This document shows positions 1-50,101 of a stretch of 50,101 nt of DNA, one piece after another (the first letter of the stretch is position 1; the number at the start of each line of letters is the position of its first letter). The notes under the pieces are model-generated. The model worked only from the letters and a program-made list of their open reading frames with translations. It had not been told where the DNA came from and did not search any database. Origin of the DNA: Rubripirellula sp. GTDB taxonomy: Bacteria; Planctomycetota; Planctomycetia; Pirellulales; Pirellulaceae. The DNA lies in the NCBI GenBank assembly GCA_028823035.1, contig JAPKCI010000017.1, forward strand, positions 1 to 50,101, written 5' to 3'. Both the position numbers and the translations under genes were made by a program.

Positions 1-33
1 CGGGCTGATGGAAACGGGCTGATGGAAACGGGC
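1..33. repeat. 14-bp tandem repeat at window edge
   Basis: The unit CGGGCTGATGGAAA occurs twice in full (1-14, 15-28) and its first five bases start a third copy at 29-33. The array may extend beyond the window. It lies just before the recognisable part of the decayed transposase. It is one of several 12-15-bp tandem repeats in this window. Confidence 0.8.
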
Positions 34-35
34 GC

Positions 36-905
36 AGGTGTGCTGAGCGCCCACGCCAGAACCGCAACAGGCAGCACTTGCTCGTCCCGCTGTTGCGGCA
101 GTCGATCTGCAGCCGACTGGCAGGCTACGAAGATGTCAACGACGCCGAGCGGTTGTGTGTGGACCCGTCGCGACGCCACGTGGTTGGCGGAAGGACGAGT
201 CAGCCGGATAAACAAGCGGCGCCGAGTAGCGAGGTCGGCCGATTCGAGACCGAGACGCTCAGCAGCAGACGCAATCTCACGGCGCTGATGAATCTCTCCG
301 GCCGCTGGATCGACAACGTCCACCGGCGACGACCGCTCAAAGAACTCATTCTGAATCTGGACAGTTCCGTCAGTGAGACCTGCGGACGACAATAAGGCAC
401 GGCCTACAACGGGCACTTTGAATGCCTCTGTTACCATCCGCTGTTTCTGTTCAACCAGCATGGCGACTTGGAGTGCGCGATGCTGCGGCGTGGTAACAAG
501 GCCAGCGAGAAATGCCGGCGGAATGTACTGCCATCGGTGATCGAGCGCTATCGCTACTTGAGCATTCCGAAGTTCTTTCGCGGCGATGCGGCGTTCGCCA
601 TTTCAGCGATGTATCGTGTGCTGTAGAAAGAAGGCTATCGCTACGCCATTCGCCTCAAAGCTAACGCCGTATTGGATCGGAAAATCGAACAATTGTTCAC
701 CCGTCCGGTCGGACGACTTTCCCGCAAGGCCAAGGTCTTTTATCGCAGCTTTCAGTAGCAAGCGAAGTCGTGGCAACTTCCTGCGGCGACTGGCCTTGCC
801 CAAGTCGGTGCGGAACTGGTCGTCGTGCCCCGCAAGCTGTTCCATAAGATTCTGCGGCGGATTGCACGGCTGAAAAGAAAAAGACGTTCACCTGCACCGG
901 GATGA
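36..905 (+). pseudogene. IS1380-family transposase remnant
   Basis: The frame containing position 78 reads LLRQSICSRLAGYEDVNDAER, then VGGR, GRFETE, LSGRWIDNVH and LDSSVS, a pattern I recognise from IS1380-type DDE transposases. It is broken by stops at 393-395 (TAA), 624-626 (TAG) and 756-758 (TAG); between them the family pattern continues in the same frame (GTAYNGHFECLCYHPLFLFN; FFRGDAAFA; EGYRYAIRLKANAVL; RPVGR). After about 770 the expected middle is missing. C-terminal-like pieces remain in two frames: NFLRRLALPKSVRNW near 775 and VVVPRKLFHKILRRIARL near 816-875, ending at a TGA at 903-905. So the copy carries at least three nonsense changes and one or two internal deletions and cannot encode active transposase. 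The 5' end is unclear, and I saw no terminal inverted repeats. Family assignment is from memory of its conserved blocks. Confidence 0.85.
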
Positions 906-1127
906 CGCGGTGTTTTGTTGCAAATTCCTGAATTTGAATCGGACATCGTGATGACGGATCGCTCCGGTGGTCGTTCACTGTCACTTTCGGGGGCAGACGT
1001 TTTCTGGCACGCGCGGCAATGTGAACAAATGGTAGAACGATGAGTTCATTCCGAGCTATCATGGAGTGAACTGGCGCCACTGTCGGTCGGGAAACAATCC
1101 ATCTGGGAAATGTCGGTAGCAGAAATA
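906..1127. other. Non-coding stretch after transposase remnant
   Basis: This stretch lies between the last recognisable transposase codons and the DUF1552 start. I see no convincing reading frame, RNA gene or terminator. It may hold more eroded insertion-sequence DNA and the promoter of the following two-gene unit, but no clear promoter boxes stand out. Confidence 0.4.
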
Positions 1128-2390
1128 ATGAAAACTACGAACCGCCGGCGAATTTTAGTCTCCACGATGGCGACGATCGGGCTGCCATCGCTGGAGTCAT
1201 TTGCCGAAAATCAGAAGTCGATAGCAAAACCGAAGACCTTTGTGGCTGTTGGTAGTTTCTTTGGTTGGTACCGAAAAGAGTTCTATCCCAAAGAGATTGG
1301 AAAGAATTACACCATCCCCAAGATCATTGCGCCCATTGCGGACCACCGAAACGATTTCACTATCTTTTCGGGGCTTGATCATCGGGCTAAGAATGGCCAT
1401 GTCGGCTGGGTCAATTTTCTTTGCGGTAAAAACCTTGGAGACTATTCCCTTGACCAACGGATTGCCGACAAGATCGGGCAGAAAAGTAGGTTTCCTTCTC
1501 TCCAGCTCGCTGTTGGAGGTGTAGAAAATGAAGGCGGCAGTATCGGCGGCAGGACCAGTTTCACCCAGCAAAAAATCCCTTTGCCGATGATGCGTCGGCC
1601 CAGCGTTCTATATAGTCAATTGTTCGTTTCAGAATCGGACAAAAAACGTGCAGAGTACATCCTGCGTAGTGGGAAAAGCTCTCTTGATTATGTCCTGGAC
1701 GATGCGAAGTATTTGCAACGCAATGTGTCTCAAGCCGATCGCAATAAGTTGGACGAGTATTTTCATTCGCTCCGTTCGGTTGAGAAGAGACTCAATCAGA
1801 AAATCGAGTCTGTCAATGATGTTATCGCGCAAACCGATTACAGGCTTCCAGATTCAGATTCGGATCCGATTTCATCTAGCATGATGATGGAAGCAGCGCC
1901 CTTGATGTACGATCTTATGGCGCTCGCCATTCAGACGGAGGCCGCGCCTGTGATGAGTCTGATGTTGAATGGTTTAGGCGCTGTATTCACAATTGACGGT
2001 GAAGCTCTAAAGGTGGGTTATCACTCATTGTCTCACCATGGCAACAAGCCGGAGATGATTCGTGACCTGCTGAAGATTGAATGTGAACTGATGAAGCACT
2101 TCAATGATTTCTTAACTCAGTTGAAAGAGAAGAAGGATGCTCAGGGCAAGCCCTTGCTTGACAGCACAGTTGTGCTTTTAGGTACAGGAATGGGAGACGC
2201 CAGCCGGCATGCGAATGATAACCTTCCGGCTTTGGTCGCGGGTGGTGGCTTTGACCACGGAAGTCATGTATCGCTTGACCCAAATGAATACCTGCTGGGA
2301 GATCTCTATATCACGCTCATGAATAAGATGGGTGTGAAAGCAAATAGCTTTTCCAATGCCAGTCGTAGTCTCAATGAGGTCTTCGTTTGA
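1128..2390 (+). CDS. DUF1552 family secreted protein
   Basis: A 420-residue DUF1552-type protein of unknown biochemical function. The N-terminus has a twin-arginine-like run (NRRRILVST) and a hydrophobic stretch, suggesting Tat export. Family-like blocks include FSGLDHRAKNGHVGWVNFLCG, a conserved 'SLHHHG/SHHG' type region (HSLSHHGNKPEMI) and a C-terminal VVLLGTGMGDASRHANDNLPALVAGGG, where related proteins read 'GSGMGDGN.H...LP.ll.GG'. I chose the ATG at 1128, right before the export signal; an in-frame ATG at 1110 adds six residues. The stop codon overlaps the TTG start of the DUF1592 gene (TTGA), implying translational coupling. It looks less GC-rich than the DUF1552 genes at 10056 and 12906: a spot count of the line starting at 1681 gives 28 of 60 G+C. 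Together with the adjacent insertion-sequence remnant, this hints at acquisition by transfer. Confidence 0.88.
   Translation: MKTTNRRRILVSTMATIGLPSLESFAENQKSIAKPKTFVAVGSFFGWYRKEFYPKEIGKNYTIPKIIAPIADHRNDFTIFSGLDHRAKNGHVGWVNFLCGKNLGDYSLDQRIADKIGQKSRFPSLQLAVGGVENEGGSIGGRTSFTQQKIPLPMMRRPSVLYSQLFVSESDKKRAEYILRSGKSSLDYVLDDAKYLQRNVSQADRNKLDEYFHSLRSVEKRLNQKIESVNDVIAQTDYRLPDSDSDPISSSMMMEAAPLMYDLMALAIQTEAAPVMSLMLNGLGAVFTIDGEALKVGYHSLSHHGNKPEMIRDLLKIECELMKHFNDFLTQLKEKKDAQGKPLLDSTVVLLGTGMGDASRHANDNLPALVAGGGFDHGSHVSLDPNEYLLGDLYITLMNKMGVKANSFSNASRSLNEVFV
2376..2389 (+). promoter_or_regulatory. Shine-Dalgarno and TTG start overlap
   Basis: GAGGT at 2376-2380 sits six bases before a TTG at 2387-2389 that overlaps the preceding gene's TGA stop (2388-2390). 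This supports the TTG as the real start of the DUF1592 protein, since the residues that follow form a good signal peptide and no ATG lies in a better place. Confidence 0.6.
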
Positions 2391-5110
2391 CCAGCGCCAC
2401 GGTATTTACGCACGATCGCACTAGAAACATACAGTTAGCTTGTGTGTTGATCTTGGCTTTTTCCTTGGCTTTCCAGAGCGTTTCAGGAGAAGACACCGTT
2501 GCGAATGAGAACACCGTTGGGGGCCATCCGCAGAAGACTCTCAATAAGTACTGTGTTGAGTGTCACAACGCGGAGGTCAAAGAAGGTGACTTGGATCTTG
2601 ATTCAAAGCTGAGTGATTGGAGCTCGCCCACAAATTTGAAGTTATGGGAAAAGGTTTTGCCTGTAATTTCGGACGGATCGATGCCGCCTGCCGAGAAACC
2701 GCAGCCTTCAGACACCGAAAGAAAGATGTTGGCAAAGTGGCTCGATTCATCGCTGCGGGAAAATAAATCTTTTGGCGGCACCTTGGCACGCCGGTTGAGC
2801 AAAGAGGAATACCAAAATACCATCCGCATTCTTTTCGATCTTCCTAAATATACGGTCCCCCTTGGCTTTCCTGACGATTCGACTCGTCATGGATTTAATA
2901 ACACGGGCGAAGGACTTATCATGTCTCCCACTCTCTTGGGAGCCTATATCAAGGTTGCCAATCAGGTGGCGGATGAGCTCGTTCCTGTGAAAAAGATCGC
3001 TGAAGAGTCGTCGACCAGAGTACTGAAGCCAGACGATATGGTGGCGAATTATGCGGCTGCTGCTAAGTACAATAATGCGTTGAGATTTGCTTCCAGCGGT
3101 ACGCAAATCATGCGCAGTTGCAGTTGGCCGAAACGGATGACGGTTAATACTTCGGGAATCTATAAGATAACGGTGAGGGCTTCGAGTTTTCTTCCAAGGT
3201 CCAGGAATCTTATGCCGAAGGAGCCCATGCTGCTGGAGCTTCGCGCGCGAGATCTGGCGGTAGGAGAACGCGAGATGCTTCATCGTTTCCGGCTTTTGAA
3301 AACAATCAGCGTTGCGTCAGAATCCCCCCAAGACGTTTCCTTTGAAGCTGAGCTTTATGAAGGCGAGACGATTTTGGTTCATTGGAATAATTCGCCATTG
3401 AGTTACGGGGGAGGGCAGAACAGGAATCTGGGTAAACACGTTCGTAAGCGTTTTGAGAACGATAAGCGTTTTTTAGCTGCGTGGCAGAAAGTTGTCCTCG
3501 AGAATAGTCACGATCCGAAAGAGGGCACTTTATTTAACTACGGTGACTTAAGAGGCATGTCGGGCTGGGAGCAGTTCAAGAAAGCCATCCAGGATAAAGA
3601 CCTGGACATGAGCCATGCGACGATGGATTCCGTTCAGACGAAGAAGTTAATCGCGTTATTTGCCAGTCAGGGGAATGTACTTGGTGAGGCGTTTGCTTAT
3701 GACTATTTTGAAAAGGGTCCGGCATTAGATCTTCATGAGATCCGTGTTGAGGGTCCTCTTCGCTCGGTTGACGGCCCCCAAGATGAAGAAGTCAAAAAAA
3801 GGCAACGGCGTCTGTTTGATGTACCAAATGAAGCGTTGTCCAAGGAAGGAAATGTTGCAAAACTTCTAGAAGATCTGTTGCCCAAGATATTCAGAAAGCC
3901 GGTAAAGAGCCGCACCATCGATGTCTATTTGAAAATGGTGACAGAGCACTGGTCGAAGGGGTACTCCTATGAATCTGGACTCCACCTTTTGATTCGCAGT
4001 ATTCTCATCTCACCACGATTTCTGTATCGTTCCTTAGATGACGGGCCAATGGATGATTACGACCTTGCGGCAAGGTTGTCTTACTTTTTGACCCAGGGCC
4101 CCCCCGATAAAATCCTCATTGATCTGGCCAGACGCGGCCGTCTATCTGCCGTTCGTCCGTCCGAAGTGGATCCTTCGAAATTGGAATACTGGGTTTTGCG
4201 ACGAGAGGCGAAACGTCTTATGCCGACAAGCCATTCGGCCCCCATGGTACAAAGCTTTACAAGTCAGTGGTTGGGGACGAGGCGGTTGGACAGCATCATG
4301 CCCGACGCTGTCTTCAACTTCACCGCAGACGATCTCGATTTGGCAAAGCGGGAGGTCGAATATTTTTTTACCGAGATGCTTAAGACCAATCGTCCTATGA
4401 CGGACTTCATAGACCCCGGTTTTACTTTTACCACACCTGCATTCGCCGAGAAAATCTATCAGGTAGAAGATGATAAGACAAAAGCGAAAAAGGATAGCGA
4501 GAACAAATTTCAGAAGATCACTTTAGCGCGAGATGGGCGTTACGGCGGTCTTCTCGGTATGTCGGCGGTGATGACCACGACGGCGAACGGAGTCGATACA
4601 CAACCTGTACTTCGGGGAGTGTGGGTTCTTGAAAACATTCTGGGCATGCCTGTTCCGCCGCCGCCGGACGATGTCCCCGCCCTGACTCCTGACACACAGG
4701 GAGCGAAAACCCCAAGGGATCTATTGGCGGCCCATACGACAAAGAAATCTTGCATGAGTTGTCACAGGAAAATTGATCCTCTTGGTTTCGTTCTCGAGCA
4801 CTTTGATCCTGTTGGGCGTTGGCGTGACAAGTGGCCAGAATCAGGAACTATCATTGACGCGTCGGCAACACTGCAGGATGGGACAAAGGTAGAAGATGTC
4901 ATCGAACTCAAGCGTTGGGTACTGACGAATATTGATCTCTTTTCGAGATGTCTTGCGGTCAAGTTAATGATCTACGCCACCGGCAGAGAGCCAAGCTATA
5001 TCGAGGTCAAAGAAATAGAAGACATTGTTAAATCCAACAGGGAAAACAAGCACGGCTTCCAAGATATTTTCGTGGACCTGATTTTGAGTGAGACGTTTCG
5101 CTCGAAATAG
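2387..5110 (+). CDS. DUF1592/DUF1588 planctomycete cytochrome-like protein
   Basis: A 907-residue exported protein of the planctomycete PSCyt/PSD type. A hydrophobic signal lies at about residues 14-34. A c-type haem motif CVECH (residues 56-60) follows in a cytochrome-like domain. Then come a DUF1587 block (about 127-200, LSKEEYQNTIRILFDL), a DUF1595 block (about 480-550, ending LISPRFLYR), DUF1592 (about 555-690, AARLSYFL), DUF1588 (about 715-815, GGLLGMSAVMT, PPPPDDVPAL) and DUF1585 at the C-terminus. A second CXXCH (CMSCH, residues 789-793) precedes the typical RKIDPLGFVLEHFDPVGRWRD. Two haems could therefore be attached. An unassigned region of about 280 residues lies between DUF1587 and DUF1595 and may be a carbohydrate-binding-like beta domain. 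It is coupled to the upstream DUF1552 gene. Substrate and redox role are unknown for the family. Confidence 0.9.
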   Translation: MTSATVFTHDRTRNIQLACVLILAFSLAFQSVSGEDTVANENTVGGHPQKTLNKYCVECHNAEVKEGDLDLDSKLSDWSSPTNLKLWEKVLPVISDGSMPPAEKPQPSDTERKMLAKWLDSSLRENKSFGGTLARRLSKEEYQNTIRILFDLPKYTVPLGFPDDSTRHGFNNTGEGLIMSPTLLGAYIKVANQVADELVPVKKIAEESSTRVLKPDDMVANYAAAAKYNNALRFASSGTQIMRSCSWPKRMTVNTSGIYKITVRASSFLPRSRNLMPKEPMLLELRARDLAVGEREMLHRFRLLKTISVASESPQDVSFEAELYEGETILVHWNNSPLSYGGGQNRNLGKHVRKRFENDKRFLAAWQKVVLENSHDPKEGTLFNYGDLRGMSGWEQFKKAIQDKDLDMSHATMDSVQTKKLIALFASQGNVLGEAFAYDYFEKGPALDLHEIRVEGPLRSVDGPQDEEVKKRQRRLFDVPNEALSKEGNVAKLLEDLLPKIFRKPVKSRTIDVYLKMVTEHWSKGYSYESGLHLLIRSILISPRFLYRSLDDGPMDDYDLAARLSYFLTQGPPDKILIDLARRGRLSAVRPSEVDPSKLEYWVLRREAKRLMPTSHSAPMVQSFTSQWLGTRRLDSIMPDAVFNFTADDLDLAKREVEYFFTEMLKTNRPMTDFIDPGFTFTTPAFAEKIYQVEDDKTKAKKDSENKFQKITLARDGRYGGLLGMSAVMTTTANGVDTQPVLRGVWVLENILGMPVPPPPDDVPALTPDTQGAKTPRDLLAAHTTKKSCMSCHRKIDPLGFVLEHFDPVGRWRDKWPESGTIIDASATLQDGTKVEDVIELKRWVLTNIDLFSRCLAVKLMIYATGREPSYIEVKEIEDIVKSNRENKHGFQDIFVDLILSETFRSK

Positions 5111-5126
5111 GATGTCTCGTACCATC

Positions 5127-5156
5127 TGGGCGGTCGCTTGGGCAGCCCATTTTTTT
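5127..5156 (+). terminator. Possible Rho-independent terminator
   Basis: TGGGC (5127-5131) pairs with GCCCA (5145-5149), directly followed by seven T residues (5150-5156), 17 bases after the DUF1592 stop. The stem is only five pairs with a 13-base loop, so this is a modest candidate, but its position and T-run are right. Confidence 0.45.
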
Positions 5157-5235
5157 AGATTCGGCGAAAGCTCAGCCCGTCAATTTCTATCGCAAGTAGT
5201 GCAATCCCGATGAGCGCGACGGCGGTGAAAGCCAA

Positions 5236-5351
5236 TGAAGCACTTCAAGCACTTTTGCGCTAACTCTTCTCCTACTTGCCTTCTCTCTCTCTTTATGAAT
5301 TTAGGTCCTAAAGAATATAGGCAAAGTGCTTTAAAGCATGTTAGTGCTTCA
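5236..5351. repeat. Nested inverted repeat built on AAGCACTT
   Basis: Four copies of an octamer-like word lie between convergent genes: AAGCACTT at 5238-5245 and 5247-5254, and its complement at 5324-5331 and in shortened form at 5343-5349. TGAAGCACT (5236-5244) and AGTGCTTCA (5343-5351) form a perfect nine-base outer stem. AAGCACTTTTGC (5247-5258) pairs, with one bulge, with GCAAAGTGCTT (5321-5331) as an inner stem. The outer right arm includes the stop codon of the DUF1501 gene on the other strand. It could be a bidirectional transcript-end structure or a small non-autonomous element. Confidence 0.6.
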
Positions 5352-6758
5352 AACAAGTTCAGGAATCGGGTTCCCTTCGGACATCAATAGGTGGGGGCGA
5401 CCCGTCTGATCGTGGATCATGGTCTGGGGATTGATGCCGATTTTTCGATACAAGGTGGTAACGACATCCGTGAAGGGAATGGGACGCTCGGTTACCTTAC
5501 CTGCTTGACGATCTGTGGCTCCCAGCACAATACCGCCGGGCATGCCACCACCTGCCATCAATCCCATCGACACACTGGGCCAATGATCGCGGCCACCCTT
5601 ACCGTTGACCTTGGGGGTGCGACCGAATTCGCCCCATGCCAATACGGTTGTGTCATCGAGCATGCCGCGTGATTCAAGATCTGTGACCAGTGCGTGAAAC
5701 CCATGATCGAACAGTGGGCCGAGATGCTGCATGCGATTGTTGTTGTCAGAGTGGGTGTCAAAATCGCTGAGCGAGACACTGACGACGCGAACCCCGGCCT
5801 CGATCAATCGCCTTGCCAGCATGAACTTGAGTAACGAGTCAGGGCCCTCACTGGTGTAGGATTGGGTTCCACTAGCAGCTGTTTTAGGCGTGTATCGTGA
5901 GACAACTTGCTGATTCTCTTTGCTGATGTCCATGGCGTTAGCGAACGCCCCTGACGTCAGTACTTTGTAAGCTTGCTGATTGAATTGATCCATCGCCATC
6001 ATGGAACCCGATGGATCCAGTTCTCGCCTGAAACGATCTACGTTGTTAAGCAGCGTCAGTCGGTCTTCTAGTCGAGAGACTGGAATGTCGTGAATGAGGT
6101 TCAGTTCCGTTTTGTGATCATGTCCCAGTCGCTTCAACTCGCCTTTCATGCCACTTTCGAGTTCGCGTTGCCACATGTCAGAAATATCAGGGCGAAATGG
6201 CTTGCAACCGATGCCAAGAAAACCAGGCCGGGCACTGTCGCGGACCAGAGGGCGACCCTGCATCAGGTCAATGAAATTTGGGACGTCATCCTCGGGTGTC
6301 CCCAACAAGTGCTTGACCACACATCCTAACGCTGGACGTCCACCTAGTGATTTCAGGTCTTTTTCCCGATAACCCGATTGGCATTGGAATGCGTGGTGCT
6401 TTCCATCCGATCCCACCAATGATCGCAGAAAGACCAGTTTGTCAGCGATCTTTGCACACTGAGGCATCAATTCAGTTAACTGAATGCCAGGAACACGCGT
6501 GCTGATTGGTGCAAACGGGCTCCGCAGTTCACTTGGTGCGTATGGCTTTGGATCGATCAGGTCCATCTGCGGTGGACCACCATCAAGATGGATCACGATC
6601 AATGATTTTTTCGATCCGGTTTGGCCTGTGCGCGCCTCCTCCGCCAGAATCTCAGGCAGGCTAAGGCCTGCAATGCCAGTCGATCCCGCCATCAGAAAAC
6701 TGCGGCGGGACAAGCCGGAACAGTTTGCAAAGGCTTTACCTGAAGTGAGGCGGATCAT
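5349..6758 (-). CDS. DUF1501 family protein, Tat-exported
   Basis: A 469-residue DUF1501 protein, a family related in fold to sulfatases and alkaline phosphatases but without an established reaction. The N-terminus carries a clear twin-arginine signal (LSRRSFLMAGSTGIAGLSLP). Core blocks seen: VIHLDGGPPQMDLIDPKP, 'APISTRVPGIQLTELMPQCAKIADK', a predicted metal-site-like DTHSDN, then WGEFGRTPKVNGKGGRDHWP and the C-terminal PIPFTDVVTTLYRKIGINP. The start ATG at 6758 lacks a strong ribosome-binding site. It lies 319 bases downstream of the DUF1592-LamG gene on the same strand, so it may be in the same transcript or have its own promoter. Proteins of this family often sit beside planctomycete cytochrome proteins, as here. 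Confidence 0.9.
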   Translation of the reverse strand: MIRLTSGKAFANCSGLSRRSFLMAGSTGIAGLSLPEILAEEARTGQTGSKKSLIVIHLDGGPPQMDLIDPKPYAPSELRSPFAPISTRVPGIQLTELMPQCAKIADKLVFLRSLVGSDGKHHAFQCQSGYREKDLKSLGGRPALGCVVKHLLGTPEDDVPNFIDLMQGRPLVRDSARPGFLGIGCKPFRPDISDMWQRELESGMKGELKRLGHDHKTELNLIHDIPVSRLEDRLTLLNNVDRFRRELDPSGSMMAMDQFNQQAYKVLTSGAFANAMDISKENQQVVSRYTPKTAASGTQSYTSEGPDSLLKFMLARRLIEAGVRVVSVSLSDFDTHSDNNNRMQHLGPLFDHGFHALVTDLESRGMLDDTTVLAWGEFGRTPKVNGKGGRDHWPSVSMGLMAGGGMPGGIVLGATDRQAGKVTERPIPFTDVVTTLYRKIGINPQTMIHDQTGRPHLLMSEGNPIPELV

Positions 6759-7077
6759 GACAGTTGGGTCTCAGGGGGGCTCTTGAGCAAGGCCTGATTC
6801 TATCAGGTCCCAACAAGCGAAAGGGAGAGCAAAACAAGATCACGACAGATCGAAATCCCCCTATTCTCGCCTCGCTTGGGATCGCCTCTGGTAACCGAAA
6901 ATCGATTTCGTGAGGGGGGCGTTCGCTCTCAGGGGTCACTGACATGCCAGCGCAAACAAACAGTCCTTCACTGGTGACAGCGTTTTTTTGTTGATTACCT
7001 TTCTCGCGAGCGGGTCCAACGGTATCAGGGTTGTGCAGGAGGCCACTGCTGAGATGTTCACTGACCACTATCCGATT
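6759..7077. other. Intergenic spacer
   Basis: The spacer between the DUF1592-LamG gene and the DUF1501 gene. I found no convincing gene, RNA or terminator; reading frames here have no recognisable family pattern. It probably holds the promoter or leader of the DUF1501 gene. Confidence 0.4.
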
Positions 7078-10059
7078 TCACTTACGCATTGATTCAGGGC
7101 CCTGCACAAAAGTTTCGTGCAGGACGACTTCGCGGATCAGGGATTGAAGCGGAAATTCATCGACTGTGGCGGTCTCAACAATATCATCGACGGCCACCGC
7201 ATCGGCTGGATTCAGATCACGTGACAATGCGAACCGTAGCAGGTGGGCTGTGAATGCTTTGGCAAATCGCTGTTGTTCCTGTTCCAGCACACTCTTGAAA
7301 CGGACGACACCATCAAACGGGTGCTTGGTCATCAGTGTTCCACCGGCATCGACTGTCCGACCATTCTTGTATTTGTCACGCCATCGCCCAGTGATGTCAA
7401 AGTTTTCAAGGGCAAAGCCAAGTGGGTCGAGTCGTGAATGACAACTCGCACAGTCGGGGTTTTTCCGATGAACGGCAAACTTTTCGCGAATTGTCAGATC
7501 ATGACCCCCGTCCTCTTCATTCAGCGGTGGAACATCATTGGGTGGTGGTGGTGGTGGGTCATTGAAAATGACTTCAATGACCCAGGCTCCACGGGCGATC
7601 GGATGCGTTCGTTTGGGTCCCGACGTCATGCTCAACATGGCCGCATTGGTGATGACGCCACCATAGCGAGGGTCTTCCACTGGAACACGTTCGAAACGGG
7701 CAGAACGCAGCATCCTTTTTACCTGTTCGTCGAATTCGCGTTTCAGGTCCTGTTGCCGTTTTTCCGGGTCGACTGGACTTGGAACCTTCTGCAACGCGAG
7801 TTCGTTGTCTTGGATATCTTTCTTCAGTTGATCCATTTTCGTAGTTTGCGATTCACTCATCGCGGCCCCGATATCTGTATCGGAAACAAAGAGATTGTTT
7901 CCGGTAAAGGCTGCCGCGACTTCTTCGGCTTTCAAGTCACGGTCATACAACCGTGCCTCGTCGATGCTGATCGACAGATATTTGTTTCCACCGGCTGGCA
8001 GATGTCGTAACCCGAAAATGACGGAGGTCTGATCTTTTGGAAAGGTGGCTGAACCTTTTTGAAACGATTCGCCATATGGCTGGCCATTACGGTAGAGCCG
8101 CGTGGTGCCATCGTCTTGATAGACCATGACCAGGTGCAGCAGAGTTTCCGTTTCCGTTTCTGCGGTTGAATCGGGGAAATCATCGGTGCGGCTGAATCCA
8201 TTGCTTCCCGAAATCCAGTGTTTATGTTTGCGTTCGCCCAGGACAATCGTGTCAAAGAAATCTCCTGGCCCCTGGATCCCCATGGCTCCACCACCCTGTT
8301 GATTGACATCATGCAATCGGAACCGGATCTCTAGCGTCTTGGCTTTCAGTTCAATCGGCAAGCTTGGGCTTTGCAGATAGGATTGATCCAGGACTGCCAT
8401 GCCATTCTCGAACCGAACCTTGCCATGCGGGGTCAGTTCAAAATCATTGACGGAACTCTTGAAGTCTCCATTGAAATCCCAGGCGGCATAAGGTTTAAGA
8501 TCAAGGGGAGGTTGAGACTTTACATCTTGGCGTCGCTGTTCGAGCAATTGTTTCCGGATGGGAGCAATCAACGTGTTCTGCTGATTTCGCAATCCGTCGA
8601 TCACGGCAGTGAGTTCAACGCGTCGTTCCTCGTTCCTGCGATTGAAGTCCGCAACCTCCTCGCGATTCAGTTGGGGAGGTTTTAAATCGGATTCATACCA
8701 GAATTTCAGAAACTCACTGCGATAGGTGGCCTTTGGTGACAGAAGTTCTTTCAAAGGGCGATTCTCAAGGAATACCATGTCAAACAGCAGCAGCGGCTCA
8801 AGAACCATCTGCAGACTGGCTGGTTTCTGTTTGTCCAGACTGAACAGTCGGTATTGTCCCGGATCGGGAGTCGCAGCCAAAACGTTTTCGAGCTGCATCC
8901 ATTGGGCAGGGAACGAGTCCAGGAACCTTTCAATCTTGGGGTCTGCCATCATCCGATCGACGGTTTGTTCAAGCACTTCTGGCTTGGCCAATTCCCCCTC
9001 CTCCGCGAGGTCAAGCAACGCTTTGTCAGGTCCACTGCTCCAGAGGAAAAAGGAGAGGCGTGAGGCGAGTTCGAAGCTTGCGTCGGATGGGTTTCTGGCG
9101 TCTGTCCGGTACAGAAAGAGAGGTGAAGAAAGGGCAGCAGAGGCCACTTTCTTCATGCCCGCGGTAAATGGAATACCCGCCTCGATGCTTGCAAGTGTGT
9201 AGTCCCGGTAGCGATCTAACGTTTCTGTTTCCACCACGCTGCGAAACGCGCTCCGCAAGAAAGGCTTGAGGCGGCGTTCAATTTCCAGAGCCAGATTTGT
9301 TTTGTCGTCCGGTTCGGCAAAAAACTCGTTCCAGATGCCGACGTTCTGAGCATTGAAATCAGGGCTCTCGGTGATCGAGACGCTCAACCGCAGAAAGGCA
9401 TCCAGCAGCAATGGTGACAAGGTCAACTGGTTGGCCTGATTGTCAAAGCCATGAGCGGCGCGAAGATCTTTCGGATAAGCGGTGACCGACTCCATCCCGC
9501 CAGAAACTTCCAGCGACTTGCAGGTGACCTGCACGCTGCCGGGCATCTCGCGAGCGCCCTTTTGAAGGTAATTTTGCTCGCGGACCATCAACTTTTCAGG
9601 CAGCCGGAAGACATCCAGCTTTAAACCGAACAGATCTTTGACGGCGTAGTTGTATTGAAAACGATTGAGTCGGCGAATCGGGATGTCCGGTAGTGGAGCG
9701 TTCGCGGTGGACTCGCGTAGTAACTCCTTGAGGCTCTGGACCGCAGTCTTGCGTACAGAGTCAGCCAGGCCGGGTTCGTCCTTGGGCGGCATGTCGTAGG
9801 AGTCAAGTGCCTCAAGCATTGCCAAAATCAACGCCGGTTGACCGATCAGATCGGTGTGGTTCTTGATCGCCTCAAAGTCCACCTCTCCATTAGCATCGTT
9901 GCCACTGTGGCAATGGACGCAGTGTTCAGCGATCAGCGGTTGAACCAAAGTTTCAAACTGCTCAGCCTGAAGATTGTGAGCAGACAATGTGAACAACACA
10001 CACGTCCACCAAGCCGGGGGCAAGGGCCAAAATCTCAGTCGCATTTTCACGATGCTCAT
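7078..10059 (-). CDS. DUF1592 cytochrome-like protein with LamG insert
   Basis: A 993-residue exported relative of the DUF1592 proteins. After a signal peptide (about residues 6-33) comes CVHCH (47-51). A DUF1587-like block (RRLNRFQYNYAVKDLFGL), DUF1595 (ending SSPLFLYRTD) and DUF1592 (ASRLSFFLW) follow. Residues about 524-713 form an inserted concanavalin/LamG-type beta sandwich (YAAWDFNGDF, LEIRFRLH, HLVMVYQDDGTTRLYRNGQPYG, SIDEARLYDRDL) flanked by coiled-coil-prone charged helices. DUF1588 resumes with RYGGVITNAAMLSMTSGP, a proline run (PPPPPP) and a second haem motif CASCH (from C870), then DUF1585. I chose the ATG at 10059, which overlaps the upstream stop (ATGA); a GTG at 10065 and an ATG at 10044 are alternatives. 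LamG domains often bind sugars, so carbohydrate targeting is a reasonable guess. Confidence 0.9.
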   Translation of the reverse strand: MSIVKMRLRFWPLPPAWWTCVLFTLSAHNLQAEQFETLVQPLIAEHCVHCHSGNDANGEVDFEAIKNHTDLIGQPALILAMLEALDSYDMPPKDEPGLADSVRKTAVQSLKELLRESTANAPLPDIPIRRLNRFQYNYAVKDLFGLKLDVFRLPEKLMVREQNYLQKGAREMPGSVQVTCKSLEVSGGMESVTAYPKDLRAAHGFDNQANQLTLSPLLLDAFLRLSVSITESPDFNAQNVGIWNEFFAEPDDKTNLALEIERRLKPFLRSAFRSVVETETLDRYRDYTLASIEAGIPFTAGMKKVASAALSSPLFLYRTDARNPSDASFELASRLSFFLWSSGPDKALLDLAEEGELAKPEVLEQTVDRMMADPKIERFLDSFPAQWMQLENVLAATPDPGQYRLFSLDKQKPASLQMVLEPLLLFDMVFLENRPLKELLSPKATYRSEFLKFWYESDLKPPQLNREEVADFNRRNEERRVELTAVIDGLRNQQNTLIAPIRKQLLEQRRQDVKSQPPLDLKPYAAWDFNGDFKSSVNDFELTPHGKVRFENGMAVLDQSYLQSPSLPIELKAKTLEIRFRLHDVNQQGGGAMGIQGPGDFFDTIVLGERKHKHWISGSNGFSRTDDFPDSTAETETETLLHLVMVYQDDGTTRLYRNGQPYGESFQKGSATFPKDQTSVIFGLRHLPAGGNKYLSISIDEARLYDRDLKAEEVAAAFTGNNLFVSDTDIGAAMSESQTTKMDQLKKDIQDNELALQKVPSPVDPEKRQQDLKREFDEQVKRMLRSARFERVPVEDPRYGGVITNAAMLSMTSGPKRTHPIARGAWVIEVIFNDPPPPPPNDVPPLNEEDGGHDLTIREKFAVHRKNPDCASCHSRLDPLGFALENFDITGRWRDKYKNGRTVDAGGTLMTKHPFDGVVRFKSVLEQEQQRFAKAFTAHLLRFALSRDLNPADAVAVDDIVETATVDEFPLQSLIREVVLHETFVQGPESMRK

Positions 10060-11441
10060 GTCCACAGATCGGAAATGACGCCGGAACTGTCAGCAAACTG
10101 TTCGATTTCCAGACCCATCAGATTAGCAATCGTCAGCCACATGTTTGAATTCAGGGTGCCGCTGGCAGACTGAATGAAGCGGCCCTGTTTGATTTGTCCT
10201 TGTGCTCGCCCGGCTACGATCAACGGCAAGTCATAGTATTGGTGAGTCGCACCGTCGCCGAGTCCCGCCCCATAGGTGACAATCGAGTTGTCGAGCAAAC
10301 TTGTCCCATCGGCGTCCTTGATCGCTTTCATTCGGGACAGGATGTAGGCATATTGTTCCATGTGGAAGATGTCAATCTTTTGCACTGATTTGTAGCCCTC
10401 GCCCTTTTGGTTGTGGGTCATGTTGTGGTGCTGGACGGGATCGGGAAAGACACCCTCATACAACAGGGAAGCATCCCAGCGTTCTGGGCCGACCATGAAG
10501 GTGCAGACATTGGTGATCCCCATCTGCAACGCAAGCAACATCAGATCAGCCTGCAGCCTGATGTATTCTCCACGGGGCAGAAGTTCGTTTTTTGGAATCG
10601 TGATGTCAGCGGCGGAAACCAGTTTTTGCAACTTTTCGATCCGAACTTCAATGTCGCGAATCATCGCCATGAACTCGCCAAGTGTTTCGCGATCCCTGCG
10701 ACCCAGTTTCTTGGACAGTGATTTGGCATCGGCGAGCACAAGGTCAGTCACGTCAGTGACATGCCGACGATAGCCATCAGCCAGAAACAGACGCTCATAC
10801 AGCTTTTCAGGATCCTTGATCGAGGGAGCGATCTTGTCGGGACCGTACCAGGAAATGTTATTGAAATAGATCGATTCCTTGCCCGCTTTGAATCCGTTGC
10901 AACTGATTTCCAATGAGTTGAAGGCGGTTGTGTATCCGACATGATCACCAATGACCTGATCCAGACTGCGACCATTGGGATGTTTGATTCCAGCCGCCTG
11001 GGCCTGCTCGGGCGACAAACTGGTCAAGTAGCAGGACGCGCCCTGTGCATGGACGTCCTGTCCGTTCTTGAAGGTCCGGTCAAGTCCCGTTACCAGTGAG
11101 ATGTCTTTGATGTGTTCTGCCAGAGGCTGCATCGTCGAGGTCAGTTCCAGCGGATAAATTCCGGGCTTGTTCTTCTTGCGTAATTCGCTCTTGGTTTTGT
11201 CTGCATTGAATCCGCCGACGAAACCGGGCAAATCGGCCATCTCTTCCCCCGGAAAAAAGCAACGTCGCACGAGCCCATTGGGGACGTACATGATGACGAG
11301 TTTCTTGCTCGGTTTTCCCACCTTATCGTGCACACCACCGGTACCTGCACGGTCCTCAACCGCACCTGCGATCGAGGGCAGGAAGGGAAGCGTTAGCACC
11401 GCCCCTTTCGTTTTCAGGAATTTCCTTCGCGTGAACGTCAT
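10056..11441 (-). CDS. DUF1552 family secreted protein
   Basis: A 461-residue DUF1552 protein with a twin-arginine signal (TRRKFLKTKGAVLTLPFLPSIAGA). Family blocks: KLVIMYVPNGLVRRCFFPG, ISLVTGLDRTFKNGQDVHAQGASCYLT, SLDQVIGDHVG, and the C-terminal IVTYGAGLGDGATHQYYDLPLIVAGRAQG. The start at 11441 is supported by an AGAGGA Shine-Dalgarno a few bases upstream; the frame stays open for a further 43 codons to 11570, but those residues look unlike a signal peptide. Its stop overlaps the start of the DUF1592-LamG gene (ATGA), so the two are co-translated. The pairing mirrors the 1128-5110 unit. Confidence 0.9.
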   Translation of the reverse strand: MTFTRRKFLKTKGAVLTLPFLPSIAGAVEDRAGTGGVHDKVGKPSKKLVIMYVPNGLVRRCFFPGEEMADLPGFVGGFNADKTKSELRKKNKPGIYPLELTSTMQPLAEHIKDISLVTGLDRTFKNGQDVHAQGASCYLTSLSPEQAQAAGIKHPNGRSLDQVIGDHVGYTTAFNSLEISCNGFKAGKESIYFNNISWYGPDKIAPSIKDPEKLYERLFLADGYRRHVTDVTDLVLADAKSLSKKLGRRDRETLGEFMAMIRDIEVRIEKLQKLVSAADITIPKNELLPRGEYIRLQADLMLLALQMGITNVCTFMVGPERWDASLLYEGVFPDPVQHHNMTHNQKGEGYKSVQKIDIFHMEQYAYILSRMKAIKDADGTSLLDNSIVTYGAGLGDGATHQYYDLPLIVAGRAQGQIKQGRFIQSASGTLNSNMWLTIANLMGLEIEQFADSSGVISDLWT

Positions 11442-12024
11442 AGCTTCCTCTTTGCCAAGAACGGGGATGTACCAGCAGGGGAGTACCCGGAAAAAGTAAT
11501 CCGTGATGCGTGCGAAACTTGTGCCTTGAGTTGAAGGGGCAACCCAAATTGCCAGCGACTGCCGCACCACCCTATTCTAGCCTCGTAATCACCAAGGGAA
11601 ATGGATCAGCGTGCGATTCTTTGGCTTCAAGTTCCATTCCAATCAGCTTTCTAGCCTCTCGGTTCACCGCTGACCGGCAGAACGATAGCGTGATTGCAAT
11701 CCGAGGTCGGTCTACCACCAAAAAACGGCCAATGGACTCAGTTCACCCCAGTTGGGCCCAGTGGGTGCGAAATCAGCAGGTTAGTAGGTTTTGGTAGGCC
11801 TGAACGCCGGGCTTGGATGCCATGCATCGTGGTCCGTTCTGGTAGACGTCAATCAGGGCGGTCTTGTCCTGACGGAATCTGCCGAAGCCCGCTCTGGTGT
11901 ATGTTCGCTTTCCATGAGGTGTTCTGCCAAACTGTGGGGATTGACGCTGGGGTTGTGGAAATCCCCACGCAGCCTGAATCTAGCTCAACTGATGTTTGAA
12001 CGACGATACGGAGAAACTGACGTG
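11442..12024. other. Divergent intergenic region
   Basis: About 580 bases between two divergent genes. No family-like coding sequence or RNA gene was seen. The frame of the following + strand gene is open from 11791, but its residues before 12025 show no conserved look and would bury the signal peptide internally. Promoters for both flanking genes are expected here. Confidence 0.4.
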
Positions 12025-12822
12025 ATGCGATGTTTTCTGAGTCTGTTGCTTTTGATTCTGCTGCTGGGAGGTATCAGGCTGGACGCCCACAATTCCAGTT
12101 TTTTGCCGGGCGACGCCTTCTTTCACACGGTTTTGACTGATGAACTTCTTGATCAGATCATGCACGAACAGAACCCGGTGTTTTCCTATTCACGGCCAGA
12201 CTTTTTACCGCGGTCCTTCTGCGGCAACGCAGGTTTTTCGAGGCTTGAGTTTCAGGATATGCCAGCGACAGTCAAGAAACACTTGCGTAGTGTCTATGAT
12301 GAGTTTCGAGAAACGATTCCCTTGCAAATTGAGATTACCGACGAGGTTGTTTTCCAAGAAGGCGAGTTAGGTGACGTCGAGATACAAACAGGTCGGCAGA
12401 GCAGACGCGAAATCAATGGCTTCAGCGTTTTCGTTGTGAATTCTGATTTCGATTTACAGAAGCGTCGCTTTGGCCTGAAATACAATGAAGACTGGGCCGA
12501 CGAAGTTGCTGCGTTTGGACATGACCGTAGTCACGCGCAATTGGAATCATTCATCCGATCACCGCAGGGTATTGCCGACGACTGGCGTGATAGCCGACTT
12601 GTTCCTGCCTTGACTGCGGAGTGTCCTGCTACCACGAAAAACAATATGCAGATCGCAGTCCGCGTTAACCGGAAATTTAAATTTCTGGTCGTTCCACACT
12701 CGGACTTTCAGAGACTTTTTAACGCGGATGACGGTGAGTTCATCTACGAGATCGCGGAAACGGGAGTCACTCGCTATACAACTCGGCGGAACCGCTGGAT
12801 TCGTCAACAATCCACCGACTGA
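12025..12822 (+). CDS. Secreted protein of unknown function
   Basis: I do not recognise this 265-residue protein. It begins with a clear signal peptide (MRCFLSLLLLILLLGGIRLDA), which is why I place the start at 12025, preceded by GGAGAAA. The mature part is hydrophilic with few cysteines. It includes the segment LPRSFCGNAGFSRLEF and a region rich in acidic residues (VVFQEGELGDVEIQTGRQ). There is no haem motif, HEXXH or membrane segment. The gene stands alone: divergent from the DUF1552/DUF1592-LamG unit and convergent with the LRR operon. It may be a lineage-restricted periplasmic protein. Confidence 0.7.
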   Translation: MRCFLSLLLLILLLGGIRLDAHNSSFLPGDAFFHTVLTDELLDQIMHEQNPVFSYSRPDFLPRSFCGNAGFSRLEFQDMPATVKKHLRSVYDEFRETIPLQIEITDEVVFQEGELGDVEIQTGRQSRREINGFSVFVVNSDFDLQKRRFGLKYNEDWADEVAAFGHDRSHAQLESFIRSPQGIADDWRDSRLVPALTAECPATTKNNMQIAVRVNRKFKFLVVPHSDFQRLFNADDGEFIYEIAETGVTRYTTRRNRWIRQQSTD

Positions 12823-12850
12823 TATGCCGAAGACACGCAAGGTGGCAGGA

Positions 12851-12871
12851 CGCTCAGCGATGACATGAGCG
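12851..12871. terminator. Weak hairpin between convergent genes
   Basis: CGCTCA (12851-12856) pairs with TGAGCG (12866-12871) around a nine-base loop in the 83-base gap between two convergent genes. There is no T-run on either strand, so it could be a pause or RNA-end structure at most. Confidence 0.25.
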
Positions 12872-12905
12872 GGTCACCCTGATGCCAGCAACGCGTGAAT
12901 CCACA

Positions 12906-14264
12906 TCATGCCAGCAGTTCGGACAGAGGACCCTTCTGGTCCTTGTCTCGGCCAATTGCAAAATCGGGTTGGCCAAAGTGCTCGACCGGAAAACCGGCCA
13001 GATGGCATAGGGTGGTCAACCAGTTACCAATCGTCTGGCGATGGTTAGCACTGCCGTAAGCGGGATAGGCGAGGTAACGCCCCTGAGACTTTAACCTTCC
13101 GCCCAGATTGCCTAGCACCACCATGGGCCACTCGGTGGCCGTGGAATGGTGCTTGTCAGAGTTGTCACTAAGGTAAACGATCAAGGTGTTGTCCAGCATG
13201 GTGCCATCACCTTCGGGAACCGCTTCAAGCTTTCGAGCGACTTCTGCAATCAGGTTGAAATGAAAACTGCGAATCACGTTTCGGCATTCCTGGGATGACA
13301 TGCTGCCACTACTGGCACCATGCCCTACGGAATGCACTTTCGGTGTGATCCCCAAGCCCTGATACGACGAGTTCAGATCACAGGTATGGATCGTCACCAC
13401 GTTGGTTATCCCGGTGATCAGCGCCGAAGCGGCCATGTCAAAGTGGGCTTCCAGTTGATGAGTGCTGTATTTCGAGGTGTACTTGTCAGTCACGGCCGGG
13501 GCATGCTGTTTCAGGATGTCTTGCATCCCAACCAGTTTTAGTCTGCGATCGCGGAGAGCTTCAAAACCACCCAAATAGTGGTCCAGTTTTTCACGCCCCT
13601 GTTGTGGAAGCTCTTGTTGCAGTTTGCGAATGTCATCCGACATGGTGTCGAGTACATTTCCGGTCCGCAGATAATTCCGTTTTATGTCTCCGCCCGCCGC
13701 GATGCTGCCGAACAGATTTTGGAACGCAAGTTCGGGGTTGCACTGGAATGGCAGTTGGCGATTCTTTCCTCGTGCACTGATTGATGGATAGGCCGTTCCC
13801 TGACTGCCGTCTCCCATTTTCAGACCGACATGATTGAAAACCGAGGGTAAACGCTCGGACAGGAACCCGTCGATTGTCGCCTCAGTCGGTTGGCTATGCG
13901 CGCTGGATTTGTAAGCTCCCAAAGCACCATAGTGCGATGAGTGTCCCGGGTTGCACATTCTGCCACTGAGCCCCTGCAGAATAGTCAGTCGGTCACGGTA
14001 GGGTGCGAGCGGTTCCATCCCTGCGGCCAACTCGCGATCTGCCAAAGATTGATCCACAAGGCTGTTGCCACCGTGCTGCAGCCCTGCCGGATTGATGAAC
14101 TCGGCTTGTAGTCCGCTCGATTTGACAACAAACACAAACCGCTGAGGCAGACGGGTGGGGGCACTGTCTTCCTCTGCCTGAGCGTAGTGGTGCAGGAAGG
14201 GGGCAAACGCGAGACCACTGGCTCCCAGAGAAAGACTTTGCAGGACAGATCGGCGGGATTTCAT
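12906..14264 (-). CDS. DUF1552 family secreted protein
   Basis: A 452-residue DUF1552 protein. The start at 14264 gives an N-terminus MKSRRSVLQSLSLGASGLAF, a twin-arginine-like export signal; a TTG at 14303 would add 13 residues and overlap the LRR gene. Recognisable blocks: RFVFVVKSSGLQAEFINP, LTILQGLSGRMCNPGHSSHYGALGAY, ATIDGFLSERLPSVFNHVGL and a C-terminal LIVYLSDNSDKHHSTATEWPMVVLG. It is the last gene of a three-gene operon, 20 bases after the LRR gene. In the other two pairs of this window the DUF1552 gene comes first, so the order here is reversed and a gene is interposed. Confidence 0.88.
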   Translation of the reverse strand: MKSRRSVLQSLSLGASGLAFAPFLHHYAQAEEDSAPTRLPQRFVFVVKSSGLQAEFINPAGLQHGGNSLVDQSLADRELAAGMEPLAPYRDRLTILQGLSGRMCNPGHSSHYGALGAYKSSAHSQPTEATIDGFLSERLPSVFNHVGLKMGDGSQGTAYPSISARGKNRQLPFQCNPELAFQNLFGSIAAGGDIKRNYLRTGNVLDTMSDDIRKLQQELPQQGREKLDHYLGGFEALRDRRLKLVGMQDILKQHAPAVTDKYTSKYSTHQLEAHFDMAASALITGITNVVTIHTCDLNSSYQGLGITPKVHSVGHGASSGSMSSQECRNVIRSFHFNLIAEVARKLEAVPEGDGTMLDNTLIVYLSDNSDKHHSTATEWPMVVLGNLGGRLKSQGRYLAYPAYGSANHRQTIGNWLTTLCHLAGFPVEHFGQPDFAIGRDKDQKGPLSELLA

Positions 14265-14284
14265 GTTAAGAACCGATTCCAAGG

Positions 14285-15751
14285 TTAATGAAGGATTACA
14301 CAAGCGGGTAATTCACGCCGTAGGCGTGCAATCCCGTCCGCGGTCAAACGCGGACAGTTTTCCAACCCAAGGTATTTTAATGACGTCAGGTGTTGCAGGC
14401 TGAGGATACCGCTGTCAGTCAGTTGCTCACAACCGCAGAGAGTGATTTCCTCGAGATGTTTCATGTTGGCAAGGGATTGTAGGCCTGTGTCGGTCACTCC
14501 TGTGCAGTTATCAAGGTACAGTTGCACCAACTGCGAATGATGTTTCAATTCGTTAAGCCCCCGGTCATCGATCAGTGCACAATCTGCAAGATTCAGCCGC
14601 GTCAAAGATGACGCGTGGTGAAACGCCTGTAGCCCTTTTCCGGTGATTTGGGCGCAGTGCCACAAGTCAACATCAGAAAGCGATTTCATGCCCGCGAGAT
14701 GGGCGAGTCCCTTGTCGGTGAAATTATCGTTATCTGACAGATTCAGTTGGATGAGTCCAGAGTTTGCTGACAATGCCTGCAGGCTACTGTCCGTCAGAGC
14801 GCGGATCGAACCGACGTTCAAGTGTTGTAAATCAGGCAGATTTCGGAAAGCCTCGATTGCACGGTCGGTAAGTACCAGGCACTGAAACAGATTCAAAGTC
14901 CTCAGTGACTGTTTTTCTTCCAGTCGAATCAAGGCATCATCGGTCAGACGTTTCGATTCATGGAGGTCAAGCTGAACGAGACCAGCGGGTAACCGCAATG
15001 TTTTGCCTTCATGCCACCAACAGAAAGCGACATTCAACGTCTGCAGTTTTGCGAGTTTACTGAAAACGACATTGAACCCCTCGTCGGTAATCTTGTGGCA
15101 GCCGTACATTTCCAGATTTCGCAACTCGGTCAGATGGGCCAGATGCTTGACGCCATCGTCAGTAATCGTGTCCTGCCCATCAAGATCGAGTGACTGCAGT
15201 CGGGTGAGACTGCCGATCTGTTCCATGCCATGATCGCCAAGTTGGCCGCGTCCGCAGGACAGATCCAGATGCAACAATCCGTGAAGATGCTCTAGGCCCT
15301 TGCCACGAAACGAAGCATTGCGAGACACGTTCAGGGACGTCAGCAGCGGAAGATCACCAAGTGGCGTCAGATCTGTTGCCCAGCCAACTTGCGCGGCAGC
15401 AAGATGTTCGAGCGACTTCATGGACCGCAGTGTCTGAAATACATTGGGTGTCAGCCGGCGGCAGGAAGACAGGTCCAGTGACTTTAACTGTGGCAACTGC
15501 AAGAGATGGGCGACTCCTGCGTCAGTGATGTTGCCGCAGGACGTCAGGTTCAGGCTGCTCAGGTCGGCGACAGACGCGATGCGTTTTAAATCATCATCGC
15601 TCAGTTTCGAACCCTTTTCTTCAAGCAGTGACAGAACGGTGTTGATCGTCAATTGCTCGGCTCTGGCTCGTGGCAGACCAGCAGTCATGGCAACCAGCAA
15701 TAGCAGGGCCGTCAGGAAAAGTTGCAGATGTCGAACATGTACTGGAATCAT
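14285..15751 (-). CDS. Secreted leucine-rich-repeat protein
   Basis: A 488-residue exported protein made almost wholly of leucine-rich repeats. A signal peptide (LFLTALLLLVAMTAGLPRARA) is followed by a short helical region and then, from about residue 45 to the end, roughly 16-17 repeats of 22-26 residues with the consensus L..L.L..C..ITD.G...L. This is the cysteine-containing type known from eukaryotic F-box/AMN1 proteins and common in planctomycetes. The repeats should fold into a curved solenoid for protein binding. There is no catalytic domain. It starts within the stop of the DUF1592 gene upstream (ATGA overlap) and ends 20 bases before the DUF1552 start. That makes it a candidate adaptor between these two partners. 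Confidence 0.93.
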   Translation of the reverse strand: MIPVHVRHLQLFLTALLLLVAMTAGLPRARAEQLTINTVLSLLEEKGSKLSDDDLKRIASVADLSSLNLTSCGNITDAGVAHLLQLPQLKSLDLSSCRRLTPNVFQTLRSMKSLEHLAAAQVGWATDLTPLGDLPLLTSLNVSRNASFRGKGLEHLHGLLHLDLSCGRGQLGDHGMEQIGSLTRLQSLDLDGQDTITDDGVKHLAHLTELRNLEMYGCHKITDEGFNVVFSKLAKLQTLNVAFCWWHEGKTLRLPAGLVQLDLHESKRLTDDALIRLEEKQSLRTLNLFQCLVLTDRAIEAFRNLPDLQHLNVGSIRALTDSSLQALSANSGLIQLNLSDNDNFTDKGLAHLAGMKSLSDVDLWHCAQITGKGLQAFHHASSLTRLNLADCALIDDRGLNELKHHSQLVQLYLDNCTGVTDTGLQSLANMKHLEEITLCGCEQLTDSGILSLQHLTSLKYLGLENCPRLTADGIARLRRELPACVILH

Positions 15752-18189
15752 TTTCGGTACAGAAACGAGTCCGAGGTTAAGAGTGTGACGAGCGTTTCTT
15801 TGAAACTGCCGCCGCTGTTCAGATAGGTTTCGTCCATGGCGACCAACGTCTGCGAATCACGCAGGGACTCATTGCGTCCCATCCAGTAACGAAACATGTG
15901 TCTTAAAAACGACTGACGAACCTTTGGGGATTTCGACAAACGTTCCATCATTTCACGGGCATCGGATACCTCGCCTTCCAGGCCTTTGTCACCGGTGAAC
16001 TGAATCGCGCCGCTGGTATCCACCGGTTTGCCCTTTTCAGACTCGCGGAAACGTCCCACGTGGTTGTACGCTTCGAACGGCATTCCCAGCGGATTCATTT
16101 TGCGATGGCAACGCCAGCAGTACTCCTGCCGAACCCCGCTGAATCGCTCTCGCAAGGTCTTGGTGTCATCATCCGGGATCTGCGCATCGACCGTGATCGG
16201 TACCTCAAGGATACTGCCAGCGAGCAGTTTCTCGCGAATCCACTTTCCTCGACGCACAGGATCGTTGTCAAAGTTTCCACTGTGCGCGACTAGCCAACTC
16301 GGTTGTGTCAAAATCCCGCAACGTTGGGCACTGGGGACGGTGATCGCTATCTTTCCCTCGTGCTCATATTCAAACGGATCAAGATTGTAACTTTGTGAAT
16401 CGTGCCTGGCGATGTACTTTTTCCGATCACCCGCTCGTTTGATCTGGTCCTCAGGGTTCGATCCATTCCAGTAGCTGACAAACACCTTGTTGGTGGTCAA
16501 CAGTTCCTCAAAGACATCCTGATCTGCTTCGAGGATGTGCAAAATCAGGGCGTCCGTGTCATACATTAGCCGGACGGGGGTGTGACTGTGGAACTGCTGG
16601 AAACCGTCACGACTGGTGAATTGCTCGACGTCCTTGAAAACGGTTTCCGCTTTGTGATACCCGAAGAACTCTCGAAAGAACTGCAGGATCCGCGAGTTGG
16701 TCACGGAGTCGATGTTCGAATTGTGGTTTGGGTTCAGGTTTCTGGATCGGGTTCCCAAAATTTGGCGAACCACGTCTTCGACATCTTCACGAGTCTGCAA
16801 TTCACCTGCTTTCATGCGTTCCACCAGCCATCCGTGAGAAGCATGGCGTCTCAGTTGTTCCTGTGTCATCGCCGTTTTCACCAGCGGATCACTGTTCTTG
16901 GTGTAGCGTTCGATGGTTTCAAATTCATTGACTCCAAAGGCCGGAGTGTTATGAAACGCATAGTGAATTGCACCCACCAATTCATGGGATGACAGGAGGC
17001 GTCTGCCATCAGGCTCAGGCTCGCTCATGCCTGTTTCCATTCGGTAGACAAACTCTGGTGAGATTGCGATGTAAATCAACATCGCCTGCAACGCAGTGGT
17101 GTTTCCCAATTCCGCATTTTTCAGGTAGACGTTTTTCCAATAGTGCTCAATATCCTGCTGACCTGGTGCCCGTCTCAGGAACAAATTGAATGCGACCTGC
17201 AATGCCTCGCGGAAATCGGCTTCGCTGACTGCATTCTCAGTTTCCATGATGCGGTGAAATGCAACCGGGATTTTTCCCCGTCGCTCATGGCTGATCGTCT
17301 CTACGCCGCCCACAAAGCTGCCATGATTGTTTCCGTGCCGACTGTCCTTGTTCTTGACTTCGGTAACAATCGTGACAGGCAAGCCCAATGTCAAAATCTC
17401 GGCCATCGATTCGGCATTGGTCAGAAGGGCCTCAAGGGATGCCTGGTCAGCCATGATCGAAGCGTAATCGGTGAATCCGGACGCATGATGCACGTATTCA
17501 AAGAATGGATTTGCGAATTTCTCATTTGCAAAGTAGCGTTTCGAGATGGCTTTGCCTTTGTGCGGTCCATTTTGGACTCGATTGCGAGCGTCAGCCTGGT
17601 TGCCCCCACCAATTTTGACGGAAATCCAGTGCTGTTGTCCGTAGTGCGGCCCCCACATTCGACGGTAAATTCCTGGACGTTGCCTCCATAATCTTGAAGG
17701 TGTGTAGGGCTTCTGGTCGATTTGACCGCTGAACAATAAGTCATGGTCGACCAGGTTGCCGAAGTCGGGTAGCAGCATCTTTTCTTCAATGCCGATTCCC
17801 TGTCCATGTTTCTGCAATTGAGATTCAATAGCGTTGACAAAGTGATCCCGCTCTATCGATGTGGGTGCGTCACTTCCCTGCGGAGGCATTTCACGGAATA
17901 AAACCTGCTCTTCGATTTGTCTCCAAGCCGCAGTTGTCTCTGGATCGTCCCAATGCTGCGGCAGTTGTGCAAAGCTGAGTCCGGATTCTTGAGTATCCGA
18001 TCCGTGACAATCCACACACCATTTTTGAAGAAATGCAGTCAAGTTGCTGCTTGGTTCGGCAACCTGCTTGGCAGGTTCGTCTGCATTGACTGATTGCGCC
18101 TGTACCCATGCAGTGACGATTACCGTGAGCCAAAGCAGCACACGCCAGAACGCCCTCTCGTTTACCGAAACAGCAGGATCGTGGGACAT
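15748..18189 (-). CDS. DUF1592-type cytochrome-like protein, divergent
   Basis: An 813-residue exported protein. A hydrophobic signal (about 13-33) is followed by CVDCH (58-62) in a short cytochrome-like domain. A middle region contains LFLRRAPGQQDIEHYW and ISPEFVYRMETG (DUF1595-like) and LSSHELVGAIHYAFHN (DUF1592-like). A C-terminal DUF1588/1585 part has CGILTQPSWLVAHSGNFDNDP and a second haem motif CWRCH (near residue 693), followed by RKMNPLGMPFEAYNHVGRFRE. The usual DUF1587 block is not obvious and the proline run of DUF1588 is missing, so it represents a more divergent branch than the proteins at 2387 and 7078. It is the first gene of the operon with the LRR and DUF1552 genes. Confidence 0.85.
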   Translation of the reverse strand: MSHDPAVSVNERAFWRVLLWLTVIVTAWVQAQSVNADEPAKQVAEPSSNLTAFLQKWCVDCHGSDTQESGLSFAQLPQHWDDPETTAAWRQIEEQVLFREMPPQGSDAPTSIERDHFVNAIESQLQKHGQGIGIEEKMLLPDFGNLVDHDLLFSGQIDQKPYTPSRLWRQRPGIYRRMWGPHYGQQHWISVKIGGGNQADARNRVQNGPHKGKAISKRYFANEKFANPFFEYVHHASGFTDYASIMADQASLEALLTNAESMAEILTLGLPVTIVTEVKNKDSRHGNNHGSFVGGVETISHERRGKIPVAFHRIMETENAVSEADFREALQVAFNLFLRRAPGQQDIEHYWKNVYLKNAELGNTTALQAMLIYIAISPEFVYRMETGMSEPEPDGRRLLSSHELVGAIHYAFHNTPAFGVNEFETIERYTKNSDPLVKTAMTQEQLRRHASHGWLVERMKAGELQTREDVEDVVRQILGTRSRNLNPNHNSNIDSVTNSRILQFFREFFGYHKAETVFKDVEQFTSRDGFQQFHSHTPVRLMYDTDALILHILEADQDVFEELLTTNKVFVSYWNGSNPEDQIKRAGDRKKYIARHDSQSYNLDPFEYEHEGKIAITVPSAQRCGILTQPSWLVAHSGNFDNDPVRRGKWIREKLLAGSILEVPITVDAQIPDDDTKTLRERFSGVRQEYCWRCHRKMNPLGMPFEAYNHVGRFRESEKGKPVDTSGAIQFTGDKGLEGEVSDAREMMERLSKSPKVRQSFLRHMFRYWMGRNESLRDSQTLVAMDETYLNSGGSFKETLVTLLTSDSFLYRK

Positions 18190-18334
18190 GATTGATCAGG
18201 CCATGATCGGAAGAAGATCACGGTTTGAAGGCGGGGTAAAAGAGTTCAACGGCAGGCAGAAAGATACCATCTTAATCGACAATGGACCTGCGTGAACGGA
18301 TGGTTGGAGGAATCGTCCGCGAGTCACCTCTGGA

Positions 18335-20467
18335 TTAACGATATTCTTCCGGTTTCTTTGGTTCAACGCCCAGCTTTTTATAATTGAAACCGCTTGCCAG
18401 TGGCTCGTATTTGCCGATGTAAGAAACCTCGCTGCCAGGATCAATCTGACTTTCCATCTGCAGTCCCCAGTAGACGGCGTTGATTGTCAAGCGACGCAGA
18501 CCAGCGCTCTGATAATCTTTGGCACTTCCCATGGTCACGTGAAAAACCCGCGAGGTTTTCCCGGAATTTCCCGTCCATGTTTTTGTCCAAGCGATTGGCA
18601 AGGGGATTTTCTTGGGGTTGATGCCATCGTCATGGTCACGTCCCAGCAAGGGTTGCCCCTCAAGCAGTGCGGTGCAATCGGCCGCCAAACCCTTGCCCTC
18701 TGGATACGTGCGGTAAACATCCGATGGACCCCAAACATCGGTCACACCCGTCAGGATCGGGTGCTTGCGATTTTCTTCGACAATCAAACCGCGAGTTGAG
18801 TCCGCATGCCAGTTTCCATGGTGACCTCGGAAAGAGCCTCCCAAAACATCGTCCCCGAAACGGACTTTGCGACCGTTCAGTTCATAGGGAAAGTTTTCCA
18901 GAAAGCCATGGTTTGCTGTCCGTATGCCAATCAGAGGTTTGCCTGACTCGAGATAATCGATGACATGTGAGATCTGATTGTCGGGCAAGGTAATCAAGCG
19001 ACTGAACAGGATCAGTAAATCAGCTTTTTGCAGATGTTCGATTCCTGGAATGCGGTGTTGTACTGTCTTGTCTTCCCAGCGAATCTTTTGGGTTGGATCA
19101 ACCTCGTCGTTTTCGTTCATTGCAAACAGGACCGTGCAATCGAATCCGTGGCGTTTTGACAGTACCTTCGCGAGCATCGGCATCGATTGTTCGCTGCGGT
19201 ATTCTTGTTCTGCGGCGACCAGCACAATGTGCTTGCCCTTGCCGGGGCCCTCACCACCCGGATATGTCAACCAGAGTGGACTCTCAGGGACGGGGTGCGA
19301 TGTCAGATCAGCCGAGTACTTGTCCGCAAGTCGTTGCCAGTACTCGTGCCAGTACTTGTCGTAATAATCGTAGGCAGCGTTCTGGATATGTTCAGGGTCG
19401 ACGACGACGGGAGAATCTTCGGGATCAAATTGCTGCAAGTGATCTTTGCCAGCACGTTTTCGTGGCGACACAAAACGCCATTCCGAATCTCCCAACACCT
19501 CATGACAAAGTTGGGCCAGCGGAAGGTCATAGGCCTTCAGTTGCTCTCGCGTCTGGATGTGATTGTGATCATGGTCCATCGTGCGATTGGTGTCGTACCA
19601 ACATTGGAATCCTTCAGCCCAGTATTCTGCCCGGTTCTTGGATGCATAGCACTGTTTCGGACCACCAAAGACAATCATTATTTTGTCATCGCCCGTCACC
19701 GTAACGCTGGCGTTGGTCGGCTTCCCATTGACCAGAATGTCACCACCATCGAGGCAACGCTTGATCAGAATGGGGGATTGGTCGGGAAATGACTCAACCA
19801 AAGCATCAAACAGGCGGACGGGTGTCTTGCTCTTGACCCGTCGAAACCGCTGCGCAGCCCGACCGTCATTCCAGATGCCGTTCTTCTTGGCCGATTCAAA
19901 ACACTCCGTCAATCGGTCCTGCAAGGATTTGTCGAAACCTGCTCCGTGTACGACATGGCCAAACTCATGGATCAAAATGCTTTCTAACTGCATTCCGCCT
20001 TCAAACTCCAAAACGTCCTCTTCGGCAAACACGACGGTTGGCCGATTGTTTTTGTTGGTCAGGAATCCACGGCTTCGCCAGTTGTAGAAGTCTAGTTCTT
20101 TACCGGTCTTGTTCGATTTGAACTGCGGTAACTGTGACGTCAATTCGTCGTGGCCAATCAGAATGCACAGCACCTTCTTTTCACGTATGCGTTCCGCGAT
20201 TGCGGGACTGATCCGTTGCATGATCATGCCAAACTGGTAGGCAGCTTCGAGATGTGCCAGGTCCGATACTTGCTGCGACGTTGCAATCAGTACTCCTTCG
20301 GCTTCCGTGACTTTGGAGTAAAAGTCTGTGTCCAGATCGTACTCGTCTGCTTGGGACTGATTCAGTGATTTGACAGCGTAGGCGGTTGCAGCCGCCGATG
20401 TACGGTTCGGCAGAGCATGGATCACGGCAAACGACAGAAGGGCTACGGGGAGCAGGCACAGACGCAT
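18335..20467 (-). CDS. M34-like metalloprotease / ThuA-domain fusion
   Basis: A 710-residue exported two-domain protein. The start at 20467 gives a clean signal peptide (MRLCLLPVALLSFAVIHALP) with a GAGA-type ribosome site. The N-terminal half has HEFGHVVH (zinc motif about residues 167-171) and, near residue 281, RAEYWAEGFQCWYD. This pair resembles the HEFGH and E..FAEAF sites of the anthrax lethal-factor/Pro-Pro-endopeptidase group (peptidase M34). Residues about 415-690 are a ThuA-like, glutamine-amidotransferase-fold domain (GKHIVLVAAEQEYRSEQ, LLILFSRLITLPDNQ, GGSFRGHHGNWH). The two halves are joined in frame without a stop. A likely role is periplasmic processing of a protein or glycoprotein, but neither substrate is known. 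The zinc-motif spacing (about 110 residues) is longer than in lethal factor. Confidence 0.8.
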   Translation of the reverse strand: MRLCLLPVALLSFAVIHALPNRTSAAATAYAVKSLNQSQADEYDLDTDFYSKVTEAEGVLIATSQQVSDLAHLEAAYQFGMIMQRISPAIAERIREKKVLCILIGHDELTSQLPQFKSNKTGKELDFYNWRSRGFLTNKNNRPTVVFAEEDVLEFEGGMQLESILIHEFGHVVHGAGFDKSLQDRLTECFESAKKNGIWNDGRAAQRFRRVKSKTPVRLFDALVESFPDQSPILIKRCLDGGDILVNGKPTNASVTVTGDDKIMIVFGGPKQCYASKNRAEYWAEGFQCWYDTNRTMDHDHNHIQTREQLKAYDLPLAQLCHEVLGDSEWRFVSPRKRAGKDHLQQFDPEDSPVVVDPEHIQNAAYDYYDKYWHEYWQRLADKYSADLTSHPVPESPLWLTYPGGEGPGKGKHIVLVAAEQEYRSEQSMPMLAKVLSKRHGFDCTVLFAMNENDEVDPTQKIRWEDKTVQHRIPGIEHLQKADLLILFSRLITLPDNQISHVIDYLESGKPLIGIRTANHGFLENFPYELNGRKVRFGDDVLGGSFRGHHGNWHADSTRGLIVEENRKHPILTGVTDVWGPSDVYRTYPEGKGLAADCTALLEGQPLLGRDHDDGINPKKIPLPIAWTKTWTGNSGKTSRVFHVTMGSAKDYQSAGLRRLTINAVYWGLQMESQIDPGSEVSYIGKYEPLASGFNYKKLGVEPKKPEEYR

Positions 20468-21213
20468 CTTGATCTCGCGAAAAATGGCAGGCTGGTCAGT
20501 AATAACCACCATGGTACCGCGTTCTACCGGAGTCTCGCTATCTGTTGCCGGTCGCGGAAATTGACATCGCGGAAATAACCAGCTCAGATGGATGAAACAC
20601 TGGTCTTACGCCTGAAGACAACCTCCGGATTCTCGAGCTCAAGCAGGCCAGAAACTGACCCGTGCAGGAACTGAATCAGGTAAATTCTAAAGCGACGATT
20701 GTCCCGGATCGACATCCTGTGGCCAACAGATCAAATCCTCTCAGGCCATCTTGGGGTGGACGAAAGACGCCTTCTTGACCGTCAGTTGGAGTGTTCCAGA
20801 TGTTGAGGAGAAGCAGCTCGTGATTCTTTTCAGGTCAGAGATGACGGGTTTCAGCTGCATTGCTTCGGAACGGGATGTGTCTGACGGCTTCAGGAAACCT
20901 TGGGGCGATATGGCATGCTGCCATGACTATCCCCCCCCGTAAGGCTGGGTGTGGTTTGCGTTCACGGCAAATTGGCCTTGTGATGACGATCTTATCGACA
21001 TGTCGAAAACGTAATGCAGTTGCCTGCACAATCACTTTTCAAACATACTTAGATTAGAACTTCCCATGCTGATTCACGCAGGATACGTTATTCGGCTTGG
21101 GCAACTGCCGGCAGCAGTACCTTCTGTTTCTTTTTGAGCCATCATTATCAGTTATCGTTGTCTGTAAGCGGACAGCCTTTCCGCCAGATGAAATCACAGA
21201 GAAAATCGCCCCA
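20468..21213. other. Intergenic region, no gene recognised
   Basis: About 750 bases between divergent genes. Small open frames are present (for example 20751-20942) but none shows a family pattern or good ribosome site. A short palindrome ATGGCA-TGC-TGCCAT lies at 20910-20924, followed by a run of eight C residues. Promoters of both flanking genes are expected here. I see no tRNA-like cloverleaf. Confidence 0.4.
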
Positions 21214-22140
21214 ATGTCAATTCAATTCGAATGCATGTCATGTGGAAGCACCATTGAAGTCCCCGATGACAGCGTGGGTCAGAAAGCAAAATGCCCTGCC
21301 TGTTACAACGTTATGGAGGTGCCTGCTGTTCAGATTCCTGATCCCGAACCATTCGATGATTCGCAAGATCCCGTCAATCCCTATGCTTCAACTTCAACGA
21401 TCGACTCGTTGGACTCTGGAGCACTTCAGCCAAGCACTGAAATCTCCGTAAGGCAAATTGATGTCGGCTGGACGTTGACTGCCACCTGGGAATTGTACAA
21501 GGTTCACTTTGGTGTACTCATTGGCTTTTTCTTGATTACCACCGCTGTGAGTTTTTTGAGCCAATTAGGTTTCAATTTATTGGATCTCCTCGCTAATGTA
21601 ATGACTGCGGATTTAGGGGAGGAAATGCAGTTCCGTGTAAAAGTGCCATTGAGTGTTGGGGGTTTTATACTGATCCAACTCGTGAATATCTGGTTCTCGA
21701 TCGCGTCGATCAGGTTTTTGTTATTAGTCGCGAGAAACCAACCGGCCGATTTTTCACTTCTGCTTAAATCTGGCCCTTATTTCATTCGAACCGCCATAGC
21801 CACATTGCTGTTTCTTGTGGTGTTTTACGGCGGCTTAATTTTATTGATCATCCCGGGGGTTTATTTTGGCCTAACCTACTGGAACTTCGCCTTTTTTATC
21901 GTTGATCGAAATTGTGGAATCATGGAATCGTTCAAGCTTTGCCGTATACATGCAGAAGGAAATCGCATGAGCATTCTGGTGCTTATTCTGATTTCCATGG
22001 GACTCGGTACGCTAGGTTGTCTGGCTTTATGTTTGGGCTGGATTGCGACGACTCCGTTCAGCATGTTCATGTTTGCAATCGCCTACTTGACGATGACGGG
22101 GCAACCGTTTGTTCAGCCGAGAGTTCCTGCGAACGTTTGA
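21214..22140 (+). CDS. Zinc-ribbon multi-pass membrane protein
   Basis: A 308-residue protein. A four-cysteine zinc ribbon lies at the N-terminus (C7, C10, C27, C30; pattern CMSC...CPAC), followed by a short acidic linker with NPYAS, a motif common in planctomycete membrane proteins. From about residue 80 it becomes an integral membrane domain with around five or six predicted hydrophobic helices (VLIGFFLITTAVSFL, ATLLFLVVFYGGLILLIIPG, ILVLILISMGLGTLGCLALCL). The IIPGVYFGLTYWNFAFFIVD segment resembles DUF975/glycerophosphodiesterase-associated membrane domains. The ATG at 21214 is chosen because the cysteine motif follows immediately; 39 upstream open codons look non-coding. The gene looks AT-rich compared with its neighbours. 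Function unknown. Confidence 0.85.
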   Translation: MSIQFECMSCGSTIEVPDDSVGQKAKCPACYNVMEVPAVQIPDPEPFDDSQDPVNPYASTSTIDSLDSGALQPSTEISVRQIDVGWTLTATWELYKVHFGVLIGFFLITTAVSFLSQLGFNLLDLLANVMTADLGEEMQFRVKVPLSVGGFILIQLVNIWFSIASIRFLLLVARNQPADFSLLLKSGPYFIRTAIATLLFLVVFYGGLILLIIPGVYFGLTYWNFAFFIVDRNCGIMESFKLCRIHAEGNRMSILVLILISMGLGTLGCLALCLGWIATTPFSMFMFAIAYLTMTGQPFVQPRVPANV

Positions 22141-22294
22141 GGCTTGACGAGAGTCCATTCCTTGCAGCCTGTTGATGAGTTGCCTGATCGGCGAAGGCTG
22201 TGAAAATAAGTCCGTAAAAACAAGTGCCGGCACGCCCTCGGACCGACAAAGAGCGGCCTCAAACTCTACCTCAGGCAGGAGAGGGGTTGGCGGT

Positions 22295-23422
22295 TCAGGG
22301 CAGATAGAACCTGACGTTGACCGCTGCATCAATGGGCAACTTTCGGCCGGCAGGTGTCAGTTTTCCTGTTTGCTGATCGATGGACATGGAAACGACATTC
22401 CCGGTTTTCTGGTTCCCAACTACCAACCATCGACCATCGGCAGTGATTCCAAAACCTCTTGGTATCTCTCCCTCACTTGGCGTGTTTCCCAGTGACTGAA
22501 ATGTTTTCTCTGCAGCATTAATCGAGAACATGGCCAACGAGTTGTGCCCTCGGTTGGATACATACAGGAACTTTCCCGCTGGGTGTACAAGACACTCGGC
22601 CGTGCTGTTGCCTTGCCCCTTGGCTGACTCAGGAATCGTGTCCAGCACTTGCCCCAGTTTCAGCGTTCGTTGTTCACGATCGTAATGCAGCAGGGCAACT
22701 TGCGAGGTCAATTCGAGGTTCGAGAACGCAATCTCAAAGTCGGGATGGAAACAGAAATGCCTGGGGCCTCCACCGGGTGGCAATTGCAGAAACGCCTGTT
22801 GCGAAGGCTTCATGGTGCCAGATGCCGGGTCGACATCGTAAAGCAGAATCTGGTCCTTCCCGAGATCTGCCACAAAGGCCTGCGTCCCATCCTGATTGAA
22901 GTTGATGGAATGGGCGTGCGGTGCTTCCTGCCTGCGGGCATTCTCACCACTGTGACCGTTGTGCTGAAGGAACGAGCCGACTTCTCCCAATGATCCGTCC
23001 TCGAGGATGGGGAACAGGACGCAACTGCCGCCCGTGTAATTCGCCACTCCCACGCAGCGACCGCTTGGATCAACCGTGACGTGGCAAGCAGCGGCACCGC
23101 CTGTTGATCGCTCATTCAGTTTGGTGAGTTTTCCATCGGGACCAATCGAAAAAGCGGCAATCCCGATCGACTCTGGACCACCGGAGCCGATTTCGGACAC
23201 GGCATACAGCAGGGGACGCTGGGGGTGAATTGCGACAAACGACGGATTCTCGAGGGACGCTGCCAGGACGGGGGTGCCCAAACCGCCAGCCTTGTCCATG
23301 GGAACTACGTATATTCCCTCGCTGCTGGAATCACCCTGTGTGTAGGTTCCTACATAGGCGGTTGTCTGGGCCAAGGCTTGCAGTGGCATGATGGAGATCA
23401 GGAGTAAAGTGATAGTTTTCAT
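22295..23422 (-). CDS. Secreted lactonase (6-phosphogluconolactonase-like)
   Basis: A 375-residue seven-bladed beta-propeller of the YbhE/Pgl lactonase family. Typical blocks: YVGTYTQGDSSSEGIYV, ENPSFVAIHPQRPLLYAVSE, CHVTVDPSGRCVGVANYTGGS, APHAHSINF, GGGPRHFCFHP, and the closing PRGFGITADGRWLVVGNQKT. Classical family members hydrolyse 6-phosphogluconolactone in the cytosol. This one has a signal peptide (MKTITLLLISIMPLQALAQ), so it is probably periplasmic and acts on another sugar lactone or binds a ligand. It is convergent with the zinc-ribbon gene and divergent from the VIT-vWA gene. Confidence 0.9.
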   Translation of the reverse strand: MKTITLLLISIMPLQALAQTTAYVGTYTQGDSSSEGIYVVPMDKAGGLGTPVLAASLENPSFVAIHPQRPLLYAVSEIGSGGPESIGIAAFSIGPDGKLTKLNERSTGGAAACHVTVDPSGRCVGVANYTGGSCVLFPILEDGSLGEVGSFLQHNGHSGENARRQEAPHAHSINFNQDGTQAFVADLGKDQILLYDVDPASGTMKPSQQAFLQLPPGGGPRHFCFHPDFEIAFSNLELTSQVALLHYDREQRTLKLGQVLDTIPESAKGQGNSTAECLVHPAGKFLYVSNRGHNSLAMFSINAAEKTFQSLGNTPSEGEIPRGFGITADGRWLVVGNQKTGNVVSMSIDQQTGKLTPAGRKLPIDAAVNVRFYLP

Positions 23423-23531
23423 GACAATCTCATGGTGTGTAGGTGCTCAGTGGCTGATCGAAATCGTAGCTGATACGGGCGATCCTTGCGTAGAAAGGCA
23501 ATGGTTTTCCAGTTTCAGTGAACGCTCGTCG

Positions 23532-23560
23532 TATTCTGGCAGATACTATTCTGGCAGATC
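23532..23560. repeat. 15-bp tandem duplication
   Basis: TATTCTGGCAGATAC (23532-23546) is followed directly by TATTCTGGCAGATC, giving 13 identical bases in a 15-base period. It lies in the spacer upstream of two divergent genes. Confidence 0.75.
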
Positions 23561-23656
23561 CCCTGTGCCGAAGGTCACTGCGTAAGCTGTTGGCAACGCC
23601 GACGCCTCGGGGCGTCCTTGGGAGCATCCTCGGAGCGTCTGATCGGGACCGACGAT

Positions 23657-23692
23657 GTTCATTCCGTCGTTCATTCCGTCGTTCATTCCGTC
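23657..23692. repeat. 12-bp tandem repeat, three perfect copies
   Basis: GTTCATTCCGTC is repeated three times without a mismatch (23657-23668, 23669-23680, 23681-23692), 118 bases before the VIT-vWA start. Perfect identity suggests recent expansion or active maintenance. Confidence 0.9.
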
Positions 23693-23810
23693 GGGCAATG
23701 TTCCCAGCAACGCGGGATTTAGCAGTAAGATTAGTCCTAAGAATCGAGCTCTGTGATCGTTGGTTTGGTTGCAGCGATTTTTGTAGACGAATATCGACTC
23801 AAGCGAACCA

Positions 23811-26800
23811 ATGGTGATTGCGATGCACATGAATAAGGTTTTCCGAGGCGGGCAGACCATCAGGATTTTTTTTCTACTTGGGATCGCTGCTGTTGTTCTT
23901 GGGCAACAGACCACTCTGGCTCAGCGGTTACCTCCGCCCGCTTTAATGGTCAGCGAAGATGATCGTTCAACTCCTCTGAAGATTTCGGCGGTCGATGCGA
24001 TGGTGCGTATTACCGGGCACCTTGCAGAAACCCGGATGACAATGACGTTTTACAATCCACAGTCACGCAACATGGCTGGTGATTTGTTCTTTCCCTTGCC
24101 CGAGGGGGCCACTGTCAGCGGATACGCCCTCGATATTGAAGGCAAGATGGTCGATGGTGTTGTTGTTCCCAAGGACAAGGCCCGACGGGTATTCGAAATT
24201 GAGGCAAGAAAGGGAATCGACCCCGGGCTTGTTGAATGGGTCAAAGGAAACAACTTTAAGACGCGAGTCTTTCCGATTCCACCGCAGGGAACACGGACGG
24301 TCATGGTCCGATATGTGACGCAACTTGTCCGGGTGGGCCAATCGCAGAATTATCAATTACCGCTCAATTTTCGGGACGAGATCGGAAAGTTTCAGTTGCG
24401 AGTCGAGGTGATCAAGCCGACCGCTCCGCCAAAGGTAAGTTCCGGCAAGTTAGCTAACTTTGCCTTCGATAAGTGGGAAGAGAATTTTGTCGCAAAGAAG
24501 ACGCTGAAAAATCAGTCGGTGGTCATGGATTTGATGGTTGCCGTTCCCAACGTTGGCACCAAGTCAGTACAAGTCGACAAGGATCAGGATGGGACACATT
24601 TCTTTTCGACCCGGTTGACTCGGTCGAAAGTGGTTGACACTCCAGAGACGCAAAAACCGCAGCGAGTAGCATTGTACTGGGATGCCAGTGGTTCGATGAG
24701 CCAAATCGATCGATCGAAAGAGTTGTCGGTTGTCAAACAGTTTTGCAAGCGATTACAGAACGTGACCATCGATCTCGTATCGTTTCGCAACCGGATGAGC
24801 CAGGTCCGGACCTTTGAAATTCAGGATGGAAAAACGAGCAAGCTTCTCGCAGCGCTGCGGAAAGTCGATTACGACGGCGGAACTCAAATCGGTGTCCTGA
24901 CGCCCCTTGAAACCAATCCAGACCTGTACCTCCTTTGTAGTGATGGACTTTCAAATTTTGGCAAGGAAACGCCAAAAAAATTCTCTGCTCCGCTGTATGC
25001 GATCAGCAGCAGCACCAGTACCAATCATGCGTTCCTGCGGTTTCTGTCTCAGCGCAGCGGTGGTGTCTATTTTAACTTGAGCCGTCGTGATACAGCCGAG
25101 GTTGCCAATGCGATTGGAAAATTGCCTTTTTCCTATCTCAGAACCGAAGTTGTCGCAGGTCAGGTGGACGGAATTTATCCATCCATTCCGCAGCCAATGT
25201 CGGGTGATTTCGTTTTGGCTGGGCGATTGGCTTCTACCAGCGCGACGATCCGTATTCATTATGGCATTGCAGGTGGTCTCAGTTCCAGTGAAGAGTTTGT
25301 CATCCGGCAGGACGATGCATCGCAAAGCGGACTCTTAAGGATCCTGTGGGCGCAAAAACGGATTGATGAGTTGATGATGGCGCCGCAGCGAAATGAAGAT
25401 GCCTTGATCGAAACAGGGCAAGAGCACGGCCTTGTCACGCAGGGTACATCACTGATGGTTTTGGAAAACCTGGACCAGTATCTGGAATATCAGATTGAAC
25501 CACCGGCAACGCTTCCCGATGTCAGACGTGAGTACTTTGCCCAATCGAAAGAACGCAAACGCCAGCAGCAGATGGACAGAGAAGGCAAGATCGACCAGGT
25601 GCTCGCCTTGTGGAATGAACGCGTCAATTGGTGGAAGCGTGATTTCAAATTTGCGAAGAACTTGAAAGTCAAGGGATCGAGACAGAATGCGCCAGGTGGT
25701 CTTGGTGGGATCGGTGGAGGGGGTGGTTTTGGTGCCAATGGTGCCTTCGCCCCCGCTCGGCCAAGCAGCCAGAGCGATGACTCAAGTCCCGCCGCAGAAG
25801 CAGCTGATCAGGTAATGAGGGTCGAAGGGATGAAGATTGCAGAATTTGGTAATGTTGAAATGTCTGCGGCGAGCTTTGGACGAGCTCAGCAAGGCAAACT
25901 CGACAGGGGAGAAGATTTCGGTGAAAGGCAAGGCCCAACGATCAAGGTTAAGCCTTGGGATCCAGAAACGCCTTATCTTAAGATTCTGAAAAAAGCAGCG
26001 AAAGCTGATCGGTACCGTGTCTATCTTGAGCAACGCGTCAAGTTTGCGGAATCACCGGCCTTCTACCTCGACTGTGCCGACTTCTTCCAGCGATCGAGTG
26101 ACCCGGACACGGCGTTGCAGGTTTTGTCCAATATCGTCGAACTGGAATTGGAGAACCCTGCATTGTATCGAGTGGCAGCGCATCGGCTGTCGCAGACCGG
26201 GGAACTCGAGTTAGCTCGGATGTTGTTCGAGCAGGTGCTGAAGATGCGTCCCGAGGAACCACAGTCACACCGTGACTTGGCGCTCGTACTGGATCAATTG
26301 GAGGATTTTGAGGGAGCAAGTGAATTGCTCAATGGAGTTGTGCTTCGCGATTGGGATCGATTTGAAGAAATCGAAGTCATTGCTTTGATGGAGTTGAATC
26401 GAGTCCTTGCCCGCGCTGGACGGGCTGGGGTGAGTATCCCAACGGTCGATGCTCGTTTGATCAAGCTGCTCGACGTTGACGTGCGTATCATCCTGACCTG
26501 GGATACAGATATGTCGGACATGGATCTTTGGGTGACCGAGCCATCAGGAGAACAAGCCTACTACGGAAACAACAAGACGCGGATTGGCGGGCTGGTGTCA
26601 CGTGACTTCACCGACGGGTACGGGCCCGAAGAGTACATCCTTAAAAAATCGATGAAGGGTGAATACGCAATGGATGTCGATTACTTCGGGGCGAACGGCC
26701 CAAGCCTGATTGGGCCAGTGACGCTTCAGATTGAGGTGTTCACCAACTACGGGCGGATTGATGAGGAACGCCAGACACTGACCGTTCGTTTGAATGAAAA

Positions 26801-26837
26801 CAAAGACAGGTTCCGTATCGGAAAGGTGAGTTTCTAA
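23811..26837 (+). CDS. VIT-vWA-TPR-DUF2135 secreted protein
   Basis: A 1008-residue exported protein. A signal region (RIFFLLGIAAVVLGQQ) is followed by a VIT domain (about 48-180: TMTFYNPQSRNMAGDLFFPLPEG, KARRVFEIEARKG), then a von Willebrand A domain with an intact MIDAS-type DASGSM (D291) and later SDGLSNFG. A charged coiled-coil stretch and a glycine-rich linker (GGLGGIGGGGGFG) follow, then TPR-like helices (about 745-860: NPALYRVAAHRLSQTGELELARMLF), and a C-terminal DUF2135 domain (about 890-1000: LTWDTDMSDMDLWVTEPSGE). Such proteins resemble inter-alpha-trypsin-inhibitor heavy chains and probably mediate metal-dependent protein contacts at the cell surface. The start is uncertain: in-frame ATGs at 23811, 23823 and 23829 all precede the signal. 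It lies upstream of, and codirectional with, the SMP-30/esterase gene. Confidence 0.9.
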   Translation: MVIAMHMNKVFRGGQTIRIFFLLGIAAVVLGQQTTLAQRLPPPALMVSEDDRSTPLKISAVDAMVRITGHLAETRMTMTFYNPQSRNMAGDLFFPLPEGATVSGYALDIEGKMVDGVVVPKDKARRVFEIEARKGIDPGLVEWVKGNNFKTRVFPIPPQGTRTVMVRYVTQLVRVGQSQNYQLPLNFRDEIGKFQLRVEVIKPTAPPKVSSGKLANFAFDKWEENFVAKKTLKNQSVVMDLMVAVPNVGTKSVQVDKDQDGTHFFSTRLTRSKVVDTPETQKPQRVALYWDASGSMSQIDRSKELSVVKQFCKRLQNVTIDLVSFRNRMSQVRTFEIQDGKTSKLLAALRKVDYDGGTQIGVLTPLETNPDLYLLCSDGLSNFGKETPKKFSAPLYAISSSTSTNHAFLRFLSQRSGGVYFNLSRRDTAEVANAIGKLPFSYLRTEVVAGQVDGIYPSIPQPMSGDFVLAGRLASTSATIRIHYGIAGGLSSSEEFVIRQDDASQSGLLRILWAQKRIDELMMAPQRNEDALIETGQEHGLVTQGTSLMVLENLDQYLEYQIEPPATLPDVRREYFAQSKERKRQQQMDREGKIDQVLALWNERVNWWKRDFKFAKNLKVKGSRQNAPGGLGGIGGGGGFGANGAFAPARPSSQSDDSSPAAEAADQVMRVEGMKIAEFGNVEMSAASFGRAQQGKLDRGEDFGERQGPTIKVKPWDPETPYLKILKKAAKADRYRVYLEQRVKFAESPAFYLDCADFFQRSSDPDTALQVLSNIVELELENPALYRVAAHRLSQTGELELARMLFEQVLKMRPEEPQSHRDLALVLDQLEDFEGASELLNGVVLRDWDRFEEIEVIALMELNRVLARAGRAGVSIPTVDARLIKLLDVDVRIILTWDTDMSDMDLWVTEPSGEQAYYGNNKTRIGGLVSRDFTDGYGPEEYILKKSMKGEYAMDVDYFGANGPSLIGPVTLQIEVFTNYGRIDEERQTLTVRLNENKDRFRIGKVSF

Positions 26838-26957
26838 CCTTGCTGAGATGGTTGGCACCTGTTGCCATCGGCAGTGCATACCTGATCAATGCTGACCCTC
26901 TGCCTGGACGTCATCGACCTGATTCTTGCGTTATACTCGATGCTGGAATCTCAAGTC

Positions 26958-27017
26958 GTCCAAGCCGTTGTCCAAGCCGTTGTCCAAGCCGTTGTCCAAG
27001 CCGTTGTCCAAGCCGTG
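26958..27017. repeat. 12-bp tandem repeat, five copies
   Basis: GTCCAAGCCGTT is repeated five times from 26958 to 27017, the only difference being the final base of the last copy. The array ends eight bases before the ATG of the SMP-30/esterase gene, so it would form most of the leader and displace any normal Shine-Dalgarno. An open frame through it reads SRCP repeats, but these codons are unlikely to be translated because the signal peptide starts after the array. Confidence 0.92.
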
Positions 27018-27025
27018 GAACCAGC

Positions 27026-28804
27026 ATGAATCTTTACCCTCGCCTCGTTGTCCGGGGCATCGCAGTCGTCTTTCTCTGTGCCACTCAACTCGTCGCACAA
27101 TCGCCTGCCACTGTCGTTGACCGGAACAGTGCCCTGGAGCATGTTTCCGCTGAATTTGTCATGGCGGACGGTCCATCTTGGGATGGTTGGTCTTTGACGA
27201 TTCCTGATGTCAAAGGAGGGGAACTCGTCAGGTACGTCCCCAAGAGAAAAACGCTTCAGACGTTGCTGCCCGATGCAGGCCGCATCAGTGCGTCTTTTTT
27301 TAATCATGGGCGGCTTTATCTGAGCGACAACGGCAACGGAAATGTTGCTTTCCTTGATGGACGCGAGAAGGTTGTCATTGCAGATTTCGGATCCTTGCAG
27401 ACAGCGGGAGAAAAACGGGAATACCGCCCTAATGATCTGGTAGTCGATCATCACGGCGGCATTTACGTCACTTTCACACCGCAGGGAAAGGTCGTCTATG
27501 TGTCGCCCGATGGACAGCTTGCCGTCGCAGTGGAAAGCGTACCGACCCCCAACGGCGTCACGTTGTCACCCGATGGTTCGACGCTCTATGTCTCGTCAGT
27601 GGCTTCCAAGCAGATTTGGGCGTATGACATCCACCAGCCAGGACAGCTTTCGAATCAACGCAAGATCGCCGTGATGGATGATGGTCCTGTGCGGGGAGCT
27701 GACGGAATGGCAATGGACCGCGCAGGCAATATTTATTGTGCCGGTCCCAGTGATATCTGGATCTGGAATCCGGCTGGTCAGTTGATCGAAAAAATCGCCT
27801 GCCCAACCAAACCGATTAACTGCACATTCGGCGACCAAGATATGCGGTCGCTGTACATTACCGCTGCTGGTGGGCTCTACCGACAAAGGATGAAGATCAG
27901 CGGTCGCGGACCGTCACCTGCTTCACTGGACTTGAAACCTGCTGCCGAGGTTGCTCGAAATCAGGACGCCTCGACGCCACCAATCACGCTGCCGTCCGAT
28001 CTGATTTTTCAACCTGATGTTGTGTTTGCTCAGTATGGAACACGAAAGCTGTTGGCTGATATCATCAGTCCGAAATCAGCAGCATCAGGTGACCGCTTGC
28101 CGGCTTTGGTAGTGGTGCATGGTGGTGGATGGCATAACGGTGATAAGACCAAGTTTCGTGCCCTTTCGATTCGATTGGCCAGTCTCGGCTACGTCGTCGC
28201 TGCCATCGAGTATCGACTTGCCGGTGAAGCCGCGTTCCCAGCGGCGATGCATGACTGTGCAGCTGCCGTGCGTTTTCTTCGCGCCAATGCTGAGCACTAC
28301 CACATCGATGCCGATCATATCGGAGCTGTTGGTGGATCGGCGGGAGCTCATCTGGTCGGATTGATGGCTTCCGGGGGTGGGAATTCTCAACTTCAGGGCG
28401 ATGGTGGTAACCAAGAACAGTCGTCAAGAATACAGGCGGCGATTGTCATGGCCGGACCCATGGAAATGTTGAGCGGCAGCGTGGCCGACCGCTCACGCAG
28501 CGGTCAGGGATTTTCAAATTCGAACAGTTGGCTGCGTGGCACTGTCGACGAGAAACCGGATCTGTATCGCTTGGCCGATGCCTTTGTCCAAATCGACAAA
28601 GGTACCAGTCCCATTCTTTTCATGGCCGGTGAATTTGACAAACCTGAAAGAAACCAGCGATCACGTGACCGGCTCTCAGCCCTGAAAATCGACACCGACA
28701 TCAAAACTTATCAAGACGGCAAACATGGTTGCTGGAACCGTTTGCCGTGGCTTGATGAGATGGTGGTCGACATGGACCGCTTTCTTCAAAAACACTTGAA
28801 GTGA
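27026..28804 (+). CDS. SMP-30/gluconolactonase-esterase fusion, secreted
   Basis: A 592-residue exported two-domain protein. The signal peptide (VVRGIAVVFLCATQLVAQ) fixes the start at 27026. Residues about 30-315 are an SMP-30/gluconolactonase-like beta-propeller (DGPSWDG, SASFFNHGRLYLSDN, PNDLVVDHHGGIYVTF, TPNGVTLSPDGSTLYVSS, RGADGMAMDRAGNIYC). Residues about 335-592 are an alpha/beta hydrolase of the BD-FAE/carboxylesterase type, with oxyanion motif HGGGWHNGDK (from about 365), nucleophile motif GGSAGAH (S438), acid region MAGEFDKPER and catalytic-histidine region GKHGCWNRLP. The combination suggests release of an ester group coupled to sugar-lactone hydrolysis; the substrate is inferred only. 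Promoter and leader are crowded by the 12-bp repeats. Confidence 0.9.
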   Translation: MNLYPRLVVRGIAVVFLCATQLVAQSPATVVDRNSALEHVSAEFVMADGPSWDGWSLTIPDVKGGELVRYVPKRKTLQTLLPDAGRISASFFNHGRLYLSDNGNGNVAFLDGREKVVIADFGSLQTAGEKREYRPNDLVVDHHGGIYVTFTPQGKVVYVSPDGQLAVAVESVPTPNGVTLSPDGSTLYVSSVASKQIWAYDIHQPGQLSNQRKIAVMDDGPVRGADGMAMDRAGNIYCAGPSDIWIWNPAGQLIEKIACPTKPINCTFGDQDMRSLYITAAGGLYRQRMKISGRGPSPASLDLKPAAEVARNQDASTPPITLPSDLIFQPDVVFAQYGTRKLLADIISPKSAASGDRLPALVVVHGGGWHNGDKTKFRALSIRLASLGYVVAAIEYRLAGEAAFPAAMHDCAAAVRFLRANAEHYHIDADHIGAVGGSAGAHLVGLMASGGGNSQLQGDGGNQEQSSRIQAAIVMAGPMEMLSGSVADRSRSGQGFSNSNSWLRGTVDEKPDLYRLADAFVQIDKGTSPILFMAGEFDKPERNQRSRDRLSALKIDTDIKTYQDGKHGCWNRLPWLDEMVVDMDRFLQKHLK

Positions 28805-28839
28805 ATTGAGTCGCTGGGCACGCTGTTGGACATCATCAG

Positions 28840-30258
28840 TCACTTGCTGTAGTCAGCGCCCGACCAACTCTTCAAGACTGATTGCTGCCAAGCTTCTAAC
28901 GCAGTTGCCAGTTTGCGAACACGTGGGGAGTCCTGCTGACTCAAATCGTTTGCTTCCATTGGATCGTCGATCAGGTGATACAGTTCGTATTTTACCTGTC
29001 CCTGTTTTTCAATCCGATGCAGTTTCCAGGGCCAGGCGTTCCAGGCAGCGTGTCCGCGCGAATCCAGATTTTCGAGTTTTGGGAACTCATTTACATTCTT
29101 GAGGATGCGTTCGGGATGCGGGTTTGGATTGCCTGCCATCTCGGCTTCCATTAACGCCTTGATGATTCGATCACTCCACGTACCCTGACCATCACGGAAG
29201 CCGTGCCAAAATCCCATCCCGGGACGTGTGTTGCGTTTGCCAGAGATTACGTCAGCCAGATCAATTCCATCCAACGGGGGCTGATGTTCCACGTTCGCGA
29301 GGCCGATGGCAATGAGCGTAGGGTAGAGGTCCGCGGTGAATGCAGGAGTCTCAACTTGCTTTGCCTGATACTTTGCCGGCCACTGCAGAATGGCGGGCAC
29401 ACGTAGGCCACCTTCATAAATGCTACCTTTCTTGGCTCTACCGCCCGATGATGCTGGAACCAGTCCGCCGTTGTCACTGCAATAAAGGAACAGGGTGTTG
29501 TCGCGAATACCCAGGTCTGTCAGCGTTTGCTGCAATCGGCCGACCTGCTGGTCGAGCAGTGTGATCTCGCGAAAGTAACCCGGTTTCTTGGTGTCTTGAT
29601 CGTTGTAAAGTTTGCTGGCCTGTGCCAGATCCGGCAGTTCTTCCTGCGGGTCATGTGGCGAGGGAAACCACGTCACGGTAAACATGGGGTGATCGCCGTT
29701 ATGATGCCGTGTCAGAAAGTCGATGGTGGCATCCATGCTGATCACCGTTCCGGGACCCTTGATTTGTTCGTAGTGGCCGTTTCGACTGAGGTAGGGATCG
29801 TTGTCAAAGAAATTCAATCCCGAAAGCCATTCATCAAATCCCGCTCCGCCCGGATTGGTAGGACTGTCGGGCTGTACCGAACCGATGTGCCATTTACCAA
29901 AATGTCCGGTGACATAACCCACACCCTTCAATGCCTCGGCCATGGTCATTTCATGAGGACGCATGTAATGTCCGTGATTCGGCACGTTAGTACGAAATGG
30001 ATGACGCCCCGTCATGAAGCTGGCACGCGTGGGTGAGCAAACGGGGGCACTGGCGTAAAAACGATTGAATACAACGCCGGTTTCAGCCATGGCGTCCAAA
30101 TGAGGCGTCTGCACAAATGGATGGCCCGTGTACCCGGTGTCCCCGTAACCGTGATCGTCAGCCATCACTAGAACGATGTGGGGTCGTTCATCGGAAAACC
30201 CACGTGAACAAAGGCAAAACAGGCTCAGAGCGGCAAGGCAGATTGGGTTCAGTTTCAT
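28840..30258 (-). CDS. Secreted type I sulfatase
   Basis: A 472-residue sulfatase that hydrolyses sulfate esters after conversion of its active-site cysteine to formylglycine. A signal peptide (MKLNPICLAALSLFCLCSRG) is followed by the metal-site ADDHGYGD (D34, D35) and the sulfatase signature CSPTRASFMTGRHP, in which C74 is the residue to be modified. HFGKWHIGS carries the usual conserved lysine and histidine, and LYCSDNGG supplies further metal ligands. The maturase (formylglycine-generating enzyme or anSME) is not in this window. Planctomycetes carry many such genes for sulfated polysaccharides. It is convergent with the SMP-30/esterase gene, 35 bases apart, and codirectional with the PKS/NRPS genes. 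Confidence 0.94.
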   Translation of the reverse strand: MKLNPICLAALSLFCLCSRGFSDERPHIVLVMADDHGYGDTGYTGHPFVQTPHLDAMAETGVVFNRFYASAPVCSPTRASFMTGRHPFRTNVPNHGHYMRPHEMTMAEALKGVGYVTGHFGKWHIGSVQPDSPTNPGGAGFDEWLSGLNFFDNDPYLSRNGHYEQIKGPGTVISMDATIDFLTRHHNGDHPMFTVTWFPSPHDPQEELPDLAQASKLYNDQDTKKPGYFREITLLDQQVGRLQQTLTDLGIRDNTLFLYCSDNGGLVPASSGGRAKKGSIYEGGLRVPAILQWPAKYQAKQVETPAFTADLYPTLIAIGLANVEHQPPLDGIDLADVISGKRNTRPGMGFWHGFRDGQGTWSDRIIKALMEAEMAGNPNPHPERILKNVNEFPKLENLDSRGHAAWNAWPWKLHRIEKQGQVKYELYHLIDDPMEANDLSQQDSPRVRKLATALEAWQQSVLKSWSGADYSK

Positions 30259-30401
30259 CGTCAGAACTCGTTTATCTTCAGCACACGGAAAGGGCTTGGG
30301 GCAATGTGCGTGATTTAGTTCATTCGCACATCACACAAGTTTAACGCCCGCCCGGTATTCTGTGCGGCAGGATTCACAGATAACTGATGCGTCACCGGGT
30401 T

Positions 30402-33400
30402 TTATCGTGAGAGTGCTTCCGCCAGATGCTGCACGACCGGTTCCTCAAGCATTGCATGTGGCAATACATCCAGTTCGATCATCTGCAAATCATCCGCCAG
30501 TTCGCCCCATCCCATGTTTTTGTCGGGAAAGAAGCTGTAATTTGATTTCGGTGTCACCAAAGTGAGCGTACCTGGATAGCGTTGGGGTACGTAGGCAAAG
30601 GCGGCCGCCTGATTGAGATCCATGATCGGGGTTTTCGTTGCTTCGTCTGCGTTTTTTGCAGGTCTAAACAGCCATGGCAGTGTCGATTGTATCAACAGCC
30701 TCAGTTCGCCGCTCCGCACCACCTGGAACTTACTGGCAAAGTAGGCGGGCCATTGCTTCAGTTTGGTTCTCAGCAGATTTCTCGCATGAAAATAGCACCT
30801 CTGGCTGAACACTGAAATGAAGCCGGGGTGTTTCATTTGATGGAAATTATAGGTGTCCAGGAGAGCCACCGATGCAACCTCATGCCCTTTCGAACTCAAC
30901 AAACGTGCGACTTCAAAGGCGATGGTTCCTCCGAGGCAGTAACCCGCAATTCTGTAAGGACCTGTCGGCTGGGCCGCGAGGATTTCGCGAACGTATCGAT
31001 CGGCCATGTCAACAACGTTTGTCAGGGGATCTGCGTTGCCATCGATCCCCTGTGACTGCAATCCAAACACCGCATGGTCGTTTCCGAGGTATTGAATCAG
31101 CTTTTGGTACAGGATCACATCACCACCTGCTCCGTGTACCAGGTACAGGCTGGGCCGTAACGTGTTGGGCTCGTTTAACGGGATCAATGAAGGCCAACTG
31201 CTGCCGTGATCCATTTGTTTTTGTTGAATGATCTTGGCCAGACCGGCAATCGTAGGGGCATTGATGAGCAAACCCAGAGGCAACTTTACATTGAGACATT
31301 CAGCGATTTCTTGGAATACAGCAACGGCTATCAGCGAGTGGCCACCCAGGTCAAAGAAACTGGTGTTGATGTCAACGATTTCAACACGCAGATGCTTTTT
31401 CCAAATGCGTGAAAGAGTCTTTTCGATGGGTGTTGCTGGCAGATGGCCCTGTCTGGAATGTATCGGCGTGGTATCCACATCTGGCAACGACTTGCGATCC
31501 AGCTTTCCGTTGGGAGTCGTGGGCATCTCCTTAAGAAACCTGAATGCTGAGGGGACCATGTACTCTGGCAACTTATTTCGCAACTGGCTGCGGAGGTCAT
31601 CCAACTCGGGAGGCTGGTTGATGTTCTCAGGCACAGCAAAAGCGATCAGTTGCGATTCGCCTGAACCATCAGGTCTGGCAACAACAACCGCCTGGCTGAT
31701 CGATTCGAGTTCGCTGAGAACAGTTTCAATCTCCCCCAGTTCAATGCGGAATCCTCTTACTTTGACTTGAAAGTCCACCCGCCCGAGGCAATCAATCGTT
31801 CCGTCTTGCCGAACTCTGGCCAGATCGCCGGTCCGATAGACCCGCTGACCATTGGCGAATGGGCTTGCAATGAATTTCTGGCGGGTTAATTCCGGTTTTC
31901 CCCGATAATCACGAGCCAGCCCGTCACCGCCGATCAGCAACTCACCCGGCACGCCCATTGGCGTTGGGTTCATCTGTGGATCAACGATGTAAATCTGGGT
32001 GTTGTCGATCGGCCTGCCAATATGGATGTCATCAGCATCAAGCACATGAGAACAGGTTGACCAGACCGTCGTTTCGGTTGGTCCATACATGTTCCACAGT
32101 TCACCGCAACGAGGCAGCAGTTCTTTGGCCAGTTCAGTGGGTAATGGCTCGCCGCCGCAAAGCACCTTCAATGAAGGACTCCCCTGCCAGCCGGTGCGAA
32201 GCATCATCCGCCATGTTGCAGGCGTGGCTTGCATGACAGAGATCGACTGCTCGGCAATCGCCTGCTGAATGGCCTGAGCGTCAATGATTGTTTCTCTTGG
32301 TGCCAATACCACTGTGGCACCAGTGATCAATGGTAAGTAAAGCTCGAGTACCGCAATGTCGAACGAGATGGTGGTGACGGCTAGCAACACGTCATGTTTT
32401 GTTAGGCCAGGTTTCCGTTTCATCGATTGAAGAAAATTGACTGCCGCTCGGTGTTCTACTTGAACGCCTTTAGGTTTGCCAGTCGAGCCTGACGTGTAAA
32501 TCACATAGGCCAGGTGCTCGGATGTCGATTGCACTGCCGACTCATCCCATTCACATTTGCTAATCGATTGAGATAACTGATCAAGGCATATTGCCGGTGC
32601 AGGAAGTTCATCTGGACGCTCATGCAAACCACTGTCGGTGATGATTGCGGCAGCCTTGGCATCATGCAGGATGTAAGCAATCCGGTCCGCAGGGTAGGCG
32701 GGGTCGAGGGGGACGTAGGCTGCTCCAGACTTCAGGACGGCCAGCAGCGCAACGACCATCTCAATGGATCGATCCAGACAAACGCCTACCAGCACATCAG
32801 GGCCCGCGCCCGCATGTTTTTGCAGGTAGCCTGCCAAGTGATCCGATCGTTCATCCAGTTCCCTGTAGGTGATTTCAGTGCCATTGAACCGAATTGCGAT
32901 CCTGTCAGGGGTTTGCTTGGCTTGCTGTCGCAATAGGCCATGCAGCGTTGCTGCATGGTCATAATCGGCAGCAGTCGCATTGAGTTCATGGACCAGGTGG
33001 TTCTGCTCGTCGCTGCTCAGTAACGAAAAATCTGCAACCTTCATGCCGGGATCGGTGACAGCTTGATCGAGAATGCGTTGGAATTGGGATATCCAACCAT
33101 GTACATCGTCCGTCTCGTAGAGATCGCGGTTGAACTTGTATTCCAATACCAGACGATCGCCATAGTCGATGACGTCGAGTGTGAGGTCAAAGTAATTGAA
33201 TGATTTTGTGGGCCGGGCAACATTTGCTGACAGTTGACCAAAATCACAGGTATTTGCGTTCGCGAGATTAAACGAGGCCGAAATGATGGGGACACGGCTT
33301 GTGTCACGTTTTATCTGTAACGTTCCCAGCAGATTCCCAAAGGTGAAATTCTGATGATATAGACTGTCCAGGACACTCTTGTTGAGACGTTCCAGGAATT

Positions 33401-36400
33401 CATGGAACGGCTCAGTCGGTGGGCATTGAGAGCGTAACGGCAGCATGTTGACACAGTGACCCACCAACAGGGATCCGTCACTGATTTTGGAACTGTTGAT
33501 CGTAGGTTGGCTCGCCATCGGTACTCCCACAACAATATCTTCCTGTTGTGTTACACGCTGGATCCAAATTTTGAAGCTAGACAAAAGGAAACTGAACAGC
33601 GTGCAGTTCTGGGAACGACTTGCGTCACGCAGACGGCTAGTCAGTGATTCATCGATGAATGCGACCAGATGTCCAGCAACGTAAGTCTTGGTGGCTGGAC
33701 GCGGATGGGCCGATGGTAGCTCAAATTCCTGATAGGGCTGCTGAAAAACGGATGTCCAATAGTTCGCGTCGACGCGAGACTTTTTCAGTTGCTCCGCCGA
33801 CTGTGACCACTGTACATATTGTTCGTAGCTTTGAGGTTCACCTAATTCCGTGGCCGCCATCGTTTTGCCATCGCGATACATGGCACCCAGGTCACGCAGT
33901 AACGTATCCCACGACCAGCCATCCAGAACAAGATGGTGGAAAACAAACAGCAGAACATGCCTGGATTCTGATAGCTTGAAAATCACAAATCGTGAGAGTG
34001 GTCCCTGAGTCAGATCAAAGGGAATGGCGATCTGTTCCGCGATCAGACGAGATAGTTCGCTCTCGGTGCTTGCAGGATCATCTTCGGTGGAACTGCGGTC
34101 GTCGAGTTCCACCACGTTGATGGTCTGGTGAATGGATGGATGGATGTACTGGGTTGTCCCGTCAGCAGCAAACGTGAGTCGCAATGCTTCATGGCGATGG
34201 ATCAATTCCAGCATGCACTCTTCCAGATGCGGAAAATCCAGTGCCCCATCGAGTGTGACTGTATAGGATTCGTGGAACGTTCTGGAGGCATCCTGTCCCA
34301 TTTGCGAGGCCAGCCAGATTTCACGCTGCCCATCGGTCATTTCCAACTCGGATGGGGCATCGGATGGGGCACGGTCCGCTGCACCGGGATCAGAGAAGTC
34401 CTGAGAATCGGCTGCCGACACGTTTTCGGCCGGCGATTTCATCGCCTCAATCGCCTCCGCGAGTCGTCGAATCTGCTGACTCATTTCATCTAATCGCAGA
34501 TTTAGCTGGCCAATAGCCAGTTCATTTGGTGGCGATTGGGATGGCTGGTTTTCCAGATCAGTGGACGGCGAACCGAGTTCGCTTAAACCAGAGGACAGTT
34601 GGGTCGCGACGTACTGGGTCAGGGTTTCGAGCGTTCCCAGTTCCTCGGCAAGTTGACGGAGCGTCACCGGCACGCCCCAGTCCCGTTCAATCCTGCGTGC
34701 AAATTGCGTGAGGAAGAGTGAATCAAATCCCTTTGCCAGAAAGGTGTCCGGACGACGCAGTTGCTCGGGGGCCATGCCTGAGAGATCTTCCAGGATCTTC
34801 AGCAGCGTGTCGTCGGTCCAGCGATCTCCTGTGTCACCCACTGGGATGTGGCCTGACGTTTGGGTGACCGCCTTAGGCCCGGACCGGGCGATTGAAATAG
34901 CATCAGTTTCGCAGTCCAGTGACTGTTTGGCTGAGTCTGGAATGCCTTGTTTTTGATCGCTTCGGTCGGGCTCGATCCAGTGCCGTGTTCGTTGGAACGG
35001 GTAGTTTGGCAGTGGCACACGGAACCGCTGCTGACCTCGATAAAAATCATTCCAGTCGACAGGCAAACCCGCTTTCCACAGTTGCCCCAGGGCTGTCAGC
35101 AAGACGGCCTGTTCGGGCGGTGGGTTGCCGTTTCGGGTACCGGTTGATTTGGGAAGCGAAGTAACAAGTGTCTGTTCCGCAGCGAAGGTTGGCTGTTGCC
35201 TGGTAAGTATCGTTAGCGTGTGCCCAGGACCGACCTCCAACAACGCGATGCCATTCATTTGCAGAATGGTCCCGATACCCTTGGCAAACATAACAGCTTG
35301 ACGCAAGTGTGCGGTCCAGTAGTCAGGGCTGACAGCTTGCTCATCCTTGATCCAGTCACCCGTGACGTTTGAAATGAAAGGAATTACGGGTGGTTGTAGT
35401 TCGGACTCACTGAGGATTTCGTTGAACGGTTCAATGACCGGATCCATCATCGGCGAGTGAAATGCATGCGAAGTCATTAGTGGTTGACAGGCAATCGATT
35501 CCCGTTCCAGTTGGGCAACGATGCTATCGATTTCCGTTGTTTCTCCTGAAATGACACACAGACTGGGTGAGTTGATGGCGGCGATCGAAACGCGGTCGGA
35601 CACGAATCGTCTGCATTCAGTTTCGGAACGCATGATTGCCAGCATGGAACCATGCGGTTGGTTCTGAATCAAACGACCGCGAGCGGCGATCAGACGCAGT
35701 GCTTTAGGTAGCGTGAACACGTTCGCCAAGCAGGCGGCGGTGTATTCCCCGACGCTGTGACCGATCATGGCATGAGGTCGAATTCCCCATGACATCCAAA
35801 GTTGGGCCAGTGAATACTCGGTTACGAATAACGCAGGCTGCGTAATGGAAGCCTGGGCGAGTCGTTCTGCTGCCGCGGGGTCATTCGAATCTGCATGAAA
35901 GATTGCCTCGCGGATATCCATTCCCAGATCATCCATGAGCAGTTCGCTGCATCTGTCAACCGAATCGCGATAGACGGGTTCGCTTTCATAGAGTTGCTGT
36001 CCCATGTTCACACATTGCGATCCCTGACCGGGGAACATGAATACCGGTTTTTTTGGTCCGCGCGTCAACGTCGTGTCTGTACGTCGATTGTCGTTGGCAA
36101 TCCGAAGTTGACGCACTGCGTCGTCGTGATTCTGGCAGACAACAGCCCGGCGATGGGCGAAACGGCGTCGCCCGGTTTGGAGCGTGAATGCCACATCAGG
36201 CAGGGACACGGAAGGGTCACCACTGAGGTGATTGGCCAGGTTGTCCGTTGCCTGCTGAAGCGCGTCCGGCGTGTGAGCAGAAATCGTTATCAGGGAATGG
36301 CTTCGTGCAGTGCTGGATAGACTTTGGCCGGTCCGAAGTTGTGAATGGGGAGCTTCTTCAAGGACCAAGTGGGCATTGGTTCCGCCGATGCCGAAGGAAC

Positions 36401-37661
36401 TGACGCCGGCGCGAAGTGGCCCATCGGGCACTTGCCAATCGGTCAGCGAGTCGACGACATAAAAAGGTGAATTGCGAAAATCAATTTCTGGATTCGGTGA
36501 CTCATAATTTATTGTGGGCGGTAATTTTCGGTGTTGCAGGGCCAATGCAGTTTTGATCAGGCCAGCGACGCCGGAGGCCACATCGAGGTGTCCAATGTTG
36601 GATTTGACAGACCCGATGCCGCAAAACTGTTTTCGATTCGTAACTGCGGAAAACGCTTTGCTGAGTCCTGCCAACTCGATCGGATCACCGAATTTGGTGC
36701 CTGTGCCGTGTGCTTCGATGTAGGAAATGCTTTCAGGATCGGAGCCACCTAACGCGTGAGCAATCTGTATGACTTCTGCCTGACCATTTACGCTTGGTGC
36801 TGTGAAGCCAGCCTTGTCGGATCCATCGTTGTTTAAGCCGTAGCCACGAATCACAGCGATCACATTGTCGCCGTCGGCGACTGCATCCTCCAGTCGCCGT
36901 AACACGACCGTGCCAACCCCGTCACTGAAGATTGTTCCCGAGGCTCGGTGGTCAAAGGGTCGACAGTGGCCGTCCTGAGACACTATGCCGGCCTGTGCAT
37001 ATGTCCGCGAGTGATATTGCGGAAATGCCAGATGAGCGGCGCCGGCCAATGCCATGTCGCATTCGTAGTTCAACAGACTTTGGCACGCATTGCAGACTGC
37101 GACCAGCGACGTCGAGCAGGCTGTTTGAATGTTGACAGCTGGCCCGCGAAGATTCAAACAGTAAGCCAGTCGCGTTGCCAGAAAATCTTTTTCATTCAGC
37201 AGCACTGTCGGAAACTCGCCATGACTGCCAAGCACGTCAGGCCGTGTGCTGAGATTACTCATGTAATACGTGTTGATTCCACAACCGACGAACACACCGA
37301 TTGGTCCCGGGGGACGCTCGTGGTCGTATCCCGCGTGTTCAATCGCTTCCCAAGCGACTTCCAGAAAGACCCTCTGCTGAGGATCCATGATTTCGGCTTC
37401 GCGGGGAGTCATGCCAAACAGCCCCGCATCAAATTGATCAGAATCGTCAATCACACCCCTTGCTTGATCTGTCTGTGCATTGGCTTGTGCGGGGTCGACA
37501 CCCAGTTTTATGAAATCCTGTGGGGTAAATCGGGTCAGTGACTCACGCCCCGCAACAAGGTTATCCCAGAATTGATCAATGTTGCTGGCACCGGGGAATC
37601 GTCCAGACATTCCGACGATTGCGATACCTTCGAGCGAGTGTTGAGGGTCTGTTTTGTTCAT
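30402..37661 (-). CDS. Hybrid PKS-NRPS: KS-AT-ACP-C-A-PCP-TE
   Basis: A 2419-residue megasynthase. Ketosynthase: TACSTSL (C182), EAHGTGT, SVKSNIGH, all catalytic residues present. Acyltransferase: FPGQGSQ, GHSVGEY (S636), and HAFHSP near 732, the pattern linked to malonyl-CoA. No ketoreductase or dehydratase follows. ACP: GFDSL (S981), then a linker with a coiled-coil-prone segment. Condensation domain: HHLVLDG (H1242-G1248). Adenylation domain: YTSGSTGKPKG (near 1725), YGPTETT, GELLIGGDGLARDY, NGKLDRKSL; my reading of the specificity positions is D-I-L-Q-L-G-M-V-W-K, close to the glycine code I recall. PCP: GGHSL (S2109). Thioesterase: GYCLGG, with cysteine C2242 where serine is usual, and a histidine near 2402. 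Predicted job: one malonyl extension without reduction, then addition of probably glycine, then release. The start at 37661 lies 7 bases after the upstream stop; earlier codons in frame overlap the neighbour. Confidence 0.95.
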   Translation of the reverse strand: MNKTDPQHSLEGIAIVGMSGRFPGASNIDQFWDNLVAGRESLTRFTPQDFIKLGVDPAQANAQTDQARGVIDDSDQFDAGLFGMTPREAEIMDPQQRVFLEVAWEAIEHAGYDHERPPGPIGVFVGCGINTYYMSNLSTRPDVLGSHGEFPTVLLNEKDFLATRLAYCLNLRGPAVNIQTACSTSLVAVCNACQSLLNYECDMALAGAAHLAFPQYHSRTYAQAGIVSQDGHCRPFDHRASGTIFSDGVGTVVLRRLEDAVADGDNVIAVIRGYGLNNDGSDKAGFTAPSVNGQAEVIQIAHALGGSDPESISYIEAHGTGTKFGDPIELAGLSKAFSAVTNRKQFCGIGSVKSNIGHLDVASGVAGLIKTALALQHRKLPPTINYESPNPEIDFRNSPFYVVDSLTDWQVPDGPLRAGVSSFGIGGTNAHLVLEEAPHSQLRTGQSLSSTARSHSLITISAHTPDALQQATDNLANHLSGDPSVSLPDVAFTLQTGRRRFAHRRAVVCQNHDDAVRQLRIANDNRRTDTTLTRGPKKPVFMFPGQGSQCVNMGQQLYESEPVYRDSVDRCSELLMDDLGMDIREAIFHADSNDPAAAERLAQASITQPALFVTEYSLAQLWMSWGIRPHAMIGHSVGEYTAACLANVFTLPKALRLIAARGRLIQNQPHGSMLAIMRSETECRRFVSDRVSIAAINSPSLCVISGETTEIDSIVAQLERESIACQPLMTSHAFHSPMMDPVIEPFNEILSESELQPPVIPFISNVTGDWIKDEQAVSPDYWTAHLRQAVMFAKGIGTILQMNGIALLEVGPGHTLTILTRQQPTFAAEQTLVTSLPKSTGTRNGNPPPEQAVLLTALGQLWKAGLPVDWNDFYRGQQRFRVPLPNYPFQRTRHWIEPDRSDQKQGIPDSAKQSLDCETDAISIARSGPKAVTQTSGHIPVGDTGDRWTDDTLLKILEDLSGMAPEQLRRPDTFLAKGFDSLFLTQFARRIERDWGVPVTLRQLAEELGTLETLTQYVATQLSSGLSELGSPSTDLENQPSQSPPNELAIGQLNLRLDEMSQQIRRLAEAIEAMKSPAENVSAADSQDFSDPGAADRAPSDAPSELEMTDGQREIWLASQMGQDASRTFHESYTVTLDGALDFPHLEECMLELIHRHEALRLTFAADGTTQYIHPSIHQTINVVELDDRSSTEDDPASTESELSRLIAEQIAIPFDLTQGPLSRFVIFKLSESRHVLLFVFHHLVLDGWSWDTLLRDLGAMYRDGKTMAATELGEPQSYEQYVQWSQSAEQLKKSRVDANYWTSVFQQPYQEFELPSAHPRPATKTYVAGHLVAFIDESLTSRLRDASRSQNCTLFSFLLSSFKIWIQRVTQQEDIVVGVPMASQPTINSSKISDGSLLVGHCVNMLPLRSQCPPTEPFHEFLERLNKSVLDSLYHQNFTFGNLLGTLQIKRDTSRVPIISASFNLANANTCDFGQLSANVARPTKSFNYFDLTLDVIDYGDRLVLEYKFNRDLYETDDVHGWISQFQRILDQAVTDPGMKVADFSLLSSDEQNHLVHELNATAADYDHAATLHGLLRQQAKQTPDRIAIRFNGTEITYRELDERSDHLAGYLQKHAGAGPDVLVGVCLDRSIEMVVALLAVLKSGAAYVPLDPAYPADRIAYILHDAKAAAIITDSGLHERPDELPAPAICLDQLSQSISKCEWDESAVQSTSEHLAYVIYTSGSTGKPKGVQVEHRAAVNFLQSMKRKPGLTKHDVLLAVTTISFDIAVLELYLPLITGATVVLAPRETIIDAQAIQQAIAEQSISVMQATPATWRMMLRTGWQGSPSLKVLCGGEPLPTELAKELLPRCGELWNMYGPTETTVWSTCSHVLDADDIHIGRPIDNTQIYIVDPQMNPTPMGVPGELLIGGDGLARDYRGKPELTRQKFIASPFANGQRVYRTGDLARVRQDGTIDCLGRVDFQVKVRGFRIELGEIETVLSELESISQAVVVARPDGSGESQLIAFAVPENINQPPELDDLRSQLRNKLPEYMVPSAFRFLKEMPTTPNGKLDRKSLPDVDTTPIHSRQGHLPATPIEKTLSRIWKKHLRVEIVDINTSFFDLGGHSLIAVAVFQEIAECLNVKLPLGLLINAPTIAGLAKIIQQKQMDHGSSWPSLIPLNEPNTLRPSLYLVHGAGGDVILYQKLIQYLGNDHAVFGLQSQGIDGNADPLTNVVDMADRYVREILAAQPTGPYRIAGYCLGGTIAFEVARLLSSKGHEVASVALLDTYNFHQMKHPGFISVFSQRCYFHARNLLRTKLKQWPAYFASKFQVVRSGELRLLIQSTLPWLFRPAKNADEATKTPIMDLNQAAAFAYVPQRYPGTLTLVTPKSNYSFFPDKNMGWGELADDLQMIELDVLPHAMLEEPVVQHLAEALSR
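34348..34371. repeat. 12-bp duplication in PKS-NRPS linker
   Basis: TCGGATGGGGCA occurs twice in tandem, within the coding region for the linker between ACP and condensation domain. It encodes the in-frame repeat SDAPSDAPS and so only lengthens a flexible linker. Confidence 0.8.
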
Positions 37662-37668
37662 CTCTTTT

Positions 37669-39009
37669 TCAGACCCGTTTTGCTCGACGCTTTTTGTTGG
37701 ACAATGCTTCACGATGACGCTCTGCCTTGCTCTGCAACTGGGCTGTTCCATTCAGCGGATGGCGAGACCTGTCTGAGACCGAATTTTTTTTGGACGCATC
37801 AGCGATGTGGGTTGCTGGATCGGCACGGTAACCATTTCTGGCGGCATTCCCAGCAGAACTCGCCATGTTGTTATCCAGATGGACAGCCAACTGCTCGATC
37901 GTCGGATACTGGAACAACACAGCCATCGGCACCTGAATGCCGAATCGGTCAGTCACATCCGATTGGAGTTGTTCCAGCATCAGGGAGTCACCGCCAAGGT
38001 CAAAGAAATTACTCTGCACGCCGACTCGGGAAACTTTCATTGCCGAACTCCATAAGTTGGCTAGCTTCTGTTCGGTGTCACTGGAAGGTCCGACGTAATT
38101 CGGGTCCCCGCGGCCTTCGGCATGATCTGCGATGACATTTTGGTTGCCCGCGGCCTTGGGATCAGGAATGCCGGAAACGTCTTCAGCATCGGACGGCAAT
38201 CGGGCAATTCCCACAAACAACGGTCTCATGATTGAATGATCGGGATCCTTCAGCATTCGTTTCCAGGATCGGATCATGTTTTCGAATGTCTGCTGATCGA
38301 GGAAACCACTCTCAACCAACTCTGCGGGAATGCCGACACCCTCAGACTGGAAAAAGGCATTGTCGCCTATAATTTTACTGTGGGAAACCTCCATTTCATA
38401 TCCCTCGATTACCAATCCTGCTTTTGTGAATAAAACAGGAAGTCTGCGCCCTATACAGGGGTCACCACCATCTTGTCGGCGCGACAGGCAGTAAGCTTCA
38501 TATAGCGGCTCGAGTTCGGTAACGCTGGGTGAGGTTCGCAGGTGAAATTCGAAATCGTTGGCAATGATTGCGATTCGACCGCCCGGCTTTAAGAGTGAAG
38601 CGACAGACTTTAATACAGCGACGGGGTCTGTCACATGTTCCAGAACCAATCGCATTACAATGAAATCAAAGCTGAAAGGATCGAGACCAGGCTGTTCTGC
38701 GGAGCCCTGATGGATTGCAACCTGATGATCCGTGGATGCAAATCGCTGACGGCACGCATCGACAAGAATCGGATCGATTTCGAGCCCGGTCAGGGAAAGT
38801 CCCTGAAGTTCTGTTGCAAACAATTCAAGCAGCCGTCCAGGGCCACAACCACAATCCAGCACTGTCATCCCGTCGGTCAAGCCGTGCCGCCGCAGCAGTC
38901 GTTTTTCCGTCTGCCAAAAGAGATCTACCTGAGCATCCAACCGGCGAATTTCTGCCTGCAGATTGGCTGCGAATTCGGCAACGTGATAAGAGCCTGTAAT
39001 CGTCGTCAT
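37669..39009 (-). CDS. Methyltransferase-carrier protein didomain
   Basis: A 446-residue protein that starts the PKS/NRPS operon. Residues about 15-290 form a class I SAM-dependent methyltransferase (VLDCGCGPGRLLELF near 49-57, GLEIDPILVDACRQ, FDFIVMRLVLEHVTDP, LKPGGRIAII). Residues about 310-385 form a phosphopantetheine carrier domain with GGDSL (S342). A basic tail (QSKAERHREALSNKKRRAKRV) resembles C-terminal docking helices seen at NRPS/PKS protein junctions. There is no adenylation, KS or loading domain, so the carrier must be charged in trans. The start at 39009 is chosen because the methyltransferase pattern begins right after it; the frame is open to 39243 but those residues look unrelated. 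The likely role is to hold and methylate the starter or intermediate handed to the downstream KS. Confidence 0.87.
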   Translation of the reverse strand: MTTITGSYHVAEFAANLQAEIRRLDAQVDLFWQTEKRLLRRHGLTDGMTVLDCGCGPGRLLELFATELQGLSLTGLEIDPILVDACRQRFASTDHQVAIHQGSAEQPGLDPFSFDFIVMRLVLEHVTDPVAVLKSVASLLKPGGRIAIIANDFEFHLRTSPSVTELEPLYEAYCLSRRQDGGDPCIGRRLPVLFTKAGLVIEGYEMEVSHSKIIGDNAFFQSEGVGIPAELVESGFLDQQTFENMIRSWKRMLKDPDHSIMRPLFVGIARLPSDAEDVSGIPDPKAAGNQNVIADHAEGRGDPNYVGPSSDTEQKLANLWSSAMKVSRVGVQSNFFDLGGDSLMLEQLQSDVTDRFGIQVPMAVLFQYPTIEQLAVHLDNNMASSAGNAARNGYRADPATHIADASKKNSVSDRSRHPLNGTAQLQSKAERHREALSNKKRRAKRV

Positions 39010-39665
39010 TGAACCGGTCGTTCTTGTGGGGATGCTAGCGGGTACTTCAACAGGCCTGCCGTCGCCATCGAAACAGCACTCGCGAATCCCCCAACACGTT
39101 TCGCGCGAACTTTGGGAAAAATCCGGAAACAGGTTGGCTTCGCGTATGTGAATCGAGCTCTCAGGTGTTCTTCGGACGATGCGCTCAGCACCGTTTCGAA
39201 TACCCGACTTGTGAGTTCCCCCCCAGAAATGCAACCGAATCAAAGATTCGAAATCTCATTCCAACGAACGCACTTTCATCGTTGTTTGAGTGTAATCACC
39301 CTGCAGGCCGGGTCAAAAAAAGTTGCCTGCAAGGGAGGGTGCGGAAACATGGCACTGGGCATCCCAGCCGGCGCAACCGCAGGAATCAACTTCGAATGGC
39401 GGTGATTGATCGGTTAAATACTTGGCAATTACGGCAAATGCGGTGTTTTCCAGGCTGTCAGTCACCCTGCGGGATGGTTTTTCGGCAGTGGCTCGGCTGA
39501 CCTTGCGAGATAAAACACATGGTTGCCGGGGATTCACGATTGATGCCCTTTTGATTTTCACTGTCTCGATCTGGTGAATGACGTCGAAAAGTACTTCTCA
39601 CACACCGATGCCGGCGGGGCTAAACTGAGGGTTCGTTACTCAGACCTGTGCGAGGTTATTCCAGC
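39010..39665. other. Divergent intergenic region
   Basis: About 650 bases between the PKS/NRPS operon and a DUF1501 gene transcribed the other way. No family-like coding sequence was seen on either strand, including no remnant of an adenylation or loading domain upstream of the methyltransferase. A small hairpin CTGGG-CAT-CCCAG lies near 39356. Promoters of both operons must be here. Confidence 0.4.
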
Positions 39666-41063
39666 ATGTCGATCGATCGTCGTTCCTTTCTCGTCGCCTC
39701 TGCTGCCGGCTACGCCGGTTTGCAATTGGGGCGTCCCACGCCAGTTGTTGCCGACGGGGTTGCTTCGGCTAGTGGAAATGCAAAATCCGTGATTCTGTTC
39801 TTTCTCTGCGGCGGTGCCTCCCATGTCGATACGTGGGACATGAAACCGGATGCTCCCAGCGAATATCGTGGCCCATTTTCACCAATCGCAACTTCCTCAC
39901 CAGAGATCCGGTTGTGCGAACACCTGCCCCTGGTATCCAAACAGGCTCATCATCTGGCAGTGGTCAATTCCGTTGGTGGGACGGTCAATACCAATGATCA
40001 CCATGCCGGTTACTACTACAACCTGACGGGGCATGTTCCCGATGAAACCTTCAAGAGTCAGGGGAATGATCGCAGACCCTACCGTGATGATTGGCCCTTC
40101 ATGGGATCTGTCGTGAGTTCGCGGGCAAAGCGGCAGACCACGTTGCCAAGTGCCATCACTTTGCCCCATATGCCAAGCCGTAAACCGTATACGAGACCGG
40201 GCCAATTCGCTGCCAAGCTAGGTGTCGAATTTGATCCACTTTATGTAGAGGGTTCTGTTGATGATCCCATGGTATTTCAGGCCCCATCATTGATGGTTTC
40301 AGGTGATGTCACGCGTGAACAGTTTCTATCGAGACAGGAATTATTTAAAACATTGGATCAAGCACGCAGTCAGTTTGAGTCTTCGCCGGATGTACGCATC
40401 TGGAAGCAACATCAAGAACGCACGATGAATTTGCTGCTTGCCAGCGAGACGACAACTGCATTCGATCTGGAACAGGAACCTCAGTCTGTTCGGGACCGTT
40501 ACGGAACATCAGTCAATGCCATGAGTTTGCTGCTTGCCCGCCGCCTTGTGCAAGCGGAAATCCCGTTTGTTACTGTGTTCTGGAAAGAGAACGAGAAGAT
40601 CAAAGATAAGTGCAAAAGCGCCGGTGGTTGGGACACACATGGCAACAACTTCGGTTGCCTCAAAGAACATTTGTTGCCCGAGTTTGATCAGGCGTTCTCA
40701 GCATTGGTTGAAGATTTGGCACAGCGGGGAATGCTGGACGAAACACTTTTGCTGGTGACCAGCGAAATGGGGCGTCAGCCCAAAATTGGGGATCGACGTT
40801 CGGGCGGTGTCAGCGGTGCTGGACGAGATCATTGGACCCATTGTCAGAGCGTCTTGTTTGCTGGCGGTGGCATTCAAGGTGGTCAGACTTACGGAGCAAG
40901 CGATCGCTTTGGCGAGTATCCGAGTGACCATCCCGTGACCCCTGCTGATATCACCAAGACGGTCTATCATGCGACCGGCACTCGCGATCTCATTGCCCGC
41001 GATTCACAGGGGCGTCCCTACAGCCTGCTGGATTCGGGGCATCCGCTTACGGCTTTGTTTTAG
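39666..41063 (+). CDS. DUF1501 family protein, Tat-exported
   Basis: A 465-residue DUF1501 protein with a twin-arginine signal (IDRRSFLVASAAGYAG). The ATG at 39666 has GAGGT nine bases upstream, favouring it over a GTG at 39648. Family blocks: ILFFLCGGASHVDTWDMKPDAP, GPFSPIATSSPEIRLCEHLPL, GGWDTHGNNFGCLKEHLLPEFD, GAGRDHWTHCQSVLFAGGG and the C-terminal PVTPADITKTVYHATG. Where its relatives here read EFGRTP, this one reads SEMGRQPKIG, a variant of a well-kept site. It is not next to a cytochrome gene on its own strand; it converges with the WD40 gene, overlapping it by 17 bases. Confidence 0.9.
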   Translation: MSIDRRSFLVASAAGYAGLQLGRPTPVVADGVASASGNAKSVILFFLCGGASHVDTWDMKPDAPSEYRGPFSPIATSSPEIRLCEHLPLVSKQAHHLAVVNSVGGTVNTNDHHAGYYYNLTGHVPDETFKSQGNDRRPYRDDWPFMGSVVSSRAKRQTTLPSAITLPHMPSRKPYTRPGQFAAKLGVEFDPLYVEGSVDDPMVFQAPSLMVSGDVTREQFLSRQELFKTLDQARSQFESSPDVRIWKQHQERTMNLLLASETTTAFDLEQEPQSVRDRYGTSVNAMSLLLARRLVQAEIPFVTVFWKENEKIKDKCKSAGGWDTHGNNFGCLKEHLLPEFDQAFSALVEDLAQRGMLDETLLLVTSEMGRQPKIGDRRSGGVSGAGRDHWTHCQSVLFAGGGIQGGQTYGASDRFGEYPSDHPVTPADITKTVYHATGTRDLIARDSQGRPYSLLDSGHPLTALF

Positions 41064-42432
41064 CCGTCCCACTGAGGGGTGGTTGTGCAATCCAGCTGTT
41101 GATCAATGTCCCATCAACAAGATTCCAGATTTTGATTTCACCATCATGGGCACCGGTGGCAACTTTTGTCTGGTCCGGATTGACTGCTGAAGTCAGGACC
41201 CAATCAGCGTGTCCCTTGAATTCGGTCGTTACCTGGTTTTTGGATAAGTCAATTTTCAGCAAACGCTTGTCACTTGATGGCACCAGAACACAATTGTCAG
41301 CGCTGGATATTTTGTATCCTTCGCCACCGATTGCTACCTCGGCAGTCTTCTTGGCATCGGAAATGTTCCAGCGGTGCAATTTGTGGTCGTTGCCGGTGGA
41401 GACAACCTGTTTACCATCGGGTAGTACACGGACGCCGCGGACGGCATTGGCGTGTCCCTGGTAACTGATTAGCAGTTGTCCTGTCTCGGCATTGAAAACT
41501 TTCGCTGACTTGTCGCGACTTCCTGAAACAAGTGTTTTTCCGTCCTCGCTCCACGCAATCGCGGTGACAAAATCGGCGTGGCTCAAAAGTGTCTGTTTTG
41601 TTTCCAGAGTTTCCATGTTCAGGATGCGAATTGACTTGTCCGCCGCGGCAATTGCCAGTTCTTTGCCGTCTGGTCGAAATGCAATGTCCAAGATGACGTC
41701 ATTGCAACGGGCCAGAACGGCGGTGACTTCCTGGGTGCTCAAGTCGATGATTCGAACTTCGCCCCCAAAGCCTGGACTGCCGCTGGCAACTGCCAGTTGG
41801 TTTTTCCCCGGAACCAACACTAACGCATATGTCTGTTGCCCAACGTTGCCAATGCGACCCTTCAAATTACCTTCTGCGTCCCAAGCGAGGATCTCGTGAT
41901 ACCCGCCGCTATAAATCAGGTTGGCATCGCGTGAAAAGGTAAGAGCCGTGACTTGCAAGCGTGCCGGATAGGTAGCGGGTGAGGCCGGATATTGGCGGGG
42001 TGGTATCACGAAGGGCAACAGTTCCTGAGGATCCTGACCGTCAAATACGGAGCCCGCTTCGATCCAGTCAGCCACCACTTTGATCTGGGCTGCTGTGAGT
42101 GCATCACTCTCTGCTGGCATTCGTTCCGAATCATCCTCTGTCTTCAGTCGACGAAGTAATTCCGCCATTGGTTCTGCGGACTTTTCGAGCGGCGCAATTC
42201 CGCTGTCTCCCGCTTTGGAAAGCTCAGTGAATGAATCGATTCGATACCCGCCTTCAGCTTTCTTGGCGTTATGACAGGCCACACAGTTGTCCAACAGAAT
42301 CGGTGCCACATCACGCCGGAAACTGACAGGCTCATCCTCGGCACTGACTACATTCCCCAGCAGGCTTGTGATCAAGGTGGACGAAAGCAGGAAACAGAAA
42401 TTCCAAGTTCCGGAACGGGACAGTCGGTTCAT
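41047..42432 (-). CDS. Planctomycete cytochrome-WD40 protein
   Basis: A 461-residue exported protein. A signal peptide (about 10-30) is followed by a planctomycete cytochrome domain with CVACH (residues 50-54) and the typical FRRDVAPILLDNC and ALTAAQIKVVADWIEAG. From about residue 150 to 455 come around seven WD40 repeats (LTFSRDANLIYSGGYHEILAWD, VTAIAWSEDGKTLVSGSRDKSAKVF, GHADWVLTSAVNPDQTKVATGAHDGEIKIWN), which should close a propeller for protein contacts. The start ATG at 42432 is preferred over an upstream TTG. It is the last gene of the 50053-41047 operon, 66 bases after the DUF1549/1553 gene. Its 3' end overlaps the convergent DUF1501 gene by 17 bases. Confidence 0.92.
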   Translation of the reverse strand: MNRLSRSGTWNFCFLLSSTLITSLLGNVVSAEDEPVSFRRDVAPILLDNCVACHNAKKAEGGYRIDSFTELSKAGDSGIAPLEKSAEPMAELLRRLKTEDDSERMPAESDALTAAQIKVVADWIEAGSVFDGQDPQELLPFVIPPRQYPASPATYPARLQVTALTFSRDANLIYSGGYHEILAWDAEGNLKGRIGNVGQQTYALVLVPGKNQLAVASGSPGFGGEVRIIDLSTQEVTAVLARCNDVILDIAFRPDGKELAIAAADKSIRILNMETLETKQTLLSHADFVTAIAWSEDGKTLVSGSRDKSAKVFNAETGQLLISYQGHANAVRGVRVLPDGKQVVSTGNDHKLHRWNISDAKKTAEVAIGGEGYKISSADNCVLVPSSDKRLLKIDLSKNQVTTEFKGHADWVLTSAVNPDQTKVATGAHDGEIKIWNLVDGTLINSWIAQPPLSGTAKTKP

Positions 42433-42498
42433 GGTGCGGTAATCTGGCAAGTGATGTTTGGGTGAGTCGTGATGGGTTTCGCAGCGCCCGCACCAGAA

Positions 42499-45400
42499 TT
42501 AGTGCTGAAAGATGAACTCGTCCGTGTTCAATAAGGCCCAGCAAACGTCCGCGAGTCCATCTGCAGGGGTTTCGCGTTTGCTGCAGTGTTCCAGAGCAGC
42601 CTTGCGTTCGAACTCAGTCGGCAGCCTGCAAACCGCGGCCAGATAAAGTTGATCCACAATTTCAGGAGGTGTTTTTTTCTGTTTCAGGGCGGTGCGAAAA
42701 CGGTTGTCGCTTTGTTGCAGCTTCTTGTGAATCGTGGGGCCATTGAACAACTCGATTGCCATCCCCAGATTTGAATCGTCCGCCCGTTCGCATGCGCAAA
42801 CGGTACTTCGTTCCGGTTGTCCAAAGACCTTCAGGAAATCTAACTTGACAAGGTCGGGGGCTGGCAACTGGGTCGCTTTTGTACCCGCTGGCAGGTTGGC
42901 AAGCTTTTCCTCCAACCCGGTGGCATGATTGATCGCATCGAGCAACTGTTCTGCACTCATCAATCGCGGCAGTTGGTGCGAAAAATAGATTTGGTCTTTG
43001 CGGTTCGACTCGTTGGCTTCGTAGCTTGCTTGATACGTGCGACTGTTCAGGATCGTACGCAGCAGGTGCTTGCGATCAAACCCATGTTCAACAAAGTCCT
43101 TGGCCAAAGCGTCGAGTAACGGGCCATTTGACGGCGGGTTGGAATCGCGGAAGTCATCCACTGGTTCAACAATGCCACGGGCGAAGCACTCGCTCCAGAT
43201 CCGGTTGGCTTCGATCCGGGCAAAGTAGGGGTTGTCGACCTTGACAAGCCAATCGACCAGCGTGTCCCGACGATCACGATCGGCAGCCACCGCGATGGTT
43301 CCGGCAACCGGCAACCACGGTTGCATCTGCTGTCCGGTTCTGGGCTGGGTGACTTCACCCGAGGCGGCCGTCCAGACAAACATTTCGCCGGGGCGCTGAG
43401 TTTTGCGACGTTGCACGCGTTGAAAGAATGCGCCCAGGCCGTAGTAGTTGTCCTGCGTCCAGCGTTCGAAGGGATGATTGTGGCACTTTGCGCATTGTAA
43501 ACGGGCACCGAGGAAAACCTGCGAAACCGTTTCGACGCAATCATTCATATTGGTTGCCGTACGATAGAAATTCGCGGGCGGGTTGGACAACGTACTGCCG
43601 TCAGCGGACAGTAAAGCGCGGGCGAATTCGTCGTACGGCATGTTTTGGCGAAACGCTTCTTCGACCCAGCGGTGGTATTTGTGGACACCTTCTTTACCCA
43701 CCAGTTGGCTGGTCATCTTCAGAAGATCACCCCATTTCAACGCTCGGAATTTCGCGTACTCATCACGCTCCAGTAATCGGTCGATTAGGCGTTCCCGTTT
43801 GTCGGCAGCCGCGTCCTCGAGAAAAGCTATGCTTTCCTGCACGGTTGGCAGAAGCCCAATCACATCGAGATAGACGCGCCGCAGGAAGTCGGAATCATTG
43901 CACGTTGCCGAGGGCAGATATTGAATTTGCTGCAGTTTGTTGTTGACCAGCTCGTCAATGTAACTGGCAGGTTCTGGCGCAGCCCACTCAAAGTCAGGTT
44001 TGTGTTGGACAAACATGAGTGGGACCGATTCGATGTGTTCCAGAAACCGAACCAGAATCACGGTTTCACCCTGGGATTCCGGTTTGACCCACCCATGTTC
44101 ATCAACTTTTGCTATCTCTTGGTTGGAACTCTCGTATACAACCAGTTCGGTAACGTCTCGCGAGGTCCCATCTGAGAAGTGGGCAAGCACGGACAATTGT
44201 TGTTCGCCAGCGGACAATGACATGATCCGTTTTTGCGTGGGATAGACTTCCAAGCGGACACAGCGAGGTGTGTCCGCTGGGTCTGCCTTGCCACCTTCGG
44301 CAATCCAGTTGCGAAGAATTGCATAGGCAGCATTCTCGGGGTGTAATTGCTTGCCGCCCCCGTGACTGACTTTCATCATTGGCTTCTGAAGCATCAGACT
44401 CTTTTCGGGTTCAATGCGATTGATGCGGCGTCCAAAGTCCTCACGAATCAATGTCAACGTGTCAAGCTTTTGATCGAACCCTCGCAAGGACAGACGGAAC
44501 ATTCCTTTGCCGCTAGGCGAACCGTGGCATGCACCCGAGTTACAGCCCTGCTTTGAGAGAGCAACAAGGACTTCAGACTCAAAGGCGATGTTGCGATGTT
44601 GCGCGGTACCCTGGATGCGGACTGGAATTTTGAATTGCTGCAGACCGACCTGAATCAGGATCTCTGTTTCACCGTCAGCTTTGGCATGCACAACTCCCTG
44701 ACGGACCTCTGCGAGATTGGTGTCCAAACAGGTGATTGATGCGTCTCGCGTCCAGTCCTGCGGTGTCTTTTGATCGTCAAAGCCCGTTACAATCAATTGC
44801 CGACGGGCAGACTCGCCAGTCAATTGCAATTCAAGTGGATGAACTTCGATACTGGCGGGCATGGTGGCAACGGGAGGAGCCGCAACAGCCTGTTTGTAGA
44901 CAAGGTCTTGCCCCTTGTACTGACTCGAAACCTGCAGGTTGATTACACCGGCGGTGTCTTTGTTATCTGCTGGTAATGTCAATTCAAATGCCGCATCGTT
45001 TTGATCGGCTGCAATCGTCACTGATTCACTCACTGACCATCCTTTGGGGATTTCTGCGAATGCGACAGTGACAGGTTGCGGGTCGCTTCCTTCACGATCA
45101 ACGGTGAGCTTGATTGACTGTGTCTGTCCAGCGATCAAGGGTTGCGAAGACTCGATGCTTAATGTTACCGGGTCAATCCACTGAATTGGGATTTCGGTTT
45201 TCTTTAAATGGCCGTGGCCATCCAATTCCGAGTAGGCCAACAGTGATACTGAGTCTGGCTCAACTTTCGGGTCGGCTTTTGTAAGTGTTAGTTTGTAATT
45301 GTCTTTTTCGGTCTTGGTGGCCACTTTCCAATGACCGCTGGCGGCATTGGCCATCAGGCTGACGCCCGTTTTGAATTTGTCGTTGGTGCGTTTCAGAGCG

Positions 45401-47118
45401 AGAGTTGCTGCATGTTTGGGTTGCTGTCTGGCAAACTGTAACGGTGCGTCAGGGTCGAGAGAATAATATGCGTCAGTGGGAACAGTCCCGCTGAGCAGAA
45501 TGATGCCATCACGCCAAGTGTCTGGAAAGGGAATGTGAGGACGTTTCGTTCGATGCAGTGACAAACTGCTGACGGGAATCTGGACGGTGGGATTTCCCGC
45601 AGTCATTCCACGAAGACGCACCAGTGAGGAACTTGTGGGCTGCCATGCTTCGTCTGTCGCCAAATAGATTTTGGCGGACTTTGACTTGGCAGGTACCAAA
45701 GGGTTCAGGATGCGAAGACCGGGGGATGGCCCGGACAATGAGAGGTTGATTTCGCCATCGTAGCCGAAACGATCGATTTGCAGATCAATCGCGCAAGCTC
45801 CATGTTCTGGCTCAATCAGATGCTCTTCCTTGAACTTGGCATCTGGTTTCAACGACAATTGAAAACTACCCGTCGGCATCACTTCGACCAAGTACCCATA
45901 ACCGGTGCCACCTCGACCCAGCAAGTCCGAAGCGATCAGACGGAATTCACCATCATCCGGAAACTTGAAGTCGAAACTCCACTCGTCTGAATCCGTTACT
46001 TTGGATTCGGCAACGACTTTGTCCTGGGCATTGAGGAGCTGCATTTTGAGCAACGCCAACGAGCCGAGACTGCGTGTCCGTGACAGGAATCGCACGGTCT
46101 GATCCTTGACGCCCTGAATGACGTATTGATCCTGCTCGCCCGTTTTCGTGAATTGCCCGTTGATGCCAATGGGGTAAGCAAGCGTTGGGCGATCTTCACT
46201 CTCTAAATGTTGTGGTGCGGGACTCACCTGAATGGGTCGCCAGGCCGATGACTGTCCGTCATTGAACCGACAGGCAATATTCTGTCTGGGTGCGGACTCT
46301 GAGTCCTGAAGAACCAGTTCACTTGGGTTGGGATCTTTTTGATCGAGCGATGTGAAGCTAACAGTGGTTGTTTGGCCACGCTGAACAGCCAGAGGAAAAC
46401 AGTGGCTAACGAGCGGAAAGTCACCAATGCGAAGGTGATAGGTGCCACCGGATGCATACCCGCTGTCGCGGATTTCGATCACATAGTCCCCCGCTGCTGT
46501 AAACTGGCGGCTGAAACGACATTCAGGGCCGACACCATCATCGTCAGCAATGAGAACCGGTTCTCCGTCTGCTTTAAGTAAACGGATGACAGGGTCCATG
46601 GCTGAATCCAGAGTTTGTGTCAGTGCCTCGACGGCAATCCGCTGATTCGCTTCGACGTGGACCCGGTAGTAATCCGATTTTGCACCATCACTGACACCGT
46701 CGATGGCAATCGATGCGGGAACACTTTGCGCCTTTTCAAGTTCGTGATTTTGGCCATTGTCTGCGACCACATCCAGATCATCGACCAATATGATTGTCGG
46801 TGCAGTGGTGCCAGCATTGGTGGCAGCCCATAATCCAATTGGTCCTAAACGTGTTTCGCTCGGCGTTTTGAATTTGATGATTGCCTTTTCGGCTTCGACC
46901 GACTCGATGGTGATTTGCGAGTTTGCGTGGTTCAGAAACCTGAGGCTTGAATCGAAGCCCTTTCCTGTCACGGTCAACTCAGTTGTTGCGCCGGGTTTGA
47001 CAGACCGTGGCGTGACCGAGGTGATTGATTGCGCCAGGGTGGTCCCGCTCCAAAAACAGAACAGCACAGTGCAGGATAAAATGGTGCAGGATAGAATGGT
47101 GGAACGCATCGTGGGCAT
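42499..47118 (-). CDS. DUF1549/DUF1553 giant planctomycete cytochrome protein
   Basis: A 1539-residue exported protein. After the signal peptide come a TIG/IPT-like domain (about 30-110: ITSVTPRSVKPGATTELTVTGKGFD), two or more pre-peptidase C-terminal (PPC) beta domains (about 130-245 and 320-430; DYYRVHVEANQRIAVEA, GDYVIEIRDSGYASGGTYHLRI), further beta-sandwich repeats, and a Big2-like segment around 800-845. Then CNSGACH (C859-H865), an unusual C-x4-C-H motif in the conserved 'GCNSGACHG...GF.LSLRGFD' block; a second Big2-like segment; DUF1549 (DSDFLRRVYLDVIGLLPT, CAKCHNHP with C1209-H1213); and DUF1553 (NPYFARIEANRIWSECFARGIVEPVDDF, LLRTILNSRTYQ). PPC and Big domains suggest attachment to surface polymers. 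ATGs at 47118 and 47109 are both possible starts. It lies 98 bases after the DUF1501 gene. Confidence 0.92.
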   Translation of the reverse strand: MPTMRSTILSCTILSCTVLFCFWSGTTLAQSITSVTPRSVKPGATTELTVTGKGFDSSLRFLNHANSQITIESVEAEKAIIKFKTPSETRLGPIGLWAATNAGTTAPTIILVDDLDVVADNGQNHELEKAQSVPASIAIDGVSDGAKSDYYRVHVEANQRIAVEALTQTLDSAMDPVIRLLKADGEPVLIADDDGVGPECRFSRQFTAAGDYVIEIRDSGYASGGTYHLRIGDFPLVSHCFPLAVQRGQTTTVSFTSLDQKDPNPSELVLQDSESAPRQNIACRFNDGQSSAWRPIQVSPAPQHLESEDRPTLAYPIGINGQFTKTGEQDQYVIQGVKDQTVRFLSRTRSLGSLALLKMQLLNAQDKVVAESKVTDSDEWSFDFKFPDDGEFRLIASDLLGRGGTGYGYLVEVMPTGSFQLSLKPDAKFKEEHLIEPEHGACAIDLQIDRFGYDGEINLSLSGPSPGLRILNPLVPAKSKSAKIYLATDEAWQPTSSSLVRLRGMTAGNPTVQIPVSSLSLHRTKRPHIPFPDTWRDGIILLSGTVPTDAYYSLDPDAPLQFARQQPKHAATLALKRTNDKFKTGVSLMANAASGHWKVATKTEKDNYKLTLTKADPKVEPDSVSLLAYSELDGHGHLKKTEIPIQWIDPVTLSIESSQPLIAGQTQSIKLTVDREGSDPQPVTVAFAEIPKGWSVSESVTIAADQNDAAFELTLPADNKDTAGVINLQVSSQYKGQDLVYKQAVAAPPVATMPASIEVHPLELQLTGESARRQLIVTGFDDQKTPQDWTRDASITCLDTNLAEVRQGVVHAKADGETEILIQVGLQQFKIPVRIQGTAQHRNIAFESEVLVALSKQGCNSGACHGSPSGKGMFRLSLRGFDQKLDTLTLIREDFGRRINRIEPEKSLMLQKPMMKVSHGGGKQLHPENAAYAILRNWIAEGGKADPADTPRCVRLEVYPTQKRIMSLSAGEQQLSVLAHFSDGTSRDVTELVVYESSNQEIAKVDEHGWVKPESQGETVILVRFLEHIESVPLMFVQHKPDFEWAAPEPASYIDELVNNKLQQIQYLPSATCNDSDFLRRVYLDVIGLLPTVQESIAFLEDAAADKRERLIDRLLERDEYAKFRALKWGDLLKMTSQLVGKEGVHKYHRWVEEAFRQNMPYDEFARALLSADGSTLSNPPANFYRTATNMNDCVETVSQVFLGARLQCAKCHNHPFERWTQDNYYGLGAFFQRVQRRKTQRPGEMFVWTAASGEVTQPRTGQQMQPWLPVAGTIAVAADRDRRDTLVDWLVKVDNPYFARIEANRIWSECFARGIVEPVDDFRDSNPPSNGPLLDALAKDFVEHGFDRKHLLRTILNSRTYQASYEANESNRKDQIYFSHQLPRLMSAEQLLDAINHATGLEEKLANLPAGTKATQLPAPDLVKLDFLKVFGQPERSTVCACERADDSNLGMAIELFNGPTIHKKLQQSDNRFRTALKQKKTPPEIVDQLYLAAVCRLPTEFERKAALEHCSKRETPADGLADVCWALLNTDEFIFQH
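47069..47098. repeat. 15-bp tandem duplication in signal-peptide codons
   Basis: GTGCAGGATAAAATG and GTGCAGGATAGAATG are adjacent, with one mismatch in 15. The duplication is in frame in the DUF1549/1553 gene and produces SCTILSCTILSCT-type repetition within the hydrophobic core of the signal peptide; a further degenerate unit encodes TVLFC. Confidence 0.8.
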
Positions 47119-47216
47119 ACTGGTTCGATGAAAGTTCGTGTTGTGTGTTGATGATTGCCTGTTTGCAAACGGCTCGCCATGTAACCCCACAGAGGGCGGC
47201 GAATGTGACCGATGTT

Positions 47217-48677
47217 CTAGGTTAGTCCGGGGATGGGTTGGCCGTGATAAATCTGATGGGGGCGGTCTTGGGCGTCACGCCACACTGCGGTGGCCGGAAT
47301 ACCAAGAGCCTGATAGATCGTGGCGGCAAAGTTTTCGGGGGTCACTGGTTGCTCACGTGGATAACCTCCTTGATCATCCGATGCGCCAATCACGTTGCCG
47401 CCCCGTACGCCACCACCAGCAAACCAAACTGACTGGACGGCGCCCCAGTGGTCGCGACCAGGAAGCTCGTAGTGTTTTTCCAGTAAACTGATTTGAGGGG
47501 TTCGACCAAATTCACTGGCCATCACAATCAGGGTATCATCCAGTTCGCCAGTGGACTGAAGGTCATCCAGTAAAGCGGAAACTGCCCGATCGGTCGGCGG
47601 GAAAAGTTTATTCTTGAGGTGCGGGAAAGCATTGCCATGTGTGTCCCATGTCTCGTCGTTTCCAAGGTTCACCTGAACCAGATTGACACCCGTTGAAATC
47701 AAACGGCGAGCCATCAGCAAAGACCAACCAAAAGAGTTCCTGCCGTAACGATCCAGTGATTTTTCATCGGCATGGGTCACATCCAGAGCATGGTGGACCG
47801 AGGAATCGGTCAACAGATCGATCGCTCCCTGACGTAAACGATCAAACTGTCGGGTTTCCGCGAAGTCATTCAAACTGCGGCGCTGGTTTTGCAATGTCTC
47901 GAGCAGTTCCAGTCTTCCCGTCACTTCTCGCATTCCCAGCCCTTGGGGAAGGCTCAACTGGGGAGCCTGAAAGACACGGGTTTCAGGATTGCCACGTTCT
48001 TGGTGATCGAAACTGTAAGTCGGAAATGCTCCGTACGATTTGGTGTGGAAGGGTGACGCATCGATCATCCAAGGGTCATGTTGCGGTCCCATTTCACCCG
48101 CGTCTTGGCCGGGAATCACACGTCCCGAGTTATGGACCAGACGTTCCGGCAGCACGACGGCCGGGGGCAGGTTATTGGATGATGTTTTTGCTCGGCCGGC
48201 GATAGCGGCAATGGACGGGCGATCGATTCGGCTTGGTTCATTCGGTTTGAAACCTGGAGGCAACTGGGAATGCCCGGTTAGAATCATATGATGACCGGCC
48301 GAATGCTCATTCGATCCGTGGGTCAATGAACGGCACAAAGCCCAGTGTTCACTGCGTTGGGCCAACATCGGCAAATGCTCGCAGATCTGCAGTCCCGGGG
48401 TTCGTGTGGAAATCGGCTTGAACTCGCCCCGGACTGTTTCGGGAGCATTGGGTTTCATGTCGAAACTTTCATGCTGTGCCAAACCGCCAGACAGGAATAT
48501 GAAAATGCAGGACTTTGCTTTGCCTGCAGGCATGCTGCTGTCAGCTGATTCTGCCTGTCGTAAGCCGACCAGATGATTGATGCCCATTCCCAGCAGACCG
48601 ATCGAGCCAATCTGCAACGCCTCGCGGCGGGCCATGCTTGGATGGTGGCAACTCCGATTTGGATTCTGCTGACTCAT
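47217..48677 (-). CDS. DUF1501 family protein
   Basis: A 486-residue DUF1501 protein. The N-terminus MARREALQIGSIGLLGMGI carries a weak twin-arginine-like signal, preceded by 14 residues that are unusually polar and include two histidines; a start at the internal ATG is also possible. Blocks: CIFIFLSGGLAQHESFDMKPNAP, GEFKPISTRTPGLQICEHLPMLA, WDTHGNAFPHLKNKLFP, MASEFGRTPQISLLEKHYELPGRDHWG, PVTPENFAATIYQALGI. The ATG at 48677 overlaps the stop of the preceding DUF1501 gene (ATGA). The two adjacent DUF1501 genes are clear paralogues, which suggests tandem duplication and possible work as a heteromer. Confidence 0.9.
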   Translation of the reverse strand: MSQQNPNRSCHHPSMARREALQIGSIGLLGMGINHLVGLRQAESADSSMPAGKAKSCIFIFLSGGLAQHESFDMKPNAPETVRGEFKPISTRTPGLQICEHLPMLAQRSEHWALCRSLTHGSNEHSAGHHMILTGHSQLPPGFKPNEPSRIDRPSIAAIAGRAKTSSNNLPPAVVLPERLVHNSGRVIPGQDAGEMGPQHDPWMIDASPFHTKSYGAFPTYSFDHQERGNPETRVFQAPQLSLPQGLGMREVTGRLELLETLQNQRRSLNDFAETRQFDRLRQGAIDLLTDSSVHHALDVTHADEKSLDRYGRNSFGWSLLMARRLISTGVNLVQVNLGNDETWDTHGNAFPHLKNKLFPPTDRAVSALLDDLQSTGELDDTLIVMASEFGRTPQISLLEKHYELPGRDHWGAVQSVWFAGGGVRGGNVIGASDDQGGYPREQPVTPENFAATIYQALGIPATAVWRDAQDRPHQIYHGQPIPGLT

Positions 48678-50053
48678 TCGCTTGCCCCTGTGTAGAGCGG
48701 TGAAATAACATGCCCGTTGCAGAGGTGATGAGGACGCTCCAGCGGATCGAGGATCTGTGTGTCGTGGTCGACGCCCAGAGCATGGAATGCGGTCGTCAGG
48801 CAGTCCGCTGGCGAGTAGGAACGTGTGATCGGATAAGCGGCCTGTGAATCGGTTTGACCAATCACTTGTCCACCAATCACGCCAGCGCCTGCAAACAAAC
48901 CCGAATAAGTATGAGCCCAGTGATCGCGTCCTGGCAAGGTTTGACCTGGCAGCGTCGAAACTTTTGGCGTGCGTCCAAATTCACCCATGACGACGACCAG
49001 TGTTTGATCCAGCAAGCCGGAAGATTCCAGATCGTCCATCAACGCGGCAAGCCCCTGATCCAGTTGGGGTAACAGTGTGTTTTTTAATTTGCCCCAATTG
49101 TCGGTGTGGGTGTCCCAAGTTTGAACGATTCCCATCGCCGCTTGCACGACAGGAACTCCCGCTTCGATCAGGCGGCGTGCCAATAATAGGCTCTGCCCGA
49201 ATTTGTTGCGTCCATATCGATCACGAACCTGGTCAGGTTCACGAGAGACTTCGAACGCCTCGACAACTTTTCCTGAGGTCAACAGATTGATCGCGATTTT
49301 CTGCTGTTCACGAAACGAGTCCGCGTCGCCATCGAGCGTCGTTGCACGCCGGTCATTCAGGCGGTTCAGCAATTCCCGGCGTGAATGCATACGGTTTGGC
49401 GTAATGCCTTCCCGCATACTGAGCGCCTGCATGCGGAACTTGTCATCGTTGGGGTTTCCGTTGATTTGCCACGGATCATGTTTGGATCCGAGAAAACCAG
49501 CATGCTGTCCCGGCCACGTTAGTGGTCCTTCGATAAAGTAATTTGGCAATGAGACGGCTGTTGGTAATCCATCGTTTCTTGGCCGCACAAAATCAAGTGC
49601 CGAGGCGAAATTCGGGAAGTCGTTGCGGGATTCAACGCGGTCCAAATCAGTGCCACCGCGTGGAATCGGCGTGGGGCGTCCAGTCAGGGCAACGTGCGTT
49701 GCCAACAAATGGTTGTGCTCGCGATGCGCTAAAGTACGAACGAGCGCCCAGCGTTTCATTTGCTTGGCAAGGCCAGGAAGATGTTCGCAGACAGCAATCC
49801 CCGGAACGGTTGTTCCTATCGGCTGGAATTCACCACGCACTTCTTCGGGGGCGTCCGGTTTGGGGTCGAGCATGTCCAGCTGACTCGGGCCCCCGCTGAG
49901 ATGTACGTGCAAGACTGATTTGCCACGTCCCGCTGCATCCTGGACCTCACCACCGCTAACGACAGTTGGAATCCGTTGCAAAAGTGTGCCGGCAACACCA
50001 GCCGCTCCCGCGTAAAGCAAGCCTCGACGATCGAATGTGTACCTTGGCAACAT
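48674..50053 (-). CDS. DUF1501 family protein, first gene of operon
   Basis: A 459-residue DUF1501 protein with a twin-arginine-like start (FDRRGLLYAGAAGVAGTLL). Blocks: VLHVHLSGGPSQLDMLDPKPDAP, GEFQPIGTTVPGIAVCEHLPGLA, TWDTHTDNWGKLKNTLLPQLD, VMGEFGRTPKVSTLPGQTLPGRDHW, SYSPADCLTTAFHALGV. I prefer the ATG at 50053; a TTG at 50077 is also in frame but has no ribosome site. It heads a codirectional run through the second DUF1501, DUF1549/1553 and WD40 genes. Upstream it abuts the purine-rich 14-bp repeat at the window edge; more genes of the operon may lie outside. Confidence 0.88.
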   Translation of the reverse strand: MLPRYTFDRRGLLYAGAAGVAGTLLQRIPTVVSGGEVQDAAGRGKSVLHVHLSGGPSQLDMLDPKPDAPEEVRGEFQPIGTTVPGIAVCEHLPGLAKQMKRWALVRTLAHREHNHLLATHVALTGRPTPIPRGGTDLDRVESRNDFPNFASALDFVRPRNDGLPTAVSLPNYFIEGPLTWPGQHAGFLGSKHDPWQINGNPNDDKFRMQALSMREGITPNRMHSRRELLNRLNDRRATTLDGDADSFREQQKIAINLLTSGKVVEAFEVSREPDQVRDRYGRNKFGQSLLLARRLIEAGVPVVQAAMGIVQTWDTHTDNWGKLKNTLLPQLDQGLAALMDDLESSGLLDQTLVVVMGEFGRTPKVSTLPGQTLPGRDHWAHTYSGLFAGAGVIGGQVIGQTDSQAAYPITRSYSPADCLTTAFHALGVDHDTQILDPLERPHHLCNGHVISPLYTGASE

Positions 50054-50075
50054 CGTTGGGCTCTGGAGGGCAAGC

Positions 50076-50101
50076 AATGGAGGGAAGGAAATGGAGGGAA
50101 G
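50076..50101. repeat. 14-bp tandem repeat at window edge
   Basis: AATGGAGGGAAGGA (50076-50089) is followed by AATGGAGGGAAG (50090-50101), cut by the window end; the preceding TCTGGAGGGCAAGC looks like a degenerate further unit. It lies within about 25 bases upstream of the first DUF1501 gene of the operon. Confidence 0.8.

What the first reader, a model, noticed from the sequence alone, without database searches (positions are those of the whole stretch)
30402..39009. Minimal two-gene PKS/NRPS line with no visible loading module
Seen: a methyltransferase-carrier protein, then KS-AT-ACP-C-A-PCP-TE with all catalytic motifs readable and no KR or DH. Known: unreduced beta-ketoacyl-aminoacyl thioesters are the usual precursors of 3-acyl tetramic acids through Dieckmann closure. 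Inference: the product is a small methylated acyl-malonyl-glycine compound, perhaps a tetramic acid or pyrrolidinedione. Characterised planctomycete metabolites are few, so a compact complete line is worth attention.
Basis: partly seen in the sequence, partly recalled or inferred. Interest (0 to 1): 0.75.

Follow-up and report, generated by a model that had tools for sequence, protein, structure and literature searches.

The report
Two-gene PKS–NRPS line lacking its aminotransferase
A planctomycete carries a compact two-gene enzyme assembly line that should join an unknown, probably methylated, starter, one malonate unit and glycine, and that looks like a cut-down version of a wider family whose members add an amino group; its product, perhaps a tetramic acid, is unknown.

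Summary
The window encodes MT-PCP (37669-39009, minus) and KS-AT-ACP-C-A-PCP-TE (30402-37661, minus; start 37661, not 37751). Pfam shows no KR, DH or ER. The A domain is a glycine type (pocket DILQLGMVWK; nearest single solved domains DhbF and AB3403).

The pair is a discrete cassette between a DUF1501 and a sulfatase gene, intact in one other species. In five congeners these neighbours lie about 300-400 bp apart without it; one gap may hold a relic, and a sixth congener keeps a broken TE.

New: its KS falls in a planctomycete clade in which the 19 other lines examined all carry an aminotransferase (AMT). The window genome shows no PKS-type AMT. So the beta-ketone probably stays, giving a beta-ketoacyl-glycyl thioester. 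The TE has a cysteine nucleophile, shared with relatives, and a histidine seen only in this lineage among 27 TEs aligned.

A 3-acyl tetramic acid is the best guess, not shown. Starter and methyltransferase substrate are unknown. A new variant of a known kind.

The parts
37669..39009 (-). MT-PCP gene, 446 aa (class I methyltransferase plus carrier protein)
   Evidence: Pfam Methyltransf_11 68.4 bits and PP-binding 59.5 bits; ortholog 67-69% identical with same start
38155..39009 (-). methyltransferase region (residues 1-285, boundary approximate; SAM motif VLDCGCGPG)
   Evidence: best Foldseek match 3mgg, on a low-confidence model whose core alone is confident
37879..38070 (-). PCP of MT-PCP (LGGDSL phosphopantetheine site)
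37672..37752 (-). basic C-terminal tail of MT-PCP (KAERHREALSNKKRRAKRV), possible docking helix
   Evidence: tail motif kept in the ortholog although the C-terminal stretch as a whole is 37% identical; role inferred
30402..37661 (-). PKS-NRPS gene, 2419 aa, KS-AT-ACP-C-A-PCP-TE
36360..37631 (-). KS (TACSTS, EAHGTGT, KSNIGH)
   Evidence: PF00109 243 bits; motifs; tree
35199..36044 (-). AT (GHSVGE, HAFH: malonyl type by recalled rule)
34587..34829 (-). ACP (KGFDSL), boundaries approximate
   Evidence: (two PP-binding stretches); 51% to ortholog
32994..34346 (-). C domain (HHLVLDG)
   Evidence: PF00668 300 bits; 28-34% to C domains of seven related lines
31503..32933 (-). A domain, glycine type, pocket DILQLGMVWK
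   Evidence: PMC11253843 passages
31230..31418 (-). PCP (LGGHSL)
30405..31151 (-). TE with Cys nucleophile (GYCLGG), Asp (LLDTY), lid His (FHARN) and C-terminal His (LPHAML)
39648..41063 (+). DUF1501 gene: flank of the cassette, not part of it
   Evidence: next to the sulfatase, matched ends 302-406 bp apart, in five genomes without intact cassette
28840..30258 (-). sulfatase gene: other flank of the cassette, not part of it

Best explanation
The two genes form a self-contained assembly line. MT-PCP most likely takes the place of the loading didomain: a starter acyl or aminoacyl group, loaded in trans by an enzyme not yet identified, is methylated while bound to the PCP and passed to the KS (inferred). 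The KS-AT-ACP adds one malonate (motifs shown). Relatives have an AMT domain that should convert the beta-ketone to an amine; here that domain is missing, so the beta-ketone stays (absence shown, consequence inferred). The C-A-PCP adds glycine (strongly predicted). The Cys-type TE takes the beta-ketoacyl-glycyl chain as a thioester, and the acidic carbon between the two carbonyls attacks the glycyl carbonyl, releasing a methylated 3-acyl tetramic acid (inferred; about 0.45 for this release mode on its own).
For: Domain order and motifs. Glycine: pocket DILQLGMVWK; in the pocket region DhbF 201.9 bits and AB3403 200.2 bits, then 8www 162.4; LgrA's 209 bits sum two domains of 100.7 and 105.6; PMC11253843 lists DhbF and 4ZXH/4ZXI as Gly (passages). 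AMT loss: KS pair joined to its sister group at 96/92 inside a 21-row clade (84/88) whose 19 other rows all show an AMT in the same or a neighbouring gene; no PKS-type AMT in G000 or G176, best match 33%, against 100% in the positive control G157, whose second match is 37%. Completeness: two-gene cassette with empty sites. MT-PCP as upstream partner: gene order, and the slot before the KS in relatives holds A-PCP, FkbH-PCP or NRPS-PCP. Two PPTase-family genes in the genome. Selection: dN 0.24 and 0.28 with synonymous sites saturated between the two species. TE: Cys, Asp and a His found only in this lineage. Cys-Asp-His TE-like Dieckmann cyclases are known (passages of PMC10956176 and PMC4979870).
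Against: Eighteen other aligned TEs of related lines also have Cys, so it did not arise for Dieckmann closure. Thirteen of those 18 were seen with an AMT; two (L082/L114, L098/L133) showed no AMT in the stretch fetched and still lack the His, and three were not looked at, so the His does not simply go with absence of the AMT. The window His is one residue off the His of the Ser-type TEs, so a working triad is not shown. NcmC (6E6Y) is not among the 36 sequence hits or the 50 listed fold hits. The 21-row clade has only moderate support, the root is a midpoint, and outside it lines without a visible AMT occur (L133, L135, L137, L139), so loss rather than primary absence is the plainer reading, not proof. 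No enzyme that loads MT-PCP was found. The C domain is more diverged than A or TE. The genome is a draft in 523 contigs.
Confidence: 0.4

Rival explanations
1. MT-PCP is a split-module partner, as LynB2 is and BarF and JamN are thought to be: the AT loads malonyl on its carrier, the KS builds a beta-ketoacyl chain there, and the MT O-methylates the enol to a 3-methoxy-2-alkenoyl group before glycine is added. The product would be a methoxy-alkenoyl glycine, not a tetramic acid.
For: A free-standing MT-ACP didomain of this kind was assayed in lyngbyapeptin B biosynthesis and is postulated for barbamide and jamaicamide (passages of PMC10127204); the window has the same two-domain architecture.
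Against: Here the KS-AT is followed by its own ACP in cis; MT-PCP precedes the KS-AT gene; its carrier is PCP-like. Sequence kinship with LynB2 was not tested.
Confidence: 0.2
2. The same chain is made but the TE simply hydrolyses it, giving a linear N-(beta-ketoacyl)glycine.
For: The domain is a PF00975 thioesterase with fold matches to several TE kinds; the Cys is shared with related lines that should not do Dieckmann chemistry.
Against: In the Cys-TE ObiF1 the Cys-to-Ser change made hydrolysis dominant, so a Cys nucleophile can favour ring closure (passages of PMC6668435); a lineage-specific His suggests changed chemistry.
Confidence: 0.25
3. The cassette is a decaying leftover without a working product.
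For: The AMT is missing, no starter loader is visible, one congener has a broken TE (G186) and another a probable 32-residue relic (G187).
Against: Both full-length copies are open and keep the motifs; dN is 0.24-0.28 while synonymous sites are saturated.
Confidence: 0.1

Closest known systems
Pirellulaceae-type FkbH-PCP-KS-AT | ACP-AMT-C-A-PCP-TE lines found here (L105, L106, L107, L108, L110, L111)
   Same: KS (50-53%), AT, ACP; A domain with the DILQLG glycine pocket type in five of the six (L110 differs); Cys-type TE
   Different: They have an AMT between ACP and C and an FkbH-PCP loader; their TE lacks the C-terminal His; the window has MT-PCP and no AMT
Mycosubtilin/iturin and microcystin type AMT lines (recalled, not tested)
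   Same: KS-AT-ACP followed by C-A-PCP; ACP with an FRQL-like motif recalled as typical before an AMT
   Different: AMT absent; single glycine; TE directly after
LynB2/BarF/JamN MT-ACP didomains (PMC10127204, passages)
   Same: Separate MT-carrier protein beside a KS-AT
   Different: There it holds the ACP of the split KS-AT module; here the KS-AT has its own ACP; sequence relation untested
TrdC/NcmC Dieckmann cyclases (PMC10956176, PMC4979870, passages)
   Same: Cys, Asp and His in an alpha/beta hydrolase; tetramate formation there
   Different: Those are free-standing enzymes; this is a PF00975 domain in cis and NcmC is not among its listed hits
AB3403 (4zxh/4zxi) C-A-PCP-TE
   Same: Glycine A domain and Cys-type TE box (GWCFGG, alignment)
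   Different: No PKS module; called uncharacterized in PMC6668435 (passages)

Membership tests
Hybrid type I PKS-NRPS | Complete KS-AT-ACP and C-A-PCP modules with catalytic motifs | tested here: met
Glycine-specific A domains | Pocket code and nearest characterised domains | tested here: met
   DILQLGMVWK (that this is a glycine code is recalled); DhbF and AB3403 nearest single domains, both Gly in PMC11253843
Planctomycete PKS-AMT lines | KS in the same clade | tested here: met
   84/88 for the 21-row clade (not starred), 96/92 for the inner group (starred), 100/100 for the window pair
Planctomycete PKS-AMT lines | AMT (PF00202) domain after the ACP or next door | tested here: not met
TrdC/NcmC Dieckmann cyclase | Free-standing, homologous to NcmC/TrdC | tested here: not met
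   domain in cis, PF00975; NcmC not among 36 sequence hits nor the 50 listed of 1657 fold matches
TE acting as Dieckmann cyclase | Catalytic Cys/Ser-Asp-His triad | tested here: inconclusive
   Cys and Asp in place; His after the last strand but one residue off the usual place
TE acting as Dieckmann cyclase | Tetramate formation | not testable with these tools
   needs enzyme assay
LynB2-type MT-ACP didomain | Two-domain MT plus carrier protein beside a KS-AT | tested here: met
LynB2-type MT-ACP didomain | O-methylation of a 3-oxoacyl carrier thioester; sequence homology | not tested
   no LynB2 sequence at hand

The most novel reading that the evidence does not exclude
A natural chemistry switch: a beta-amino-acyl-glycine assembly line lost its aminotransferase, swapped its loader for a methyltransferase-carrier protein, and its unusual Cys thioesterase, whose relatives lack the C-terminal catalytic histidine, acquired a histidine there that turns it into a Dieckmann cyclase, so that a minimal two-gene planctomycete cassette makes a methylated tetramic acid.
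Probability: 0.2. Interest if true: 0.65.

Novelty: new variant of a known kind. Interest (0 to 1): 0.42.

Why it matters
Genome mining of about 100 planctomycete strains found many predicted clusters that do not group with known ones (passage of PMC12078418). A two-gene line with clear boundaries is small enough to express whole. Because sister lines keep the AMT, comparing them would test how loss of one domain and one or two TE residues redirects a product, and whether Cys thioesterases without the usual histidine can work.

Tried and rejected
FkbH-loaded glyceryl starter: rejected, no FkbH match in G000 or G176 (1 of 22 genomes of the genus has one, G183). AMT supplied in trans: no close homolog (I gave the handle G138 there by mistake for the genome behind locus L138, which is G079; G138 serves only as one more background genome, best 35%). 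Stand-alone A domain on contig C107 as loader: ortholog-like (68-100% identical) in 3 of 22 genomes, both cassette carriers included, with a fourth genome at 32%; it has its own small carrier protein and neighbours, so it is only a weak candidate. Cys TE as proof of Dieckmann closure: dropped when relatives showed the same Cys. Transfer from a donor of other composition: no sign; GC of MT-PCP (52.1) and PKS (53.2) lies within the range of seven neighbouring genes (51.6-55.2). MT substrate from its relatives: the best relatives over the whole MT (24-31%) lie in several genomes beside an acyltransferase-like gene (FeeM 24.7 bits, under the cut-off of 27) and a desaturase, which does not settle it. 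MT-PCP model: mean pLDDT 53.5, only the MT core confident, so its fold hits say little. Rfam gave 0 matches; PADLOC gave one MT-type match, mad2, not followed. The synonymous rate was undefined (saturated) for both whole genes by NG86, and YN00 failed.

Rows dropped or not seen: of the 30 TE loci, L079, L090 and L097 were left out of alignment A1, L075 was replaced by its fetched contig L103, and L073 is the window itself. L079's gene was seen as L113 (Cys, no His); L090 and L097 were not inspected. Of the 12 AMP-binding places one is the window itself, nine were scanned (eight had matches, L050 none at E 1e-60), and L051 and L052 were not scanned. For the empty site, 17 of 22 genomes had the sulfatase at E 1e-150: G000, G176 and G186 aside, 14 were fetched; 5 have the DUF1501 neighbour at 83-87% and are informative; 9 have a more distant sulfatase (56-74%) without it and are not. 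Most lower matches are carrier-domain hits and were not followed. In some searches only a few candidates per genome were scored (7 and 4).
Full report
What is there. The window is contig 163 of a draft planctomycete genome (G000, 7.4 Mb in 523 contigs, 99.6% complete). On the minus strand it holds MT-PCP (37669-39009, 446 aa) and, 7 bases downstream, KS-AT-ACP-C-A-PCP-TE (30402-37661, 2419 aa). The ORF as first read starts 90 bases too early. Of seven PF00109 places in this genome the window's is the strongest; the other six lie in open frames of 431-474 aa. Pfam lists no KR, DH or ER among 12 families in the large protein. Twenty other ORFs of the window were scanned: sulfatase, DUF1501, DUF1552, PSCyt/PSD proteins, LRR, ThuA, lactonase, VIT, SGL/BD-FAE and the like, two without a match, none biosynthetic by name.

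Catalytic residues. KS (TACSTS, EAHGTGT, KSNIGH), AT (GHSVGE, HAFH), ACP (KGFDSL), C (HHLVLDG), A core motifs, PCP (LGGHSL), MT (VLDCGCGPG) and its PCP (LGGDSL) are present. The KS Cys is present, so this is not a decarboxylating KSQ (recalled rule) and a starter must be supplied. HAFH points to malonyl (recalled rule).

Glycine. The ten pocket residues read DILQLGMVWK. For the 201-residue pocket region the best single-domain solved relatives are DhbF (5u89, 201.9 bits) and AB3403 (4zxh, 200.2), then 8www (162.4), 8xjz (151.2) and Txo2 and Txo1 (133.6, 132.4); LgrA ranks first only as the sum of two domains of 100.7 and 105.6 bits. PMC11253843 lists DhbF and 4ZXH/4ZXI as glycine enzymes (passages).

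Cassette. One other species of the genus (G176; its contig appears to be the record PKCN01000337.1, MAG Plancto7) has the same two genes in the same place, 68% (MT-PCP) and 64% (PKS) identical over aligned codons. Among 241 genomes of the family and 396 drawn from the order only these two gave a full-length MT-PCP match (few candidates per genome were scored). Five of 14 further fetched genomes have the two flanking genes (sulfatase 79-84%, DUF1501 83-87% identical) with 302-406 bp between the matched ends and no intact cassette. In one of them (G187) the gap holds a 32-residue stretch, 41% like the end of the TE, with a stop codon, in the orientation of the sulfatase and about as far from it as the PKS end is in the window; E is 3e-4 or 1e-3 by query, and 0 of 200 shuffled sets reached 1e-3 (best 0.012). 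A sixth genome (G186) keeps a TE with a frame change, beside the sulfatase, on a contig that ends 306 bases beyond the last match; an assembly error is possible there and the DUF1501 side was not seen. So the unit is two genes, and it has probably been lost or degraded in relatives. Between the two species dN is 0.24 and 0.28 with synonymous sites saturated, which speaks for selection on both proteins.

Family. Searches with the KS-AT and TE brought up many lines in the family. In the fetched stretches a common plan is a loader (A-PCP or FkbH-PCP), then KS-AT-ACP-AMT, then C-A-PCP and/or TE; AMT and FkbH were recognised by Pfam or NCBIfam in L105, L106 and L109 and by BLAST with the L105 domains elsewhere. 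In a tree of 30 KS domains the window pair groups with six A-PCP-KS-AT-(ACP)-AMT lines (96/92) inside a 21-row clade (84/88, moderate). All 19 other rows of that clade show an AMT in the same or a neighbouring gene; in L142 and L148 it is cut by the end of the stretch, in L149 it is a gene of its own. Of the nine rows outside, L131 has an AMT next door and L147 an AMT gene between its two KS genes, while L133, L135, L137 and L139 showed none. The root is a midpoint. The plainest reading is loss of the AMT in the window lineage. The AMT is not seen elsewhere in the genome: the best match is 33% over 342 residues, no better than the background class III enzymes of other genomes. The glycine pocket type DILQLG[LM][IV]WK recurs in 14 of the 15 C-A-PCP modules read, the ortholog included; the exception is L110 (DIAQITLIWK). 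The relatives should therefore make beta-aminoacyl-glycines, and the window line a beta-ketoacyl-glycine (inference).

Thioesterase. In an alignment of 27 TEs, 21 have Cys as nucleophile and 6 have Ser. All 6 Ser types have a C-terminal His (GDHAHM or GAHANM). Of the 21 Cys types, 18 have P-A-G or P-A-A there and no His; 3 (window, G176, G186) have P-H-A. All 21 Cys types share a lid motif [FY]HxxN. Thirteen of the 18 come from lines seen with an AMT, two (L114, L133) from stretches that showed none, three were not looked at, so the His does not simply track the AMT. The model (mean pLDDT 86.4) is a TE fold; the first Foldseek matches are 7crn, the oocydin TE 7r0x and AB3403. The passages read say that TrdC/NcmC-type enzymes form tetramates with Cys-Asp-His, that in BpdE neither C89A nor C89S restored production (PMC10956176), and that in ObiF1 the Cys-to-Ser change led to dominant hydrolysis (PMC6668435). 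These make Dieckmann release plausible. They do not prove it, and the Cys is older than this lineage.

MT-PCP. It most likely stands where relatives have A-PCP or FkbH-PCP. FkbH is absent. One stand-alone NRPS-type A domain is ortholog-like in 3 of 22 genomes of the genus, both cassette carriers included, but has its own carrier. A rival is the LynB2 model, where an MT-ACP didomain O-methylates a 3-oxoacyl chain (PMC10127204, passages).

What is in print. Searches for planctomycet with tetramic acid (one paper, on Actinomycetota, listing only), with AMT-domain and FkbH terms (three papers, listings only), and for planctomycete PKS/NRPS clusters (52 papers, 20 listed, listings only) showed no title or abstract start that reports this line or family. 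PMC12078418 (searched for words, passages seen) had no hit for NRPS, PKS or tetramic. Most subscription papers are not held, so this is not proof of absence.

Verdict. Real, complete in itself, ordinary in kind, unusual in composition. Product unproven.

Noticed in passing
L105, L106, L107, L108, L110, L111 (and L134, L146, L148 with shorter or partial second genes): A recurring family of FkbH-PCP-KS-AT lines followed by ACP-AMT with C-A-PCP-TE or TE alone; apparently a common beta-amino-acyl(-glycine) pathway for which the searches showed no report.
   Followed up: partly
L138, L140, L143, L144, L149 (L141 cut): Sister lines A-PCP-KS-AT-ACP-AMT with a separate C-A(-PCP) gene that shows no TE match; four of the five C-termini printed end in GFW plus one residue. 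Release enzyme unknown.
   Followed up: partly
Alignment A1 (e.g. L076, L086, L101): TE domains with Cys nucleophile and no C-terminal His (P-A-G or P-A-A in its place) but an invariant lid [FY]HxxN: 18 of 27 TEs aligned.
   Followed up: partly
L122:5365-10420: Small cluster on another contig of the window's genome: stand-alone A domain (scanned), and by eye only a carrier protein, a luciferase-like monooxygenase, a GNAT-like and a formyltransferase-like gene.
   Followed up: partly
L014, L015, L016, L018: Relatives of the window MT lie between an acyltransferase-like gene and a desaturase-like gene (Pfam run on L015 only; others by eye); possibly an N-acyl amino acid cluster like the NAS loci discussed for stieleriacines (PMC12479983, passages).
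   Followed up: partly
window 26840-28804: ORF with a repeated CPSR stretch near its N-terminus before the SGL and BD-FAE domains, probably an over-extended start.
   Followed up: no
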